Origin: Mesorhizobium sp. Pch-S
GTDB lineage: Bacteria > Pseudomonadota > Alphaproteobacteria > Rhizobiales > Rhizobiaceae
Length of the DNA stretch: 64,000 nt
Reading direction: 5' to 3'
Assembly: GCF_004136315.1 (NCBI RefSeq)
Contig: NZ_CP029562.1
Coordinates: 1,612,001-1,676,000 of the forward strand
How positions within the stretch are numbered: position 1 is the stretch's first letter; the number at the start of each line of letters is the position of its first letter. Below the pieces are notes generated by a model. That model was not told the DNA's origin, did no database searches, and saw only the letters and a list, made by a program, of their open reading frames with translations. Positions 1 through 64,000 of the stretch are shown piece by piece. A program made the translations under genes and the position numbers.

Positions 1-1767
1 CCGTTCGGGATCGACGGCGACGCTGCCCCAGTTGAAGACGCCGAAATTGCCGGGATAGACGATGGTGCCCTTGAGCGAAGGCGGCGTGTAGCGGCCCTCG
101 TAGTTCAGGCGATGGAAGTTGATGCGGCACATCATCTGGTCGAACAGCGAGACGCCCCACATGTCCTTCTCCTGCAGCGGCGGCGGCGAGAAGGTCAGGT
201 CGGAGATCGGCTGCGTCGGCGCGGAGAAATCCTCCGGGATGGCGCCGCCCGGCGCCGGAATCTCGCGCACCGGGATGATCGGCTCGCCGGTGCGGCGGTC
301 GAGCACGTAGATGTCGCCCTGTTTGGTCGGCCCGACCAGCGCCGGTACGATGGTGCCGTCCGCCCTGGTCAGGTCGAACAGCACGGGCTGCGCCGGCACA
401 TCCATGTCCCAGAGGTCGTGATGCACGGTCTGGCGCACCCAGCGCAGCTTACCGGTGAGGATGTCGAGCGCGACGATCGAGGACGAGAAGCGCTCGACAT
501 TTTCGCTGCGGCCCATGCCGAGCTGGTCGGGCACCTGGTTGCCGAGCGGAATGTAGACCAGCCCCAGCCGCTCGTCGACGCTGAACACCGACCAGCTGTT
601 CGGCGAGTTGGTGGTGTAGGTGGCGCCTTCCGCGATCGGCCTGGTGTCGTCGGGATTGCCGGAATCCCAGTTCCACAGCAGCGCGCCGGTGCGGATGTCG
701 AAGGCACGGATGACGCCGGACTGCTCCTGCGTCGAATAGTTGTCGTTGACCGCACCACCGATGATCAGCTTGTCGTCGACGGCGACCGGCGGCGAGGTCG
801 AATAATAGTAGCCGGCCGGATTGTATTTCATGCCGGCTTCCAGATGCAGGGCACCCTTGTCGGCAAAGCTCTCGCAGACCTTGCCGCTGGCCGCGTCGAG
901 CGCGATCAGCCTGGCGTCGGAGGTCGGCAGATAGACACGCGCGGCACAGGGCTGGCCGGCGGCGACGCGCGTGTCGAGCCAATAGGTGACACCACGGCAG
1001 GTCTGGTGCTGGCGGTCCGGATTGAGGCCCGGTTTGGCGTCGAACTTCCACTTTTCCTTGCCGCTCTCGGCATCGAGCGCGATGGCGAGGTTGTGCGGCG
1101 TGCACAGATAAAGCGTGTCGCCGACCTTCAGCGGCGTGACCTGGTAGGTGGTCTCGCCGATATCGTCGGGCAGCTTGACGTCGCCGGTCTGATAACGCCA
1201 GGCTTCCTTCAGGCTGGCGACATTGGCTACATTGATCTGGTCAAGCGGCGAGTAGCGCTGGCCGAACTGCGTGCGGCCATATTGATGCCAGTCGCCGGGC
1301 GGCACGAGATTGCCGAGCGAGGCAACGGCGGCACCCTCCTTCGGCAGTTCGCCTGCGACATCGTGCGGATCGGTGGTCATCGAATAGCCCGCGACCACGA
1401 TGGCCGCCAGCACCGGGATGGCCAACGGCCATGGGCTGGCCAGGCTGCCGTCCGCCGTGCGCAACGGACGGCGCACCCAGGGCGTGAGCAGCCAGAGCCC
1501 GATCAGGATGATGAGGCCGCCGCGCGGTCCGAGCTGCCACCAGTCGAAGCCGACTTCCCAGATCGCCCAGGCCAATGCGGCGATCACCAGCAGCGCATAG
1601 ACCCAGAGCGCAAGCGGGCTGCGCCTGTACAGCAGCAACGCCACCACGAGGAAGACGACGCCGATGGCGAGATAGGCGGGACTGCCGTCCAGCATGACAA
1701 GCCAGATGCCGCCGACACCGAGCAGAAGACCAAGCAATGCGAGCAGGAGCGATGTGACGATGATCAT
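1..1767 (-). CDS. gcd: Membrane-bound PQQ-dependent glucose dehydrogenase (N-terminal part, cut by window edge)
   Basis: Quinoprotein that oxidises glucose to gluconolactone in the periplasm and passes electrons to ubiquinone. The frame is open from an ATG at 1767 to the left edge, giving 589 residues; the family is usually near 780, so the C-terminus is missing. The first ~130 residues hold about five membrane helices, typical of the Gcd anchor. After them comes the start of the PQQ beta-propeller, with WHQYGRT..RYSPL and a TYQVTPLKVGDTLYLCTPHN-type stretch followed by ALDAESGKEKWKFD propeller repeats. I recognise this as the glucose dehydrogenase subgroup rather than a soluble PQQ alcohol dehydrogenase because of the anchor. 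A possible promoter lies just upstream. Confidence 0.93.
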   Translation of the reverse strand, partial: MIIVTSLLLALLGLLLGVGGIWLVMLDGSPAYLAIGVVFLVVALLLYRRSPLALWVYALLVIAALAWAIWEVGFDWWQLGPRGGLIILIGLWLLTPWVRRPLRTADGSLASPWPLAIPVLAAIVVAGYSMTTDPHDVAGELPKEGAAVASLGNLVPPGDWHQYGRTQFGQRYSPLDQINVANVASLKEAWRYQTGDVKLPDDIGETTYQVTPLKVGDTLYLCTPHNLAIALDAESGKEKWKFDAKPGLNPDRQHQTCRGVTYWLDTRVAAGQPCAARVYLPTSDARLIALDAASGKVCESFADKGALHLEAGMKYNPAGYYYSTSPPVAVDDKLIIGGAVNDNYSTQEQSGVIRAFDIRTGALLWNWDSGNPDDTRPIAEGATYTTNSPNSWSVFSVDERLGLVYIPLGNQVPDQLGMGRSENVERFSSSIVALDILTGKLRWVRQTVHHDLWDMDVPAQPVLFDLTRADGTIVPALVGPTKQGDIYVLDRRTGEPIIPVREIPAPGGAIPEDFSAPTQPISDLTFSPPPLQEKDMWGVSLFDQMMCRINFHRLNYEGRYTPPSLKGTIVYPGNFGVFNWGSVAVDPER

Positions 1768-1822
1768 GGCGCCGTCCTGAAATGCGGACTGTTGAACTCT
1801 TGGAACCCCGCGACCCGAAGCG

Positions 1823-1850
1823 AGCTTAACCCGTTCTTGCGATTGGTCAA
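1823..1850 (-). promoter_or_regulatory. Candidate sigma70 promoter of gcd
   Basis: On the minus strand TTGACC (1850-1845) is followed after 16 bases by TAAGCT (1828-1823). Initiation would fall about 50 bases before the gcd ATG. This is based on hexamer likeness only; nothing else in the 220-base gap stands out. Confidence 0.35.
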
Positions 1851-1991
1851 AGGTGTGCGGTGACCGCGCCGCCATGGCCGGTCCTCATGATCCTGGACAG
1901 TTGCTGCCAGGTCCGAAGCCGCCAACCGGCATTCGGAGCTTTCACAGCGCCTGCGATGGATGGATCTGTTGCGCTGGCCCTTGAGCCGGAC

Positions 1992-2222
1992 CTACGCTTT
2001 GCCGGCTTTCCTGGCGCGCGCCTTTGGCTTTGCGGCCTTGCTCTCAACGACAGCCACGGCTTCCTGGGCGAGCCGGGCCTGCCGCAGCCTTTCGGTCTTG
2101 GCCAGGCGCTGAGCCAGTTCGTCGTTGATGATCGCCTTTGCGGCTTTCGACGTGGTGTCGTCCTTCGACTCCGTCCGGGTCGGCTTCGGCTTGAACACAT
2201 CGTTGGGAATGGATTTGTTCAT
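1992..2222 (-). CDS. Small basic hypothetical protein, 76 residues
   Basis: I do not recognise a domain. The protein starts MNKSIPNDVFKPKPTRTESK, is strongly charged, and ends in a Lys/Ala/Arg-rich tail (KAAKPKARARKAGKA) that could bind nucleic acid; the middle looks helical (INDELAQRLAKTERLRQARL). I chose the ATG at 2222 because GGAG sits about 10 bases upstream; a longer frame to 2351 would run through the palindromic repeat and is unlikely. It stands alone between gcd and the repeat/cold-shock region. Small proteins of this kind are common in rhizobial genomes, but no function can be given. Confidence 0.65.
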   Translation of the reverse strand: MNKSIPNDVFKPKPTRTESKDDTTSKAAKAIINDELAQRLAKTERLRQARLAQEAVAVVESKAAKPKARARKAGKA

Positions 2223-2235
2223 CTCGGTCTCCGCT

Positions 2236-2404
2236 GGAGCAATTCCAGAAAAAGTGTGTAGCGGCTTCCGTCCGGAGTTGCGTAAAAACAAACATTTCGG
2301 GCATTTCCGCGTTTCCGTGGGAAACGGAAACGCGCTGGTGAAAGAAAACAAACATTTGGAGCATTTCCGCGTTTCCGTGGAAAACGGAAACGCGCTGGTG
2401 AAAA
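2236..2404. repeat. Intergenic mosaic repeat with an exact 60-bp tandem duplication of a palindrome
   Basis: 2236-2251 reads GGAGCAATTCCAGAAA, an element core seen again at 14074. From about 2285 a unit repeats with a 60-base period. Each unit carries the palindrome GCGTTTCCGT..ACGGAAACGC (arms 2309-2318/2324-2333 and 2369-2378/2384-2393). The two units differ at only a few positions. The same core, GAGCGTTTCCG..CGGAAACGCTC, recurs at 50912-50942, so this is a dispersed family. It lies between a small gene and the cold-shock terminator. Confidence 0.85.
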
Positions 2405-2434
2405 ATGAAAAAAGGCCGGGCGAACCCGACCTTC
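2405..2434 (-). terminator. Rho-independent terminator of the cold-shock gene
   Basis: On the minus strand AAGGTCGGG - TTCG - CCCGGCCTT forms a 9-bp stem with one mismatch, immediately followed by a run of six T. It begins about 65 bases after the cold-shock stop codon and faces the same way. Confidence 0.8.
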
Positions 2435-2498
2435 TCCAAAAGTCATCTCGATGGCCGTTGCCAGTACATCCGTGGTCAACAGCCAGAAATGACCTGTC

Positions 2499-2708
2499 TC
2501 AGATCGCCTGCAGATTATCGGCAGAGCTTTTGCCGGTCTTGCGATCGGCGACGACGTCGAAATTCAGCTTCTGTCCTTCGGCGAGACCGCGCATACCGGC
2601 GCGTTCCACTGCCGACACGTGGACGAAGACATCGTTCGAACCGTCGTCCGGCGCGATAAACCCGAAGCCTTTGGTAGAATTGAAGAACTTTACTGTTCCG
2701 GAAGCCAT
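2499..2708 (-). CDS. Cold-shock domain protein (CspA family)
   Basis: A 69-residue single cold-shock domain, the normal length for the family. These OB-fold proteins bind single-stranded RNA and act as RNA chaperones in cold or stationary phase. Both RNA-binding motifs are visible: RNP1 as KGFGFIAPDD (residues ~13-22) and RNP2 as DVFVHVSAV (~26-34). The ATG at 2708 is preceded by AAGGAAATTCTA, a clear ribosome-binding site. A long AT-rich leader with a hairpin and a downstream T-tailed terminator suggest a single-gene transcript controlled at the RNA level. Paralogues are common, so a numbered csp symbol is not justified. Confidence 0.95.
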   Translation of the reverse strand: MASGTVKFFNSTKGFGFIAPDDGSNDVFVHVSAVERAGMRGLAEGQKLNFDVVADRKTGKSSADNLQAI

Positions 2709-2741
2709 TAGAATTTCCTTTCAATTGACATAGAAATTCGC

Positions 2742-2762
2742 CGCCCGGCATCATGTCGGGCG
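2742..2762 (-). promoter_or_regulatory. Hairpin in the cold-shock mRNA leader
   Basis: CGCCCG (2742-2747) and CGGGCG (2757-2762) are perfect 6-bp arms around a 9-base loop, about 35 bases before the start codon. Cold-shock messengers often carry structured leaders; a regulatory role here is inference. Confidence 0.4.
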
Positions 2763-2843
2763 CCGTAGTTTTCGAAATTGAGAGGAAGATCGGTCAGGCG
2801 CCGAAACGCCAAAACAAGCTCAACAGGCAACATCGATTTGAAA

Positions 2844-2872
2844 TACTTAGAACGATTTTGCAGCAAATACAA
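2844..2872 (-). promoter_or_regulatory. Candidate promoter of the cold-shock gene
   Basis: On the minus strand TTGTAT (2872-2867), 17 bases, then TAAGTA (2849-2844). This would give a leader of about 130 bases, in the range usual for CspA-type genes. The surrounding 2820-2900 is the most AT-rich stretch of this region. Confidence 0.4.
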
Positions 2873-3158
2873 GGTGCGAGGAAAATATTTGAATTAGACA
2901 TGGACAGCGGAGTGCCAGGAGCGCATGTTTTTCCGGGGCCAAACCTCCGGATGACGGGAGCCAATGATGCCTTCGTTCTATGCTGCAAGCAGAGACGCCC
3001 TGTTCCGGTTTGGTCGCGACCTTCGAGTCCTGCCGAAGGAAGAACCGGTTGCCGAAATGCCGACAATCGTGGCTCGGTCAACTATGGCAACAGGGCGGTG
3101 CCGCGACAACGATGCCTCGGGCGCAGCACGACGCGCCAGGGAGATGATGGAACGCAAT

Positions 3159-3217
3159 CACCTGATCTGAGGGCATCTGATCTGAGCCATCTGATCTGAA
3201 CGCATCTGATCCGCAGG
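3159..3217. repeat. Four tandem copies of a CATCTGATCTGA unit
   Basis: Units start at 3159, 3174, 3188 and 3203 with a 14-15 base period; each contains (C)AYCTGATCYG followed by a variable 3-4 base tail. It sits directly after the stop of the GntR gene. Too short and too close-packed for a CRISPR array. Confidence 0.75.
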
Positions 3218-3234
3218 CTCGCCGGAAGCGCAGG

Positions 3235-3933
3235 TCAAAACCGGAAATAGCCGCCGATCAGGATCGAGTTCGAATATTCGACCGGCTTGCCGTCGGCGAG
3301 CACGAGCCGGAGCACACGCACGACGGGGTGGCCCGCCTCGATGCCGGCAAAGGCAGCCTCCTCCGCCGTGGCCGACGACTGGATGAACTGCTCGCGGCCG
3401 ATGACGAGCCCATCGATGCCGTGCAGGTGCTGCAGCTCGCGATACAGCGAACTGCGTTCCAGGTCGGCTGGCCGTATCCCCAAAAGAAGGTTCTGCGGAA
3501 TGACCGAGCGCTGCTGCACGACCGGGCGGCCATCGAGCAGCCTGAGCCGGCAGATCTCGCCGACGGTATCGCCGAGCTTGACGGAAAGCGCGCGGGCGTC
3601 AGCCAGCCCGGCCCGCGCCTCGCCCAGACGCAGCAATTTCGTGGTCAACCGAAAGCCTGCCTCGCGGGCGGCTGTCGGCAGGTCGACGATGGTGTCGTGC
3701 GACAGCGCGATGGAGCGGCCGCGATAGAGCGAGTTGCGGCCCTGGTTCTTGGCGATCAACCCCTCGGCCTCGACGATCGACAGCGCCTTGCGCAGCGTGC
3801 GGCGCGTCACCTTGAAATAGCGCGCGAGTTCGGTCTCGGAGGGCAGCGGTTCATTGGCCTGCCACAGGCTGTTGCCGAACTCCGTGGCGAGCGCGCGGGC
3901 GATGCGCACATGGACCGGTTCCTGGGCGGTCAC
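3235..3933 (-). CDS. GntR-family transcriptional regulator (HutC/UTRA type)
   Basis: A 232-residue regulator. The N-terminal winged helix (about residues 1-70) shows the GntR signature PLPSETELARYFKVTRRTLR and KALSIVEAEGLI. The C-terminal ~150 residues match the UTRA effector-binding fold (QRSVIPQNLLLGI.., GREQFIQSSATAEEA). I place the start at a GTG (3933) that overlaps the permease stop as GTGA; the frame stays open upstream but there it is only the shadow of the permease. It is the last gene of the operon, so it probably senses the imported sugar or its phosphate and controls the kinase-transporter genes. Confidence 0.88.
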   Translation of the reverse strand: MTAQEPVHVRIARALATEFGNSLWQANEPLPSETELARYFKVTRRTLRKALSIVEAEGLIAKNQGRNSLYRGRSIALSHDTIVDLPTAAREAGFRLTTKLLRLGEARAGLADARALSVKLGDTVGEICRLRLLDGRPVVQQRSVIPQNLLLGIRPADLERSSLYRELQHLHGIDGLVIGREQFIQSSATAEEAAFAGIEAGHPVVRVLRLVLADGKPVEYSNSILIGGYFRF

Positions 3934-4859
3934 CGCGCCCGGGCCCCGACATTGCGCACCAGCACCGACGCGATGATGATGAGGCCGGTCAGCACATCCT
4001 GCATGTAGTTGGGAATGCCGAGGATGGTCAGCCCGTTGGCGACGACGGCGATGATCGCGGTGCCGAGCAGGGTGCCGGCGGCGCTTGGCTGGCCGTCTCG
4101 GAATGCGGTGATGCCGAGATAGACGGCGGCATAGGCCTGCAGCAGGAAACCATTGCCGCCGGTAGGATGGGCGCTGCCGAGCTTCGCCGTCAGCAGCAGG
4201 CCGGCGGCGGCGGCCATGGCGGAGCACAGGCCAAAAGCCTTGATGGTGGTCGGCACGACGGGAACGCCGGTGAGGCGTGCGGCTTCGCGGTTGCCGCCGA
4301 GCGCCAGCATGCGCCTTCCGAGCTCAGTCCAGTCCAGCATCAGCGTCACGAACAGCACCGCGCCCAGCGCCCACAGCGTCGGCACCGGAATACCGGCGAG
4401 ATAGCCGCGGCCGAGATCGCGGAATGCGGGCGGTATGTTGCCGAACAGCGTGGCACCCGCGCTGAGCCAGAAGGTGAAGCCGCCGATGATGGTTCCCATG
4501 GCCAGGGTCATGATGAAGCTCGGCACCCGCCAGGCGGAAACAACGAGGCCATTGACACAGCCGACCGCGAAGCCGGCGGCAAGCGTGACGGCGATGGTGG
4601 GCAAGATGCTCCAGCCCTGGCCGAACAGATAGACGCTGGTGATGCCGGCCATCGAGACGACGGCACCGATCGAAAGATCGAACTCGGACACCGCCATCAC
4701 GAAGACCACGCCGAGCGCGACGATGGCGAGCAGGGCCATCTGCTGCGTGATGTTGATCAGGTTGGAAGGCTGCGCGAACCCTGTCGGCGACAGGATGGAG
4801 AACAGGGCGATGATGGCCAGCAGGCCAAACAGCGTGCCGAAGCGCGAGATCAGGCTCAT
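3930..4859 (-). CDS. Sugar ABC transporter permease (RbsC/CUT2 type)
   Basis: A 309-residue membrane subunit of a ribose-type importer, with about eight to ten hydrophobic helices and the family's EFDLSIGAVVSMAG loop (residues ~57-70), followed by GCVNGLVVSAW and the cytoplasmic GGNREAARLTGV motif that contacts the ATPase. The start overlaps the ATPase stop (ATGA) and the end overlaps the GntR start, so the genes are translationally coupled. Substrate cannot be read from the permease; the kinase in the operon suggests a pentose, ketose or polyol. Confidence 0.92.
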   Translation of the reverse strand: MSLISRFGTLFGLLAIIALFSILSPTGFAQPSNLINITQQMALLAIVALGVVFVMAVSEFDLSIGAVVSMAGITSVYLFGQGWSILPTIAVTLAAGFAVGCVNGLVVSAWRVPSFIMTLAMGTIIGGFTFWLSAGATLFGNIPPAFRDLGRGYLAGIPVPTLWALGAVLFVTLMLDWTELGRRMLALGGNREAARLTGVPVVPTTIKAFGLCSAMAAAAGLLLTAKLGSAHPTGGNGFLLQAYAAVYLGITAFRDGQPSAAGTLLGTAIIAVVANGLTILGIPNYMQDVLTGLIIIASVLVRNVGARAR

Positions 4860-6364
4860 GAATGGCTCTCCTGCTCCGGTGCGGCACGCACGGCGGCCTC
4901 GACGATGGTTCGACGGCCAAGATCACGGTTCGGGCTGTCGAGCGTTATGGTGCCACCGGCCATCACCAGCACCCGTCCGGCCAGGGTGACCAGCTCCTCG
5001 ATATCGGAGGTGGCGAAGACAACAGCGGCGCCCTGCCCGGCGAGGCTCTGGCACAGCGCGTGGATTTCGGCCTTCGAGCGCACGTCGACGCCGCGCGTCG
5101 GCTCGTCCAGCAGGTAGAGGCGGCAGGCCGTGCGCACCCAGCGCCCGATCAGCACCTTCTGCTGGTTGCCGCCGGACAGCGTCGACATGCGGTCGTTGAT
5201 GCTGCCGTATTTGACGCCGCGCTGCGCCAGCAGCTGGCCGACATCGCGGCGCGCCGAACGCCAGGACAGCAGGGGCAAGGCCTGCACCAGCCGGTTGAGC
5301 CTCAGGCGCGGCAGCAGCGTGTTGTCGAGGATGGAATGGTCCATCACCAGGCCCGCCGCGCGACGGTCTTCCGGCGCGAAGGCGACCCCGGCCCTGATGC
5401 GCGAAGCGATGCCCGTTGCCGGCAGCGCCCGCCCGTCGATGGAAATGCCGCCCTGGCTGTACGCACCGGCGCCCCAGATGGCCTTGAGCAGGCTCGAACG
5501 ACCGCTGCCGACGATGCCATAGATGCCGACGATCTCGCCGGCAGCAACGTTCAGATCGACGGGCCGGCACCCAGGAGCGGCGGCAAACTTCGACAGCGCC
5601 AGCACCGTCGGGCCCGTGGTTGTCATCGACGCTGCGGGCCCGGCCTGAAACCCGCCGCCCGCCATCATCGTGACCAGCCCGTCACGATCGGTCTCGGCGA
5701 TGCGCCCCGAACCGGCCGTCGCACCATTGACCAGCACCGTGTAGTCGTCGGCGATCGCCATCACCTCCTCGAGCCGGTGCGATACGAAGATCACCGCGCA
5801 GCCGTGCGCGGCGAGCTGGCGAACGATGCGGTGAAGCACCGCCGCCTCCTTTTCGCTCAACGCGGCGGTCGGCTCGTCGAGCACCAGGATGCGCGCCTCG
5901 TCCATCAGCGCCCGCAGGATCTCGACGATCTGCTGCCTGCCGATCGACATGCGCCCGACCGGCTGGTCGATGTCGATCTCGAGGCCATAGCGTTCGCAGG
6001 TTTCAGAGAACCGGGCCCGCATCGCCCGCCAGTCGATCAGCCCGCCTCGCCTGGGGTAGCGGCGGCCAACCCAGGCATTCTCATAGGCGGTGAAATGCGG
6101 CACCAGGTTCAGTTCCTGATGCACGAAGCGCAGGCCGGCCTTTTCGGAATGGGCCGGTGTCAATGGCGCGAATTCGCGGCCGTCCAGCAGCATGCTGCCG
6201 CCATCCGGCTGGTGCACGCCGGAGAGGCATTTGAGCAGGGTGGACTTGCCGGCGCCGTTTTCGCCAAGCAGCGCATGCACGCGCCCGGCGGCGACGCCAA
6301 GCGCGACACCGTCAAGGGCGCGGACGCCGCCGAAGCGCTTCGACAGTCCGGCAACCTCCAGCAT
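4856..6364 (-). CDS. Sugar ABC transporter ATP-binding protein (RbsA/MglA type, two NBDs)
   Basis: A 502-residue ATPase with two tandem nucleotide-binding domains, the standard architecture of CUT2 importers. Domain 1 has Walker A GENGAGKST and Walker B ILVLDEPTAALS. Domain 2 has the degenerate P-loop GIVGSGRSS, signature LSGGNQQKV and LYLLDEPTRGVD. The ATG at 6364 has GGAG eight bases upstream; a GTG at 6382 is possible but weaker. It energises uptake through the downstream permease using the binding protein encoded just upstream. Confidence 0.93.
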   Translation of the reverse strand: MLEVAGLSKRFGGVRALDGVALGVAAGRVHALLGENGAGKSTLLKCLSGVHQPDGGSMLLDGREFAPLTPAHSEKAGLRFVHQELNLVPHFTAYENAWVGRRYPRRGGLIDWRAMRARFSETCERYGLEIDIDQPVGRMSIGRQQIVEILRALMDEARILVLDEPTAALSEKEAAVLHRIVRQLAAHGCAVIFVSHRLEEVMAIADDYTVLVNGATAGSGRIAETDRDGLVTMMAGGGFQAGPAASMTTTGPTVLALSKFAAAPGCRPVDLNVAAGEIVGIYGIVGSGRSSLLKAIWGAGAYSQGGISIDGRALPATGIASRIRAGVAFAPEDRRAAGLVMDHSILDNTLLPRLRLNRLVQALPLLSWRSARRDVGQLLAQRGVKYGSINDRMSTLSGGNQQKVLIGRWVRTACRLYLLDEPTRGVDVRSKAEIHALCQSLAGQGAAVVFATSDIEELVTLAGRVLVMAGGTITLDSPNRDLGRRTIVEAAVRAAPEQESHS

Positions 6365-6427
6365 CGCCCTATCTCCCGTCACGGCATCTCGCTGATGGCA
6401 ACTCGCCCCTCCAACCGTCTCTTTCCG

Positions 6428-7336
6428 TCAGTTGCAGGTGACACCGAGGCTTGCGCGGTCCACCACCTTGGCCTCGACGAAAATCTCCGGCTTTTCCGGC
6501 TTCTTGCCTTCGAGTGCCGCAGCCGTTTCGGACACCGCGGTCCTGGCGATGGCGGGGAAATCCTGCCGCACCGTCGCCACCAGGTTGGTGCACTGCCTGA
6601 TCAGGTCGAGCGCCTGCGGATTGCCGTCGATGCCGGCGATCAGCACCTTGGAGTCGGCCGCATCGCTCTGGATCGCCAGCAGCGCGCCGATCGCAGGCTC
6701 ATCCCATGCGGCCCAGACGCCGTTGATCTGGCTGCCATGCTGGCGCAGGAACGTCTCCATGGCCTGACGCGCATTGTCGATCGGGCCGGGCACCTGGACG
6801 TAGTGTTCGGCAATGACCTTGATGTCGGGATGCGCGGCGAGCGCCTTGTCCAGCGCGAGCTCACGCTGCCTGACGCCCGGATGGGCGGAGTGGAAGAACT
6901 TGACGATGTTGCCCTTGTCGCCCATCGCCTTGAAAAGATAGTCCGACAGGATGGTGCCGAGCGCGAAGTTGTCGGTGGTGATGTTGACGGTCACGCCCTT
7001 GGCCACGGCGCCATCGAGCACGATCACCGGGATGCCCTTGGCCGAGGCGGCCTCGACCTGATCGACGATCTGGTTGGGATCGACGCTGACCAGCACGATG
7101 GCTTTCACCCCGGCATTGGTGACGTCCTCGACCCGGCTCGCCAGTTGCTGGAAGTCGCCGCGCGTGTCGACGACATTGATGCTCCAGCCTTTCGAGGCGG
7201 CTTCGCTCTTGTAGGTTTCGACCATCTCATTGGTGGTGACCGAGCTCAGATAGGGCGTCAGCACCGCAATGTCTTCCGCGAATGCCGCCGTGCTGCTCAA
7301 GGCCAATGCCAACAGTGCCGCGAGCGTTCTTTTCAT
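6428..7336 (-). CDS. Periplasmic sugar-binding protein (RbsB-like)
   Basis: A 302-residue binding protein with a clear signal peptide (MKRTLAALLALALSSTAAFA, cut before ED) and the periplasmic-binding-protein type 1 fold: AIVLVSVDPNQIVDQVEAA, GIPVIVLDGAV, NGVWAAWDEPAIGALLA and IAGIDGNPQAL. It delivers the ligand to the ATPase/permease pair encoded next. Between it and the upstream kinase lies a pair of mosaic repeats instead of a normal short gap, which could stabilise or process the message and so give more binding protein than kinase. Confidence 0.92.
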   Translation of the reverse strand: MKRTLAALLALALSSTAAFAEDIAVLTPYLSSVTTNEMVETYKSEAASKGWSINVVDTRGDFQQLASRVEDVTNAGVKAIVLVSVDPNQIVDQVEAASAKGIPVIVLDGAVAKGVTVNITTDNFALGTILSDYLFKAMGDKGNIVKFFHSAHPGVRQRELALDKALAAHPDIKVIAEHYVQVPGPIDNARQAMETFLRQHGSQINGVWAAWDEPAIGALLAIQSDAADSKVLIAGIDGNPQALDLIRQCTNLVATVRQDFPAIARTAVSETAAALEGKKPEKPEIFVEAKVVDRASLGVTCN

Positions 7337-7378
7337 GTCCTTCCTCCCCCTTGTCGCGCCGGCGGCGCATTCCTCGTC

Positions 7379-7507
7379 TGGAGCATGACCTTTGCCGAAA
7401 ACCGGTTTCCACTTTTTGCTTCGCTGACCTTCGGTTCGGGATCATGCATTCTTCGTTGGAGCATGATCTCTTCCCAAAACCGGTTTCCACTTTTCGGGAT
7501 CATGCTC
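7379..7507. repeat. RIME-like intergenic mosaic repeat pair
   Basis: Two related units. The first (7379-7447) runs GGAGCATGACC..AAAACCGGTTTCCACTTTTT..GGGATCATGC. The second (7458-7507) has perfect 10-bp arms GAGCATGATC (7459-7468) and GATCATGCTC (7498-7507) around a copy of AAAACCGGTTTCCACTTTT. Palindromic elements with this sequence are widespread between genes in rhizobia. The second ends two bases before the kinase stop codon, so it is transcribed inside the operon. Confidence 0.88.
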
Positions 7508-7509
7508 TG

Positions 7510-8955
7510 TCATTCAAGTCCGGCCGCCAGCGTCCGCGCCATGGACGTGGCGGAAAGATAGGCTTCGTAGCGCCTGATATGACGCTGGACGCGCTGCGGC
7601 CGCGGCTTCACGATGGTGTCCTGCGCAATGGCATCCGCCTTCACTCCGGCCTTGCCCGCCACCATCCGCATGATGCCGGCGGCAGTCGTCGCCTCGCTGT
7701 CGGCCGGAATGCGGATGTCGCGGTCAAGCACGTCGGCGAGGATCTGCTGCTGCAGCGGATGCCGGACGCCGCCGCCGATGGCGGTCAGCAGCGAGCGCGG
7801 AAGCTCCGCCGCTTCGAGATTGTGACGGACGGCGAAGGCGATGCCTTCCATGACGGCCAGCGCCAGCGCGCCGGCATCGCTGGTCTGCTCGAGGCCGAGG
7901 AACGCGCCGCGCACGTCACGATCCTGGAACGGCGCGCGCTCGCCGCCGAGATAGGGCAGGAACAGCGGCTTGCCCGGTGCCTCGTCGTGGCTCGCTGCCC
8001 GCTTGCAGAGCTTTTCGATGGTCTGGCCGGTGGTGGCCGAGAGCCAGTCCATGGCAGCGCCGGCAGTCAGGAACGGCGAGATGATGATGGCGCAATCGGC
8101 GCGCACCGGATCGGCCAGCGTGTAGATGTCGCGCGGCAGCATGTCGTCGTCGCTGTGGACGGTCGCCGCGACCCAGCCGGTCGTGCCGAGATAACAATAG
8201 GCGGCGCCCGGCTCGTCGGCCATGGCACCCCAGGTGGCAGCTGCGGCGTCGCCCGCGCCGTTGAACACCGGGATACCGGCCGGAAGCCCCGTCTCGGCCG
8301 CGGCACCGGCAGTGATCCGCCCGACAATGCCGTTCGCCGGTTCAATCGCCGGCAGGGATGCCACGTCGACGCCGGCGAGGCCGAGCAGGTCGCGATCCCA
8401 TCGCCGGCTTGAAAAATCCATCAGCCCGGTGGTGGAAGCGACGGTCGGGTCGATGACGCGCCTGCCGGTCAGCCTGAAGGTCAGCGCATCCTTGGCCCCG
8501 AACGCCCAGAACACGTCGGTTGCGGGCAGTTCATAGCGCTGCCGCGCCATCAGCCTGAAGATTGTGTGCGCGCCGTCCGGTCTGTTGCCGATCCGGCGGC
8601 CATAGTCCGCCGGCAGTTTCGCCGCCAGCCCGGACACCTCGTCCGCATCCAGGCGCTGGTCGGAATAGAGCACCGCCGGCGCCGCCGGGCGGCCGTCGCC
8701 ATGCAGCGCGATCAGGTTCTGCATCGAGCCGGAAAACGCCATCGACGCCACGGCGCCCGCACCGGGAAGCGTCCGGGTCACCTTGCCCAGTGCCCGCCAC
8801 CAGCCTTCCACATCCTGCTCATGCTCGCCATTCATGCCGTGCCGGGTGGCGATCGGCTCCACGGCCGAGGCAAGGATCGATCCATCCGGCCCGAACAGAA
8901 CGGCCTTCAGCGCAGATGTGCCGACATCGACGACGAGTATGGTGCTGCCGTTCAC
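7510..8955 (-). CDS. FGGY-family carbohydrate kinase (xylulokinase-like)
   Basis: A 481-residue sugar kinase. The N-terminal half starts VDVGTSALKAVLF, the phosphate-loop motif of the family; the second half has GAGDAAAATWGA, with the expected catalytic Asp, and the ATP-side GGGVRHPLQQQILADVL. Length matches xylulokinase/gluconokinase relatives. The start is a GTG at 8955 preceded by GGGAGGGGCAGA. It is the first gene of the leftward operon and presumably phosphorylates the sugar imported by the following ABC transporter; FGGY substrates (D-xylulose, D-ribulose, erythritol, others) cannot be told apart by eye. Confidence 0.9.
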   Translation of the reverse strand: MNGSTILVVDVGTSALKAVLFGPDGSILASAVEPIATRHGMNGEHEQDVEGWWRALGKVTRTLPGAGAVASMAFSGSMQNLIALHGDGRPAAPAVLYSDQRLDADEVSGLAAKLPADYGRRIGNRPDGAHTIFRLMARQRYELPATDVFWAFGAKDALTFRLTGRRVIDPTVASTTGLMDFSSRRWDRDLLGLAGVDVASLPAIEPANGIVGRITAGAAAETGLPAGIPVFNGAGDAAAATWGAMADEPGAAYCYLGTTGWVAATVHSDDDMLPRDIYTLADPVRADCAIIISPFLTAGAAMDWLSATTGQTIEKLCKRAASHDEAPGKPLFLPYLGGERAPFQDRDVRGAFLGLEQTSDAGALALAVMEGIAFAVRHNLEAAELPRSLLTAIGGGVRHPLQQQILADVLDRDIRIPADSEATTAAGIMRMVAGKAGVKADAIAQDTIVKPRPQRVQRHIRRYEAYLSATSMARTLAAGLE

Positions 8956-8999
8956 TCTGCCCCTCCCGACATCGCGTCAGGAGCAGGCTTCCGACCTGC

Positions 9000-9026
9000 C
9001 TTTGTCAAACTGTTTGCGCGACAAAG
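9000..9026 (-). promoter_or_regulatory. Inverted repeat upstream of the kinase operon (possible GntR operator)
   Basis: Perfect 7-bp arms CTTTGTC (9000-9006) and GACAAAG (9020-9026) with a 13-base centre, 45 bases before the kinase start. The position fits a repressor site; which protein binds is not shown. Confidence 0.45.
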
Positions 9027-9051
9027 GAAAACCAGCTTCCGAAAACGGACG

Positions 9052-9069
9052 GACATTTCCGAAAATGTC
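9052..9069 (-). promoter_or_regulatory. Second inverted repeat upstream of the kinase operon
   Basis: Perfect arms GACATTT (9052-9058) and AAATGTC (9063-9069) separated by four bases, about 100 bases before the kinase start. Compact symmetry of this kind suits a dimeric winged-helix regulator such as the GntR protein at the end of the operon. Confidence 0.45.
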
Positions 9070-9083
9070 TTGTCTTGTTGGAG

Positions 9084-9109
9084 GTCCTGGATGTTGACAC
9101 ATCCAGGAC
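9084..9109. repeat. Perfect 10-bp stem-loop
   Basis: GTCCTGGATG (9084-9093) and CATCCAGGAC (9100-9109) around TTGACA. There is no T run, so a classical terminator is unlikely; it directly abuts the duplicated block at 9110. Confidence 0.6.
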
Positions 9110-9326
9110 GCCTCAATCGCCGGCGCGGCCCATCCGGGCCGCTTGGCTTCCGCGCCAACGGGCGCGGCGCGCAGTCGCGCGCTCCAACGGCCAGAATGAC
9201 CGTTGGTGTGGCCTCAATCGCCGGCGCGGCCCATCCGGGCCGCTTGGCTTCGCGCCAACGGGCGCGGCGCCCCAGAACACAGTCTATTGGTGCGCGCTCC
9301 AACGGTCATTCTGAATGACCGCTGGT
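9110..9326. repeat. Tandem duplication of a GC-rich intergenic block
   Basis: A block starting GCCTCAATCGCCGGCGCGGC occurs at 9110 and again at 9211, nearly identical for about 60 bases; each is followed by GCGCGCTCCAACGG and a version of AATGACCGYTGGT (9177-9207 and 9292-9326). The second copy ends at the AraC stop codon. Confidence 0.8.
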
Positions 9327-9327
9327 A

Positions 9328-10311
9328 TCAGCTGTCCCTGGTGTCCATGAGGCGTGACGGGTTCATGCCGCTGTGAGCGCGAAAGGAGGCGGCGAACCTG
9401 CCCGCATTGGCATAACCGACCTTCCTGGCAGCCTCGGCGACCGAGATGCCGCCATGGTTCAGCAGGACGCGGGCGTGTTTCATGCGCTGGCCGGTCAGAT
9501 ATTCATGCGGCGACAGGCCGGTGAACCGGCGCATGCCGGCGGTGAGCGTGCGCGGCGTGACGTGCAGCAGGGCAGCCAGGTCGGCTATGGCCAGGTGCAG
9601 GTTCGCCGGGTTGTCCAGCAGCTTGCGGAAGCCGCTGACATAGTGCGGCACCGCGCCGGCAAGCGCGCTCTCGACGCGCGGGGCGGACAGCGCCGGGGCA
9701 TGCTCGAACACGGTCTGAAGCACGGCATTGATCAGGGGCATGGACGATGCAGGCGCCGCGCTCTCATCCAGCCGTTCCGTCACGATCAATCCGATCAGGC
9801 TCATGATGCGCCTGCCGGCAACCGAGCCGAGGTCGATCTCGGCGCGGAACACCGGCGTGCGGCGCTCGGCGTCGCCGGTGTAGCTCTGCCAGGCGCGCTC
9901 GACGAAAGTCCGCTTGAGCCGCAGCATCACCTGCGACGTGTCGGCACGCCAGGTCGAGCGGATGTAGGCACCTGGCGACAGCAGCAGTCCCGTGCCGGCG
10001 TGGGAACCCAGCCGCCTGTCGCCATAGGCGAGGTCGACGCCACCGCTGACCGGGAATTCCAGCATGTAGAAGGTGTCGAAGGACCCGGCGTCCACCGTCA
10101 GTTCCGGCCCGTAGCGCAGGAAATTGACGGAAGCCTCCTCGCAGTCGATGGCGTGGTGGCGGAAGTCGAGTGCCGACGCTGCGTTGGCCAGATGCAGCCG
10201 GTGCGGCCGGTAACTGGTCGACAGGGCCGCGACCGCACCATCCGCGGAGCCGGACCGTATGCCGGGAGCGAGTGCAAGGCGGCTGGAGATATCGGTCAGG
10301 TCTGGCGTCAT
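9328..10311 (-). CDS. AraC-family transcriptional regulator
   Basis: A 327-residue regulator. The last ~100 residues hold two helix-turn-helix motifs ([20 protein letters not shown] and [20 protein letters not shown]), the AraC/XylS DNA-binding domain. The first ~190 residues resemble the cupin-like AraC_binding_2 sensor ([32 protein letters not shown]). It is divergent from trpB with a 194-base gap, but a role in trp control is not implied: this AraC subgroup usually governs catabolic or virulence-like genes. It could also serve its own promoter or distant genes. Confidence 0.88.
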
Positions 10312-10505
10312 CCGGCACGAGAATAGGTGCGACGCCTGGGATTGTCTATCCGCGCAAGGGGCACAAGCAGCCCGCCCGTCTTTCAGCCAACTTCCCGCAA
10401 GTCATTGTAATTCAAATCTGTTTTTTGACACCTCGCCGTTCGGCGCGGCTTGACTTGTTCCCTCCCCGGCCGGTGACAATCGAGGAACAACAAACGGACC
10501 ATCCG

Positions 10506-11756
10506 ATGACGGCACAGTTTCAACCCAATTCCTTCCGCACCGGCCCTGACGAGCAGGGCATGTTCGGCATCTTCGGCGGGCGTTTCGTCGCCGAGACGCT
10601 GATGCCGCTGATCCTCGACCTGGAGCGGGAATGGAACAAGGCCAAGCATGATCCCGAGTTCAAGGCCGAGCTCTCGGCGCTGTCGACCTTCTATGCCGGA
10701 CGGCCGTCCAAGCTCTACTTCGCCGAAGGCCTGACCCGCCATCTTCGTGATGTTGCCTCGGCAAAGGGCCTCGGGGGCGGCGCGAAAATCTACTTCAAGC
10801 GCGAGGACCTCAACCACACCGGCTCGCACAAGATCAACAACTGCCTCGGCCAGATCCTGCTCGCCAAGCGCATGGGCAAGAAGCGTATCATCGCCGAAAC
10901 CGGCGCCGGCCAGCATGGCGTCGCCTCCGCAACCGTGGCAGCCCGCTTCGGCTACCCCTGCGTGGTCTATATGGGCGCCACCGACGTCGCCCGCCAAAGC
11001 CCGAACGTCTTCCGCATGAAGCTGCTCGGCGCCGAGGTGCGGCCGGTGACGGCCGGACACGGCACGCTGAAGGACGCCATGAACGAAGCGTTGCGGGACT
11101 GGGTCACCAATGTCGAGGACACCTACTACCTGATCGGCACCGCCGCCGGCCCGCATCCCTATCCGGAGCTGGTGCGCGACTTCCAGTCGGTCATCGGCAC
11201 GGAAGCGCGCCAGCAGATGCTGGAGCAGGAAGGCCGCCTGCCCGACACCATCATCGCCGCGGTCGGCGGCGGCTCCAATGCCATCGGCCTGTTCCATCCC
11301 TTCCTTGACGACAGGCAAGTCGAGATCATCGGCATCGAGGCCGGCGGACGCGGACTGGACGGCGTCGAGCACTGCGCCTCGATGAATGCCGGCAGGCCCG
11401 GCGTGCTGCACGGCAACCGCACCTATCTGCTGCAGAATGAGGACGGGCAGATCCTGGACGGCCATTCGGTCTCGGCAGGGCTCGACTATCCGGGCGTAGG
11501 TCCCGAGCACAGCTTCCTGCGCGACACCGGCCGGGTCGACTACCAGCCGATCCTCGACGACGAGGCACTGGAAGCGTTCCAGCTGTGCACCCGCACCGAA
11601 GGCATCATCCCGGCGCTGGAATCGGCGCATGCCATCGCCCATGCCGTCAAGATCGCCCCCGGCATGGCCAGGGACAAGATCATCATCGTCAACCTGTCCG
11701 GCCGTGGCGACAAGGACGTCCACACCGTCGCAAAGATGATGGGCATGGAGATATGA
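10506..11756 (+). CDS. trpB: Tryptophan synthase beta chain
   Basis: A 416-residue PLP enzyme that condenses indole with L-serine to give tryptophan, working as an alpha2-beta2 complex with TrpA. The PLP-binding lysine is in HTGSHKINN (about residue 100), the phosphate-binding loop is [10 protein letters not shown], and the monovalent-cation/active-site segment GETGAGQH-like appears as AETGAGQHG. The start ATG (10506) has only a weak ribosome-binding site; an in-frame extension upstream lacks homology. trpA follows after one base. No trpF lies upstream, which is unusual for rhizobia. Confidence 0.97.
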
Positions 11757-11757
11757 C

Positions 11758-12573
11758 ATGACGACCACCCGCATCGACCGCCGCATGGCGAAGCTGAAAG
11801 CAGAGGGCCGGCCGGCGCTCGTCACCTATTTCATGGGCGGCGATCCCGACTATGACACCTCGCTGTCGATCATGAAGGCGCTGCCGAAGGCCGGCAGCGA
11901 CATCATCGAGCTCGGCATGCCGTTCTCCGATCCGATGGCCGACGGCCCGGCGATCCAGGCTGCCGGCCTGCGCGCGCTGAAGGGTGGCCAGACGCTGAAG
12001 AAGACGCTGGCCATGGCAGCCGACTTCCGCACCGGCGACGACGAGACGCCGATCGTGCTGATGGGCTACTACAACCCGATCTATGTCCACGGCGTCGAGC
12101 GTTTCCTGACCGAAGCCAGGGCCTCCGGCATCGACGGGCTGATCATCGTCGACCTGCCGCCGGAGATGGACGCGGAACTGTGCATCCCGGCACTGAAGGC
12201 CGGCATCAACTTCATCCGTCTCGCCACGCCGACCACCGACGACAGGCGCCTGCCCAAGGTGCTCGAGAACACCTCCGGCTTCGTCTACTACGTGTCGATG
12301 ACGGGTACGACCGGTTCAGCAGTGCCTGATGCCATCGAGGTTTCGGCTGCGATACGGCGCATCAAGCAGCATACCGACCTGCCGGTCTGCGTCGGCTTCG
12401 GCATATCGTCCGCCGACGACGTCGCGGCGTTCGCCGGCTTTGCCGATGGCGTGGTGGTCGGCAGCGCGGTGGTCCGCGCGATCGCCGATGGCACGCGAAA
12501 CGCCACGCCGGTCGAAGATGTCAGCGCCTTCGTCGCGCAGTTGCGTGGCGCCACGGCGACGATGCCTGCATAG
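11758..12573 (+). CDS. trpA: Tryptophan synthase alpha chain
   Basis: A 271-residue TIM-barrel lyase that splits indole-3-glycerol phosphate into indole and glyceraldehyde 3-phosphate and channels indole to TrpB. The catalytic Glu and Asp lie in [19 protein letters not shown]; the phosphate-binding [10 protein letters not shown] and VVGSAVV are present near the C-terminus. It starts one base after trpB stops, so the pair is co-transcribed. Downstream comes a convergent DUF982 gene rather than accD-folC. Confidence 0.97.
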
Positions 12574-12606
12574 GCAACGCCGATTTCCGGGAATATCCCT
12601 GCCTAT
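12570..12606. terminator. Weak inverted repeat between convergent trpA and DUF982 gene
   Basis: ATAGGCA (12570-12576) and TGCCTAT (12600-12606) are perfect 7-bp arms with a 23-base loop spanning the trpA stop. There is no T run. A bidirectional terminator role is only suggested by position. Confidence 0.25.
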
Positions 12607-12621
12607 CGACGTGCCTCGCCG

Positions 12622-13143
12622 TCAATCCTCCAGCAGGATGTTCTCGTCGTCGGAAAGGGCGGCGAAGGCCTCGCGTGCCTCGGCCGGTGTGGTCTGGCCG
12701 TCGATGGCGCCTTCGACGATGTCGCGCGTCGCATGATAGGCGGCGCCGCGTCGCGACTGCGGCCAGTCGATGAGGATATCGGCAGCGCCCTGCACGGACG
12801 TCACCAGCCGCGAGGAAGCGCCCGAAATCCCCGTCCTGATCCGCACCGGAACGTCGAAAGGCAGGCCGCCATCCATGGCGTCGCTGATGTCGACGGTGAC
12901 CCTGGCGAGGACTTCGGCTTCCCGGGCTGCCTCGACGAAAGCCTCGCGGGCTGCATTCGGCTGCTGCTCGCCATGCAGGACGGCCAGGCACACCGTTCTT
13001 GCCCTGACGTGAACTGCCGTTCCCTGCCGGGGCCAGCGGTTGATGAGCAGATGCGCCGCTTCGCGGGCATTGGACACCCGATGAACGGTCCTCACCGTGC
13101 CGACGATGACCGGGATCGGCCTGTCGAACCATCCTTTCTGCAT
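12622..13143 (-). CDS. Tandem DUF982 protein, 173 residues
   Basis: Function unknown. DUF982 proteins are small (about 80-100 residues) and largely confined to Rhizobiales. Here residues ~15-85 form one copy (VRTVHRVSNAREAAHLLINR..AREAFVEAAREAE). Residues ~110-173 look like a second, diverged copy (VTSVQGAADILIDWPQSRRG..TPAEAREAFAALSDD), with the same order of features: a VxxxxxAAxxLixxWP helix start, then an acidic PxEAREAF helix. The ATG at 13143 follows GGGAGGACTCTC. Two other single-domain relatives lie at 19936 and 52576. Confidence 0.75.
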   Translation of the reverse strand: MQKGWFDRPIPVIVGTVRTVHRVSNAREAAHLLINRWPRQGTAVHVRARTVCLAVLHGEQQPNAAREAFVEAAREAEVLARVTVDISDAMDGGLPFDVPVRIRTGISGASSRLVTSVQGAADILIDWPQSRRGAAYHATRDIVEGAIDGQTTPAEAREAFAALSDDENILLED

Positions 13144-13238
13144 GAGAGTCCTCCCGACGCTGTGGCGATAAGGGGTCAACGCAGCCGGCGCGGCGAGGTT
13201 GCATGATTGCCTGGCCGCGGCCAATCGAACACTCGGGC

Positions 13239-14009
13239 CTAGCCGCTCATCGCATCCAGCGACGTCTTCAGCTTCTCCTGCAGCACCGAGCGTGCCTGCC
13301 ACCAGTCGCTGCTTCTCACCGGCACTCTGGCCGTCATCGAGATGCTGGTGTCGCCGAGCGTTTCGACCAGGATTTCGGGCCTGGTGCCGGGGGGCGAGAA
13401 TTCGGTTTCGAGCGCAGGCGACACCTTTGACCGGACGACGCCGAGATCGGCGCTGCGCGGCACGTTGAAGGTGATCTCCACCATGCGCGACGGCTCGCGC
13501 GTGTAGTTGAGGATCCTGGCGTTCGACAGCTTGGAGTTCGGCACGAAGATGTAGACGCCGTCGCGCGTCCTGAGCTGCGCGGAGAACAGGCCGACCTCGA
13601 CGACCGTGCCCACAATGCCGTCGGCATCGATGAAGTCGCCGGTGTTGAAGGGCCGCAGGAACACCAGCATGATGCCGGCGGCGATGTTCGACAAGGTGCC
13701 TTGCAGAGCCAGGGCGACGGCCAGACCGGCGGCACCCAGCACCGCCAGGATCGATGCCGTCTGCACACCGAATTGCCCAAGCACGACGATGATCGTCACC
13801 GCCATGATGGCGTAATGGATCGACTGGCCGACGATCGGCACGATGGTCTGGTCCTGCTGGACGCTGCGCGACAGCAGCACCGTGGCATAGCGCGACACGA
13901 TCCGCGCGATGAACCAGCCGGCGGCCAGCACCAGGACGGCGACGAGCACGGACCAGAGATTGGAGATGAGCCAGGCCGTCGAGACCCCCGGAATCACATC
14001 GTCATTCAC
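13239..14009 (-). CDS. Small mechanosensitive channel, MscS family
   Basis: A 256-residue inner-membrane channel that opens on osmotic down-shock. Three membrane helices are visible, the third being the Gly/Ala-rich pore helix GAAGLAVALALQGTLSNIAA, followed by the MscS beta domain (RPFNTGDFIDADGIVGTVVE, FVPNSKLSNARILNYT). It is close to the minimal E. coli MscS size. The start is taken as GTG 14009, with AGGGAG six bases upstream; longer frames would begin in the repeat-like stretch further up. It stands alone, near other stress-type genes. Confidence 0.9.
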   Translation of the reverse strand: MNDDVIPGVSTAWLISNLWSVLVAVLVLAAGWFIARIVSRYATVLLSRSVQQDQTIVPIVGQSIHYAIMAVTIIVVLGQFGVQTASILAVLGAAGLAVALALQGTLSNIAAGIMLVFLRPFNTGDFIDADGIVGTVVEVGLFSAQLRTRDGVYIFVPNSKLSNARILNYTREPSRMVEITFNVPRSADLGVVRSKVSPALETEFSPPGTRPEILVETLGDTSISMTARVPVRSSDWWQARSVLQEKLKTSLDAMSG

Positions 14010-14073
14010 AAGACACTCCCTCGGCTGTGCCCCTTCCGATAAGGGCAGAATGCCGGGAAGGTTGCATCGGGTT

Positions 14074-14095
14074 GGAGCAATTCCAGAAAGGCTCC
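14074..14095. repeat. Short copy of the GGAGCAATTCCAG element
   Basis: GGAGCAATTCCAGAAAG with a closing GCTCC, giving GGAGC..GCTCC arms. It shares its first 16 bases with the element at 2236-2251. Confidence 0.55.
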
Positions 14096-14141
14096 ATGCG
14101 CTGCGCCGCAGGGACCGCTTCAACCGAAGAGACCTGCGACC

Positions 14142-14543
14142 TCAGGCACTGGTACCGCGAACGTGGCGCTCGGGCCAGTTTCCATAATAAGAAATCCCGC
14201 CCGGGCCAGAACCGGCAAGAACGAGGAAGCCACCGGCAAGCGCCAGGTTCTTCATCAGGATGGAAGGCTCGTGGATGTGGACCACGACGGCGGTGATCAC
14301 ACACCAGGTGGCGAACAGGATGCTGATCGCACGGATCTGGAAACCGATCACCAAAGCAAGGCCGCCGACGATTTCGCACAGCGCCATCAGCCAGGTCAGC
14401 ATGGTTGGCGCAGGCAGGCCGAGACTGTCGAGATAGGCGGACAGATCGGGGATGTTCCAGAATTTCTGCAGGCCGGAGACCAGGAACAGGAAGGCGAGCA
14501 GGCAGCGCCCGATCAGCAGCGTGAAATCGTCCATCTCGTCCAT
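14142..14543 (-). CDS. DoxX-family membrane protein
   Basis: About 133 residues with four membrane helices and the family pattern LLIGRCLLAFLFLVSGLQKF..WLMALCEIVGGLALVIGF..ILMKNLALAGGFLVLAGSGPG. DoxX-like proteins sit in the inner membrane; some are tied to redox or thiol stress, but the function of most is unknown. Three in-frame ATGs (14558, 14543, 14534) are possible; I prefer 14543 because GGAAG lies just upstream. It is a single gene between MscS and a response regulator. Confidence 0.85.
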   Translation of the reverse strand: MDEMDDFTLLIGRCLLAFLFLVSGLQKFWNIPDLSAYLDSLGLPAPTMLTWLMALCEIVGGLALVIGFQIRAISILFATWCVITAVVVHIHEPSILMKNLALAGGFLVLAGSGPGGISYYGNWPERHVRGTSA

Positions 14544-14723
14544 GTAGCTTCCATCCATCGACCGGCCCTGGTCGCCACGCCCTGTGTATGAGGAGACACA
14601 GAAGGCCGCACCGTTATTCCCCTCGCGGGCCAAACAATTTGTCTTGAGCGGCGAGTGAGGCGATACCCGGTGGAGGAGACGGTGCGTTCGCGGTTCGGAA
14701 CACGCCCGCGCTGGATCGGGTCG

Positions 14724-15374
14724 TCAGCGGCCCCGCTCGCTGTCCCGCTGCAGCACATGGCTCTGTGAAATGCCGTTGCCGGTGGCCTTGACCGCGGCGG
14801 CCGTCCTGGTGTCGACGTCCAGGTAGCGCAGCACGGCGGAGACGTGGATGCGCACCGTGAAGGGCGAAATCTTGAGCACGCGCGCGATTTCCTTGTTCGA
14901 CTTGCCCTGCACGAGAAGATCGATCACCTCGCGCTGACGCTCCGTCATGCCGCCGCGCGGGTCCTTTTCGTCGATCCTGACCTCGTTCAGCGTCTCGTTC
15001 GCCGTGGCTGTCATCGCCGCCAGCAACGCGCGCTCCTCCGCGAATTTGCTGACATAGGCATCGACGCCGTTGTCGAGGACGTTGTCGACGACCTTCTGGT
15101 CCGGCACCGTCGAGACCAGTACGATGTAGGAGGCCGGATATTCGCCGCGCAGCCATTTGGCCGACGTCACGGCGTCGTAGTGCGGGCAGTAGAAATCCAC
15201 GAGAAGCAGATCGGGATTGAAATCCCGGCAGGCCATCAGGCCGTCAAAGCCGTCAGCCTCACGAATCTCGGCAAGCGGGTACGCCTTCCTGGCGAGATCG
15301 TGCAGAGCGGTGCGGAACAGATGCTGGCCGTCGGCGACCAGTATCCTGTCGGGCATGCTGTTTTCGATTTCCAA
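14724..15374 (-). CDS. LuxR/NarL-type response regulator
   Basis: A 216-residue two-domain regulator. The receiver domain (residues ~10-125) keeps the phospho-acceptor Asp60 (LLLVDFYCP), Ser88 and Lys110 (VSK), but the first acidic pair is reduced to Asp15 (VADGQ). The LuxR helix-turn-helix (~145-205) reads MTERQREVIDLLVQGKSNKE followed by IARVLKISPFTVRIHVSAVL. I keep the TTG start (15374) because AAGGAGAGGGCA stands directly before it; an ATG at 15356 is the alternative. No histidine kinase is adjacent, so its partner is elsewhere. Confidence 0.9.
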   Translation of the reverse strand: MEIENSMPDRILVADGQHLFRTALHDLARKAYPLAEIREADGFDGLMACRDFNPDLLLVDFYCPHYDAVTSAKWLRGEYPASYIVLVSTVPDQKVVDNVLDNGVDAYVSKFAEERALLAAMTATANETLNEVRIDEKDPRGGMTERQREVIDLLVQGKSNKEIARVLKISPFTVRIHVSAVLRYLDVDTRTAAAVKATGNGISQSHVLQRDSERGR

Positions 15375-15536
15375 TGCCCTCTCCTTTCGACGGCTTTTCA
15401 GGTCGATGTCATGCGTACCCGTTCCTAGCCGGATATCAAAAGAAGTTGTGCCAGGATCCGCTCCCTAGCACATCCGTACTAGTGCACTGCCGGAATTCAC
15501 CCGTCCGGCGCCGGTGCCCTCCCGGTCGACATTTTT

Positions 15537-15561
15537 GGAACGGCTGTCCCGGCAGACGGTT
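15537..15561 (+). promoter_or_regulatory. Candidate EcfG-type general stress promoter
   Basis: GGAAC (15537-15541), 16 bases, then GGTT (15558-15561), close to the alphaproteobacterial EcfG consensus GGAAC-N16/17-CGTT. It lies 55 bases before the small membrane peptide gene. The single mismatch in the -10 keeps this tentative. Confidence 0.4.
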
Positions 15562-15615
15562 TCCTGAAAGCCGATGGTGTTCTCCATCGGCGTTCAAGAC
15601 TTACGGGAGACAATC

Positions 15616-15693
15616 ATGGGTCGCGGAATTCTACTCTGGCTGCTGGGCGTGCCTATTCCGATCATCATCCTTCTGGCCCTCTTCGTACGATAG
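15616..15693 (+). CDS. 25-residue membrane peptide
   Basis: MGRGILLWLLGVPIPIIILL.. is one hydrophobic helix with a short Gly/Arg start and an Arg end. ACGGGAGACAATC gives a good ribosome-binding site, and the stop codon TAG begins the TAGGAGGACATC ribosome-binding site of the next gene, so translation is coupled. I recall similar short peptides of the form MGRG..LLWLLGVPIPIIILLAL in rhizobial genomes, which supports a real gene. Role unknown; it may associate with the membrane protein that follows. Confidence 0.7.
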   Translation: MGRGILLWLLGVPIPIIILLALFVR

Positions 15694-15702
15694 GAGGACA
15701 TC

Positions 15703-16623
15703 ATGACCATTCTGACCACAGACGGTCCGGCACCCGACGTCGCCGTTGCAACCGAGTCATCGTCTTCCGCCGTCAGCTGGGGGCCGATCATAGCCGGCGC
15801 GCTCGCCGCTTCGACGCTTACCCTCATCCTTATGCTGCTCGGTTCGGGTCTCGGCCTGACCATGGTTTCGCCGTGGTCGAACGAAGGCGCCAGCGTGACG
15901 ACCTTCGCGGTGTCAACCGCGATCTGGCTGGTCGTCGTGCAATGGCTTTCATCCGGGCTCGGCGGCTACCTGACCGGGCGCCTGCGCGCGAAATGGGTGG
16001 GCATCCACACCGACGAGACCTTTTTCCGCGACACCGCGCACGGCTTCATGGCGTGGGCACTGGCGACGCTGCTGGTCGTCTTCGTGCTTGGCGCGGCGGT
16101 GTCCTCGGCCATCGGCACCGGGGTGCAGGCTGCATCGACCGTGGCCTCCGGTGCTGCGGTCGGCGCCTCCGCGGGTGCTGCATCGAACAGCTCGGCCGAC
16201 AGCGGCGCCACCTCCTATTTCGTGGACGCATTGTTCCGCCCGGATGCTTCGAGGCCTGCGGCACCCGGAGCCGAAGGGGATGCGGCCGCGGCGGCGCAGG
16301 CTTCGCGCATCCTGATCGCCAGTGCCGCCACCGGCGAAGTATCGGCGGACGACAAGGCCTATCTTGGCCAGCTCGTCGCTGCCCGTACCGGCCTTTCCGA
16401 AGCCGATGCGACCGCGCGCGTCACGGCGGTGCTGGCGAAGGTTGATCAGGCCAAGGCCAGCGCCCAGCAAGCTGCCGACACGGCACGCAAGGCCGGCGCG
16501 ACCTTCGCCCTGATCAGTGCGCTGTCGCTGGCACTCGGCGCCTTCATCGCCAGTGCCGCTGCAGCGCTCGGCGGCAGACAGCGCGACGATGAGGAGGCCG
16601 CCTATCTGGTGACATCCCGATAG
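15703..16623 (+). CDS. Multi-pass membrane protein of unknown function, 306 residues
   Basis: No function recognised. Three or four hydrophobic segments lie in the first 140 residues (WGPIIAGALAASTLTLILML, FAVSTAIWLVVVQWLSSGLG, WALATLLVVFVLGAAVSS). A long Ala/Ser-rich middle (~140-265) follows, with an A/K/Q-rich coiled segment (VDQAKASAQQAADTARKAGA), and then a final helix (FALISALSLALGAFIASAAA) and a charged tail. Rhizobial membrane proteins of this layout are annotated as hypothetical. It is coupled to the upstream 25-residue peptide and may share a stress promoter with it. Confidence 0.8.
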   Translation: MTILTTDGPAPDVAVATESSSSAVSWGPIIAGALAASTLTLILMLLGSGLGLTMVSPWSNEGASVTTFAVSTAIWLVVVQWLSSGLGGYLTGRLRAKWVGIHTDETFFRDTAHGFMAWALATLLVVFVLGAAVSSAIGTGVQAASTVASGAAVGASAGAASNSSADSGATSYFVDALFRPDASRPAAPGAEGDAAAAAQASRILIASAATGEVSADDKAYLGQLVAARTGLSEADATARVTAVLAKVDQAKASAQQAADTARKAGATFALISALSLALGAFIASAAAALGGRQRDDEEAAYLVTSR

Positions 16624-16684
16624 GTCGTCGCGCGGGCCTCGGCTTGAACGCCGGGGCCCCATTTTCATGAGGTTGGGACCCTGA

Positions 16685-17944
16685 ATGCAGCGCAAGCTGG
16701 ACCTGCGGACAGGCATTCCCGTGTGGAACGCCTATCGCGCGCCGCGCGTATCGGCGCAAACGCTGACACGGGACGTCAAATGCGACGTGCTGGTGGTCGG
16801 GCTGGGCATCAGCGGCGCGATGATCGCCGAAGCGCTGACCGCGCAGGGCCTCTCCGTCATCGGCGTCGACCGGCGCGGCATCATGCTGGGCTCGACGCCG
16901 GCAACCACAGCGCTGGTGCAGTTCGAGATCGATCAACCGCTTTCCGAACTCGGCCGACAGATCGGACAGGCCGACGCGGCACAGGCATGGCGGCGTTCAC
17001 GGCTTGCCGTGACCAATCTTCGGGGTCGCATCAGCGAGCTCGGCATCCGCTGCGACATGACGACGGCACCATCCCTGTATCTGGCGGGAGACGCACTCGA
17101 TCGCACGGAGTTGCGTGAGGAAGCCGAGGCCAGGGCCAGCATCGGCATCCGCGCCACCTATCTCACGCCGACGGTGCTGAAGGAGACATTCGGCATCACG
17201 CGCAAAGGCGCGATCCTCAGCCAGGACAATCTCGCCCTCGATCCGCGCAAGCTCACCGCCGGCCTGCTGAACAAGGCGCTCGAAGGAAAGGCGCGCTTCT
17301 ACACGCCGGTGGAGGTGATCGCGCTTGCCCCCGAATCCGACCGGGTGGGCGTGGAAACCCGGGGCGGGCCGGCCATTTCAGCAAGGCACGTCGTGCTCGC
17401 CACCGGCTATGAACTGCTGGGTATGGTGCCCTCGCACACGCATTCCATCATCTCCACCTATGCCATCGCGACGAAACCACAGAAGGGAAAGCTCTGGCCG
17501 GGCGGAGCCCTGATCTGGGAGGCCTCCGATCCGTATCTCTACATGCGGGCAACCGCCGACGGACGCGTGATATGCGGCGGCGAAGACGAGGACTTCGCCG
17601 ATGAAGAGAGCCGCGACAGCCTGCTGGCCGACAAGGCGCGAACGTTGTCGGGCAAGTTGAAGACCCTGTTCCCGCAACTGGATGCAAGGGCGGAATTCGC
17701 CTGGGCCGGGTCCTTCGGAACCACGACCACGGGCCTGCCCTATATCGGCGAACTGCCCGGCTATCCCGGCATCTTCGCGGCGCAAGGCTATGGCGGCAAC
17801 GGCATCACCTATTCGCAGATCGCGTCGGAACTGATCGCCACGGCCATCGCAGGCGGCGAGGATGGCGACGCAAGGCTGTTTGCGTTTGACCGGACCAGCA
17901 TGATGCGTCGGCTGACGGACATGGCAGGCAAGCTCGCCGGCTGA
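16685..17944 (+). CDS. FAD-dependent oxidoreductase (DAO/glycine oxidase family)
   Basis: A 419-residue flavoprotein. The dinucleotide-binding motif VVGLGISGAMIAEAL begins near residue 37 and is followed by the acidic strand end IGVDRR. The C-terminal FAD contact reads GLPYIGELPGYPGIFAAQGY with GGNGITYSQIAS. This is the D-amino-acid-oxidase/glycine-oxidase-like fold, here without the C-terminal Rieske domain that some close relatives have. The substrate is an amine or amino acid by family, not identified. It stands alone downstream of the membrane protein. Confidence 0.87.
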   Translation: MQRKLDLRTGIPVWNAYRAPRVSAQTLTRDVKCDVLVVGLGISGAMIAEALTAQGLSVIGVDRRGIMLGSTPATTALVQFEIDQPLSELGRQIGQADAAQAWRRSRLAVTNLRGRISELGIRCDMTTAPSLYLAGDALDRTELREEAEARASIGIRATYLTPTVLKETFGITRKGAILSQDNLALDPRKLTAGLLNKALEGKARFYTPVEVIALAPESDRVGVETRGGPAISARHVVLATGYELLGMVPSHTHSIISTYAIATKPQKGKLWPGGALIWEASDPYLYMRATADGRVICGGEDEDFADEESRDSLLADKARTLSGKLKTLFPQLDARAEFAWAGSFGTTTTGLPYIGELPGYPGIFAAQGYGGNGITYSQIASELIATAIAGGEDGDARLFAFDRTSMMRRLTDMAGKLAG

Positions 17945-18050
17945 ACCGGACGGATACCTTTCATTCAAGGATGCTGATGTACAGAAGGCGGATCGGCGCT
18001 CCCAACCGGAGCGCGCGACAAGCGAATGCCAGCGCCTTTGAGGAGCCGCA

Positions 18051-19676
18051 TTGGGCCGGTCCCGCATCATCACCATTGCCAGCTGTCTCGCCATCCTGGC
18101 GGGCGCACTTCCGATCCTGGCGACGTTCTACATGTCATGGAAGATCGTCGAGACCCGCAAGCAGACGCAGCTGTCGGATCTTGCCGGCTACGCGCTGGCG
18201 CGCGCCCAGGCGACGTTCGCGGATGCCACCAATGCGCTGGAGCAGGCGAAACAGCTGAAGGACCCTGCCTGCTCACCAGCGCATGTCGATGCCCTGCGCC
18301 GGATTGTCGTCAATACACGCTCGGTCGAAGACATCGGCTATTTCGACAACGGCGCCCTTCAATGCAGTTCGTGGGGGAAGCCGGCAAACGCCGTCACCAG
18401 GTCATCCGCCGACATCACCATGAGCAACGGCATCGGCGTGACCGCCAGCCTTTATCCGCTCATCAGCGGCCGCAGCCCCCTGATGGGCCTGCATTCCGGC
18501 TCCTATGTCGCGCTGACCAACCCCGCGCGCTTCGTCGACATTCCGGCAGCCAGGGATACGAAACTCGCCGTCATGGCCGGAACAACACAGGTGGTCAGCA
18601 CCTTGCACGACCCGGACCTGCAAATGATCCGCAAGGTGGCGGCCGGCACGACGCCAGCCGGCCCGGTCCTGCACGACACCGCTCGGGATCGCGACTGGAC
18701 CGTTGTCGCCACCACGCCGAAGGTCGATGTCTTTCGCGACCTCGGCAATGATCTGAAGCTGCTCCTGCCCGTGGGTGCCGCCACGTCGCTGCTGATGGTT
18801 GGCCTCGTCGTGTGGCTGTCGCGGCGGCGTATGTCCCTGCTCGGCGAGTTGACGACGGCGATCCGCCGCCGCGAATTCATCGTCCACTACCAGCCGATCA
18901 TCGAACTGAAGAGCGGCATATGCGTCGGCGCCGAGACATTGGTGCGCTGGCGGCGCAGCAATGGCGAAACCGTCCGGCCGGATATCTTCATTCCCCTGGC
19001 GGAGGAGAACGGGCTGATCGAGGCCATCACGCAGCAGGTCATCGAGATGGCGGTGAGCGAACTGAAAGATACCCTCGCTGCCGACCGCTCGCTGCACATC
19101 GCCATCAACCTTGCCGCCGATGACATCCGCTCCGGCCATGTGCTGCCTTTCATGGCCAGGCTGCTGGAGGCCAACGACGTTCACCCGCAGCAACTCTGGC
19201 TGGAAGCGACCGAACGCGGTTTCATGAACGCGGCACAGGCCCGCACCACGCTGGAAAAGGCGAGACAGTCGGGCCATTCCGTCGCCATCGACGACTTCGG
19301 CACCGGTTATTCGAGCCTGCAATATCTGCAGGACCTGCCGCTCGATGCCTTGAAGATCGACAAGTCCTTCGTCGACATCATCGGCACCGACGCCGCCACC
19401 AGCGCGATCACGCCCCACATCATCGACATCGCGAAAACGCTGGACCTGTTCATCGTTGCGGAGGGTGTCGAACGGCAGGAACAGGCCGACTACCTCGCGC
19501 AGCGCGGCGTGCACTATGCGCAGGGCTGGCTGTTCTCCAGGCCTCTGCCCAAAGCCGAATTCATCGAATTCTACCAGGACCGCCAGCAGGCGAAGGGGTC
19601 GGCGCCGGAAGTCATCCAACGTCCCGAGGGCCGGCATGCTGCCGGCGGAGCGACGCCTTTGCCGCGAAGTGTCTAA
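18051..19676 (+). CDS. Cyclic-di-GMP phosphodiesterase with periplasmic CSS domain and EAL domain
   Basis: A 541-residue inner-membrane enzyme expected to hydrolyse c-di-GMP to pGpG. Helix 1 (ITIASCLAILAGALPILATF) and helix 2 (LLLPVGAATSLLMVGLVVWL) flank a ~200-residue periplasmic sensor with the two cysteines of the CSS class (PACSPAH and LQCSSWG). The EAL domain (~285-525) shows ETL in place of EAL, then NLAADD, LEATERGF, DDFGTGYSSLQYL, KIDKSFV, EGVE and QGWLFSRPLP, so the metal and catalytic residues are kept. The start is TTG with GAGGAG upstream. There is no GGDEF domain. By analogy with PdeC-type enzymes, activity may follow the redox state of the cysteine pair. Confidence 0.9.
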   Translation: MGRSRIITIASCLAILAGALPILATFYMSWKIVETRKQTQLSDLAGYALARAQATFADATNALEQAKQLKDPACSPAHVDALRRIVVNTRSVEDIGYFDNGALQCSSWGKPANAVTRSSADITMSNGIGVTASLYPLISGRSPLMGLHSGSYVALTNPARFVDIPAARDTKLAVMAGTTQVVSTLHDPDLQMIRKVAAGTTPAGPVLHDTARDRDWTVVATTPKVDVFRDLGNDLKLLLPVGAATSLLMVGLVVWLSRRRMSLLGELTTAIRRREFIVHYQPIIELKSGICVGAETLVRWRRSNGETVRPDIFIPLAEENGLIEAITQQVIEMAVSELKDTLAADRSLHIAINLAADDIRSGHVLPFMARLLEANDVHPQQLWLEATERGFMNAAQARTTLEKARQSGHSVAIDDFGTGYSSLQYLQDLPLDALKIDKSFVDIIGTDAATSAITPHIIDIAKTLDLFIVAEGVERQEQADYLAQRGVHYAQGWLFSRPLPKAEFIEFYQDRQQAKGSAPEVIQRPEGRHAAGGATPLPRSV

Positions 19677-19882
19677 CGACCAAGGGGGCGGCGCGAGAGC
19701 TCGATCAGTTCCTTCTCGTCGCGAATGCCGAGCTGATAGTTCGCGATGATGCGCGAAGCCCGTTTTTCCCTGTCGTCGTCGGTTTCGCCGTCAACTGCAG
19801 TCGCCGCAAAGACCTTCATCAGCAGGTCGACTTCATCGGGCAAAAGGACCGCGGCGTCTTCGAGCTTTTGTCGGATAGGCAC
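19673..19882 (-). CDS. Small conserved-type hypothetical protein, 69 residues
   Basis: Acidic, probably helical protein (MPIRQKLEDAAVLLPDEVDL.. and DDDREKRASRIIANYQLGIR) with no recognised domain. Its stop codon overlaps by four bases the stop of the convergent phosphodiesterase gene. Together with the next two leftward genes it forms a group of short proteins with no visible membrane or secretion signals. Confidence 0.65.
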   Translation of the reverse strand: MPIRQKLEDAAVLLPDEVDLLMKVFAATAVDGETDDDREKRASRIIANYQLGIRDEKELIELSRRPLGR

Positions 19883-19935
19883 GTCTTATCCCTCGCAAAC
19901 AGGTGGATGCCCGGAAGCCTCTCCGGGCATGTCAT

Positions 19936-20313
19936 CTAAATATGCGATTTCTGAGACATGGCCACAGCTTTTCGAGCTTCGCGCGTGCGCAACCTTGTCG
20001 GATGCGCGCGCCGCAGCGGGTTGAAATTGTCCGGCTCTATCGCCGCCAGCTCCCTGGCGACACGGTCGCGCAGCTTGCCGCGCTGTACGATCCTTCTTTG
20101 CTTGTGGGCCGCCACGACGAAGGCGTCGAATGCCACCCTCGGTGTGCACCAGCCCTGCCCGGCCTGCTCGGCAAGGCACGCGGCGCTGCGGTAGAACTCG
20201 CAGTCCTTGCTGGGCCAGGCCATGGCCAGGGCCCTGGCGACGTCGTGCAGCGACGAGACATGGAATTCATAGCCGCGCGCGGTTCGAAACAGCACGGGTT
20301 GGAACGGAGTCAT
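19936..20313 (-). CDS. DUF982 family protein, 125 residues
   Basis: Function unknown. Residues ~15-75 follow the DUF982 pattern: VSSLHDVARALAMAWPSKDC, a variable Cys-containing helix, then TPRVAFDAFVVAAHKQRRI. The C-terminal ~45 residues are an Arg-rich extension (PLRRAHPTRLRTREARKAV) not found in the other copies here. The ATG has GGAGG upstream, partly inside the stop of the preceding gene, so the two are coupled. One of three DUF982 genes in the window. Confidence 0.72.
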   Translation of the reverse strand: MTPFQPVLFRTARGYEFHVSSLHDVARALAMAWPSKDCEFYRSAACLAEQAGQGWCTPRVAFDAFVVAAHKQRRIVQRGKLRDRVARELAAIEPDNFNPLRRAHPTRLRTREARKAVAMSQKSHI

Positions 20314-20325
20314 CTGTTCGGCCTC

Positions 20326-20571
20326 CTACACCGCCAGCAATTCGCTGGCTGGTGATTTGCGGCCAAGATAGATGTCCAGGCTCTCGCGGATTTCGGCCTC
20401 GTCGGTCAGGCCTTGCCCGAACAGGTTCATCGTTGCCCTCGCCAGGTCTTCCGCTGCGGGGCTGCCACAATGGAACCCGCGCTGAAGGCAGATGTCGTCG
20501 TAGATTTCCTTGAGGAGTGTCAGGTCGTCAGGGTACGCAATGCCACTCGTGAAGTGACGGGGAGCCGACAT
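20326..20571 (-). CDS. Small hypothetical protein, 81 residues
   Basis: No domain recognised. The protein has two cysteines (DDICLQRGFHCGSP) and a helical C-terminus (GLTDEAEIRESLDIYLGRKS). Its stop codon overlaps the ribosome-binding site of the DUF982 gene, so the two are probably one transcript. Transcription starts in the 290-base gap to 20861, where I see no clear promoter and no other convincing gene. Confidence 0.65.
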   Translation of the reverse strand: MSAPRHFTSGIAYPDDLTLLKEIYDDICLQRGFHCGSPAAEDLARATMNLFGQGLTDEAEIRESLDIYLGRKSPASELLAV

Positions 20572-20861
20572 GGCTTCCTCCCTTCGTTTGGGGCGGAAGC
20601 GCGATCGTCACTCACAGCCGGCGATGCCCTGATAAAACTATCGCCGATGAACGGAGAATGCGCCGTTTTCAGACGTCCGTCTGTATGCAAGTGGACGGAA
20701 ACGATCACTTATGAAGACGGCTCGATTCGAGCATTCGCAGTGTCTTAGGCGCTGCGCTGATCTGCTCGTCCCGTTCAGCCAACTCTTTGCAACCCGTCTT
20801 CCCGGGAAACGCTTGCTGAGATCGACCTCCGGAAAAGACCCCTCAATCCAAGGAGAATCCC

Positions 20862-21008
20862 ATGCTGCGCATCCTGATCCTCGCTTTGTTCGGCTATTGC
20901 GCCTACCGCGTCGGCCGCGAACTCGTCGACAGCGTGCCGGATGATTTCGACATCGTCGGCCCGCCCCAACCGATCCCAGCCCGCACGCGTGGAACCCGCA
21001 GTCGCTGA
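20862..21008 (+). CDS. 48-residue protein with N-terminal membrane helix
   Basis: MLRILILALFGYCAYRVGRE is a single hydrophobic helix followed by a short polar Pro/Arg-rich tail. AAGGAGAATCCC gives a strong ribosome-binding site, which decides the start. Likely a small inner-membrane or secreted peptide of unknown role. The VOC gene follows 24 bases later in the same direction. Confidence 0.6.
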   Translation: MLRILILALFGYCAYRVGRELVDSVPDDFDIVGPPQPIPARTRGTRSR

Positions 21009-21032
21009 CGACAGCGTGCAAAGGAGGAAGCC

Positions 21033-21386
21033 ATGCTCAGGATCGGTTCCATCGTCTGGGGCGTGCGCGATGTGCCGCGCGCCATCGCATTCTGGTGCGC
21101 CGCGCTGAACTACAAGCCGTTGCGGGAACCGTCGCCGGACTGGGCCATCCTCGTGCCGGCTGAAGGACGGGGACAGCAGATGGCGATCACCGTTGTCTCA
21201 TCGGATGCAGCCACGCACCAGCGCCATCACCTCGATCTCTACGCATCCGATCGGAAAGCCGAAGTCGAGCGGTTGCTGTCGCTCGGCGCGCGACGGGTGG
21301 ACTGGCGCTATCCCGAAGGCGCGGACTATGTCGTGCTTGCCGATCCGGACGGAAATACATTCTGCGTGGTGGAGAAACAGGCGTAA
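21033..21386 (+). CDS. VOC-family (glyoxalase/bleomycin-resistance fold) protein
   Basis: A 117-residue single VOC unit: IVWGVRDVPRAIAFWCAALN at the start, HHLDLYASD in the middle, and DYVVLADPDGNTFCVVEK at the end, the usual closing strand of the fold. Members include metal-dependent lyases, dioxygenases and antibiotic-binding proteins, so the exact role cannot be assigned. GGAGGAAG precedes the ATG. The gene lies among unrelated small genes. Confidence 0.85.
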   Translation: MLRIGSIVWGVRDVPRAIAFWCAALNYKPLREPSPDWAILVPAEGRGQQMAITVVSSDAATHQRHHLDLYASDRKAEVERLLSLGARRVDWRYPEGADYVVLADPDGNTFCVVEKQA

Positions 21387-21493
21387 ACGACGGACCGCCT
21401 GCGCAATCCGGGCACATCCCATCAGTGCTTGTTAGAATCGTCGAAAGCTGTTCTGGTCCGGCCGCGGAAAACATCAGGCAATCGAGGGCCGGC

Positions 21494-21676
21494 ATGCAAC
21501 TACATCAGAAGGGCGTCGAGCTGCTTGTCACCCTGATGGATGCGATCGACCATCAGGACAAGCTGAGGCCGACCGATGTCGACTGGTTGCTGCGGGAATC
21601 GGCGCATGTGCTGGGCGAGCTGCTGAAGCGCGATGTTCCCGTCGACAGGCGGGACGAAGTCGCCAACCAGCCGTGA
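21494..21676 (+). CDS. Small hypothetical protein, 60 residues
   Basis: A short, probably helical protein (MQLHQKGVELLVTLMDAIDH.. DVDWLLRESAHVLGELLKRD) with no recognised domain. GAGGGCCGGC precedes the ATG at 21494; the frame runs open to 21425, but that extension has no ribosome-binding site. It ends eight bases before the stop of a convergent proline-rich gene. Confidence 0.5.
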   Translation: MQLHQKGVELLVTLMDAIDHQDKLRPTDVDWLLRESAHVLGELLKRDVPVDRRDEVANQP

Positions 21677-21683
21677 ACCGGCT

Positions 21684-21992
21684 TCAGCGCGTCGGGATCG
21701 GGCCGGGGGCCGGATCCGGCAGCGGTCCGGGCGGCGAAGGTGGCACCGGGTCCGGCACAGGCATCGGCGGCACGGGATATGTCGGTCCGAGACGAGCCTG
21801 TGCGTGAGGCGGAACCTCCTTCACCTCATTCGGATCCGGCACGGGAATTTCCTGTGGTAAAGGTCCTGGTTCCGGCGCCGGTCTGCGCTGAGGCTCCTCA
21901 TCCGGCCTAGGCTGCGGATCGGGTGCTGGCGCCGGCACGTCGGGCTCTGGCAGGTCCGGTACATCCGGCGGTGGTTTTTTCGGATCGGCCAT
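21684..21992 (-). CDS. Proline-rich low-complexity protein, 102 residues
   Basis: About one residue in three is proline, arranged as PxP/PDP/PEP repeats with acidic residues (DVPDLPEPDVPAPAPDPQPR). There is no signal peptide or membrane helix. AGGAGGTTCACC before the ATG (21992) supports translation. Such Pro-rich proteins occur in rhizobia without known function; it may be a flexible linker or scaffold. Confidence 0.6.
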   Translation of the reverse strand: MADPKKPPPDVPDLPEPDVPAPAPDPQPRPDEEPQRRPAPEPGPLPQEIPVPDPNEVKEVPPHAQARLGPTYPVPPMPVPDPVPPSPPGPLPDPAPGPIPTR

Positions 21993-22252
21993 GGTGAACC
22001 TCCTCTGGTCTCGTCCAGAAGGAACCCCGGCCGGGATCTGATGTTCCGAAAAACCGATCATCGCTCTGCATGGCAAGCGACGGCCGCGCCGGCCTGCCTC
22101 TCAACGGGCGCACTCTTTTGGAACGCAGGGACCGTTCGGCTGTTTCAACACAGCTGGCGGTCTTCCCCCGTCGGCAGTACCCTGCCGGTCCGGTGCGTCC
22201 CCTCATTCCGCATCGGGCCGGTTCGCGCGAGAGGCAAAGGCGATCGTGGGCT

Positions 22253-22906
22253 TCAGCCGGCGTCGGCCGGTATGAACGCCAAGGCGAGGATGTGGGACGT
22301 GATCGATATCCTCGTGTCGATGCGCCGGCCATTCGCAAGCGTGACCGTGCCAGCCGGCAGATCGACGGCGATGTCCTCGAAACCGAGCACTTCGCCATCG
22401 AGGGGAAAACTCGCCTTGTAGGCTGCTTCCTTGGCCGCGAAAGCGATCCTGCCGGCGATGGCCGGATCGCAGCCGGCCAGCCTATCGCGGGAATTGAGGA
22501 CCACGGGCTCGAGTTCCGGTGGCAAGGGCAGCGCCGGCTCGATGTCGACGCCGACGCTGCGCATGGTTTCACTGCGCGTGGCAACGGCAATCGCGAAGTC
22601 GGCATCATGGGCGATCGACGCGGCCACGCCGGCCGGCCAGACCGGCTCGCCGGCCTTGCCACGTGGAATGGCAGGACCATCATATCCCAGTTGCCGCAGC
22701 AGCCGGCGGGCCAGCAACCGGCCGGCACCGCTGGCGTCGCGCGCGGCCGCTGTCCTGGACTGGATCGTTTCGCTTTCCGCAGGCAGGATGTGGCGTGCGT
22801 CGCCGGTCTCGATGCGGCGGCAGCCGACAAGCAGGCCGGGTGGCGCCAGCATCGCCAGCGCCTGTTCCAGTGCGCTCGCCTGATGCTGCGAAGGCCGGGC
22901 GCTCAT
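22253..22906 (-). CDS. 4'-phosphopantetheinyl transferase (EntD/Sfp superfamily)
   Basis: A 217-residue enzyme that moves the phosphopantetheine arm of CoA onto a carrier-protein serine. The Mg-binding motif appears as VGVDIEPALPLP (about residues 117-128) and the second motif as FAAKEAAYKASFPLDG, both intact; SIAHDADFAIAVA is the family's preceding strand. It lies 11 bases after the GNAT gene in the same leftward operon as a large carrier-domain synthetase, so that synthetase is its likely client. Confidence 0.9.
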   Translation of the reverse strand: MSARPSQHQASALEQALAMLAPPGLLVGCRRIETGDARHILPAESETIQSRTAAARDASGAGRLLARRLLRQLGYDGPAIPRGKAGEPVWPAGVAASIAHDADFAIAVATRSETMRSVGVDIEPALPLPPELEPVVLNSRDRLAGCDPAIAGRIAFAAKEAAYKASFPLDGEVLGFEDIAVDLPAGTVTLANGRRIDTRISITSHILALAFIPADAG

Positions 22907-22917
22907 GATGCCAGGGC

Positions 22918-23376
22918 CTAACGGCGAAGGTCGAGCTCGGCGATCATCTCGCCATCCTCGTCCAGCCCCTGCTCGACAAAGCCGAAAGAGGCGTAGAGCT
23001 GCTTCGCCGCCGTGTTGGCGGGCTCGTAGCAGATCAAGACCTTGCGCACATGCGCCAGGCCCTCGATTTCGCCGAGCGCCGCCGCGATGCCGGCGCGGCC
23101 GAGACCCCTGCCCTGTTCACGGCGATCGATCATGAAGCGATAGATGTTCGCCTCGTCATCGTTGGACGCGTCGTACATCAGGAAGCCGACGACACGGCCG
23201 TCGGCCACGATCGCGCGCGGCACCGCATCGCCGTCCTCGCCGGCCTCCTCGAGCGAGTCGGCGTTGGAGGCGACGAAGTCCTGCTGCCCGGGAAGCAGTT
23301 CGAGGGCAAGGATCGCCCGGCGGTTCCGGTCGCTGACCGGTTCCAGCACCACCGAAACTGCCTTGCCCACAGTCAT
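22918..23376 (-). CDS. GNAT-family N-acetyltransferase
   Basis: A 152-residue acyltransferase with the acetyl-CoA loop MIDRREQGRGLGRAGI (about residues 84-99) and the closing NTAAKQLYASFGFVEQG. The pattern resembles spermidine/aminoglycoside-type GNATs that acetylate amines. Its start overlaps the stop of the NRPS gene by one base (TGATG), so it is translated with it. That position suggests it modifies the synthetase substrate or product, or protects the host; this is inference. Confidence 0.88.
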   Translation of the reverse strand: MTVGKAVSVVLEPVSDRNRRAILALELLPGQQDFVASNADSLEEAGEDGDAVPRAIVADGRVVGFLMYDASNDDEANIYRFMIDRREQGRGLGRAGIAAALGEIEGLAHVRKVLICYEPANTAAKQLYASFGFVEQGLDEDGEMIAELDLRR

Positions 23377-25913
23377 CAGGCGCGGACCTTCTGCTCGACG
23401 ATCGGCGTGACGATGCCGTGCAGCTTGGCCGGATTGCCGCGCCAGACGGTGTTGGGTTCCAGCACCTCGCCCTTCATGACGAAGCAGTCGACGTCGGCGA
23501 CCGAGCCTTCGCCCATCACCACGGCGTAGTGCACGAAGGCTGCCGGCGCCAGCGTGCAGCCATTGCCGATGCGGATGTAGTCGGACTTGAAGGCGCCCTC
23601 TTCAAGCGAGTGCGCCTGGATCACGCAGCTTTCATTGAGCGTGACGTCGTCGCCGATCTCGACCAGCGAGCGCTCGGTGATGATGGAGCCACCGTCATAG
23701 AGCCGCTTGCCGACCTTGACGCCGACCGCGCGCATGATCAGCGGCTTGAACGGCGTGCCGGCGAACAGGCGCATGATCGGCGAATCCGACAGTTTCCAGT
23801 GTCGTTCATGGCGCCAGAAGATCGGATCGTAGATCGTCGCCATGCGCGGCTTCAGGCGCCGGAAGCCAAGGCTGATGCGCTCCAGGAAGATGTAGAACGG
23901 GATGGCGATCGCCGAGGTCAGGAACACCGCCACGAACAGCGCCGTCTGGCCCCATTCGGTGTAGTAGTTCAGCGCCCGGTCCCAGATCGCAAGCGTCAGG
24001 AACAGGATCAGCCACTGCGAGAACACGAACAGCACGGCAGAAACGCCATTGTGCAGGTTCTTGAGCGGCAGGCGGCGCTTGCGTTCCTCGTCGGAAATCA
24101 ACCCGAGCAATTCCTTGTCGCGGTTGACGATGCGCGGGATCTCGAAGGGCGGCGAGCCGAGCAGGCCGACATTCTCGCGGACCGGGCCGTCGACCGGCAC
24201 ATGCACCTTGGTGCCGAGCAGCACGTTGTAGCCGGTGCGCGAATCCGGCGAGTAGATGATGTTGTTGCCGAAGAAGTTGCGGTCGCCGACCCGCGTGTGC
24301 TCGAGGCGGAACGAGTTGGCCGACTTCTGCATGTTGATCATGAACAGGCCGTCGGAAACCATGGTCTCCGAGCCGATCTCGCTGAGCTGCGGGTTTTCGT
24401 GGCGCTGGTTGGTGCCGAAATTGGAGCCGGTCTGCTCGACCTTGTTCAGCTTCCAGCCGATGGCGCGCAGGTAATAGACGATCGCCGATGAATCGCCGAA
24501 CAGCGTGTTGAGCAGGCGTACATTGCTGACCATCTCCAGCATCGACTGCAGCCAGTAGTGGAAGCCGTAGAGCGAATAGTTGCGGCCCGGCTTCAGGAAC
24601 AGGTTGAACAGGCGCGGCAGGATGGCTGCCAGAAGCACGCCGCCGACGATGAAGCCGGCGACCGTGACCGTGGTGCCGATGGCAACGATGCCGATGGTCT
24701 CCTGGTAGTCGTCGCTGACGTTTTCCCAGAAGGTGTGGAACAAAAGCGGGAACGGCGTGACGATGGTGAACAGGATGACGAGCTGGATCAGCTCGTAGAT
24801 GACGCGGCGCGCGCTGGAGATCGGCACGTTGGAAATCGGCGAATAGTCGGCTGTCGTCGGAATGGCCGGCGAGCCGTGCCAGTGTTCACCGGCCGGGATC
24901 GCCTGGCCGCGATGCAGCGACGAGGCATGGCCGAGCTGCGAGCCGGATTCCATGCGGGTGTCGATATCCAGCGTGGAACCGACGCCGACAAAGGCGTTGT
25001 CGCCGATATGAACCGGCCCGGTGTGGATGTAGCCGGCCTGGGCGCGGAAGCCCAGCACGCTGGATTCCTTGCGCAGGATGGTGTTGTCGCCGATGGTGAT
25101 CAGGTCGGTGCAGACCGGCACGGAACGGCACTCGATCACCGTGCGGTCGCCGAGGCGTGCGCCGAGCAGGCGCAGGTAGAGGCTGTAGAGCGGGCTGCCG
25201 CGGAACAGCACCACCGGCGCGGTACGGATCAGCGTCTTGACGACCCAGAAACGGTAATAGCGCCAGCCCCAGATCGGGAAGGTCTCGGCTTTCCAGCGGC
25301 CGACCAGCACCCATTTCAGGACAACGGCCGCACCCGTCAGGCCGAAGAACATGCCGGCCGACAGGATGACGCAGCGCATGTAAAGCGTGACCGGATCGTC
25401 GAGCGCGTCATAGACCCAGTCGAGGCCGTCGTTGAAAGCCCACAGCGACAGGTAGCTGTAGGCGGCATAGAACACCAGCTGCAGGAAGCCGGTGCCCCAG
25501 TACTGCAGGTTGGTGGCCTTGTGGGTGAGCATCGGCTCGTTGGCCGCGACCGCCACTTCCGCCGGCGCCCGCAGGTGATCCGCCAATTTGGCGACCGTCG
25601 GATGCAGGTAGATGTCGCGCATCGACGCCGTCGACCAGTCCGGCCTGCCACGGACGCGGGCGCAGAAACGGGCCATGAGCAGGGAGTTGGCGCCGAGATC
25701 GTCGAAGAAATGGTCCTCGATCGAGACACCTTCGAACTTCAGGATATCGGCCAGCGTCTCGGCGAGGAACTTCTCGTCGTCGTTGCGGTAGTCGACCATC
25801 GCATTGCCGGCGGTGACGCGAACGCTGGTCGGCTTGGGCAGCTTGCGCAGGTCGGCCTTGTTGGAGACCGTCATCGGGATCGCGTCCAGGCGTTCCAGAT
25901 AGGCCGGCACCAT
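23376..25913 (-). CDS. Pls/PosA-type non-ribosomal peptide synthetase, C-terminal part (downstream of frameshift)
   Basis: This 845-residue frame continues the adenylation gene at 25934. It starts with the end of the A domain (VPAYLERLDAIP, then the A10 region SNKADLRKLPKP with its catalytic-type Lys), then a carrier domain with the phosphopantetheine serine in DDLGANSLLMARF. The rest is the terminal region of the Pls/PosA family: about six membrane helices with two blocks of left-handed beta-helix (hexapeptide) repeats such as IGDNTILRKESSVLGF and IGNGCTLAPAAFVHY. The apparent Met start is not a real start; the frame joins the upstream half near 25950. In epsilon-poly-lysine synthetase, this membrane region links free amino acids iteratively. 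Confidence 0.87.
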   Translation of the reverse strand: MVPAYLERLDAIPMTVSNKADLRKLPKPTSVRVTAGNAMVDYRNDDEKFLAETLADILKFEGVSIEDHFFDDLGANSLLMARFCARVRGRPDWSTASMRDIYLHPTVAKLADHLRAPAEVAVAANEPMLTHKATNLQYWGTGFLQLVFYAAYSYLSLWAFNDGLDWVYDALDDPVTLYMRCVILSAGMFFGLTGAAVVLKWVLVGRWKAETFPIWGWRYYRFWVVKTLIRTAPVVLFRGSPLYSLYLRLLGARLGDRTVIECRSVPVCTDLITIGDNTILRKESSVLGFRAQAGYIHTGPVHIGDNAFVGVGSTLDIDTRMESGSQLGHASSLHRGQAIPAGEHWHGSPAIPTTADYSPISNVPISSARRVIYELIQLVILFTIVTPFPLLFHTFWENVSDDYQETIGIVAIGTTVTVAGFIVGGVLLAAILPRLFNLFLKPGRNYSLYGFHYWLQSMLEMVSNVRLLNTLFGDSSAIVYYLRAIGWKLNKVEQTGSNFGTNQRHENPQLSEIGSETMVSDGLFMINMQKSANSFRLEHTRVGDRNFFGNNIIYSPDSRTGYNVLLGTKVHVPVDGPVRENVGLLGSPPFEIPRIVNRDKELLGLISDEERKRRLPLKNLHNGVSAVLFVFSQWLILFLTLAIWDRALNYYTEWGQTALFVAVFLTSAIAIPFYIFLERISLGFRRLKPRMATIYDPIFWRHERHWKLSDSPIMRLFAGTPFKPLIMRAVGVKVGKRLYDGGSIITERSLVEIGDDVTLNESCVIQAHSLEEGAFKSDYIRIGNGCTLAPAAFVHYAVVMGEGSVADVDCFVMKGEVLEPNTVWRGNPAKLHGIVTPIVEQKVRA

Positions 25914-25933
25914 GTAGTCGGGCAGGCGCCGCT

Positions 25934-27448
<1,515 letters not shown>

Positions 27449-27837
27449 TTTGGATATCGACGTTTCGGGCCTGAGGTTCGCGCGGGACGCGCTCTGGAGA
27501 CGTGCCTTAACCGGTTGTTGCCATTACAACTATGACACTGGGGACCGAAGGCAATTCTGTCTGTGGATTGCGTACGGCAGCGCCCTCTGGTGCTGAATAA
27601 AGGCAAATCTATGCCATAATCGCATGGAGCACGCGAAACCCGTCCATCGGGGGCGGCAGCCATATCCATGCCCTTGCCACAATTTGGTTTAAACGCTCTC
27701 CGGGTTTTGCCGCGCCAGATGGATCTGCGTGGCTTCGTCCATGTTTCGTCAGCTTAACTTATTGTTTTGTCGCAGGTTCTCATCGCAAAGCCGTCGGTTG
27801 CCTTTGCGTGGCTTGCCCAGGGGTTGCAACAAAGATC
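27449..27837. other. Divergent promoter region between the NRPS operon and lpiA
   Basis: No gene. It is relatively AT-rich for this genome (27600-27780). A small inverted repeat GTTGT (27514-27518) / ACAAC (27526-27530) lies 65 bases before the NRPS start. No convincing -35/-10 pair could be fixed for lpiA, although CTTAACTTATTG near 27755 is a possible AT-rich core. Confidence 0.5.
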
Positions 27838-30456
27838 ATGAATGACGCCGACGCTCAGGTCGACGAGCAGAATCTCGGCAGCGGTCTCTCACGAATAGTT
27901 GACCGCATCGTGGAGCCGCGCGTGCTCGGGCCGATCGTCGGCGCGGTCGCCGTCGCCATCGCATTCCTGTTCATCCACGAGATCGGCGGCAAGATCCGAC
28001 TCAACCACATCATCGACGCCGTCGCCTCAACGTCCCTTGCGACGGTGGCACCGGCGCTTGCCTTCACGCTGGTCAGCCTGATGGCGATGGCGCTGTACGA
28101 CGTCATGGCGATCCGGCACATCGCGCCCGACAAGGTGCCGACCCGTCTTGCCCTGTTCGCGGGCTTTGTCGGCTACGGTTTTTCGAACGCGATCGGCTTC
28201 CACGTCTTCGTCGGCGGCCCCGTCCGCTACCGCATCTACCAGTCGGTCGGGCTGGACGCCGCCGATGTCGGCAGGATCGTCGGCGTCTCCTTCCTCACCT
28301 TCTGGGGCGGCCTGCTCACCATCGTCGGCATGGCGATGCTGTTCGATCCGGTAGGCGTGCCGGCGCTCAGCCTGGTTTCGCCGGTCGACGACCGCATCAT
28401 CGGCGGCGGCATCCTGGCCGGTCTCGCGCTCGTGCTGTTGTGGCTGGCACGCGGGCGGCGGCAGGTCTCCGTGCTCGGCTGGACATTCCCGTTCCCTTCG
28501 GCGCGCAGCGCGGCGGTGCAGATCCTCATCGGCGCGGTCGACATCGGCGCCGCGGCGGCGGCACTCTACGTGCTGCTGCCGGCCGACGTCGCGCCGGCAT
28601 TCACCGTGTTCCTCGCGCTGTTCGCCCTTGCGATCATCGCCACCGTGGTCAGCCATGCGCCCGGCGGCCTCGGCGTGCTGGAAGCGACGATCCTGTTCGG
28701 GCTCGGCGTCGGCGCCCGGCCCGACGTCATCGCGGCACTCGTCGTCTTCCGCATCGTCTACTACCTGTTCCCGCTGGCACTGGCGGCGCTGGCCCTGCTC
28801 GTGTTCGAAATCTACCGTGTCCGCAGCACGGTTTCGAACGTGGCGGGCCGAACGCTGGCGCTGACCCGGCACATCGTGCCGCCGATCAGCGCGACGCTGG
28901 TCTTCGCCGGCGGACTGGTGCTGCTGTTTTCAGGCTCGGTTCCGGCCGTCAGCGATCGCACCGACTGGCTGAGCGATATTCTTCCCCTGCCCTTTGCCGA
29001 AGCGTCGCATCTTCTGGCCAGCGTCACCGGCCTGCTGCTCATCATCATCGCACGCGGCCTTTATCGCCGCATCGCGCTGGCACGCTTCGCGGCCATCGTC
29101 CTGCTTCTGACCGGCGCCGTCTTCTCGGTGCTGAAGGGGCTGGACTGGGAAGAAGCGATCGTGCTGGTGGCGGTGGCAGGTGCTCTGTTCATCTACAGGG
29201 ATGCCTTCTACCGCAAGGGTGACTGGCGCTCGTTCCGGCTCGACACAACCTGGATCGGACTGCTGTCCATCGTCGTGACCGCCAGCATCATCGTCGGACT
29301 GCTGGCCTACCGCCATGTCGAATACCAGTCTTCGCTGTGGTGGGAGTTCGCCTGGGACGGCGACGCGCCGCGCTTCCTGCGCGCCACCATGGCCATGGCC
29401 ATCGTCGCCGCCGCACTGGCCATCGACACGGTCATCAACCGCCCCGCCCATCCCAAAAGCCCAGGCCGGGTCGCCGTGCCGGATGCGGTTCGACGCATTC
29501 TCGAGACGTCTTCCGGCACGGAGCCATGCGTCGCCCTGCTTGGCGACAAATCCTTCATGATCTCGCCTTGCGAGAAAGCCTTCCTGATGTACGCGCGATC
29601 CGGCAACAGCTGGGTGACGATGGGAGATCCGGTCGGCGATGCCCAGGCCGGCAGGACGCTGATCTGGCGTTTCGCGGAAGCCGCTGACCAGGCCGGTGCG
29701 CGCGCCGTGTTCTATTCGATCCAGCCGGAATTCCTGACCCACTATCTCGACATGAGCCTGGCCATCCTGAAGATCGGCGAAGTGGCGCGCGTCGGATTGA
29801 CCGATTTTTCGCTCGAAGGCGCCATCCGCCAGCCGCTCCGCTACGCCTATGGCAAATCCGGCCGCGAAGGGCTCACCTTCTCGGTCATCCCCAAGGCCGA
29901 CGTCGCCAGCGTCCTGCCCGAACTGCGTGCGGTCTCCGACGAGTGGATGGGCAAGAAGCACGGCAGCGAGAAGGGTTTTTCGCTCGGCTATTTCGACGAC
30001 GACTACATGCGCGAATTCGACTGCGCCGTGCTGCGCAAGGGCGACGAGATCGTCGCCTTCGCCAATCTGTGGCGCAGCGGCGACGGCGAGGAGCTGTCGG
30101 TCGACCTGATGCGCTACAAACGTGGCGTCTCCAAGATCATGATGGACGCGCTGTTTGCCCACATCCTGCTGCTTGGCAAGGCGGAGGGCTACAAATGGTT
30201 CAACCTGGGGGCAGCGCCGCTGTCCGGGCTCGCCGACCATCCGCTCGCCTCGACCTGGAACCGCATCGGCACCTTCATCTACAAGCGCGGCGATGAAATC
30301 TACAATTTCGAAGGCCTGCGCGCCTTCAAGCAGAAATTCGACCCGGTGTGGACGCCGCAATATCTGGCCTGCCCCGGGGGACTGGCCATGCCGCAGATCC
30401 TGCTCGATATTACGACCTTGATTTCCGGGAACCCGATCCGAATCTTCAAACGATGA
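27838..30456 (+). CDS. lpiA: Lysyl-phosphatidylglycerol synthase/flippase (LpiA/MprF)
   Basis: An 872-residue two-part membrane protein. The first ~540 residues carry about 14 hydrophobic helices (flippase domain, e.g. GFSNAIGFHVFVGGPVRYRI and SHAPGGLGVLEATILFGLG). The last ~320 residues are the cytosolic DUF2156 transferase, with MISPCEKAFLMYARSGNSWV, GDPVGDA and KWFNLGAAPLSGL, which adds lysine from lysyl-tRNA to phosphatidylglycerol. The product lowers the negative surface charge and helps against cationic peptides and acid. I prefer ATG 27838 over a GTG at 27808. Its stop overlaps the acvB start (ATGA), the conserved lpiA-acvB pair of rhizobia and Agrobacterium. Confidence 0.93.
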   Translation: MNDADAQVDEQNLGSGLSRIVDRIVEPRVLGPIVGAVAVAIAFLFIHEIGGKIRLNHIIDAVASTSLATVAPALAFTLVSLMAMALYDVMAIRHIAPDKVPTRLALFAGFVGYGFSNAIGFHVFVGGPVRYRIYQSVGLDAADVGRIVGVSFLTFWGGLLTIVGMAMLFDPVGVPALSLVSPVDDRIIGGGILAGLALVLLWLARGRRQVSVLGWTFPFPSARSAAVQILIGAVDIGAAAAALYVLLPADVAPAFTVFLALFALAIIATVVSHAPGGLGVLEATILFGLGVGARPDVIAALVVFRIVYYLFPLALAALALLVFEIYRVRSTVSNVAGRTLALTRHIVPPISATLVFAGGLVLLFSGSVPAVSDRTDWLSDILPLPFAEASHLLASVTGLLLIIIARGLYRRIALARFAAIVLLLTGAVFSVLKGLDWEEAIVLVAVAGALFIYRDAFYRKGDWRSFRLDTTWIGLLSIVVTASIIVGLLAYRHVEYQSSLWWEFAWDGDAPRFLRATMAMAIVAAALAIDTVINRPAHPKSPGRVAVPDAVRRILETSSGTEPCVALLGDKSFMISPCEKAFLMYARSGNSWVTMGDPVGDAQAGRTLIWRFAEAADQAGARAVFYSIQPEFLTHYLDMSLAILKIGEVARVGLTDFSLEGAIRQPLRYAYGKSGREGLTFSVIPKADVASVLPELRAVSDEWMGKKHGSEKGFSLGYFDDDYMREFDCAVLRKGDEIVAFANLWRSGDGEELSVDLMRYKRGVSKIMMDALFAHILLLGKAEGYKWFNLGAAPLSGLADHPLASTWNRIGTFIYKRGDEIYNFEGLRAFKQKFDPVWTPQYLACPGGLAMPQILLDITTLISGNPIRIFKR

Positions 30457-31781
30457 AAATCCTCGCCTCCGTCCTCTCCCTGCTGATCTCCTTCTGCTTT
30501 ATCGGGCTCGCCACCGCGCAATCCGATGCGCCGGCGTCGACGCTTTCCGTCGAGCGGTTGCAGAATGTGCGGCTGCTGCCCGCGAAAGGCGACGCCAAGG
30601 CGATGGTGGTCTATTTCTCCGACCGCAGCGGGTGGAGCCCTGCGGACGACGCGACGGCGTCCGCACTCAGCGACGACGGCAATGTCGTGCTCGGCGTCGA
30701 TCTTGCCGCCTATGCCCGGGAGCTGGACAAGGCGGACGGTGTCTGCCTCTACGTCGTCGGCGAGATCACCGACCTTGCCCAGACCGCGCAACGCCAGCTC
30801 AACATCCAGACCTATCTGCCGCCGATCGTTGCCGGCACCGGCGAAGGTGCGACGTTCGCCTATGCGGCGCTCGCCGATGCGCCGGCCAACACGCTGGGCG
30901 GGGCCGTCGCTTCCGGCTTTGCCAACCGGCTGACGCTGCGGCTGCCGTTCTGCCCCGGCTCGACGGCGAGCAAGACCGCCGACGGCAAGGCCTACAGCTA
31001 TGCCTTCGACAAGGCGATGCCGGAAGCGGCGAGCCTGTTCGTCGCCGCCGACACGCTGGATGCGTTCCGCACACAGGCCGCGCAGCAGTCCAACATCACG
31101 GTGGAGGCGCTCGACAGCGACAACGCCGCCACGCAGCTGGTCGGCACTGTCTCCGCGCTGGTCGATGCGAGCTCGCCGTTCGGCAAGCTGCCCGCCATCG
31201 ACCTGCCGTCGACGACGCCGCCCAAGGCGGTCGCCATCTTCATTTCGGGTGACGGCGGCTGGCGCGACATCGACAAGACCATGGGCGAATGGCTGTCGAC
31301 GCAAGGCATTCATGTCGTCGGGCTGGATGCGCTGCATTATTTCTGGTCGAAGCGCACGCCGCAGGAGCTGGCCGCCGACATCACCACGCTGGTCAAGGAT
31401 GCCGACCCGCAGGCGAAGCTGCCGGTGATGCTGATCGGCTATTCCTTCGGTGCGGACACGATCCCCTTCGCCTATCCGCTGCTCTCGAAGGAGCTGCAGG
31501 ACCGGACCAAGGTCCTCGGGCTGATGGCGCCGAGCCTTTCCACCTCGATGCAGGTCACCATCTCCGGTTGGCTCGGCATCGACGACAGCGGCTATCCGGT
31601 GCCGCCCGCGATCGCCGCCCTGCCGAAGGACAAGGTGCTGTGCATCTACGGCAAGGAAGACGACGAGGGCGGCTGCGAGGACCCGGCCGTGAAGGACATC
31701 ACCAAGATCGAGACCGATGGCGGCCATCATTTCGACGGCGAGTACACCGACATTGCAAAGCGGTTCCTCGACAAGCTCTGA
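30453..31781 (+). CDS. acvB: AcvB/VirJ-family periplasmic hydrolase
   Basis: A 442-residue exported protein with a signal peptide (MKILASVLSLLISFCFIGLA, cut near TA|QS). The second half is the VirJ alpha/beta-hydrolase domain: AIFISGDGGWRDIDKTMGEW, then the nucleophile elbow GYSFGA with Ser331, and the late GGHHFDGEY holding the likely His. In Agrobacterium, AcvB has been shown to hydrolyse lysyl-phosphatidylglycerol made by the partner LpiA, so the pair tunes the cationic lipid level. It overlaps lpiA by four bases. Confidence 0.92.
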   Translation: MKILASVLSLLISFCFIGLATAQSDAPASTLSVERLQNVRLLPAKGDAKAMVVYFSDRSGWSPADDATASALSDDGNVVLGVDLAAYARELDKADGVCLYVVGEITDLAQTAQRQLNIQTYLPPIVAGTGEGATFAYAALADAPANTLGGAVASGFANRLTLRLPFCPGSTASKTADGKAYSYAFDKAMPEAASLFVAADTLDAFRTQAAQQSNITVEALDSDNAATQLVGTVSALVDASSPFGKLPAIDLPSTTPPKAVAIFISGDGGWRDIDKTMGEWLSTQGIHVVGLDALHYFWSKRTPQELAADITTLVKDADPQAKLPVMLIGYSFGADTIPFAYPLLSKELQDRTKVLGLMAPSLSTSMQVTISGWLGIDDSGYPVPPAIAALPKDKVLCIYGKEDDEGGCEDPAVKDITKIETDGGHHFDGEYTDIAKRFLDKL

Positions 31782-31799
31782 GCCATGCACGCGGCAGGA

Positions 31800-32426
31800 T
31801 CACGACGGGTCGCAAGGCCGCCACGTCAGGTCCCAGTCCCGGCTCTGGCTCAGCACGAGATCGGCATTGCGCAGATCGTTGCCTTCGACCTTCTGACGCG
31901 CGGCATCGGCGGAGAAACCCAGGTCGAGCCAGCGGCTCATCAGGCGGCGCTGCAATTCCTGGCGCGGCACCTCGATGAAGACGGTGCAGTCGAAATGCTG
32001 CCTGAGCAGCGACCACGGACCTGTGCCGAGAGCGAGGTAGTTGCTTTCGACGATGACATGTCTGACGTCCTCGCCGATCATCACGGCGCCGGCGCGGGCG
32101 ACGTCGAGCGTGCGGTCGAAAACCGGTGCGATGACGTCGGGCTCGCTGTTCCTGATGCGCCGGAGCAGGAAATCGAGACCGCGGCAGTCGAACGTATCGG
32201 GCGCGCCTTTCCAGGCTCTCCGGCCCAGCCGGTCGAGCAGGACGTTGTCGAAGTGAAAGCCATCGGCCTGCACGACCGCGGCGCTGCCCGGCGGCAGTGC
32301 AGCCGCCAGCGCTTCCGACAGGGTCGACTTTCCCGAACCCGGCGGTCCGGCGAGAGCTGTCAGATAACGCCTGGAGTGCTGTGCGCGGTCGACGATGGTC
32401 GCCGCCAGTTCCTCTACCGTCGACAT
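31800..32426 (-). CDS. P-loop sugar/nucleoside kinase-like protein (FrcK/uridine-kinase type)
   Basis: A 208-residue kinase with Walker A GPPGSGKST (residues 27-35), a substrate segment ADGFHFDN typical of the phosphoribulokinase/uridine kinase/pantothenate kinase fold, and a late arginine-rich lid RRLMSRWLDLGFSADAARQK. Proteins of this group follow sugar ABC genes in rhizobia (for example FrcK after frcBCA). It starts two bases after the aldolase stop and closes the leftward sugar operon, so it probably phosphorylates the sugar that operon imports. Confidence 0.82.
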   Translation of the reverse strand: MSTVEELAATIVDRAQHSRRYLTALAGPPGSGKSTLSEALAAALPPGSAAVVQADGFHFDNVLLDRLGRRAWKGAPDTFDCRGLDFLLRRIRNSEPDVIAPVFDRTLDVARAGAVMIGEDVRHVIVESNYLALGTGPWSLLRQHFDCTVFIEVPRQELQRRLMSRWLDLGFSADAARQKVEGNDLRNADLVLSQSRDWDLTWRPCDPS

Positions 32427-32428
32427 GA

Positions 32429-33082
32429 TCAGCCGATCTTCTGTCCGGTCTTGGCCCAGTCGGCGAGGAACTGTTCGAGCCCCTTGTCGGTGAGCGGATG
32501 CTTGACCAGGGCCTTCAGCGTGGCCGGCGGGATGGTGGCGACGTCGGCGCCGATCAGGGCGGCGCGCTTGACGTGGTCCGGCGTGCGGATCGAGGCGGCC
32601 AGGATCTCGGTGTCGAAGCCGTAATTGTCATAGACCTGACGGATCTCGGCGATCACTTCCATGCCGTCGAAGCCCATGTCGTCGAGACGACCGATGAAGG
32701 GCGAGATGAAGGTGGCGCCGGCCTTGGCGGCAAGCAGCGCCTGGTTGGCCGAGAAGCAGAGCGTGACGTTGACCATGCGGCCTTCGGCACGGATGGCGCG
32801 GCAGGCCTTGAGGCCGTCGAGGGTGAGCGGCACCTTGATGCAGACATTGTCGGCGATCCTGGCCAGCACCTTGGCTTCCTTCATCATGCCGTCGAAATCG
32901 GTGGCGGTGACTTCGGCCGAGACCGGACCTTCGACGATGTCGCAGATCTGCTTCGTGACCTCATCGATCTTGCCGCCGGACTTCAGGATCAGCGACGGGT
33001 TGGTGGTGACGCCATCGAGCAGGCCCAGCGCGTTGAGCTCCTGGATTTCCTTCACATCTGCGGTGTCGACGAAGAATTTCAT
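32429..33082 (-). CDS. fsa: Fructose-6-phosphate aldolase / small transaldolase
   Basis: A 217-residue class I aldolase of the FSA/TalC group: [30 protein letters not shown], and the Schiff-base Lys83 in CIKVPLT, with [12 protein letters not shown] near the end. Length and motifs match the short family rather than full transaldolase (~320 residues). Depending on subtype it cleaves or transfers dihydroxyacetone from sugar phosphates. It may serve general metabolism, but its place inside an ABC sugar operon, next to a kinase, suggests a dedicated catabolic step. Confidence 0.93.
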
Positions 33083-33224
33083 GACTGTTCATTCCTGTTT
33101 GCATGGGAAGGGTTTTGGCCAGTGCCTGGCCGGTCGAGGAACCGCCGTGGTGCCCCCACCGCGAACGTCCTCAAAAGGCATGCCGCAGGGAGCAGCGGCC
33201 GGCACTGGCCAAACTGGTTCGGGC

Positions 33225-34010
33225 TCACGCGGTCACCGCCGGATCCTTTCCGGAAGCCCACAGAACCATGTTGCTCATCAGCCTGCCGTAGTGCGGCCAG
33301 TCGAGGAATTCCGCCGACAGCCAATGCGGACCGATGTCGGTCGTCCATGCCACGGTGCGGCCCTTGCCGATGCAGCGCGTGGCAAGCAGCGGCCAGAGGC
33401 CGTTGCGATGGCTGCAGGTCGCCACCAGGGTCGAGGAGCCGTCATAGCGAAACGACACCTTGTTCAGTCCGAGAATGGCCGGCAGCGGTTCCTCGATCCC
33501 GGCCAGGATCGGATGCGTGTCGCGACGGATCGCTGGCGTCAGGCCCTCGGGTACTTCGAGACCGTCGCTGTAAGGCAGGCACCGCACCGGAAGCACGTCT
33601 TCCACCGGCGTGTCGAAAAACTTCGCGCCGCCGAACATGCCCTGGAAACCCATATAGCCACCGGCCATGACCAGTCCGCCGCCGGCCTCGACATAGCTTT
33701 TCAGGACCTCGAGGCGGTTCACGCTGCAACGCCCGAGGCGCGTTTCGGGGGTTATCAGCAGCGAAAGCGCACCGACGTCGGAGACGACGACGGCGCCGTA
33801 CTGCCGAAGGGCTTCGACGGAGGTCGGGAACTCCGAACCACATTGTTCGGAGCCGATCTGGGTCACCGCGACATCGGCTTTTGCGAGGGCCGTGTTGAAG
33901 GCAACCGCGCCATTGGTCTGCGAGGCGCTGGCGATCACGTCACCGCCCACCGCAACCAGTGTCGTGGCCCGGAACGTTTCGCCGGCCAGCAGTATCTTCA
34001 AGGCTGCCAT
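33225..34010 (-). CDS. GATase1-like domain protein (PF07090 type)
   Basis: A 261-residue cytosolic protein resembling the putative glutamine-amidotransferase/ThuA-like group: MAALKILLAGETFRATTLVA at the start, AVVVSDVGALSLLI, AGGGLVMAGGYMGFQGMFGG and RTVAWTTDIGPHWL. Members are frequently encoded beside sugar ABC transporters in rhizobia, but their reaction is unknown. I see no clear Cys nucleophile in an amidotransferase elbow, so amidotransferase activity should not be assumed. The gap to the aldolase gene is about 140 bases and holds no gene. Confidence 0.78.
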   Translation of the reverse strand: MAALKILLAGETFRATTLVAVGGDVIASASQTNGAVAFNTALAKADVAVTQIGSEQCGSEFPTSVEALRQYGAVVVSDVGALSLLITPETRLGRCSVNRLEVLKSYVEAGGGLVMAGGYMGFQGMFGGAKFFDTPVEDVLPVRCLPYSDGLEVPEGLTPAIRRDTHPILAGIEEPLPAILGLNKVSFRYDGSSTLVATCSHRNGLWPLLATRCIGKGRTVAWTTDIGPHWLSAEFLDWPHYGRLMSNMVLWASGKDPAVTA

Positions 34011-34068
34011 TGTGCTGGAAACTCCTTCGGGGAGCGGAGGCGCGCGGGTGCGCCCCCGCCGTGACCGA

Positions 34069-35070
34069 TCAGAACTTGAATTCGGCGAGGTTTTCCGGCG
34101 TGACGATCTTGGCCGGTCCGAGGATCAGTTCGCCCTTGGCACCGATCGTGTATTCACCGAGCCGCCCTGCCGAGAACTTGTCGCCCTCCTTGCCGGTGAT
34201 CTTGCACTGGGCCAGCGCCTGGGCGGTCTGGTAGGTGAGGTAGCCGAGATCGGAAACGTTCCACCAGATGTCCTGGGCGGCGCCATCCTTGATGTATTTC
34301 GCGATCAGCGTCGCCGGCGCCAGGCCGGTCAGCTTGACCTTGCCGATCATGCCGGCTTCCTCAAGCGCGCGGGCCGCCGCAGGCAAGCCGATGCCGGCAG
34401 GCACGATGATCGCCTTCAGGTTTGGAAACGCCTGCACCAGGGCCAGCGCCTGCTGCTGGTTGACCTGCTCGCTCTCCTCGCCATAGGCAACCTGCACCAG
34501 CTTCATCTTGGCGAATTTCGCATCGCCGGCCAGCTTGCCCTTGATCAGCTCGATCCAGGCGTTCTGGTTGGTGGCGGTCGGCGTCGACGAGAGGATCGCG
34601 AATTCTCCTTCGCCGCCGGTGAGGTTGAAGGCGCTTTCCAGCATCATCTCGGCCAGGCTCGAGCCGAGCGCCTGGTTGACGAAGATCGAACGGGCATCCG
34701 CCGCGACATCGGAATCGTAGGAGATGATCCTGACGCCCTGCTTGGCGGCGCGTTTCAGCGCCGGCGCAACGGCATTGGCGTCATTGCCGGAAATGGCGAT
34801 CACGCCGACCTGCTGCGACACCAGGCTGTTGATGAACTCGATCTGGGCATCGGCGGTGGCCTGGGAAGGCGCAACCTGGATTGCCTTGCCGCCGATCTCC
34901 TTGGCGGCCTCCTCGGCGCCCAGCTGGGCTGCCTTGAAGTAGGGATCGGTGTCCAGCTTGGGCAGGAAGCCGACGGTCACCGGCTCCTTGGCGCATTCGT
35001 CCGCGGTGGCGAATGTCGTCGGGACGAGAAAGGCGGCCGTTGCAAGAAGGGCCAGACCAAGAGATTTCAT
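34069..35070 (-). CDS. Periplasmic binding protein, LsrB/RhaS-like
   Basis: A 333-residue exported binding protein. The signal peptide is MKSLGLALLATAAFLVPTTF, cut near ATA|DE. The mature part starts VTVGFLPKLDTDPYFKAAQL, then INSLVSQQVGVIAISGNDAN and GVRIISYDSDV, the pattern seen in LsrB (autoinducer-2) and rhizobial RhaS (rhamnose) binding proteins. ATG 35070 is chosen because AAGGAGGAGTAAC precedes it. It feeds the permease pair and fused ATPase encoded upstream. Ligand remains open: rhamnose, another deoxysugar or an AI-2-like compound. Confidence 0.9.
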   Translation of the reverse strand: MKSLGLALLATAAFLVPTTFATADECAKEPVTVGFLPKLDTDPYFKAAQLGAEEAAKEIGGKAIQVAPSQATADAQIEFINSLVSQQVGVIAISGNDANAVAPALKRAAKQGVRIISYDSDVAADARSIFVNQALGSSLAEMMLESAFNLTGGEGEFAILSSTPTATNQNAWIELIKGKLAGDAKFAKMKLVQVAYGEESEQVNQQQALALVQAFPNLKAIIVPAGIGLPAAARALEEAGMIGKVKLTGLAPATLIAKYIKDGAAQDIWWNVSDLGYLTYQTAQALAQCKITGKEGDKFSAGRLGEYTIGAKGELILGPAKIVTPENLAEFKF

Positions 35071-35117
35071 GTTACTCCTCCTTTGGTTTTCGGGTCTTGT
35101 GGGTGGGGATGGATCGA

Positions 35118-36107
35118 TCATCCCTTTGTCTCGCGCAGCGCGCGCGATCGGCTTTGCGCCTCCTCGAAGGAGCGCCAGTAGTTTCCGACCAGCAGCGAGC
35201 CGATCAGGAGCAGTCCGATGATCATGCCCTGCGCGTCGCCGCCGATCTGGTTGAGGGCGAGCACATTGCGCACGATGGCGATCAGGACGAGCGCGAGCAT
35301 GACGCCGGTCAGTTTTCCCTTGCCGCCGAACACGCTGACGCCGCCCAGAAGGACAATGGTGATGACGTCCAGCTCCATGCCGAGCGCGTTGTTGGCGCGG
35401 GCGTTGGACAGGCGCGCCGTGTAGACCATGCCGGCGATCGCGGCCATCACGCCCGAGGTGATGAACAGGCCAAGCACCATGCGCCCGGTCCTGATGCCCG
35501 AATAACGCGCCACCTCCGGATTGCCGCCGAGCGCGTAGATGCGCTTTCCGGTCGGCGTCTTCTGCAGCAGGACGGCGAAGACCGGAGCCAGGACGAGGAA
35601 GGGGATGATGGTCAGCGGGATCTGCGTGCCCGGCACGTTGTCGATGCCGAAGTCAACGAGCGAAGGCGGCAGGACATTGATCGAGCCGGTACCGAGCAGG
35701 ATGTAGCCGAGCCCCCTGTACAGCGCCATCGTGCCCAGCGTGACGACAAGCGACTGCAGCGCAAGCGACGAGACGAGAAACCCGTTGAAGGCACCGAGGA
35801 TACCGCCGAACAACAGCGTCAGCGGGATCGCAACGAGCATCGGCGCGCCGGCCTGCAGCAGCAGACCGAAGATCACCGACGACAGCGCCAGGACCGAGGC
35901 GATCGAGAGATCGATCTCGCGCACGATGATCAGCAAGGTCATCGGCAGGATGAGCAGCGCTTTCTCCGATACGCTGGCGGCAAGCTGGGACAGGTTGAAG
36001 CCCGACAGGAAGTTGGGGACGAAAAGCGCGGCATAGCCGAAGACCAGCGCAAAGGCAGCAGCCAGAAGCAGGTCCCAGAAGTCGATGGACGCAAGCAGCT
36101 TTTTCAT
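35118..36107 (-). CDS. Sugar ABC transporter permease (CUT2)
   Basis: A 329-residue inner-membrane subunit. It has about nine helices, REIDLSIASVLALSS (the family's conserved loop), GAFNGFLVSSLALQSLVVTL, GGNPEVARYSGI (ATPase contact) and the VLLGGVSVFGGKG turn. The ATG at 36107 lies five bases after the fused ATPase-permease stop, so the two are one transcript. With the permease domain of the fusion protein it should form a heterodimeric channel. Confidence 0.92.
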   Translation of the reverse strand: MKKLLASIDFWDLLLAAAFALVFGYAALFVPNFLSGFNLSQLAASVSEKALLILPMTLLIIVREIDLSIASVLALSSVIFGLLLQAGAPMLVAIPLTLLFGGILGAFNGFLVSSLALQSLVVTLGTMALYRGLGYILLGTGSINVLPPSLVDFGIDNVPGTQIPLTIIPFLVLAPVFAVLLQKTPTGKRIYALGGNPEVARYSGIRTGRMVLGLFITSGVMAAIAGMVYTARLSNARANNALGMELDVITIVLLGGVSVFGGKGKLTGVMLALVLIAIVRNVLALNQIGGDAQGMIIGLLLIGSLLVGNYWRSFEEAQSRSRALRETKG

Positions 36108-36112
36108 GACGA

Positions 36113-38653
36113 TTAGCCCCGCTTTGCCTGGCGGCCGCGACGCACGATCAGGGCGTCGATGCCGATGGCGATGAGGATGACCAGCCCGTAGACCGCCTGC
36201 AGCCAGAGCGGATCGACCCTGACCAGCGTCAACCCGTTGCGGATGAGCAGCAGGGTCAGCGCGCCCAGGGTCAGGCCGAGCAGCGTGCCGGCGCCACCCC
36301 GGATGGCGACCCCGCCGACGACAGCCGAGGCAATGACGGTCAGCTCGAAACCGACGGCGACGCGGGCGTCGATGGTGGCATAGCGCGAGGCCCAGAGCGC
36401 GCCGCACAGGCCGCCGAGCAGCCCGGCGATGGCGAAGGCCGCCAGGATGCGCCGGTCGGCCGGAATGCCGATCAGCCTTGCGCCATCCGGGTTCGAGCCG
36501 ACGGCGAAGAGCTCGCGGCCGAACGATGTCCGATACAGCAGGACATAGGCGGCAAGAAGCACCAGCGCGGCGATCACGACGATGAGCGGGATGCCCAGCA
36601 CCCTGTAGCCGGTCATGTCCAGCCAGCGCTGCGTGACCTCGTCGGCGCTGACCTGATTGCCGGCCGCCCACAAGGAGTTGAAGCCGCGATAGATCGACAT
36701 CGACGCCAGCGTGACGACGATGGACGGGATCTGCCCCCTGGTCACGACGAGACCGTTGAGCAGCCCGGCAGCGAGGCCCACCGCGCAGGCCACCGACAGC
36801 CCGACGAAGATGTCGCCATTGGGGAAGGCCTGTACCGCGCTTGCCGCCATGTAGGCGGAAAGGCCGATGACCGAGCCGATCGACAGGTCGATGTTGCGGG
36901 TGATCAGCACCAGCATCTGGGCGAGAGCCGCGACGATCAGCAGGGCGGCGTCCATCGACACCGCCGTCAGGTTGGCGGCGCTGATCATGCGCGGGTTGAT
37001 GACGGCAACGGGAATGACGACCGCCAGCATGGCCGCCAGCAGTCCGAGTTCGCGGCGCTTCAGGAAATCCAGCCGGCCGGATTTGCCGGCACCGGGCTCG
37101 TCATCCACGGAATGGGCCGCAGTCCCGGCGACGTCGCTGGTCGTGGCCGCCTCGAGGACCTTTTCCTGCGAGGCTTCGCCCTTGATGAACTCGGCGGTCT
37201 TGTGCCCTTCGCGCAGGACGAGGATGCGGTCGCACATGCCGATCAGCTCGGGCATCTCCGAGGAGATCAGGATGATGGCCATGCCTTGGCGGGCAAGCTC
37301 GGCAATCATGGCGTGGACCTCGGCCTTGCTGCCGACATCGATGCCCTGCGTCGGCTCGTCCAGGATGAGGATGCGCGGTTCCGTACGCAGCCATTTGGCC
37401 AGCACGACCTTCTGCTGGTTGCCGCCGGACAGTTCCTTGACCGGCTGCTGGTAACCGGCGAAACGCAGTTTCATCTGCCTGAGGAAACCGGAAACCAGTT
37501 CCGTTGCCCGGCCCGCGCTGTAGAGACCGCGGGGCGCGGCGCGGTCGAGACTGGGCAGGATCGCGTTGTCGAGGATCGAGAAATCGGTGACGAGGCTTTG
37601 CCCGAGGCGATCCTCCGAGACATAGGCGATGCGTGCCCGCATCGCATCGATCGCCGATGCGAAGCGGACCGGCCTGCCGTCGATCAGGATGCTGCCGGCG
37701 TCGGGCCGGTCTATGCCGAACAGGGCGCGCGCGATCTCGGTGCGGCCGCTGCCGACAAGACCACCCAGCCCGAGCACCTCCCCGGCATGCAGGGTCAGGT
37801 CGATGCCGGAGAATGCGCCGGCTCGGGAAAGCCCCCTCGTCTCGAGAACAAGCTCGCCCCTGGTCTGTGTCCGCTCGGGATAAAGCTCGGTCAGTTCGCG
37901 ACCGACCATCATGGAGATGGCGCGACCGCGACTGAGCTCGGCCTTGCCGCAGACGTCGATCAGGCGGCCGTCGCGCAGCACGGCGATGCGGTCGGCGACA
38001 TGGAAGATCTCGTCCATGCGGTGGCCGACGAACATCATCGCCACGCCGCGGGCGCGCAGATCGTCGACAACTGCGAACAGCCGGGTGACTTCCCGTTGCG
38101 AGAGCGCCGCGGTCGGCTCATCCATGATGAGGACGCGGGCGTCGAGGGAAAGCGCGCGGGCGATCTCGACGAGCTGCTGCTCGGATGTGCGCAGCGTTCC
38201 GAGCAATGTTTCCGGCGGCACGTCCAACCCGACGGTGGCGAGTATCGTCGCGGCCTTCGCCGAGGCGGCCGCCATGTCCACGCCGCCGAAGCGGTCGCGC
38301 GGCATATGACCCAGATAGATGTTCTCGGCCACGGACAGGTCGGGGAACAGCCCGGGATGCTGATGCATGACGGCAACGCCGGCGGCCTGGGCATCATGCG
38401 GCGACCGGAACGCGACGGGATGCCGATCGACATGGACGCTTCCCTCGGTCGGGGCATAGACACCCGCCAGCAATTTCACGCAGGTGCTTTTCCCGGCGCC
38501 GTTCTCGCCGAGCAGCGCAAGCACCTCGCCGGGCCGCAGATCGAACGAGACATCCCTGATGGCGACGGTGCCGCCGAATGCCTTGGTGACCCCGGCCAGG
38601 CCAATGGGCGCGCCTGCGGCTGCCTCTCGCTTTGTATCGCGATGCGCGTCCAT
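36113..38653 (-). CDS. Fused sugar ABC ATPase-permease (CUT2)
   Basis: An 846-residue protein that joins what are normally two subunits. Residues ~15-510 are a double-NBD RbsA-type ATPase: GENGAGKST, LIMDEPTAALS, degenerate GLVGSGRTE, LSGGNQQKV and ILDEPTQGID. After a charged linker (DDEPGAGKSGRLDFLKRREL, ~515-535) come about ten membrane helices of a CUT2 permease with RNIDLSIGSVIGLSA and VGSNPDGARLIGI. There is no stop or frameshift at the junction. A second permease and a binding protein follow, giving a complete importer. The divergent ROK gene starts 183 bases away. Confidence 0.9.
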   Translation of the reverse strand: MDAHRDTKREAAAGAPIGLAGVTKAFGGTVAIRDVSFDLRPGEVLALLGENGAGKSTCVKLLAGVYAPTEGSVHVDRHPVAFRSPHDAQAAGVAVMHQHPGLFPDLSVAENIYLGHMPRDRFGGVDMAAASAKAATILATVGLDVPPETLLGTLRTSEQQLVEIARALSLDARVLIMDEPTAALSQREVTRLFAVVDDLRARGVAMMFVGHRMDEIFHVADRIAVLRDGRLIDVCGKAELSRGRAISMMVGRELTELYPERTQTRGELVLETRGLSRAGAFSGIDLTLHAGEVLGLGGLVGSGRTEIARALFGIDRPDAGSILIDGRPVRFASAIDAMRARIAYVSEDRLGQSLVTDFSILDNAILPSLDRAAPRGLYSAGRATELVSGFLRQMKLRFAGYQQPVKELSGGNQQKVVLAKWLRTEPRILILDEPTQGIDVGSKAEVHAMIAELARQGMAIILISSEMPELIGMCDRILVLREGHKTAEFIKGEASQEKVLEAATTSDVAGTAAHSVDDEPGAGKSGRLDFLKRRELGLLAAMLAVVIPVAVINPRMISAANLTAVSMDAALLIVAALAQMLVLITRNIDLSIGSVIGLSAYMAASAVQAFPNGDIFVGLSVACAVGLAAGLLNGLVVTRGQIPSIVVTLASMSIYRGFNSLWAAGNQVSADEVTQRWLDMTGYRVLGIPLIVVIAALVLLAAYVLLYRTSFGRELFAVGSNPDGARLIGIPADRRILAAFAIAGLLGGLCGALWASRYATIDARVAVGFELTVIASAVVGGVAIRGGAGTLLGLTLGALTLLLIRNGLTLVRVDPLWLQAVYGLVILIAIGIDALIVRRGRQAKRG

Positions 38654-38692
38654 TCTCAGCCGACCTCCCGTAGCATCAAATGTTTTTTTAAC

Positions 38693-38710
38693 TTGCTATA
38701 TTAAATGCAA
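38693..38710. promoter_or_regulatory. Inverted repeat in the ROK/ABC divergent promoter region
   Basis: TTGC (38693-38696) - TATATTAAAT - GCAA (38707-38710) sits in the AT-rich centre of the intergenic region, 40 bases before the fused transporter start. TATATT/TATTAA could also be a -10 element. Possible ROK-repressor site; the arms are short. Confidence 0.35.
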
Positions 38711-38836
38711 TCGGATGACAATGGCGAAAATTGACTTCGCGGGAAGCGGCATGCGAAGCTCATTCATTACGAAGGGCTAACGCAAAGATGCTTCAGTGTG
38801 GCCTTCGCGACGGGGGCCGAGGCACGGAGAATTCTC

Positions 38837-40084
38837 TTGAGCGGAAAAGGCAGCAATTCCATCAAGTTGAGGCATTACAACGAGCGTTTTGTCCTTGATG
38901 CCGTTCGCCGCATGAAAGAAGCCTCCAAATCGGATCTCGCAAGGGCGGCGAACCTGACGCCCGCCGCGGTCGCCGATATTGTCGATGGGCTGGAAGCGTC
39001 CGGTTTCGTCAAGCAGATTGGGAAAAGGTTCGGGCAGCGTGGTTCACCCTCCATCCTGTACCGGCTGACTCCGGAACGCATCTACAGCGTCGGCATCAAG
39101 ATCGGCCGGCGCGCGCTCGAGGCGGTGCTTGTCGATTTTGCCGGCGAGATCCGGTCGCGGGAAACCCACGAATACCGCTATCCCGCAGCAGACATGGTGC
39201 TGCGCGGCGGCAACACGGCGCTCGCCAATTTTCGCAAGCTGGTCAACAGCCTCGATGAAGCCTCCATCGTCGGCGTCGGCATCGCTTCGCCCTACTTTCT
39301 CGGCGACTGGGGTGACGAACTCGGCTTTCCGGAGGACATAGGCGGGAGCTGGGCGGCCGTCGACCTGGAGAGGTTCTTCGACATCGATCCGAAGACACCG
39401 GTCTTTGTCGAGAACGACGCGACGTCCGCGGCTCTGGCCGAACTCGCACAGGGCATCGGATCGCGGTACCGCGACTTCATGCATGTGTCGATCGACACGT
39501 TTGTCGGCGGCGGCCTCGTCCAGGGCGGCAAGGTGCATACCGGCCCGCATGGCAACAGCGCCGCACTCGGGCCGTTGCCGGTTTCGCCGTCGAAACTCAG
39601 TTCGGCCAGCCGCAGCTCGGCCAAATACCAGAGCCTGCTGCATCGTGCATCGATCTATGTGCTGGTGAACCATCTCAAGGCGCATGGCATCGACATCAAC
39701 CGGGTCCGCGAACTGGACCCGCTGCCTGCCGCCGCCCGTGAACCGCTGTTCGAATGGATGGACGACTGCGCCGAGGCGCTGGCCGAAGCCGTCATCGCCA
39801 TCACCTCGATCATCGACATCGAGGCGATCGTCCTCGACAGTATCCTGCCGCGCTCGATCCACCAGGATCTGCTGGCGCGCGTCCAGGCGCAGTTCGGTTC
39901 GGCCAATGCCGTCGGCATCATCGCGCCGGACATCGTCTCGGGCCAGTTCGGTCCGGAAGCGTCACCGCTCGGCGCCGCCCTGCTGCCCTTCTCGGTTCTT
40001 TTCGGTCCGGACTCGGGCGTGCTGATGATCGGCAAGGACAGGACCAAGCTGCCCGGCAGCCTCGCCACCTTCGCGGCAGGGTAG
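38837..40084 (+). CDS. ROK-family transcriptional regulator
   Basis: About 415 residues. An N-terminal winged helix (~10-75: RHYNERFVLDAVRRMKEASK, SDLARAANLTPAAVADIVDG) is joined to a sugar-kinase-like ROK domain: VGIKIGRRALEAVLVDFAG, VGVGIASP and FVENDATSAALAELAQG. The canonical zinc-binding CxCGxxGC loop is absent, so it is probably a sensor, not a kinase. TTG 38837 has GGAG seven bases upstream; GTG 38798 is the alternative. It is divergent from the fused transporter operon and probably represses it until the sugar or its phosphate binds. Confidence 0.88.
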   Translation: MSGKGSNSIKLRHYNERFVLDAVRRMKEASKSDLARAANLTPAAVADIVDGLEASGFVKQIGKRFGQRGSPSILYRLTPERIYSVGIKIGRRALEAVLVDFAGEIRSRETHEYRYPAADMVLRGGNTALANFRKLVNSLDEASIVGVGIASPYFLGDWGDELGFPEDIGGSWAAVDLERFFDIDPKTPVFVENDATSAALAELAQGIGSRYRDFMHVSIDTFVGGGLVQGGKVHTGPHGNSAALGPLPVSPSKLSSASRSSAKYQSLLHRASIYVLVNHLKAHGIDINRVRELDPLPAAAREPLFEWMDDCAEALAEAVIAITSIIDIEAIVLDSILPRSIHQDLLARVQAQFGSANAVGIIAPDIVSGQFGPEASPLGAALLPFSVLFGPDSGVLMIGKDRTKLPGSLATFAAG

Positions 40085-40124
40085 CGACGGCGGTGCCGAT
40101 GCACCTGCACGACCGGGGCCGATC

Positions 40125-40994
40125 TCACCCCTGTTCCGCGAACCCGCCATGCCGTTGGCGCCACGCCCGTGTCAGAAGCGCAACCTTCTCGGCGCTGTCG
40201 CGGCTGGCCGGCGCGTAGATGACGATGCGCATGTTGGGCGCATCCTCCAGCAGCAGGACCGTCTGGTCGAGCTCCAGTTCGCCGACACCGGGCACGGTGA
40301 AGCGCTTGGGCTTTTCGTTCCTGACCGTCACGTCATGCTCCGGCCACCAGGCGCGGAAGGACGGGCTCGCCCCTTGCAGCCGCTCGATCAGCGTCAGGAA
40401 ACGGGCATCCTTGCGGTTGCGCCCGTATTCGATGCGGAACCGGGCCAGCATCGATCGCGCGGCGACCTCCCAGTTCGGGATCGCCGCCTGATGTTCGGGG
40501 CTGGCGAACATCAGCCAGAGCATGTTGCGGTTCTGTTCGGGCAGAGGCGCCAGGTCGCCGAAAACGGCGGACAGGCATTGGTTCCAGGCAGCGACATCGA
40601 GGCATGGATTGGCGATATAGGCCGGCCCCTCGATCGCCTCCAGCATGCGCAGATGTGCGGGTTTCACCGTGAGGCCGGCGACGTTCTGCTCGGGAGGAGG
40701 CCGGTTCTGCGCGAGGCTGAACAGATGGGTGCGCTCATTGGGCCCGAGGCGCAGCGCGTGGGCAATACGCTCGAGGAAATGCGTGGAGACCTCCATCTCG
40801 CGCCCCTGTTCCAGCCAGGTGTACCAGGTGACGCCGACCCCGGCCGCCTGCGCCACCTCTTCACGGCGCAGGCCCGGTGTGCGCCTGCGGCTGGTCATCG
40901 GCAGGCCGATATCGGTCGGTTTCAGGCGCTCGCGACGCGTGCGCAGGAATTGAGCCAGCTCCAGCCGGTCGGACAATCGTGGATGTCGTGTCAT
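40125..40994 (-). CDS. XRE-type regulator with MmyB-like ligand domain
   Basis: A 289-residue regulator. The N-terminal helix-turn-helix (~10-85) reads FLRTRRERLKPTDIGLP.. RTPGLRREEVAQAAGVGVTW YTWLEQG, the signature of the MmyB class. The ~170-residue C-terminal part (AAWNQCLSAVFGDL, WWPEHDVTVRNEKPKRFTVP) is the MmyB ligand-binding PAS-like fold, thought to bind fatty-acid-like molecules. It is divergent from a SnoaL-like gene across an inverted repeat, the usual arrangement for a regulator and its target. Confidence 0.9.
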   Translation of the reverse strand: MTRHPRLSDRLELAQFLRTRRERLKPTDIGLPMTSRRRTPGLRREEVAQAAGVGVTWYTWLEQGREMEVSTHFLERIAHALRLGPNERTHLFSLAQNRPPPEQNVAGLTVKPAHLRMLEAIEGPAYIANPCLDVAAWNQCLSAVFGDLAPLPEQNRNMLWLMFASPEHQAAIPNWEVAARSMLARFRIEYGRNRKDARFLTLIERLQGASPSFRAWWPEHDVTVRNEKPKRFTVPGVGELELDQTVLLLEDAPNMRIVIYAPASRDSAEKVALLTRAWRQRHGGFAEQG

Positions 40995-40999
40995 GACAA

Positions 41000-41034
41000 T
41001 TACCAGTGATAATAGGATAACTTCCCCACTGTAA
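41000..41034. promoter_or_regulatory. Inverted repeat between XRE regulator and SnoaL gene
   Basis: TTACCAGTG (41000-41008) and CACTGTAA (41027-41034) form imperfect arms around an AT-rich centre, directly at the regulator's start codon. A plausible operator for autoregulation and control of the divergent gene. Confidence 0.45.
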
Positions 41035-41122
41035 TACGATGGGAGCATCGCCCATCTTCCCGCGACTGGCAACGACATGCAGCGCGCCACGACCGGCTCC
41101 GGCGCATCGGGAAGAGGACACC

Positions 41123-41539
41123 ATGACACCCAACGACGCACGCAAACGCCTGCTGGCATTCCGCAGCCGGCTCTATGTCGATCATGACCTCGGCGCGGTC
41201 GACGACTATCTGCATCCGGAATTCGAAAGCGACTCGCCCCTGATCGCAAGCCCTGGACGCGAAGCCTACAGGCAGTTCGTCCGCATGCTGCATGAGGGAC
41301 TGCCGGACCTCTGCCCGGTCGAACAGACGATCCTGGTGGAGCACGACCGGATGATGGCGATGACGCATTGGCGCGCGACACACACCGGCCCGTTCCTCGG
41401 CGTCGCCGGCACCGGCAAGACCCTCACCTTCAAGACGGCCGACCGCTACGAACTGCGCGATCGGCAGCTCTACCGCCACTGGGACGTCGTCGACCGTCTC
41501 GACGCCTCGATGGCGATCGGCCTGTTGCGGCCAGTGTGA
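41123..41539 (+). CDS. SnoaL-like (NTF2-fold) protein
   Basis: A 138-residue protein with the SnoaL/ester-cyclase pattern: a helical start, DDYLHPEFESDSPL, GREAYRQFVRMLHEGLPDL, HWRATHTGPFLGVAGTGKT and a closing HWDVVDRL. Members are small isomerases or cyclases acting on polyketides or carotenoids, or simple binding proteins; the substrate is unknown. GAAGAGGACACC precedes the ATG at 41123. It is probably controlled by the divergent MmyB-type regulator. Confidence 0.85.
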   Translation: MTPNDARKRLLAFRSRLYVDHDLGAVDDYLHPEFESDSPLIASPGREAYRQFVRMLHEGLPDLCPVEQTILVEHDRMMAMTHWRATHTGPFLGVAGTGKTLTFKTADRYELRDRQLYRHWDVVDRLDASMAIGLLRPV

Positions 41540-41575
41540 CGGCAACCGGCGCGGTAGCGCCGCCGCCGGCCGGCG

Positions 41576-42328
41576 CTAGATGGGCGTGGAACCGACCGGA
41601 AGGTCAAAGACCAGGAGTCCCGGCTCGTCGAGCGGCAGTTGCGCGGCCACATCGCCTGACGGGCTGAGGACCGCGGTCGGACCCCAGCCTATCTTCCCGT
41701 CCCGTTCGCCCGTCACGTCGGCCGAAACCAGCCACATCCCGGTCTCGCGACAGCGTTCGGCCCGCACCGCATTGTGGGCGTGCCGGTATTTTTCCGCCGT
41801 ATGCCGCGGCAGCATGTTGTTGGCCGGGCAGACGATGAGAGAAGCACCGCTGTCGGCCAGGGACTTCGACGCGGCAGGGAAATTGGTGTCAAAACAGATG
41901 TTGATGCCAAACCGCAACCCATCGACAGCGAACACGTCGGCACCGTCTCCCGGATGGAAGCAGCGCTCCCGGGAGAGCATGTGGGTCTTGCGATAACGCC
42001 CGATGAGGGTTTGGCGATGCACCACGACGGCCGTGTTGAAAAGCCGATCCCCCTCGATCTCGACAAGGCCGAAGACGGTCATCGGCGCGTCCGGCGGAAA
42101 CATGCGCAGGAGTGCCGCGAAGCTCGGCGAGCCGAGGTCGATGGCCTGCCGGCGCGCGGCCTGCCCATCGGTCAGATAGCCCTGGAGGAAACATTCCGGC
42201 AGGCATAACAGCGACACGCGCTCGCGCTGCGCCCTGTCGACCAGATGCAGCATGTATCCGGTCGCCGCCGCGATCTCCTCGCGGAATTCAGGCGTCTGAG
42301 CGGCCGCAACGCGAATGGTCGTCCCCAT
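41576..42328 (-). CDS. Carbon-nitrogen hydrolase (nitrilase superfamily)
   Basis: A 250-residue hydrolase of the amidase/nitrilase fold. The catalytic triad is complete: Glu45 (LLCLPECFLQG), Lys114 (RYRKTHML) and Cys145 (GINICFDTNFP). Relatives hydrolyse amides, omega-amides or carbamoyl groups; full nitrilases are longer (>300), so an amidase is more likely. The gene stands alone and convergent with the SnoaL gene, so its context does not reveal the substrate. Confidence 0.88.
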   Translation of the reverse strand: MGTTIRVAAAQTPEFREEIAAATGYMLHLVDRAQRERVSLLCLPECFLQGYLTDGQAARRQAIDLGSPSFAALLRMFPPDAPMTVFGLVEIEGDRLFNTAVVVHRQTLIGRYRKTHMLSRERCFHPGDGADVFAVDGLRFGINICFDTNFPAASKSLADSGASLIVCPANNMLPRHTAEKYRHAHNAVRAERCRETGMWLVSADVTGERDGKIGWGPTAVLSPSGDVAAQLPLDEPGLLVFDLPVGSTPI

Positions 42329-42460
42329 GGCAATCCTGGAACATTCTCGATTTTTCCCGATCGCTGAGCGCCCCCTGGCTCGCCTTTTTCATCCAGGTGG
42401 TCATGCCGAATCGGCCGGCAGCACGCTAGGTCGATGCGGAACACTGGCACGGGAAGAGAC

Positions 42461-43291
42461 ATGGCGCCTGAAATTTCGTTCCTTTCCCTCGCGCATGTCT
42501 CGCTTACCGAATCCTGCGCTGCGCTGACCGCCGGCTATGAGGGCTACATCGTGCCGGTCGCCTTCGATCCGGTTTCACTCGCCCGCCGCATCCAGGCGGA
42601 GCACATCGACCTGGTGGCCAGCCAGCTGCTGCGCGTGGATGGCCAGACCGCCGGCATCATGCTGATCGCGCGGCGCGGCGGCGCGAGCCGTCTTGCAGCG
42701 CTCGGCATCGCTGCACCCTTGCGGGGCGCCGGCATCGGGGCGCAGGCCATTGCCGCCGCGATCGCCGAGGCGCGGCTGCGTGGAGACGAGCGGCTGGTGC
42801 TGGAGGTGATCGACAGCAACAGCAAGGCGATCTCGACCTACACCAGGGCCGGTTTCGTGCCGCGCCGGACGCTGGTGGGCTACACGCACGATCCGGTCCT
42901 GCCCGCCACATCGGAGGATGGGGTGATGCCTTGCCCTGCAGGTGACGTCCTGCCCCTGCTGCTCGATGTCTGGCCGGACGATCCGAGCTGGCAGACGTCG
43001 CCGCTTTGCTTTGCCGGCGCAACGAAGCCGGTCGAAGCGTTCCGCACGGGCGACGCGGCCGCACTGGTCGATGCGAGTGGACCGGCGGTGCGGCTGCTGG
43101 CCTTCGCGGTTCGTTCGCCACGACAAGGCATCGGCCGGTGTTTCATGCAGAGCCTGCTGGCACGTTTTGCAGACAGGCCCTGGACGATCCCGGCGACACT
43201 GCCCGCCAGCCAGGCCGCCGGCTTCCTGGCTGCTACCGGCTGGAAACAGGCAGCACTGTCGCAACTGGAGATGGAGCTGCCGCTGGGATAA
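42461..43291 (+). CDS. GNAT-family N-acetyltransferase, two-domain
   Basis: A 276-residue protein with an N-terminal GNAT domain (acetyl-CoA loop IAAPLRGAGIGAQAIAAAIA; closing SKAISTYTRAGFVPRR). A second, weaker GNAT-like half follows (AVRSPRQGIGRCFMQSLLAR..GFLAATGWKQAAL). ATG 42461 has GGGAAGAGAC upstream and is preferred to the ATG at 42434. It faces a second GNAT gene, ending eight bases from its stop. Substrate unknown. Confidence 0.85.
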   Translation: MAPEISFLSLAHVSLTESCAALTAGYEGYIVPVAFDPVSLARRIQAEHIDLVASQLLRVDGQTAGIMLIARRGGASRLAALGIAAPLRGAGIGAQAIAAAIAEARLRGDERLVLEVIDSNSKAISTYTRAGFVPRRTLVGYTHDPVLPATSEDGVMPCPAGDVLPLLLDVWPDDPSWQTSPLCFAGATKPVEAFRTGDAAALVDASGPAVRLLAFAVRSPRQGIGRCFMQSLLARFADRPWTIPATLPASQAAGFLAATGWKQAALSQLEMELPLG

Positions 43292-43298
43292 GGCGCGG

Positions 43299-43853
43299 TC
43301 ATCGAGCCAGGCTGTAGCGCAGAATGGGCCGTGCGGCCGTGTGCCGCGCCACTTCCTTGAAGCCTGCCCGGATAAAGGCCGATGCGACACCCGGGAAGGT
43401 GTTGCGGGTGCTGCCCGGTATCGTCGTATCGATCGGATAGGCCTCGACGGCGGGAGCACCAGCCAGCCTGGCCGCGTTCAAGGCAGCTTCGATGAGTTCG
43501 CTCATCACCCCCTGCCGCCTGTGGCGATGATGCACATAGAAGCAAGGTATCGACCAGACCGGGCTGTCATCCACCCGCACGAACCACGGCGCCTTTTCAA
43601 GCCAGGGCAGGCCGCTGCGCGGATACAGGCGGCACCACCCCACCGGCTTCTCTCCGTCGAAAGCCAGCAGGCCCGGCGGCGTATCTCCGGCAGTCTGGTT
43701 CCGCAGCGCCCTCCTGTTCTCCTCGCGCGGTCTGCGATGGTAGGAGGCACCGACACACCAGTACATGCACCAGCATCCATTGCTCGCCCCGGCCCTTCCG
43801 AAAAGCGCCTCCAGATCAGGCCAGAGTTCGGGAATTACGGATTGCACGCGCAT
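43299..43853 (-). CDS. GNAT-family N-acetyltransferase
   Basis: A 184-residue acyltransferase. The acetyl-CoA loop is HHRHRRQGVMSELIEAAL (about residues 108-125) and the C-terminal helix-strand is VASAFIRAGFKEVARH. A Cys/Trp-rich N-terminal stretch (ASNGCWCMYWCVGASYH) is characteristic of one GNAT subgroup that often carries this NGCWCMYW-like motif. Function unknown; it is convergent with the preceding GNAT gene. Confidence 0.85.
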   Translation of the reverse strand: MRVQSVIPELWPDLEALFGRAGASNGCWCMYWCVGASYHRRPREENRRALRNQTAGDTPPGLLAFDGEKPVGWCRLYPRSGLPWLEKAPWFVRVDDSPVWSIPCFYVHHRHRRQGVMSELIEAALNAARLAGAPAVEAYPIDTTIPGSTRNTFPGVASAFIRAGFKEVARHTAARPILRYSLAR

Positions 43854-43899
43854 GGCAATGATCTCTGAAATGATCGTATCACCTGACTGCAGACGGCAG

Positions 43900-44427
43900 C
43901 TAGATAAGCACCTTCCTGCGGATCGCCTTGATAATCTCGTCGGGTGCTACTGTTGCATCGATTGGCACTCCGAAATGCGCGTCGCGATGAGCTTCGACGC
44001 ATTCCAGGGAGCGACGAAGCTCAAATTCGCTGATCTCCCTTTTTTCCAGTGTCGCACGCTTCATCAAGCGAGCCCTAACCGTTTCCAGGGGAGCGACAAG
44101 ACAGAGTTTGTGAACAGGGGCGGTTTTGCCCAGAGCGGCGGCGAAAGTTTCGAAGTAATCTCGATTGGTGAAAGCCATCGGCACGACAACGACGGGGACA
44201 CGTCGGTGCTTGCGCCTCGCGCCATGGACTATCAACCAACGCCAGAGGGAGAGGTCTTGATAATCTGCTGGCTGCCTCGCCATGCCAAGCGCCCAGGGAG
44301 GCAGCCGACGCAAAACGTACCCCACATCCTCGGGGTCGTAGAGAGCTGTATGCGCTACGCTACGCACCAGCAGCTCGGCCACCGTGGTCTTGCCAATGCC
44401 AAATGAACCATTGAGCAGAATGAACAT
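43900..44427 (-). CDS. TmrB-like P-loop protein
   Basis: A 175-residue ATP-binding protein: Walker A NGSFGIGKTTVAELL (residues 6-20), then YDPEDVGYVLRRLP, matching the DPExVGxxL pattern of TmrB-type tunicamycin-resistance proteins and related small kinases, and an arginine-rich lid (RARLMKRATLEKREISEFEL). Its codons look less GC-biased than its neighbours, hinting at transfer. It may phosphorylate or sequester a toxic small molecule; this rests on likeness to TmrB only. Confidence 0.72.
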   Translation of the reverse strand: MFILLNGSFGIGKTTVAELLVRSVAHTALYDPEDVGYVLRRLPPWALGMARQPADYQDLSLWRWLIVHGARRKHRRVPVVVVPMAFTNRDYFETFAAALGKTAPVHKLCLVAPLETVRARLMKRATLEKREISEFELRRSLECVEAHRDAHFGVPIDATVAPDEIIKAIRRKVLI

Positions 44428-44527
44428 TCGACCTCAGGGATTGGCCCGACTATCAGGCAGGAACGACTGTTGTAGCCCGTTGTTCCAGCTCGGTCGAAGC
44501 TTACGCATGGATTGCTGTTCAGCCCAT

Positions 44528-45442
44528 TCAAAGCGGCAGCACGGTTGCGGCGGCCTGCTTCAGCAGCGTGATCGTCTCCATGGTGCGCTGCTCGCCCATC
44601 CTCTCCCTGAGCACATAGATGCCGACCGTTCTCTTGCGCGCGGGGTCGGTCAAGGACAGCCGGTGCAGTCCGCGGCGCTCGAACTCCCTGGCCATCACAT
44701 CGGTGTGGTTGATCACCGCATCGGTGTGTTCGACATAGTCGAGGCAGGCGGCCAGCGAGTTGGAGGCGAACGTATAGTGCTGCTGGTCGAAGGCACTGTC
44801 GGCGAGGGTCTGCGTCCATGTCTCGAAGAAACGCTGGTGGCGCGCTTCCGGAACGGCGGTGCTGACCATCGGGAAGCGGTCGATGTCGGCCATGGTGCAG
44901 GGGCGCCCGAGAAGCGGATGGCCCGCGCGCACGAAATAGCCCGCGCCGACCTGCATGAGCGGGATCAGTTCGGTGCCGGTGTTGTGGCTCAACCCCTCGA
45001 TCTCATGCGCCACGAACATGGAGATGTCCCCGCCGAGCAGCAGGTCCATGCAGCGCAGCTGGTTCCCGAGACTGACATAGATGCGCGCGCCCGGATGGCG
45101 CTTCGAATGGTCGACCACCATGTCGCGGATGAACAGCGACCACCACGAATAGCCTGAGCCGATGCGCAGACCTTCCTCGGTGCGCTGGCGCTGCCGCTCG
45201 AGCGCCTTCAGCGTGTTGTCGTAGAGGCGCTGCATCAGCCTGGCATTCTGGTAGAGCGTCTCGCCATATTCGGTGAGCCGCACGCCGCGCGGCGTGCGGA
45301 TGAACAGCGGGACGCCCATCGTCTCTTCGAGCCTGCGCATGTTGACGGTCAGGGAAGGCTGCGAGACCAGCGCGGCCGTCGCGCCGCCGCTCATCGTTCC
45401 AGCCTCCGCGACGGCCATGAACTGGCGCAGCATCTTGTTCAT
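44528..45442 (-). CDS. LysR-family transcriptional regulator
   Basis: A 304-residue regulator. The N-terminal winged helix (FMAVAEAGTMSGGATAALVSQ, VNMRRLEETMGVPLFIRTPR) is followed by a linker helix and the periplasmic-binding-like effector domain. The start lies 19 bases from a perfect T-N11-A palindrome, and the divergent neighbour is a sugar ABC operon, the classic layout for LysR autoregulation and activation of that operon. The inducer is probably the imported compound or an intermediate. Confidence 0.9.
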   Translation of the reverse strand: MNKMLRQFMAVAEAGTMSGGATAALVSQPSLTVNMRRLEETMGVPLFIRTPRGVRLTEYGETLYQNARLMQRLYDNTLKALERQRQRTEEGLRIGSGYSWWSLFIRDMVVDHSKRHPGARIYVSLGNQLRCMDLLLGGDISMFVAHEIEGLSHNTGTELIPLMQVGAGYFVRAGHPLLGRPCTMADIDRFPMVSTAVPEARHQRFFETWTQTLADSAFDQQHYTFASNSLAACLDYVEHTDAVINHTDVMAREFERRGLHRLSLTDPARKRTVGIYVLRERMGEQRTMETITLLKQAAATVLPL

Positions 45443-45460
45443 CGCGCGTGTCCTCCACCC

Positions 45461-45475
45461 ATAGATTTTATCTAT
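45461..45475. promoter_or_regulatory. LysR-type operator (T-N11-A palindrome)
   Basis: ATAGAT-TTT-ATCTAT is a perfect 6-bp-arm palindrome, with T at 45462 and A at 45474 satisfying T-N11-A. It is 19 bases upstream of the LysR start and about 185 bases before the divergent binding-protein gene. Confidence 0.7.
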
Positions 45476-45658
45476 ATCGAAGACGGTACTTCGTATTTTT
45501 CTTTCAATCCAGCCTGTGCGACCTTGGCGCGTCTAGACGACTTGCCGGAGATCCCCGGCAGGGGACGCAAGGTGCCCACAGGACCGCGGGAGGAACCGGT
45601 CGGTGGAACCGCACCGCCGTCCCCGGGGAAACGGCCGGCGAACCGGGAGGAACCTGAA

Positions 45659-46945
45659 ATGCGATTCCATATGAACAGACGCCAGTTCCTGGCGGGTGGC
45701 TCGGCGACGCTCGCACTGGCGGCGGCCGGACCCGCATTCGCGCAGCAGCAGCGGCTGCGGATGATCTTCTGGGGCAGCCAGACCCGGGCGGAGCGCACCT
45801 ATGCCGCCGCCGACCTCTTCATGAAGGCCAATCCCGGAACCGGTGTCGAGGGCGAGTTCCTCGGCTGGAACGACTACTGGGCGAAGCTGGCGACGCAGAC
45901 CGCCGGCGGCAACGCACCCGACATCATCCAGATGGACTATCGCTACATCGTCGAATATGCGAGCCGTGGCGCGATCGCGCCGCTCGACGACTTCGTGGGG
46001 ACGGCGCTCAATGTCGCGGACTTCGACCCGCTCCAGGTCGACAGCGGCAAGGTCGGCGGCAAGCTCTACGGCATCAGCCTCGGCGCCAACTCCGTGGCCA
46101 TGATGGTCAACAGGGCCGTGTTCGAAAAGCTGAAACTGCCGTTGCCGGATGCCAGCACCACCTGGGATGATTTTTCCCAGCTGGCGGTGGAAATCACCAA
46201 TGCCGGCATCCGCCGCGGGTTCTACGGCGCCGCCGACGGGTCGAAAAACGAGCAGATCTTCGAGAACTACCTGCGCCAGCGCGGCAAGGCGCTCTACACG
46301 GCGGACGGGCAGCTCGCCTTCGACGCGAGCGACGTCGCCGAGTGGTTCGACATGTGGGCAAAGTTGCGCGAAGCCGGCGCCATCCCGCCTGCCGACATCC
46401 AGGAACTCGACCAGCAGAACATCGACACCTCGCTGCTGACCCAGAACAAAGTGGCCGTGGCCTATGCGAATTCGAATGAGCTGGTCGGCTACCAGAAGCT
46501 GAACAAGGAGCCGGTGGCGCTGGCGAATTTCCCCCGGCTCACCGCCGAGTCCAAGGGCGGCCACTACCGCAAGCCGGCGATGCTATTCTCGGTCTTCGCC
46601 AAATCGCCGAACCAGAAGGCAGCCGCGGAATTCATCTCCTATTTCGTCAATGACCTGGAGGCGGCCAAGGTGCTCGGCACCGAGCGGGGCATTCCGGAAT
46701 CCTCCAAGGTGCGCGACGCCTTGTCGGGGACGCTGGACGAGGTCGGCAAGACGATGCTGTCCTATGTTTCCGGCCTCGGCGACCTGGCGGCCAAGCTGCC
46801 GCCGTCGCCGCCGAACGCGGCCGGCGAGGTGCTGATCGCATTCCAGCGCACCGCGTCGGGCGTGGCGTTCGGTTCGCAGAGCAGTTCGGATGCCGCCCAG
46901 GCCTTCGTGACCGAAGCCGACGCCATCCTGAAGCGCAAGACATGA
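45659..46945 (+). CDS. Extracellular sugar-binding protein (CUT1), Tat-type signal
   Basis: A 428-residue binding protein of the MalE/UgpB type. The leader MRFHMNRRQFLAGGSATLAL..AFA carries a twin-arginine RRQFLA motif, so export may be by Tat in the folded state. The mature part shows MIFWGSQTRAERTYAAADLF, LGWNDYWAKLATQTAGGNAP and IIQMDYRYIVEYASRG. ATG 45659 has GGAGGAACCTGA just upstream. Its stop overlaps the first permease start by four bases. Ligand is probably a mono- or oligosaccharide. Confidence 0.93.
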   Translation: MRFHMNRRQFLAGGSATLALAAAGPAFAQQQRLRMIFWGSQTRAERTYAAADLFMKANPGTGVEGEFLGWNDYWAKLATQTAGGNAPDIIQMDYRYIVEYASRGAIAPLDDFVGTALNVADFDPLQVDSGKVGGKLYGISLGANSVAMMVNRAVFEKLKLPLPDASTTWDDFSQLAVEITNAGIRRGFYGAADGSKNEQIFENYLRQRGKALYTADGQLAFDASDVAEWFDMWAKLREAGAIPPADIQELDQQNIDTSLLTQNKVAVAYANSNELVGYQKLNKEPVALANFPRLTAESKGGHYRKPAMLFSVFAKSPNQKAAAEFISYFVNDLEAAKVLGTERGIPESSKVRDALSGTLDEVGKTMLSYVSGLGDLAAKLPPSPPNAAGEVLIAFQRTASGVAFGSQSSSDAAQAFVTEADAILKRKT

Positions 46946-47883
46946 CAGCGGAGCCGATATTGGCAACGGCTGGAGATGCCGGCAGGGCCTCCGGCTGGTC
47001 GAGGCTTACGGAGGGCCTCGGTCCGGGCTACCTGTTCCTGACGCCCTGGCTGATCGGGCTGTTCTGCTTCACGCTCGGCCCGATCGTCTACTCCTTCTAT
47101 CTCAGCTTCACCCGGTTCGATCTGCTGACGGCGCCGGACTGGGTCGGGCTGGAGAACTATCGGCGCATCCTGACCGAGGATCCAAAATTCCTCGCCTCGA
47201 TGCGGGTGACCTTCCTCTATGTGCTGTTCTCGGTGCCGCTGAAGCTGGCCTTCGCGCTGGCGGTGGCCATGCTGCTCAACAAGGGCATCAAGGGGCTGAC
47301 GCTCTACCGGGCGATTTTCTACCTGCCGTCCCTGCTCGGCGCGAGCGTTGCGATCGCGACGCTGTGGCGCACCATCTTCTCGGCCGACGGGCTGATCAAC
47401 CAGCTGCTGTGGTCCTTCTTCGGCATCAATGGGCCGAGCTGGATCACCAACCCGAAATACGCGCTCTGGACCCTCGTGGTGCTCGGCGTCTGGCAGTTCG
47501 GCTCGCCGATGATCATCTTCCTCGCCGGGCTCAGGCAGATCCCGCAGGACATGTATGAGGCAGCCAGTCTCGACGGGGCGAGCGGCTGGCGGCAATTCTG
47601 GAAGATCACGCTGCCGTTGCTGACCCCGATCGTCTTCTTCAACATGATCATCCAGACGATCGAAGCGTTCAAAAGCTTCACGCCGGCCTTCATCATCTCC
47701 GGCGGCCTGGGTGGTCCGGTCAATTCGACGCTGTTCTACGCGCTCTATCTCTACCAGGAGGCCTTCAGCTTCTTCCGCATGGGCTATGCCTCGGCGCTGG
47801 CCTGGGTGCTGCTGGTCATCATCTCGCTGTTCACGGCGATCTCCTTCCTCACCTCGAGATACTGGGTGCACTATGACGACTGA
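46942..47883 (+). CDS. Sugar ABC transporter permease (MalF/UgpA type)
   Basis: A 313-residue inner-membrane subunit with six helices. The cytoplasmic EAA motif that docks to the ATPase reads EAASLDGASGWRQFWKITLP (about residues 207-226). Overlaps the binding-protein stop at its start and the second permease by 11 bases at its end. Confidence 0.94.
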   Translation: MTAEPILATAGDAGRASGWSRLTEGLGPGYLFLTPWLIGLFCFTLGPIVYSFYLSFTRFDLLTAPDWVGLENYRRILTEDPKFLASMRVTFLYVLFSVPLKLAFALAVAMLLNKGIKGLTLYRAIFYLPSLLGASVAIATLWRTIFSADGLINQLLWSFFGINGPSWITNPKYALWTLVVLGVWQFGSPMIIFLAGLRQIPQDMYEAASLDGASGWRQFWKITLPLLTPIVFFNMIIQTIEAFKSFTPAFIISGGLGGPVNSTLFYALYLYQEAFSFFRMGYASALAWVLLVIISLFTAISFLTSRYWVHYDD

Positions 47884-48754
47884 TGCACGCCCAGGCTCCC
47901 TCGAGGCCGAACTGGCGGAGCGGCGCCCGCTGTGGCGGTCGCTGCTCATCCATGCGGCGCTGATCGCGATCTGCTTCGTGATGATCTATCCGCTGCTGTG
48001 GATGATCTCGGCATCGGTCCGCCCGCACGACGAGATCTTCAGCTCGGCGGGCCTGATCCCGTCGTCCGTCGACTGGAGCGCCTACTGGCGCGGCTGGAAC
48101 GGCCTGCGTGTCTCGTTCGGAACCTTCTTCCTGAATTCCTTCGTCATCGCGGGCCTCGCCGTCGTCGGCAATGTGCTGGCCTGTTCGCTGACCGCCTTCG
48201 CCTTCGCGCGGCTGGAATTCTTCGGCAAGCGGTTCTGGTTCGGCGTCATGCTGGTGACGTTGATGCTGCCCTATCAGGTCACGCTCATCCCGCAATATGT
48301 GCTGTTCCTGAAGCTGGGCTGGGTCGACACCATCCTGCCGCTGGTGGTGCCGAAATTCCTCGCCGCGGATGCCTTCTTCGTCTTCCTGATGGTGCAGTTC
48401 TTCCGCGGCATCCCGCGCGAGCTGGACGAGGCGGCGATGATGGACGGCTGCTCGCCCTGGCGCATCTACTGGAAGATCATGCTGCCGTTGTCGACGCCGG
48501 TGCTGGCAACGGCCGCCGTCTTCACCTTCATCTGGACGTGGGACGATTTCTTCGGGCCGCTGATCTACCTGAACGACATGCGCCAGTACACGGTCATGCT
48601 TGGCCTGCGCACCTTCACCGACTCCACCGGCGAAAGCGATTTCAGCGGCCTGTTCGCCATGAGCGTGGCGAGCCTGGTGCCGATCTTCCTGCTCTTCCTG
48701 GTGTTCCAGCGCCTGCTGATCGAGGGCATCGCCACGACGGGCATGAAACGGTGA
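47873..48754 (+). CDS. Sugar ABC transporter permease (MalG/UgpE type)
   Basis: A 293-residue partner of the preceding permease, starting with the ATG at 47873 inside the end of that gene. Six helices; the EAA motif is DEAAMMDGCSPWRIYWKIML, followed by PLSTPVLATAAVFTFIWTW. The C-terminal FQRLLIEGIATTGMKR tail is typical of MalG-type subunits. Longer in-frame starts upstream are only shadow sequence. Confidence 0.94.
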   Translation: MTTDARPGSLEAELAERRPLWRSLLIHAALIAICFVMIYPLLWMISASVRPHDEIFSSAGLIPSSVDWSAYWRGWNGLRVSFGTFFLNSFVIAGLAVVGNVLACSLTAFAFARLEFFGKRFWFGVMLVTLMLPYQVTLIPQYVLFLKLGWVDTILPLVVPKFLAADAFFVFLMVQFFRGIPRELDEAAMMDGCSPWRIYWKIMLPLSTPVLATAAVFTFIWTWDDFFGPLIYLNDMRQYTVMLGLRTFTDSTGESDFSGLFAMSVASLVPIFLLFLVFQRLLIEGIATTGMKR

Positions 48755-48806
48755 CGACAGGTCACCGAAGCCACTTCTCCACAATCAACTCATGAACGGT
48801 AGACTG

Positions 48807-49823
48807 ATGAGCATTCGATTTGCAGCCATGGGCCTCAACCACGGCCACATATACGGGCAGGTGAACTGCCTGCTCGCAGCGGGTGCGGAGCTCGTCGCCT
48901 TCCATTCCCCGGAAGATGAGCTGGCGAGGTCCTTTTCCGCAAAATATCCCGGCGTGAAGCGGGTCGGCGACAGGGCCGCCATCCTGGAGGACCGCTCCAT
49001 TCATCTGGTGGTGACAGCGGCGATCCTGGACGAGCGCGCCGGCATTGCCATCGAGGCGATGCGCCACGGCAAGGATGTCATGAGCGACAAGCCCGGCATG
49101 ATCAGCCATGCGCAGCTGGATGCGATCCGCAGCGTTCAGGCCGAGACGGGTCGCATCTATTCGGTCTGCTATTCCGAGCATTTCGAGACACGTTCCACGG
49201 TCAAGGCCGGTGAGCTGGTCAAGGCCGGCGCCATCGGCGAGGTGATCCACACGGTCGGCCTCGGGCCGCATGCCATTCACAATGGCCAGCGGCCGGACTG
49301 GTTCTTCGACCGCAGGCGCTATGGCGGCATCCTGTGCGATATCGGAAGCCACCAGTGCGAGCAGTTCCTGTTCTTCACCGGAACGCTGGATGCGGAAGTC
49401 GCCTCGGCAACCGTGGCGAACCGGGGCAACCCGGATCGCCCCGGCCTGCAGGATTTCGGCGACATGCATCTGAAATCGCCCAGGGCGACCGGTTACGTGC
49501 GGGTCGACTGGTTCACCCCGAAGGGCCTGCCGACCTGGGGCGACGGCCGCCTGACCATCCTCGGCACGGAAGGGTACATCGAATTGCGCAAATACATCGA
49601 TATCGGCGGCAGCCCGGGCACCGATCACATGTTCCTGGTCGACAGCAAGGGGATACAGGCGATCGATTGTTCAAATGTCGAGCTGCCCTATGGCCGGCAA
49701 TTGATTGCCGATGTCTTGAACCGCACCGAGACGGCGATGAGCCAGGCACACTGCTTCAAGGCCATGGAGCTGGCCCTCGATGCGCAGAAACTGGCCGAGC
49801 GCGGCACGGAGTGGGCCCAATGA
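48807..49823 (+). CDS. Gfo/Idh/MocA-family oxidoreductase (first of pair)
   Basis: A 338-residue NAD(P)-dependent dehydrogenase-like protein. The Rossmann start is degenerate, FAAMGLNHGHIYGQ rather than GxGxxG, and the conserved EKP is DKP (DVMSDKPGM). The C-terminal half has the usual beta-sheet domain (RRYGGILCDIGSHQCEQFLF). Such variants may act on unusual sugar derivatives or be non-canonical in cofactor use. Start ATG 48807 is preferred; ATG 48792 is possible. It overlaps the next gene by four bases. Confidence 0.87.
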   Translation: MSIRFAAMGLNHGHIYGQVNCLLAAGAELVAFHSPEDELARSFSAKYPGVKRVGDRAAILEDRSIHLVVTAAILDERAGIAIEAMRHGKDVMSDKPGMISHAQLDAIRSVQAETGRIYSVCYSEHFETRSTVKAGELVKAGAIGEVIHTVGLGPHAIHNGQRPDWFFDRRRYGGILCDIGSHQCEQFLFFTGTLDAEVASATVANRGNPDRPGLQDFGDMHLKSPRATGYVRVDWFTPKGLPTWGDGRLTILGTEGYIELRKYIDIGGSPGTDHMFLVDSKGIQAIDCSNVELPYGRQLIADVLNRTETAMSQAHCFKAMELALDAQKLAERGTEWAQ

Positions 49824-50905
49824 GCAGGATTTTCAACGTTGCCGTCGTCGGTCTCGGTATCGGCAGAAGCCATATAGCCGAGGGCTATGTCACCAATGCC
49901 GACAAGTTCCGCGTCAAGGCGCTTTGCGATCTCGATCCGGGGCGGCTCGACGACGTCGGCGACGCGTTCCAGGTCGAGCGGCGCGGCGCGGATTTCAATG
50001 CGTTGCTGGAGATGGACGATATCGACATCATCGATATCTGCACGCCGCCGGGAACGCATCTGGCTCAGGTGATGGCCGCCCTCAGGGCCGGCAAGCATGT
50101 GATCTGCGAAAAGCCGCTGGTCGGCTCGCTGAGCCAGATCGACACGGTGATCGCCCAGGAGAAAGTGTCCAGGGGGCTGCTGATGCCGGTCATGCAATAT
50201 CGGTTCGGAGACGGCGTCGAACAGGCCAGGGCCATCATCGACGCCGGTATCGCCGGCAAGCCTTACATCGGCACCGTCGAGACCTTGTGGCGCCGCGACG
50301 CGGACTATTATGCCGTTCCGTGGCGCGGCAGATGGGCGACCGAGCTCGGCGGCGTGCTGATGACGCATGCCATCCACCAGCACGACCTCTTCACCTATCT
50401 GATGGGTGACGTCAAAAGGCTGTTCGGCCGGGTTGCGACACGGGTCAACGCGATCGAGGTCGAGGATTGCGTGACCGCCAGCGTCGAACTTGCCAATGGC
50501 GCGCTCGGCAGCTTGACGGCGACGCTCGGCGCCGGGGACGAGATCAGCCGGCTGCGGCTGATGTTCGAGAACGTGACCTTCGAAAGCGACCACGAACCCT
50601 ACAACCCCGGCGCCAGGCCATGGACGATCCAGCCGCGCAACGCCGACGCGGCGGCAAGGATCGAAGCCTTGCTGAAGGACTGGAAACCATTGCCTTCGCG
50701 GTTCGAGGCACAGATGGGCCGCTTCCACCAGACGCTGCTCGGCAGGGCGCCGTTGCCGGTCACCAGCGCCGACGCGCGCCGGTCTCTGGAGCTTGTGACG
50801 GCCTTCTATCATTCCTCCTCCACGCATGAGGACGTGGAACTGCCCATCGGCACGCAGCACCCGCGCTATGACAGCTGGCTTCCGCCGCAGCATCGGGCCG
50901 CGTGA
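49820..50905 (+). CDS. Gfo/Idh/MocA-family oxidoreductase (second of pair)
   Basis: A 361-residue dehydrogenase with a regular Rossmann motif VAVVGLGIGRSHIAEGY, DIIDICTPPGTH and the catalytic-type Lys in CEKPLVGS (near residue 98). His residues follow in MTHAIHQHDLF, where the family's active-site His lies. Translationally coupled to the first oxidoreductase (ATGA). Two different dehydrogenases in one sugar operon suggest oxidation followed by reduction or epimerisation of the imported sugar. Confidence 0.92.
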   Translation: MSRIFNVAVVGLGIGRSHIAEGYVTNADKFRVKALCDLDPGRLDDVGDAFQVERRGADFNALLEMDDIDIIDICTPPGTHLAQVMAALRAGKHVICEKPLVGSLSQIDTVIAQEKVSRGLLMPVMQYRFGDGVEQARAIIDAGIAGKPYIGTVETLWRRDADYYAVPWRGRWATELGGVLMTHAIHQHDLFTYLMGDVKRLFGRVATRVNAIEVEDCVTASVELANGALGSLTATLGAGDEISRLRLMFENVTFESDHEPYNPGARPWTIQPRNADAAARIEALLKDWKPLPSRFEAQMGRFHQTLLGRAPLPVTSADARRSLELVTAFYHSSSTHEDVELPIGTQHPRYDSWLPPQHRAA

Positions 50906-50910
50906 CCAAT

Positions 50911-51002
50911 TAGAGCGTTTCCGTTTTCCACGGAAACGCTCTAAGTTTTTGTTTTCGCTGCATTTTTGTAACGCCAAGTGATTCCACTTGACTACAAAAT
51001 GC
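50911..51002. repeat. Double-hairpin intergenic mosaic repeat
   Basis: Hairpin 1: TAGAGCGTTTCCG (50911-50923) and CGGAAACGCTCTA (50931-50943), 13-bp perfect arms. Hairpin 2: GCATTTTTGTA (50960-50970) and TACAAAATGC (50993-51002), with an inner CAAGTG/CACTTG. It shares the GCGTTTCCG palindrome with the tandem repeat at 2285-2404. It lies between two operon genes, so it would be present in the mRNA. Confidence 0.88.
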
Positions 51003-51018
51003 TTTAGGGAGGGGAGCA

Positions 51019-52080
<1,062 letters not shown>

Positions 52081-52146
52081 TCCATAACGACAGCGAGCAA
52101 GCGGCTGACCGAGGCGCGTCACGCGCCCCGGCCGTCTGTCGACAGG

Positions 52147-52452
52147 TTACTTGCCGCAATAATTGTCGTTCACGATCGGGCCGGTGCCCTGCTGCGGTCC
52201 ATCATAGCCGGGCTGATAGGCACATGGACCTGCGCCACTGTTGCCCTGGGACGGTCCGCTCTGATCGTTGATGCTCTGGGTGGTGGTCGTGTCGACCGCA
52301 TCGGGGTAGACCGGTTGCGGTTCGACCGTGGTCGCCGCCGGCTGGTTCGGGTCGATGCGGTCATTGACCATCGGATCACCCATACCCTGCGCCATTGCCG
52401 AACCGGCAAATCCGGCCGCGAACGCCGAAGCGATGAGAATCTTCCTGAGCAT
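52147..52452 (-). CDS. Secreted small hypothetical protein, 101 residues
   Basis: Clear signal peptide MLRKILIASAFAAGFAGSAM (cut after AMA before QG), then a polar, Thr/Pro/Gln-rich mature part with two cysteines near the end (PCAYQPGY and NDNYCGK) that could form a disulphide. No known domain. GGAGAGCATC precedes the ATG. Probably periplasmic; role unknown. Confidence 0.7.
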   Translation of the reverse strand: MLRKILIASAFAAGFAGSAMAQGMGDPMVNDRIDPNQPAATTVEPQPVYPDAVDTTTTQSINDQSGPSQGNSGAGPCAYQPGYDGPQQGTGPIVNDNYCGK

Positions 52453-52575
52453 GATGCTCTCCTTCCGTCTGGTTACGGTTGCATGAGGCTAACCGGTCAC
52501 GGAAACGAAGGTTCCGACAAAGATCGGGCGATTCCTGACCTTCGCCAGGCCGGTTGATGTGGTCGTCAGAACGAG

Positions 52576-52875
52576 CTACCGGCGCCCGGCCTTGAACAGC
52601 GGCGCGCGTGGCTTGCTCACCACGACGGGCACATCTTCCGCACGCACATAGATGCCGGTGACCTCTGCAAAGCCGATAAAGGTTCGCATGGCGTCGATCT
52701 CCGACACATGCCCAATCGACACGGCGTTGCAGGCATTCCAGGTGCACAGGTAGACATGGCCGCGCCTGTCTTCCGGCCAGCGGCGAAGGAAATGCAGCGC
52801 CCGTTCGACGGTGGCGATTTCTTCGATCCTGCCGTCGAACATGACGTGCACGGGTCTATTCGGCTGCCTGTCCAT
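52576..52875 (-). CDS. DUF982 family protein, 99 residues
   Basis: The third DUF982 relative in the window: IEEIATVERALHFLRRWPED, a Cys-containing helix (LCTWNACNAVSIG), then IDAMRTFIGFAEVTGIYV. Size is typical of the family, and the function is unknown. The ATG 52875 follows GGGAGGCCACA. It lies between the secreted small protein and the RND pump, with no sign of an operon. Confidence 0.72.
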   Translation of the reverse strand: MDRQPNRPVHVMFDGRIEEIATVERALHFLRRWPEDRRGHVYLCTWNACNAVSIGHVSEIDAMRTFIGFAEVTGIYVRAEDVPVVVSKPRAPLFKAGRR

Positions 52876-53027
52876 TGTGGCCTCCCAAACCCACAGCTGT
52901 GGGTTTAGATCAACGCCGGGATGCAAACGCAGGTTTCAAAAATCTTCGCCCGGGAGCATCATACCGCCCTGGTAGATCGGGTCTTGTTCCGCCTGGGCCG
53001 CCGTCAGCGCCATCCGCGTTTCGGCCG

Positions 53028-56000
53028 TCAAATCGGTGGCCGGCCACCCTCGACAATTGCCGCATCGGCCGGCAACCGACCGCTACGCCTCGACACGAGC
53101 CGACGGATCACGACATAAAAGACCGGCGTCAGGATCAGGCCGAAGACGGTGACGCCAAGCATGCCGGCAAACACGGCGACACCCATGGCCTGGCGCATTT
53201 CGGCACCCGCGCCCGTCGCGATGACCAGAGGCACGACACCCGCGACGAAGGCGAGTGACGTCATCAGGATCGGTCTCAGACGCAGGCGTGCGGCCTCCAG
53301 CACCGCGGCCAGCGGATCATGGCCTTTCTTTTCTTCTTCATGGGCAAACTCCACGATCAGGATCGCGTTCTTCGCCGCCAGTCCGACCAGCACGACAAAG
53401 GCGATCTGGGTAAAGACGTTGTTGTCGCCTGCAAACAGCCAGACGCCCGTGATCGCGGACAGCAGCGCCAGTGGTGCAATCAGAAGAACGGCGAACGGCA
53501 ATGACCAGCTGTTGTACTGCGCGGCGAGAATCAAGAACGCCAGCAGCACCGCCAGGGGAAACACGATCATCGCCGTATTGCCGGCCTGCTTCTCCTGATA
53601 GGTCAGATCGGTCCATTCGAATGCCATGCCCGGGGGCAGCGTCTCGCGCATGATCTGCTCGATCGCCGCCGTGGCCTGCCCCGATGAATAGCCCGGGGCG
53701 GGTCCTCCAGTGATATCGACGGAGGGATAACCGTTGTAGTGCATCACCCGGTCAGGCCCGGAACTGGTCGCGACCGCAGCCAGGGCCGCGAGCGGGACCA
53801 TCTCGCCGGCCGCATTGCGCACCTTCAGCTGCGCGATGTCGTCCACCTGCGTGCGGAACGGCTCGTCGGCCTGGACGATGACACGGTATGTGCGTCCGAA
53901 ACGGTTGAAGTCGTTGGCGTATAACGACCCCAGATTGACCTGAAGCGTATCGAAGACCTCGGTCAGAGGAATCCCTTGCGTCTTTGCCTTGACGCGATCG
54001 AGATCGACCTGGACCTGGGGTGCATTGACCTGGAAGCTCGCCATCATCCCGGCAAGCTGCGGTGTCGTCATGGCCTTCGCCATGACCTCGCCCTGTACCT
54101 TGGCAAGTGCCTCCAGCCCGGCACCGGAACGATCCTCGATCTGAAGCTTGAAGCCACCCGTGGTGCCGAGCCCCGGCACCGGCGGTGGCGGGAAGATGCC
54201 GACGAAACCATCGGGTATCTGGCTGAATTTCCCCATCAGGCGGCCGGCGATGGCATTGGCGGAAAGCGATGGATCCTTGCGCTGGTCGAACGGATCGAGC
54301 ATGGCGAAAACAACGGCGGCGTTGGGGAGATTGACGAAACCGTTCACCGAAAGGCCAGGGAAGGCGACGACGCTTTCGACGCCGGGTTCAGCCAGCGCGA
54401 TCTTTGACATTTCCTTGACGACCGCGTCGGTTCGATCCAACGAGGCTCCGGACGGCAATTGGGCGATCCCGACAAGGTAGTACTTGTCCTGGGCCGGCAC
54501 GAAACCGGTCGGAACGCTCTGGAAGCCCATCCATGTCGCGCCGAGCAGGCCCGCGTAGAGCAACAGCAGGATGCCGCTGACGCGAATGGCACGCCGCGCC
54601 GCGCCGACATAGGCGTTCGATGCGCGGTCGAAGAAGCGGTTGAACAAACCGAAGAAGCGCCCGAACAGGAGGTCGATGCCCCTGGTGAGCCAGTCTCGGC
54701 GCGCACCGGCATGATGCGGCGTCAAAAGCAATCCAGCCAGGGCAGGCGAAAGGGTGAGCGAGTTGATGGCCGACAGGACCGTGGAAATGGCGATGGTGAC
54801 TGCGAACTGCCGATAGAACTCGCCCTGGAGGCCGGAGAGAAACGCCGACGGGATAAACACCGCCGCAAGCACCGAGGTGATCGCGATGATCGGCGCGGTC
54901 ACCTCGTCCATCGCCTGGTGCGCCGCCTGCCGGGGTGTCCTGCCAAGGCCGATATGGCGCTCGACATTCTCGACGACGACGATGGCATCATCGACCACGA
55001 TACCGATCGACAACACCAGTCCGAACAGCGACAGGGTGTTGAGCGAGAAGCCCAGCATATGCATCACTGCCAGGGTGCCGATCAGCGATATCGGAACGGC
55101 CACCAGCGGAATGATGGAAGCGCGCCAGGTCTGCAGGAACAGCACGACGACGATCACGACCAGCAGGATCGCTTCCAGCAGGGTTTCGACGACCGCCGCC
55201 AGGGACGCCCGAACGAAGACGGTGGGATCATAGGCGATCCGGTATTCCAGCCCTTCCGGGAAGTCGCGCTTCAGTTGCTCCATCTCGGTGCGAACGGCGT
55301 TGGAAACGTCCAGTGCATTGGCGCCCGGACGCTGGATGATCTGCATGGCAACAGCCGGTTCGCCGTCGAGAAGGCTGCGCAGGGCATAGCCGTCGGAACC
55401 AAGTCCGATCCGCGCAACATCCTTGAGACGCACCGTCTGGCCGTCCGCGCCGGTCTTGATGACGATCTCGCCAAACTCTTCCTCGCTGGACAGCCTTCCC
55501 CGCGTGCTGACGGTGACCTGGTAGCTCGCCGCCAGCGACGGTTGCTGGCCCACCGACCCCGCCGCCACCTGGACGTTCTGCTCGCGAATGGCGGCGATGA
55601 CATCGCTCGCCGTCAGGCCGCGCGCCGCGACCTTCGCGGGATCCAGCCAGATACGCATGGCATATTCGCCCGCCCCCCAGATCACGACGTCGCCTACGCC
55701 CGGTAACCTGGCAATGGTGTCGCGCACCTGAAGGGTGGCAAAATTGGAGATGTAGAGGGGGTCATAACGCTTGTCGGGCGAAACGAGATGGACAACCATC
55801 AGGATATCGGGCGACGTCTTCTGCGTGACGACACCGATCCGCTGCACTTCCTGCGGCAAACGCGGCAGGGCGCGCGACACGCGGTTCTGCACCTGGATCT
55901 GCGCCATGTCGGGGTCGGTCCCGTGCGCGAAGGTGACGGTGAGCGTCATCCTGCCGTCGGTGGCAGCCTGCGAGCTCATGTACAGCATGCCCTCGACACC

Positions 56001-56216
56001 ATTGATCGATTGTTCGAGAGGAGAGGCAACGGTCTCGGCAATGACTTCGGGATTGGCGCCGGGGTAACTCGCACTCACCTGCACGGTCGGCGGCGTGACG
56101 GACGGATATTCGCTCAGCGGCAATTGAAACAGCGCAAGCGCGCCGACGATCAGCATCAGGGCCGAGAGCACGATGGCGAAGATCGGGCGGTTGATGAAAA
56201 AATGAGGCAGGTTCAT
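53028..56216 (-). CDS. RND efflux pump, inner-membrane transporter (HAE1/AcrB type)
   Basis: A 1062-residue proton-driven exporter, the usual length. The protein has helix 1 (FAIVLSALMLIVGALALFQL), two large periplasmic loops and a conserved TM4 with the proton-relay Asp pair in IGIVVDDAIVVVENVERHIG. The FxGxxR-type motif of the second half is also recognisable. The start overlaps the adaptor gene stop by three bases, so transporter and adaptor are coupled. No TolC-like channel or local repressor gene is present; it must use an outer-membrane partner from elsewhere. Confidence 0.95.
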   Translation of the reverse strand: MNLPHFFINRPIFAIVLSALMLIVGALALFQLPLSEYPSVTPPTVQVSASYPGANPEVIAETVASPLEQSINGVEGMLYMSSQAATDGRMTLTVTFAHGTDPDMAQIQVQNRVSRALPRLPQEVQRIGVVTQKTSPDILMVVHLVSPDKRYDPLYISNFATLQVRDTIARLPGVGDVVIWGAGEYAMRIWLDPAKVAARGLTASDVIAAIREQNVQVAAGSVGQQPSLAASYQVTVSTRGRLSSEEEFGEIVIKTGADGQTVRLKDVARIGLGSDGYALRSLLDGEPAVAMQIIQRPGANALDVSNAVRTEMEQLKRDFPEGLEYRIAYDPTVFVRASLAAVVETLLEAILLVVIVVVLFLQTWRASIIPLVAVPISLIGTLAVMHMLGFSLNTLSLFGLVLSIGIVVDDAIVVVENVERHIGLGRTPRQAAHQAMDEVTAPIIAITSVLAAVFIPSAFLSGLQGEFYRQFAVTIAISTVLSAINSLTLSPALAGLLLTPHHAGARRDWLTRGIDLLFGRFFGLFNRFFDRASNAYVGAARRAIRVSGILLLLYAGLLGATWMGFQSVPTGFVPAQDKYYLVGIAQLPSGASLDRTDAVVKEMSKIALAEPGVESVVAFPGLSVNGFVNLPNAAVVFAMLDPFDQRKDPSLSANAIAGRLMGKFSQIPDGFVGIFPPPPVPGLGTTGGFKLQIEDRSGAGLEALAKVQGEVMAKAMTTPQLAGMMASFQVNAPQVQVDLDRVKAKTQGIPLTEVFDTLQVNLGSLYANDFNRFGRTYRVIVQADEPFRTQVDDIAQLKVRNAAGEMVPLAALAAVATSSGPDRVMHYNGYPSVDITGGPAPGYSSGQATAAIEQIMRETLPPGMAFEWTDLTYQEKQAGNTAMIVFPLAVLLAFLILAAQYNSWSLPFAVLLIAPLALLSAITGVWLFAGDNNVFTQIAFVVLVGLAAKNAILIVEFAHEEEKKGHDPLAAVLEAARLRLRPILMTSLAFVAGVVPLVIATGAGAEMRQAMGVAVFAGMLGVTVFGLILTPVFYVVIRRLVSRRSGRLPADAAIVEGGRPPI

Positions 56217-57445
56217 CGGCGTGCCTCCCGGGCATCGCCGTCGTCAAGGCTGGATGCCGACTGCTGCGCCGGTACCATCGCCACCCGGTTCGGCGTCACC
56301 TGCATGCCAGGCCTGACAAGCCCCTTGATGATGATGGTTTCACCAGGCTTCAGGCCGCTGTCGACGATGCGCAAACCCTCGCTCATGGCGCCTAGGCCGA
56401 CAGGCCGGTACTCGGCCTTGTCGCCGGCGCCGAGCACCAGCACATAGCGGCGCCCCTGATCGGTCCCGATGGCCTGGTCATCGACAAGCACGGTTTCCCG
56501 CGGGGCGTCTGTTGCGAGTTTCACGCGGGCAAACAACCCGGGCATCAACAGTCCGCCCGGGTTGGCGAGCACCGCCCGTGCGCGAATCGTGCCGGTGCCT
56601 CGATCGACGCGGTTGCCCAGAAAATCGAGCGTCCCGGTGTGCGGGTAGCCGGTATCGGTGGCGAGGCCGACCTCGACCGGAAACGAGGAGGATTTTTGAC
56701 CGGCCGCCCCCTGGTGGGCCCGGCTGAGGAAACTCAGATAGGTTGCCTCGTCTATGTCGAAATAGACATGCATCGGATCGACGGAAACGATCGTGGTCAG
56801 CAGCGTGGCGGCCGAACCCGATGCCCCTGTGACGAGGTTGCCCTCCGTCACCAGCACCCTGTCGGCACGCCCGGAGATCGGTGCGGTCACGCGGGAATAG
56901 GACAGCTCGAGTTCCGCCGCCGCGACCGCGGCCCTCGCTTCCTCCACCTGAGCCTGCCGTTCCCGCTTTCTGGACAGCGCATCGTCATGGGTCTTGCCGG
57001 AAATCGTTCCCGTCGGCGCAAGCCGTTGCGAACGGCCGAAATCCGTTTCCGCCTGGGCGAGCAGAACCTCGGCGCGCTGCTGTTGTGCCCTGGCATTCTG
57101 CAGCGCGACTTCAAACGGCCGGGGATCGATCTGGAACAGAAGCTGGCCGCGCTCGACGAATCCGCCTTCCGGGACATGGGCGGATTCGATCATGCCGCCG
57201 ACGCGCGGCCTGAGTTCGATCGTGCTCGGAGCCGCCACCATGCCGGTGAATTCAGCCCACGGCGCCATCACGCGCGTGACCACTTCGGCGACCGGAACCT
57301 GCGGTCCGGGAGTGGAAGCGACCTCGCCTGTTTCGGCGGCTTTCGCCAGGCTGATATCCACGACCGGTGAATAGACATAGGCGAACAAGGCACCGCCGCT
57401 CAGCACGGCTGCCGTAAACAGGAGTATTTTCGACCTGACGGTCAT
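56213..57445 (-). CDS. RND efflux periplasmic adaptor (HlyD/AcrA type)
   Basis: A 410-residue membrane-fusion protein that links the RND pump to an outer-membrane channel. One N-terminal helix or signal anchor (ILLFTAAVLSGGALFAYVYS), then the lipoyl half-motifs (IELRPRVGGMIESAHVPEGG, with TAPISGRADRVLVTEG as the return), a coiled-coil hairpin (ALQNARAQQQRAEVLLAQAE) and the beta-barrel/membrane-proximal domains. ATG 57445 is chosen, with GAGGGCG upstream; longer frames are shadow. No lipobox Cys is seen, so it is probably not a lipoprotein. Confidence 0.93.
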   Translation of the reverse strand: MTVRSKILLFTAAVLSGGALFAYVYSPVVDISLAKAAETGEVASTPGPQVPVAEVVTRVMAPWAEFTGMVAAPSTIELRPRVGGMIESAHVPEGGFVERGQLLFQIDPRPFEVALQNARAQQQRAEVLLAQAETDFGRSQRLAPTGTISGKTHDDALSRKRERQAQVEEARAAVAAAELELSYSRVTAPISGRADRVLVTEGNLVTGASGSAATLLTTIVSVDPMHVYFDIDEATYLSFLSRAHQGAAGQKSSSFPVEVGLATDTGYPHTGTLDFLGNRVDRGTGTIRARAVLANPGGLLMPGLFARVKLATDAPRETVLVDDQAIGTDQGRRYVLVLGAGDKAEYRPVGLGAMSEGLRIVDSGLKPGETIIIKGLVRPGMQVTPNRVAMVPAQQSASSLDDGDAREARR

Positions 57446-57758
57446 GTGAAGCGCCCTCGTCGTCGCAATACGCGACGCCAGAAACGACGCCGCTCGATGA
57501 TTTTCAGCGACGCTACGGGTTCCCATGATGGGAAGGTCAACAGCGGTTCGAAACATTCGGGATAACCCGGCAACCGGGCGGTGCGGATAGCCGCGGCTTG
57601 CTGCGGATCCTGCAGCGTCCCATCCACGGCGCCTGCAGCGCGGCCTGATCGATGGTCCAGGCCAGTTGGAGCAGGACACAGCTATTGTCCTCGCCGGCAT
57701 ATGGCGATATTGCGCCGCAACATGACAGTGCGCGGCTGCGTCGCGCGGGAGCAGCCTG
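57446..57758. other. Divergent region between RND adaptor and MFS gene
   Basis: No gene and no regulator. It holds one small inverted repeat (57673-57691) and a CCCGG-CAA-CCGGG hairpin near 57570. No strong promoter hexamers could be picked for either side. Confidence 0.5.
57673..57691 (+). promoter_or_regulatory. Inverted repeat upstream of the MFS gene
   Basis: AGGACA (57673-57678) - CAGCTAT - TGTCCT (57686-57691), 68 bases before the MFS start. Possible operator; short arms keep confidence low. Confidence 0.3.
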
Positions 57759-58954
57759 ATGTCCCAGACAGACCTAGCAATCGTCGAACGCGAGCCGGCC
57801 GTGCGGCCCTGGCTGGTGATGCTGGCGCTGGCGATCGGCGGCTTCGCCATCGGCTCGACCGAATTCGCGGCGATGAGCCTGCTGCCCTATATCGCGTCGG
57901 GGCTCGGCATCGACGAACCGAAAGCGGCGCATGCGATCAGCGCCTATGCGCTCGGCGTCGTGGTCGGCGCGCCGATCATCGCCGTGCTGTCCGCACGGGT
58001 GCCGCGCCGCACGCTGCTGATGGCACTGATGGCGGCCTATGGCATCACCAACTGCCTCACCGCTTTGGTTCCCAACTATGAATGGCTGCTGGTGCTGCGC
58101 TTCCTGAGCGGCATGCCGCATGGCGCCTATTTCGGCGTGGCCGCGCTGGTCGCGGCATCGCTGGTCGGCCCGAAGGAACGCACGACCGCCATCGCGCGTG
58201 TCATGCTCGGCCTGACTGTCGCAACGATCATCGGCGTGCCTGCGGCGACCTATCTCGGCCAGGCTTTCGGCTGGCAGGCGGGCTTCGCCTTGACCGGCCT
58301 GCTGGCGCTGGCCACCTTCATCATGGTGGCCCTGTTCGCGCCGCGCGACCGGCCGGACGAAGACGCCAGCCCGCTACGGGAACTCGGCGCCTTCCGCAAC
58401 CGTCAGGTGCTGCTGACGCTGGCGACCGCGATCGTCGGCTTCGGCGGGCTTTTCGCAGTCTATTCCTATACCGCCTCGACATTGCTCGAAGTGACGAGAG
58501 CCGATCCGCGCGTGGTGCCGCTGGTGATCGGCCTGTTCGGCGTCGGCATGACACTGGGCAACCTCATCTCGGCCTGGGCCGCCGACAAGGCGCTGAAGCC
58601 GACGGCAACAGTGCTGATCATCGCCAGTGCTGCAGCACTGTTTGCTTTCCCCTCTTCGGTCGGTTCGCTGTGGTCGATCTCGCTCGTGGTTTTCCTGATC
58701 GGCTGCACCCCGGCCTTGCCATCGTGCTGCAGACCTATTTGATGGACGTGGCGCGCGACGCCCAGACGCTGGCCGCCGCCGCCAACCACAGCGCCTTCAA
58801 TGTCGCCAACGCGCTCGGGCCCTGGCTCGCGGGCATGGCGATCACCGCCGGCTACGGCTTCCCCTCGGCGGGTTACGTCGGCTGCGCCCTGTCGCTCGGC
58901 GGACTGGTGCTGTGGCTGATCACGCTGTGGGACGCCAAGCGCCGGAAGGTTTAG
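57759..58954 (+). pseudogene. MFS transporter (AraJ-like), interrupted by a single-base frameshift
   Basis: The first frame (57759-58742) encodes 327 residues: twelve-helix MFS start (VMLALAIGGFAIGSTEFAAM), motif A variant (GAPIIAVLSARVPRRTLLMA) and helices up to SLVVFLIGCT, then out-of-frame PALPSCCRPI and a stop. The -1 frame from about 58715 continues naturally as LAIVLQTYLMDVARDAQTLA.., through the final helices to KRRKV. With one base restored near 58709-58716 (CACCCCGGCC) the protein has about 398 residues, the normal size of the arabinose/chloramphenicol-efflux group. Loss of the last two or three helices would abolish transport unless the base is an assembly error. Confidence 0.85.
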
Positions 58955-58968
58955 GGGAGCGATCTCCC

Positions 58969-59171
58969 CTTCTCCCCTTGCGGGAGAAGGTGGCCGAGCC
59001 CTGGCGGCGCAGCCGCCGAAGGCGAGGTCGGATGAGGGGTGCTGGACGGAGCGCAGCCTTCCGACGTCGAGCGACGCGAGGCGTTTGATTTCGCTCAATC
59101 TCGTTTCTTCCAACACCCCTCATCCGTCTCGGCGCTACGCGCCGATCCACCTTCTCCCACAAGGGGAGAAG
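58969..59171. repeat. Large imperfect inverted repeat (rhizobial intergenic repeat pair)
   Basis: CTTCTCCCCTTGCGGGAGAAGGTGG (58969-58993) pairs with its near-perfect inverse at 59147-59171. Inside, GGATGAGGGGTG (59030-59041) pairs with CACCCCTCATCC (59113-59124). Each arm also contains its own CTTCTCCC..GGGAGAAG stem. It fills the gap between the convergent MFS and hydroxy-acid oxidase genes and could act as a bidirectional terminator. Confidence 0.85.
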
Positions 59172-59185
59172 GGAACGTCGCGCTT

Positions 59186-60331
59186 CTACCGGAAACGCAA
59201 ATTCTTCCGGCTGAGCTGGTCTATCGAAGTACAGCCCATCAGTTTCATGGCGCGTTCGATCTCGATGCGCATCTGCTCCAGCGCGCGCTCGACGCCGGCC
59301 TGGCCGGCGGCGGCAAGCGGGAAAAGATAATAGCGGCCGAGCCCGACCGCCTTGGCGCCCAGCGACAGCGCCTTCAGCACATGGGTGCCGCGCTGCACGC
59401 CGCCATCCATCATGACATCGATGCGATCGCCGACGGCATCGACGATCTCGGCGAGCTGGTCGAAGGCGCTGCGCGACCCGTCGAGCTGGCGGCCGCCATG
59501 GTTGGAGAGCACGATGCCGCTGCAACCGATCTCGACGGCGCGGCGGGCATCCTCCACCGACATGATGCCTTTCAGGCAGAACGGTCCGCCCCAGTGCCGC
59601 ACCATTTCGGCAACGTCGTCCCAGGTCATCGACGGGTCGAGCATCTCGGTGAAATAGCGGCTGATCGACATCACACCGCCGCCCATGTCGACATGGCTGT
59701 CGAGCTGCGGCAGCCTGAAGCTTTCATGGGTAAGATAGTTGATCGCCCAGGCCGGCTTCACCGCGAACTGGGTGATGCCGGCGAGGTTGAGCCTGAACGG
59801 GATGGCGAAGCCGGTGCGTTTGTCGCGCTCGCGGTTGCCACCGGTAATGCTGTCGACCGTCAGCATCATCACCTCGACGCCGGCCTGCTTGGCGCGCGCC
59901 ATCATCTCGCGGTTCAGGCCGCGGTCCTTGTGGAAGTAGAACTGGTAGACCTGCGGCGCACCGCTGATCCGGCGTGCTTCTTCCAGGCTGACGGTGCCGA
60001 GCGAAGAGACGCCGAACATGGTGCCGTATTTGCCGGCGGCAGCCGCGACCGCGCGTTCGCCCTGATGGTGGAACAGGCGCTGCAGCGCCGTCGGCGAGCA
60101 ATAGACCGGCAGCGCCAGCTTCTGGCCCATGACGGTGACAGACAGGTCGATGTCGGTGACGCCGCGCAGGACATTGGGCACCAGATCGCAGGCTTCGAAG
60201 GCAGCGGTGTTGCGCCGATAGGTGACCTCGTCGTCGGCAGCGCCGTCGATGTAGTTGAAGATCGGCCCCGGCAGGCGCCGCCTGGCCAGCTCCCGGAAAT
60301 CATGGAAGTTGTGGCACTGGCTGAGACGCAT
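59186..60331 (-). CDS. FMN-dependent alpha-hydroxy acid oxidase/dehydrogenase (LldD-like)
   Basis: A 381-residue TIM-barrel flavoenzyme: YIDGAADDEVTYRRNTAAFE near the start, LPVYCSPTALQRLFHHQGE, VMMLTVDSITGGNRERDKRT, the Lys in FCLKGIMSVEDARRA, catalytic His in LSNHGGRQLDGS, and MMDGGVQRGTHVLKALSLGA. The likely reaction is L-lactate to pyruvate. The ATG at 60331 follows AGGGAACCAACC. It is downstream of L-fuconate-pathway genes that should release L-lactate, about 130 bases after the SDR stop, so it may finish that route. Mandelate or glycolate oxidase are alternatives. Confidence 0.9.
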   Translation of the reverse strand: MRLSQCHNFHDFRELARRRLPGPIFNYIDGAADDEVTYRRNTAAFEACDLVPNVLRGVTDIDLSVTVMGQKLALPVYCSPTALQRLFHHQGERAVAAAAGKYGTMFGVSSLGTVSLEEARRISGAPQVYQFYFHKDRGLNREMMARAKQAGVEVMMLTVDSITGGNRERDKRTGFAIPFRLNLAGITQFAVKPAWAINYLTHESFRLPQLDSHVDMGGGVMSISRYFTEMLDPSMTWDDVAEMVRHWGGPFCLKGIMSVEDARRAVEIGCSGIVLSNHGGRQLDGSRSAFDQLAEIVDAVGDRIDVMMDGGVQRGTHVLKALSLGAKAVGLGRYYLFPLAAAGQAGVERALEQMRIEIERAMKLMGCTSIDQLSRKNLRFR

Positions 60332-60459
60332 GGTTGGTTCCCTGGATGCACCGCGAATGTGCAGGTCGTTTCGCCGATCTGTTCCCGAGTATCCCGGCAA
60401 CATCAGGCACTCGCGCCTGCCAATCCACCTTTTACACAAACAATGACAGCAGGCGATAT

Positions 60460-62515
<2,056 letters not shown>

Positions 62516-62533
62516 GACCCGTTCCTTTTGCCG

Positions 62534-63391
62534 CTATGCCGCGTCGATGACGCGCTGGCGCTGTTCACCCAGGCCTTCGATGCCGAGGCGCATCTCCTGC
62601 CCGGCCTTGAGGAAGACCGGCGGCTTCTGGCCGAGGCCGACGCCCGGCGGCGTGCCGGTGGAAATGATATCGCCCGACTGCAGGCTCATGAAGCGGCTGA
62701 GATAGCTGACGATGTGGCGCACGGAAAAGATCATGGTCTTCGTCGAGCCGTCCTGGCGCATGACGCCATCGACCGAGAGCCACAGCTTCAGATTCTGCGG
62801 ATCGGGCACCTCGTCGGCGGTGACGAGCCAGGGACCGGTCGGGCCGAACGTATCGCAGCCCTTGCCCTTGTCCCAGGTGCCGCCACGCTCGATCTGGAAC
62901 TCGCGCTCGGAGACGTCGTTGATGACGCAATAGCCGGCGACATGGTCGAGCGCGTCCGCCTCGTCGATGTAGCGGCCGGGCTTGCCGATCACCACGCCAA
63001 GCTCGACTTCCCAGTCGGTCTTGACCGAGTTGCGCGGGATCTCGACATCATCGTCGGGGCCGACGACGGCGCTGGTCCATTTGTTGAAGATGATCGGCTC
63101 CGGCGGGATCGGCGCGCCTGTTTCGGCGGCGTGATCGGCGTAGTTCAGGCCGATGCAGATGAACTTGCCGATCCCGCCGACGCAGGCGCCGAGGCGGATA
63201 TCGGTCTGGGGCGTTCCATCGACCTTCGGCAAGGTCTCGGGATCGATGGCACGCAGGCGATCGAGGCCGGCCGGCGTCAGCACGTCGCCGGCGATGTCCG
63301 GCACGATGCCGGACAGCGACCGGACATGGCCTTGCCTATCGAGCAGGCCCGGAAGTTCGCGGCCCTTGAGGCCATAACGCACCAGTTTCAT
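62534..63391 (-). CDS. FAH-family hydrolase (likely 2,4-diketo-3-deoxy-L-fuconate hydrolase)
   Basis: A 285-residue fumarylacetoacetate-hydrolase-fold enzyme. The metal site is visible as WEVELGVVIGKPG with the earlier CIGLNYADHAAE; the C-terminal half shows GDIISTGTPPGVGLGQ, the usual motif of the fold. In the L-fucose pathway this class cleaves the 2,4-diketo acid to pyruvate and L-lactate, and its place next to L-fuconate dehydratase makes that the best call. Close relatives are annotated as ureidoglycolate lyase; context argues against it here. GGTGATCCT-type spacing to the ATG is ordinary. Confidence 0.88.
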   Translation of the reverse strand: MKLVRYGLKGRELPGLLDRQGHVRSLSGIVPDIAGDVLTPAGLDRLRAIDPETLPKVDGTPQTDIRLGACVGGIGKFICIGLNYADHAAETGAPIPPEPIIFNKWTSAVVGPDDDVEIPRNSVKTDWEVELGVVIGKPGRYIDEADALDHVAGYCVINDVSEREFQIERGGTWDKGKGCDTFGPTGPWLVTADEVPDPQNLKLWLSVDGVMRQDGSTKTMIFSVRHIVSYLSRFMSLQSGDIISTGTPPGVGLGQKPPVFLKAGQEMRLGIEGLGEQRQRVIDAA

Positions 63392-63468
63392 AGGATCACC
63401 ATTGTGGGAATGCGTGAGAAAACGCGCGGGCGACGACGTGCCGCCCGCACAAGTCAGGTCAAAGGGTC

Positions 63469-64000
63469 TCAGTCGTAGAGAACGGCTGCGATCTCAGGCT
63501 TGTCGATGTTGGTCTTGTCGTACCAGTAGAAGCCGGTATCGATCTTCTTGTCGACGGCTTCGCCCTTGCTGGCCTTCACCGCGGCTTCAACGGTCTTGTA
63601 GCCGATGCCGACCGGGTTCTGGGTGATGGCGCCGGCCATCAGGCCGTCCTTGATTGCCTGCTTCTGCAGCGCGCCGGAATCGAAGCCGATGATGGTGACC
63701 TTGCTGCCGAGTTCCTTGGCGCCGTTGACCACGCCGATGGCGGAGCCTTCATTGGTGCCGAAGATGCCCTTCAGGTCCGGGTTGCCCTGCAGGATCGACT
63801 TGGTGATTTCCGTCGACTGCAACTGATCGCCGCCGCCATACTGCACCGAGACGATCTCGATCTTGGGATAGGCTTCCTTGATGCGGTTGACGAAGCCGTC
63901 GCGGCGATCGATGCCGGTGCGGCTGGTCTGGTCATGGGCGACGACGGCGATCTTGCCTTCCGAACCAATCAGCTCGGCCATCTTGTCGGCGGCAAGGGCG
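63469..64000 (-). CDS. Periplasmic sugar-binding protein, C-terminal part (cut by window edge)
   Basis: The last ~177 residues of a ribose-type binding protein; the gene runs off the right edge. Visible: GKIAVVAHDQTSRTGIDRRD, GFVNRIKEAYPKIEIVSVQY, then NPDLKGIFGTNEGSAIGVVN and VTIIGFDSGALQKQAIKDGL, the type-1 binding-protein fold. It is upstream of the hydrolase gene in the same direction (77-base gap), so the importer is probably for L-fucose or a related deoxysugar. A Met at 63981 is internal, not a start. Confidence 0.9.
   Translation of the reverse strand, partial: ALAADKMAELIGSEGKIAVVAHDQTSRTGIDRRDGFVNRIKEAYPKIEIVSVQYGGGDQLQSTEITKSILQGNPDLKGIFGTNEGSAIGVVNGAKELGSKVTIIGFDSGALQKQAIKDGLMAGAITQNPVGIGYKTVEAAVKASKGEAVDKKIDTGFYWYDKTNIDKPEIAAVLYD

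Follow-up and report, generated by a model that had tools for sequence, protein, structure and literature searches.

A rhizobial branch of Pls/PosA-type synthetases, putatively specific for a short diamino acid, beside lpiA-acvB in Mesorhizobium sp. Pch-S

In Mesorhizobium sp. Pch-S, a gene row encoding a Pls/PosA-type non-ribosomal peptide synthetase, a GNAT acetyltransferase and a phosphopantetheinyl transferase (PPTase) stands back to back with lpiA-acvB, and the question is whether the two units belong together. The original prediction, made from the 64,000 nucleotides analysed here as a whole (the window), proposed that they share a theme of cationic envelope modification and are co-regulated from the gap between them. 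Our own reading, to which we give a probability of roughly 0.7, is that these are two independent back-to-back units, a rhizobial synthetase that makes a polycation from a short diamino acid and an ordinary lpiA-acvB pair, which are adjacent by chance.

All genes named in the original prediction are present, as judged from Pfam and NCBIfam profile searches and the list of open reading frames, and the predicted operon of synthetase, GNAT and PPTase is borne out. On the minus strand, from 27448 down to 22253, an adenylation ORF, a carrier/terminal ORF, the GNAT gene and the PPTase gene follow one another in an operon-like row. The first synthetase piece (25934..27448, 504 aa) carries the adenylation domain, matching TIGR01733 with 431 bits (cut-off 317) and PF00501 with E 1.3e-84; the second (23376..25913, 845 aa) holds the end of the adenylation domain (an A10-type motif with its lysine), a carrier domain (PF00550, E 4.5e-8) and a membrane/hexapeptide terminal domain scoring 815.2 bits on TIGR02353 (cut-off 423.1). 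The synthetase stop and the start of the GNAT acetyltransferase (22918..23376, 152 aa; PF00583, E 1.3e-11) overlap by one base at 23376, and the row ends with a Sfp/PptT-like 4'-phosphopantetheinyl transferase (22253..22906, 217 aa) recognized by PF17837 (E 3.6e-16) and PF01648 (E 1.9e-6), its 83.5 bits on NF050105 lying below the cut-off of 365. On the plus strand, the LpiA/MprF lysyl-phosphatidylglycerol synthase (27838..30456; NF033480, 851.7 bits, cut-off 600; PF09924, E 3.3e-82) was given the ATG at 27838 as its start, which is conserved in three relatives (L001, L056 and L057), within an ORF that reaches back to a GTG at 27808. The gene for an AcvB-type lysyl-PG hydrolase with a signal-peptide-like start (30453..31781, plus strand; VirJ domain PF06057, 227.5 bits, E 1.6e-67) follows directly, with a 4-base overlap read from the translation; its start at 30453 was placed by eye within an ORF reaching a GTG at 30348. 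The divergent units are separated by 389 bases (27449..27837), as bounded by this lpiA start. The genome is a single contig of 6.62 Mb. Among the loci found, Mesorhizobium loti LU (L001) is the closest relative that bears a name, at 97% in the carrier/terminal part.

Assignment of the synthetase to the predicted enzyme family is well founded: TIGR02353, named 'Pls/PosA family non-ribosomal peptide synthetase' by NCBI, is matched with 815 bits, and an adenylation domain and a carrier domain with its serine (TIGR01733, PF00501, PF00550) lie upstream of the terminal domain. The carrier serine is present in the window translation and in 99/99 aligned relatives. Hydropathy of the terminal domain resolves six segments, overlapping or separate, in three groups, the family feature being six helices in three pairs. 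A search of solved structures matched the adenylation domain to that of Pls from Streptomyces albulus (PDB 7wew, E 3.3e-71); at E up to 1e-3 this search returned carrier-region and short hexapeptide matches and no whole terminal domain, and it is informative for adenylation-domain kinship alone.

The synthetase is present as had been noted, but it is not one reading frame here, which the original prediction had only hinted at in speaking of an 'intact homologue'. The two pieces lie in different frames, the first ending at 25934 and the second starting at 25913, and in the ORF list and the alignment with M. loti LU the frames part within 25934..25980 (minus strand), where the window has a 1-base gap at about 25953. 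The final adenylation motif and its lysine, missing from the adenylation ORF, are encoded beyond the break on the second ORF. In M. loti LU the synthetase is a single frame of 1424 aa, and the single polypeptide of the Pls/PosA family is therefore found in that strain and not in the window. Being split, the window copy as sequenced is probably inactive, by recent mutation or by sequencing error. The dN/dS ratio between the window and M. loti LU is 0.054 before the break and 0.056 after it, the lowest of six stretches compared (LpiA 0.111, GNAT 0.145, AcvB 0.206, PPTase 0.221; the LpiA and AcvB values come from the longer ORFs starting at 27808 and 30348 and include about 10 and 35 codons before the likely starts), and such low and equal values on both sides argue for a break that is recent or for a sequence error. 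A sequencing or assembly error, with the gene whole and active in the living strain, has close to an even chance. Besides the dN/dS values, it is favoured by the kept frames of the carrier serine, the PPTase and the GNAT, and by the finding that the remaining indels inside genes relative to M. loti LU (22253-31781) are multiples of three, three further 1-base gaps falling in the intergenic gap (27806 and 27488) and at the PPTase stop (22254); however, the surrounding 9.5 kb is otherwise free of broken genes, and the genome is in one contig. That the split is functional, with an adenylation protein and a carrier/terminal protein cooperating, appears very unlikely. Both pieces have low dN/dS, a downstream ATG is present at 25913, and two-protein forms do exist in the family, with separate adenylation and terminal genes in L124 and carrier-terminal proteins that have no adenylation domain in their ORF in L081, L088, L115 and L125. 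However, the position of the last adenylation motif with its lysine on the second piece is unlike a clean domain division, and judging from ORF lengths none of the 58 relatives with the same code type is split here; for eight of these (L038-L041, L046-L049) the locus begins inside the adenylation domain, downstream of the usual start.

For the substrate, code positions were taken from the PosA residues given in the available text of PMC10522769. The pocket in the window is formed by D244, F245, E248, A287, L307, G309, T331, V339 and T340 (DFEALGTVT) on the first piece and by K on the second, which gives the adenylation code DFEALGTVTK, a code that was not found in the available text of the same paper. 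The offset between PosA positions 217, 218, 221, 260, 280, 304, 312 and 313 and the window is constant at 27, in agreement with the reading of the motifs. Asp and Glu stand at code positions 1 and 3 (D244, E248), as in diamino-acid pockets, and such an acidic pocket points to a diamino acid substrate; read against PMC10522769, the polycation that had been predicted as the product is likely. According to the portions of that source at hand, Phe at position 2 marks poly-diaminopropionate and poly-diaminobutyrate (poly-Dap/Dab) synthetases, Met poly-ornithine synthetases and Ala poly-lysine synthetases. The window enzyme has Phe, and so neither the Ala of epsilon-poly-lysine synthetases nor the Met of PosA. 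Synthesis of epsilon-poly-lysine in the manner of Streptomyces Pls, the known relative named in the original prediction, would be in keeping with the common family and the acidic pocket, but is quite improbable given the published position-2 rule, and the Ala codes (DAES..) sit in distant branches (L064, L104, L105, L114). The features of ectB-linked poly-diaminobutyrate synthetases are likewise lacking, as position 6 is Gly and not Ser and there is no EctB-like gene near the operon; the best match to the Skermanella EctB in the Pch-S genome has 34% identity. Positions 6-9, G-T-V-T in the window, resemble G-T-V-S in PosA, which takes ornithine, and position 2 alone is therefore insufficient to settle the substrate.

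Genes for precursor supply were also considered, Dat and SbnA each being sought in 61 Mesorhizobium genomes. Dat was above cut-off in neither the Pch-S nor the M. loti LU genome and showed no association with the synthetase in Mesorhizobium (20/37 vs 15/24, Fisher p 0.60), and SbnA was above cut-off in none of the 61 genomes, Pch-S included. Consequently no dedicated supply of diaminobutyrate or diaminopropionate is seen in the Pch-S genome; the absence and lack of association of Dat count against diaminobutyrate, and the absence of SbnA counts against diaminopropionate. The best reading of the code is a putative substrate among diaminobutyrate, ornithine and diaminopropionate, and not lysine. 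By judgement, not computation, ornithine is the tentative first choice and diaminobutyrate a possible second, diaminopropionate is unlikely, some other compound less likely than that, and lysine improbable.

The relatives of the synthetase place this code in a wider context. The code table omits five of 104 loci, namely second copies of L001 and L032 (L055 and L075), L086, which has an in-frame stop and an adjoining EctB-like gene, L101 (3379 aa) and L079 (846 aa, no adenylation domain found); 99 were entered and codes were obtained for 96. DFEALG-, DFEAMG- and DFECMG-type codes (the DFEAxG set) occur in 58 loci, hosted by Mesorhizobium, Rhizobium, Shinella, Neorhizobium, Phyllobacterium, Aureimonas, Pleomorphomonas, Rhodoplanes and others. 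A PPTase gene lies within 1 kb on the same strand in 55/58 of these rows, a GNAT gene in 47/58 and both together in 45/58 (at 90 bits and 1 kb for these 58 rows, and at 60 bits for the others), and the 58 rows are not independent genomes, since the tree finds the identical pairs L009/L116, L038/L118 and L040/L119. No ectB was found beside any of the 58, eight of which (L038-L041, L046-L049) are cut upstream, where an upstream ectB would be invisible; L118 and L119 show the upstream region of two such genomes. In contrast, an EctB-like transaminase adjoins 11 of the 12 rows with DFExxS codes, the exception being L078 on a Paenarthrobacter plasmid, and none of the 12 has a nearby PPTase. The EctB proteins of L077 (Skermanella) and L085 exceed the TIGR02407 cut-off, and the other nine assignments rest on similarity to L077; ectB is annotated in L077 and L126. 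The other 29 rows, in which L081, L088 and L115 with no adenylation domain in the ORF are counted, have neither ectB (0/29) nor PPTase (0/29). Some ORFs that lack the adenylation domain carry several carrier domains before the terminal domain (four in L088, three in L115, three in L081 and two in L125). In L088 and L115 the adjoining gene encodes a condensation-like stretch, an adenylation domain and a carrier, in L115 also a thioesterase, and in L124 a separate adenylation-domain gene precedes that of the terminal protein. No mention of such an arrangement was found in the available texts.

In a quick maximum likelihood tree of the carrier/terminal part, built from 97 rows (eight loci left out, i.e. 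the five dropped ones plus L081, L088 and L115, and the window added) and rooted at the midpoint, without bootstrap and with a long-branch warning elsewhere, the 59 DFEAxG rows, window included, fall on one side of a branch with SH-aLRT 100. They join six of the DFExxS rows with support 99, and the remaining DFExxS rows come next outside. On a plain reading, and if the root lies outside these groups, the rhizobial clade would derive from a diaminobutyrate-type ancestor by losing ectB and gaining a PPTase and mostly a GNAT, and in the same descent pocket positions 6 and 7 would have changed from S to G and from A/V to T, as in PosA.

The original prediction had suggested a comparison of gene neighbourhoods for conserved linkage to lpiA-acvB. 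LpiA and AcvB occur together in the fetched flank of one of the 37 loci with a close carrier/terminal relative, the one being M. loti LU; flanks are short in five of the 37, with 1573, 3236, 5565 and 7030 bases upstream of the synthetase ORF in L003, L023, L026 and L024, and 7051 bases downstream in L004. In the genome samples, each of which counts the Pch-S genome, the VirJ domain (PF06057) stands for the pair, LpiA itself being tested in the 37 loci and the fetched loci. In the Mesorhizobium sample of 146 genomes, the terminal domain TIGR02353 is over cut-off in 81, a VirJ-domain gene is present in 18 and VirJ and the synthetase occur together in 11, the two genes lying within 10 kb in 2/11 (Pch-S and M. 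loti LU, G028). Among 397 genomes of the order both genes occur, at the E-values applied, in 14 and are linked in three (Pch-S, M. loti LU and G340), and among 385 genomes of the class they occur in four and are linked only in Pch-S. Pooled, 26 unique genomes (11 of Mesorhizobium, including Pch-S and M. loti LU, 12 more from the order sample and three more from the class sample) have a synthetase and a VirJ-domain gene, less than 10 kb apart in three (G000, G028, G340); distance is not defined where the genes are on different contigs (G007, G010, G072 and several others), and the VirJ match of G072 is a 24-bit fragment. In G340 (L054) the synthetase is of the DLED type and is followed on the same strand, after 267 bases, by an AcvB-like gene with 34% identity; of five genomes of this genus examined, four of them with a synthetase, only G340 has this adjacency. 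Conserved linkage of the synthetase with lpiA-acvB was accordingly rejected, the arrangement in these samples being local to one lineage plus one unrelated case.

The synthetase gene is an accessory, movable trait, as relatives at E up to 1e-60 occur on 21/72,556 plasmid records (seven from Shinella, four from Pseudonocardia, two each from root-nodule Phyllobacterium, Skermanella and Streptomyces, and one each from Aureimonas, Rhizobium, Paenarthrobacter and Arthrobacter), and this fits a chance landing beside lpiA. The closest lpiA relatives that have no adjoining synthetase are L056 (LpiA 93%) and L057 (90%), and these also inform the reading of the 389-base gap. A block upstream of lpiA (27663..27789, plus strand) is kept in L056 and partly in L057: 27667-27997 is 79% identical in L056 (27667-27789 within it, 78%) and 27663-27715 is 90.6% identical in L057. 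A search of the gap against all loci gave no match better than E 0.05 except L001/L055, L056 and L057. Since the block is kept beside lpiA where there is no synthetase, it travels with lpiA and is not owed to the synthetase, which leaves co-regulation from the gap, as it had been proposed, unsupported. A promoter scan of the region gave three sigma-70-like sites against 1.2 expected, and none in the gap, an uninformative outcome. Shared control of both units is not indicated.

Taken as one co-regulated module for cationic envelope modification, the synthetase operon and lpiA-acvB would have in their favour the back-to-back layout in both Pch-S and M. loti LU, the likely basic nature of both products, and the AcvB-like gene directly downstream of the DLED-type synthetase in the unrelated G340. 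This appears improbable, however, as linkage is seen in 1/37 loci and in 2/11, 3/14 and 1/4 of the genomes with both genes, lpiA genes 93% and 90% alike keep their upstream block with no synthetase as neighbour, and in 16/25 close synthetase relatives (M. loti LU counted) it is instead an ECF-sigma-like gene that lies less than 1 kb upstream on the same strand. In L010 (M. hawassense) the ECF-sigma-like protein combines sigma-70 regions 2 and 4 with a SnoaL-like tail. A chemical connection may also be conceived. The phosphatidylglycerol head group offers glycerol hydroxyls. Pls-type synthetases can release their chains as esters of small alcohols, e.g. glycerol, according to the part of PMC9606270 available. 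It would be a long shot that the rhizobial enzyme passes a short polycation to phosphatidylglycerol and so produces a poly-aminoacyl lipid, in effect an extended version of the LpiA product, from which AcvB-type ester hydrolases could strip the chain; such a lipid, if made, would account for the two independent occurrences of an AcvB-like gene next to a synthetase (Pch-S/M. loti LU and L054).

We return to the preferred reading of two independent neighbours. The left unit belongs to the Pls/PosA synthetases of cationic homopolymers, within which it is part of a rhizobial branch. Here the PPTase would load the carrier, the adenylation domain would activate not lysine but a shorter diamino acid such as diaminobutyrate, ornithine or diaminopropionate, and the membrane domain would join the units through their side-chain amines into a short polycation, with the GNAT possibly acetylating the monomer, the chain or the chain end. 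The right unit is an ordinary lpiA-acvB pair, and it looks like the two became neighbours by chance in the lineage of Pch-S and M. loti LU. The pair has the same order, LpiA/MprF followed by AcvB/VirJ, as in Agrobacterium and Sinorhizobium, from which no difference was seen in the available texts (PMC13197417, PMC13135905, PMC2651895).

The left unit can be set beside several known systems. PosA, the delta-poly-L-ornithine synthetase of Acinetobacter baumannii, has the same adenylation, carrier and membrane/hexapeptide terminal domains (PMC10522769, available text) and agrees with the window at code positions 1 (Asp), 3 (Glu), 6 (Gly), 7 (Thr) and 8 (Val), but differs at position 9 (Ser in PosA, Thr in the window) and position 2 (Met and Phe, respectively), and has no obvious co-transcribed neighbours according to the same available text, whereas the window has its own PPTase and GNAT. 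The poly-diaminobutyrate synthetases, with a dat or ectB neighbour (pldA with dat in the available part of PMC8117764; Skermanella L077 and, by similarity, ten further loci), share Phe at position 2 and stand closest to the rhizobial clade in the tree, yet they have Ser instead of Gly at position 6 and ectB in 11/12 rows vs 0/58. Streptomyces albulus Pls has the same architecture, as described in the accessible text of PMC10522769, but Ala at position 2. Synthetases with DLED.. codes, which by that account occur in Rhizobia and Methylobacterium, belong to the same family and are also present in the order, but form a separate branch of 16 rows (support 100) with 22-27% identity in the carrier/terminal part in the seven rows compared; a divergent two-component pair accompanies 5/16 of them.

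Among the literature matches listed, and as far as the available texts go (further sources drawn on being PMC4668381, PMC12283262 and PMC7179176), the Pls/PosA family appears in print from Streptomyces, coryneforms, a fungus and Acinetobacter. No Pls/PosA-type homopolymer from a rhizobium was among these matches, which does not establish its absence in print, and none of the ten papers listed for that combination contains both acvB and 'non-ribosomal peptide synthetase'. The idea of a connection with lpiA-acvB is not worth following without more evidence. The interest of the locus rests in the rhizobial synthetase clade, the PPTase and GNAT that go with it and its pocket code, and the correlation between position 6 of the pocket (Ser or Gly) and the partner gene (ectB, or PPTase and mostly GNAT) offers a direct and cheap test of substrate switching in this family.

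Four loci carry a Pls/PosA terminal domain behind a carrier array, each scoring over the cut-off of TIGR02353, the model for this domain (L088, 4950-8300; L115, 4983-8120; L081, 5233-8493; L125, 5113-7848). In these ORFs two to four carrier domains precede the terminal domain and an A domain is absent, and the gene adjoining those of L088 and L115 encodes a condensation-like stretch, an A domain and a carrier. The four represent a carrier-array form of the Pls/PosA synthetase. The terminal domain was also observed in an ORF of 3379 aa at locus L101 (G584:C2:557146-572230), which may encode a multi-module synthetase whose end is of the Pls type.

In 16 of the 25 close relatives, the 1 kb upstream of the synthetase contains a gene for an ECF sigma factor that bears a SnoaL-like tail (L010, 7360-8247; similar genes occur in 15 further Mesorhizobium loci). 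No such gene is present there in the window or in L001, the intact M. loti LU locus. Among the synthetases with a DLED-type A-domain pocket code, which form a separate branch, 5/16 rows (L054, L069, L070, L071 and L072) have a two-component pair, a histidine kinase plus a response regulator of the OmpR type, encoded divergently from the synthetase. In L054 (genome G340), an AcvB-like gene, starting from 8035 on the minus strand, is directly downstream of the synthetase; its product is 34% identical to the window AcvB, and no such gene was seen at this position in three other genomes of the same genus (L070-L072).

Between the window and L001, divergence is far greater in the PPTase (window 22253-22906; 72% identity, dN/dS 0.22) than in the neighbouring synthetase (97% identity, dN/dS 0.06). 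The window is not alone in having a damaged synthetase: the copy in L086 (genome G380), adjoined by an EctB-like gene, is also broken, by an in-frame stop.

Synthetases were also observed on plasmids. In those of Pseudonocardia (L122, L123, L124) the A domain is degenerate-looking and a TauD-like dioxygenase follows; L124 additionally has a cysteine-synthase-family gene ~2.5 kb downstream, for which the SbnA model, used in the diaminopropionate-supply search, was the best match, below its cut-off. On Skermanella plasmids (L077, L126) the gene row consists of an annotated ectB, the synthetase, a small protein, an S41 peptidase and a porin, and looks like a unit for a diaminobutyrate polymer and its export.
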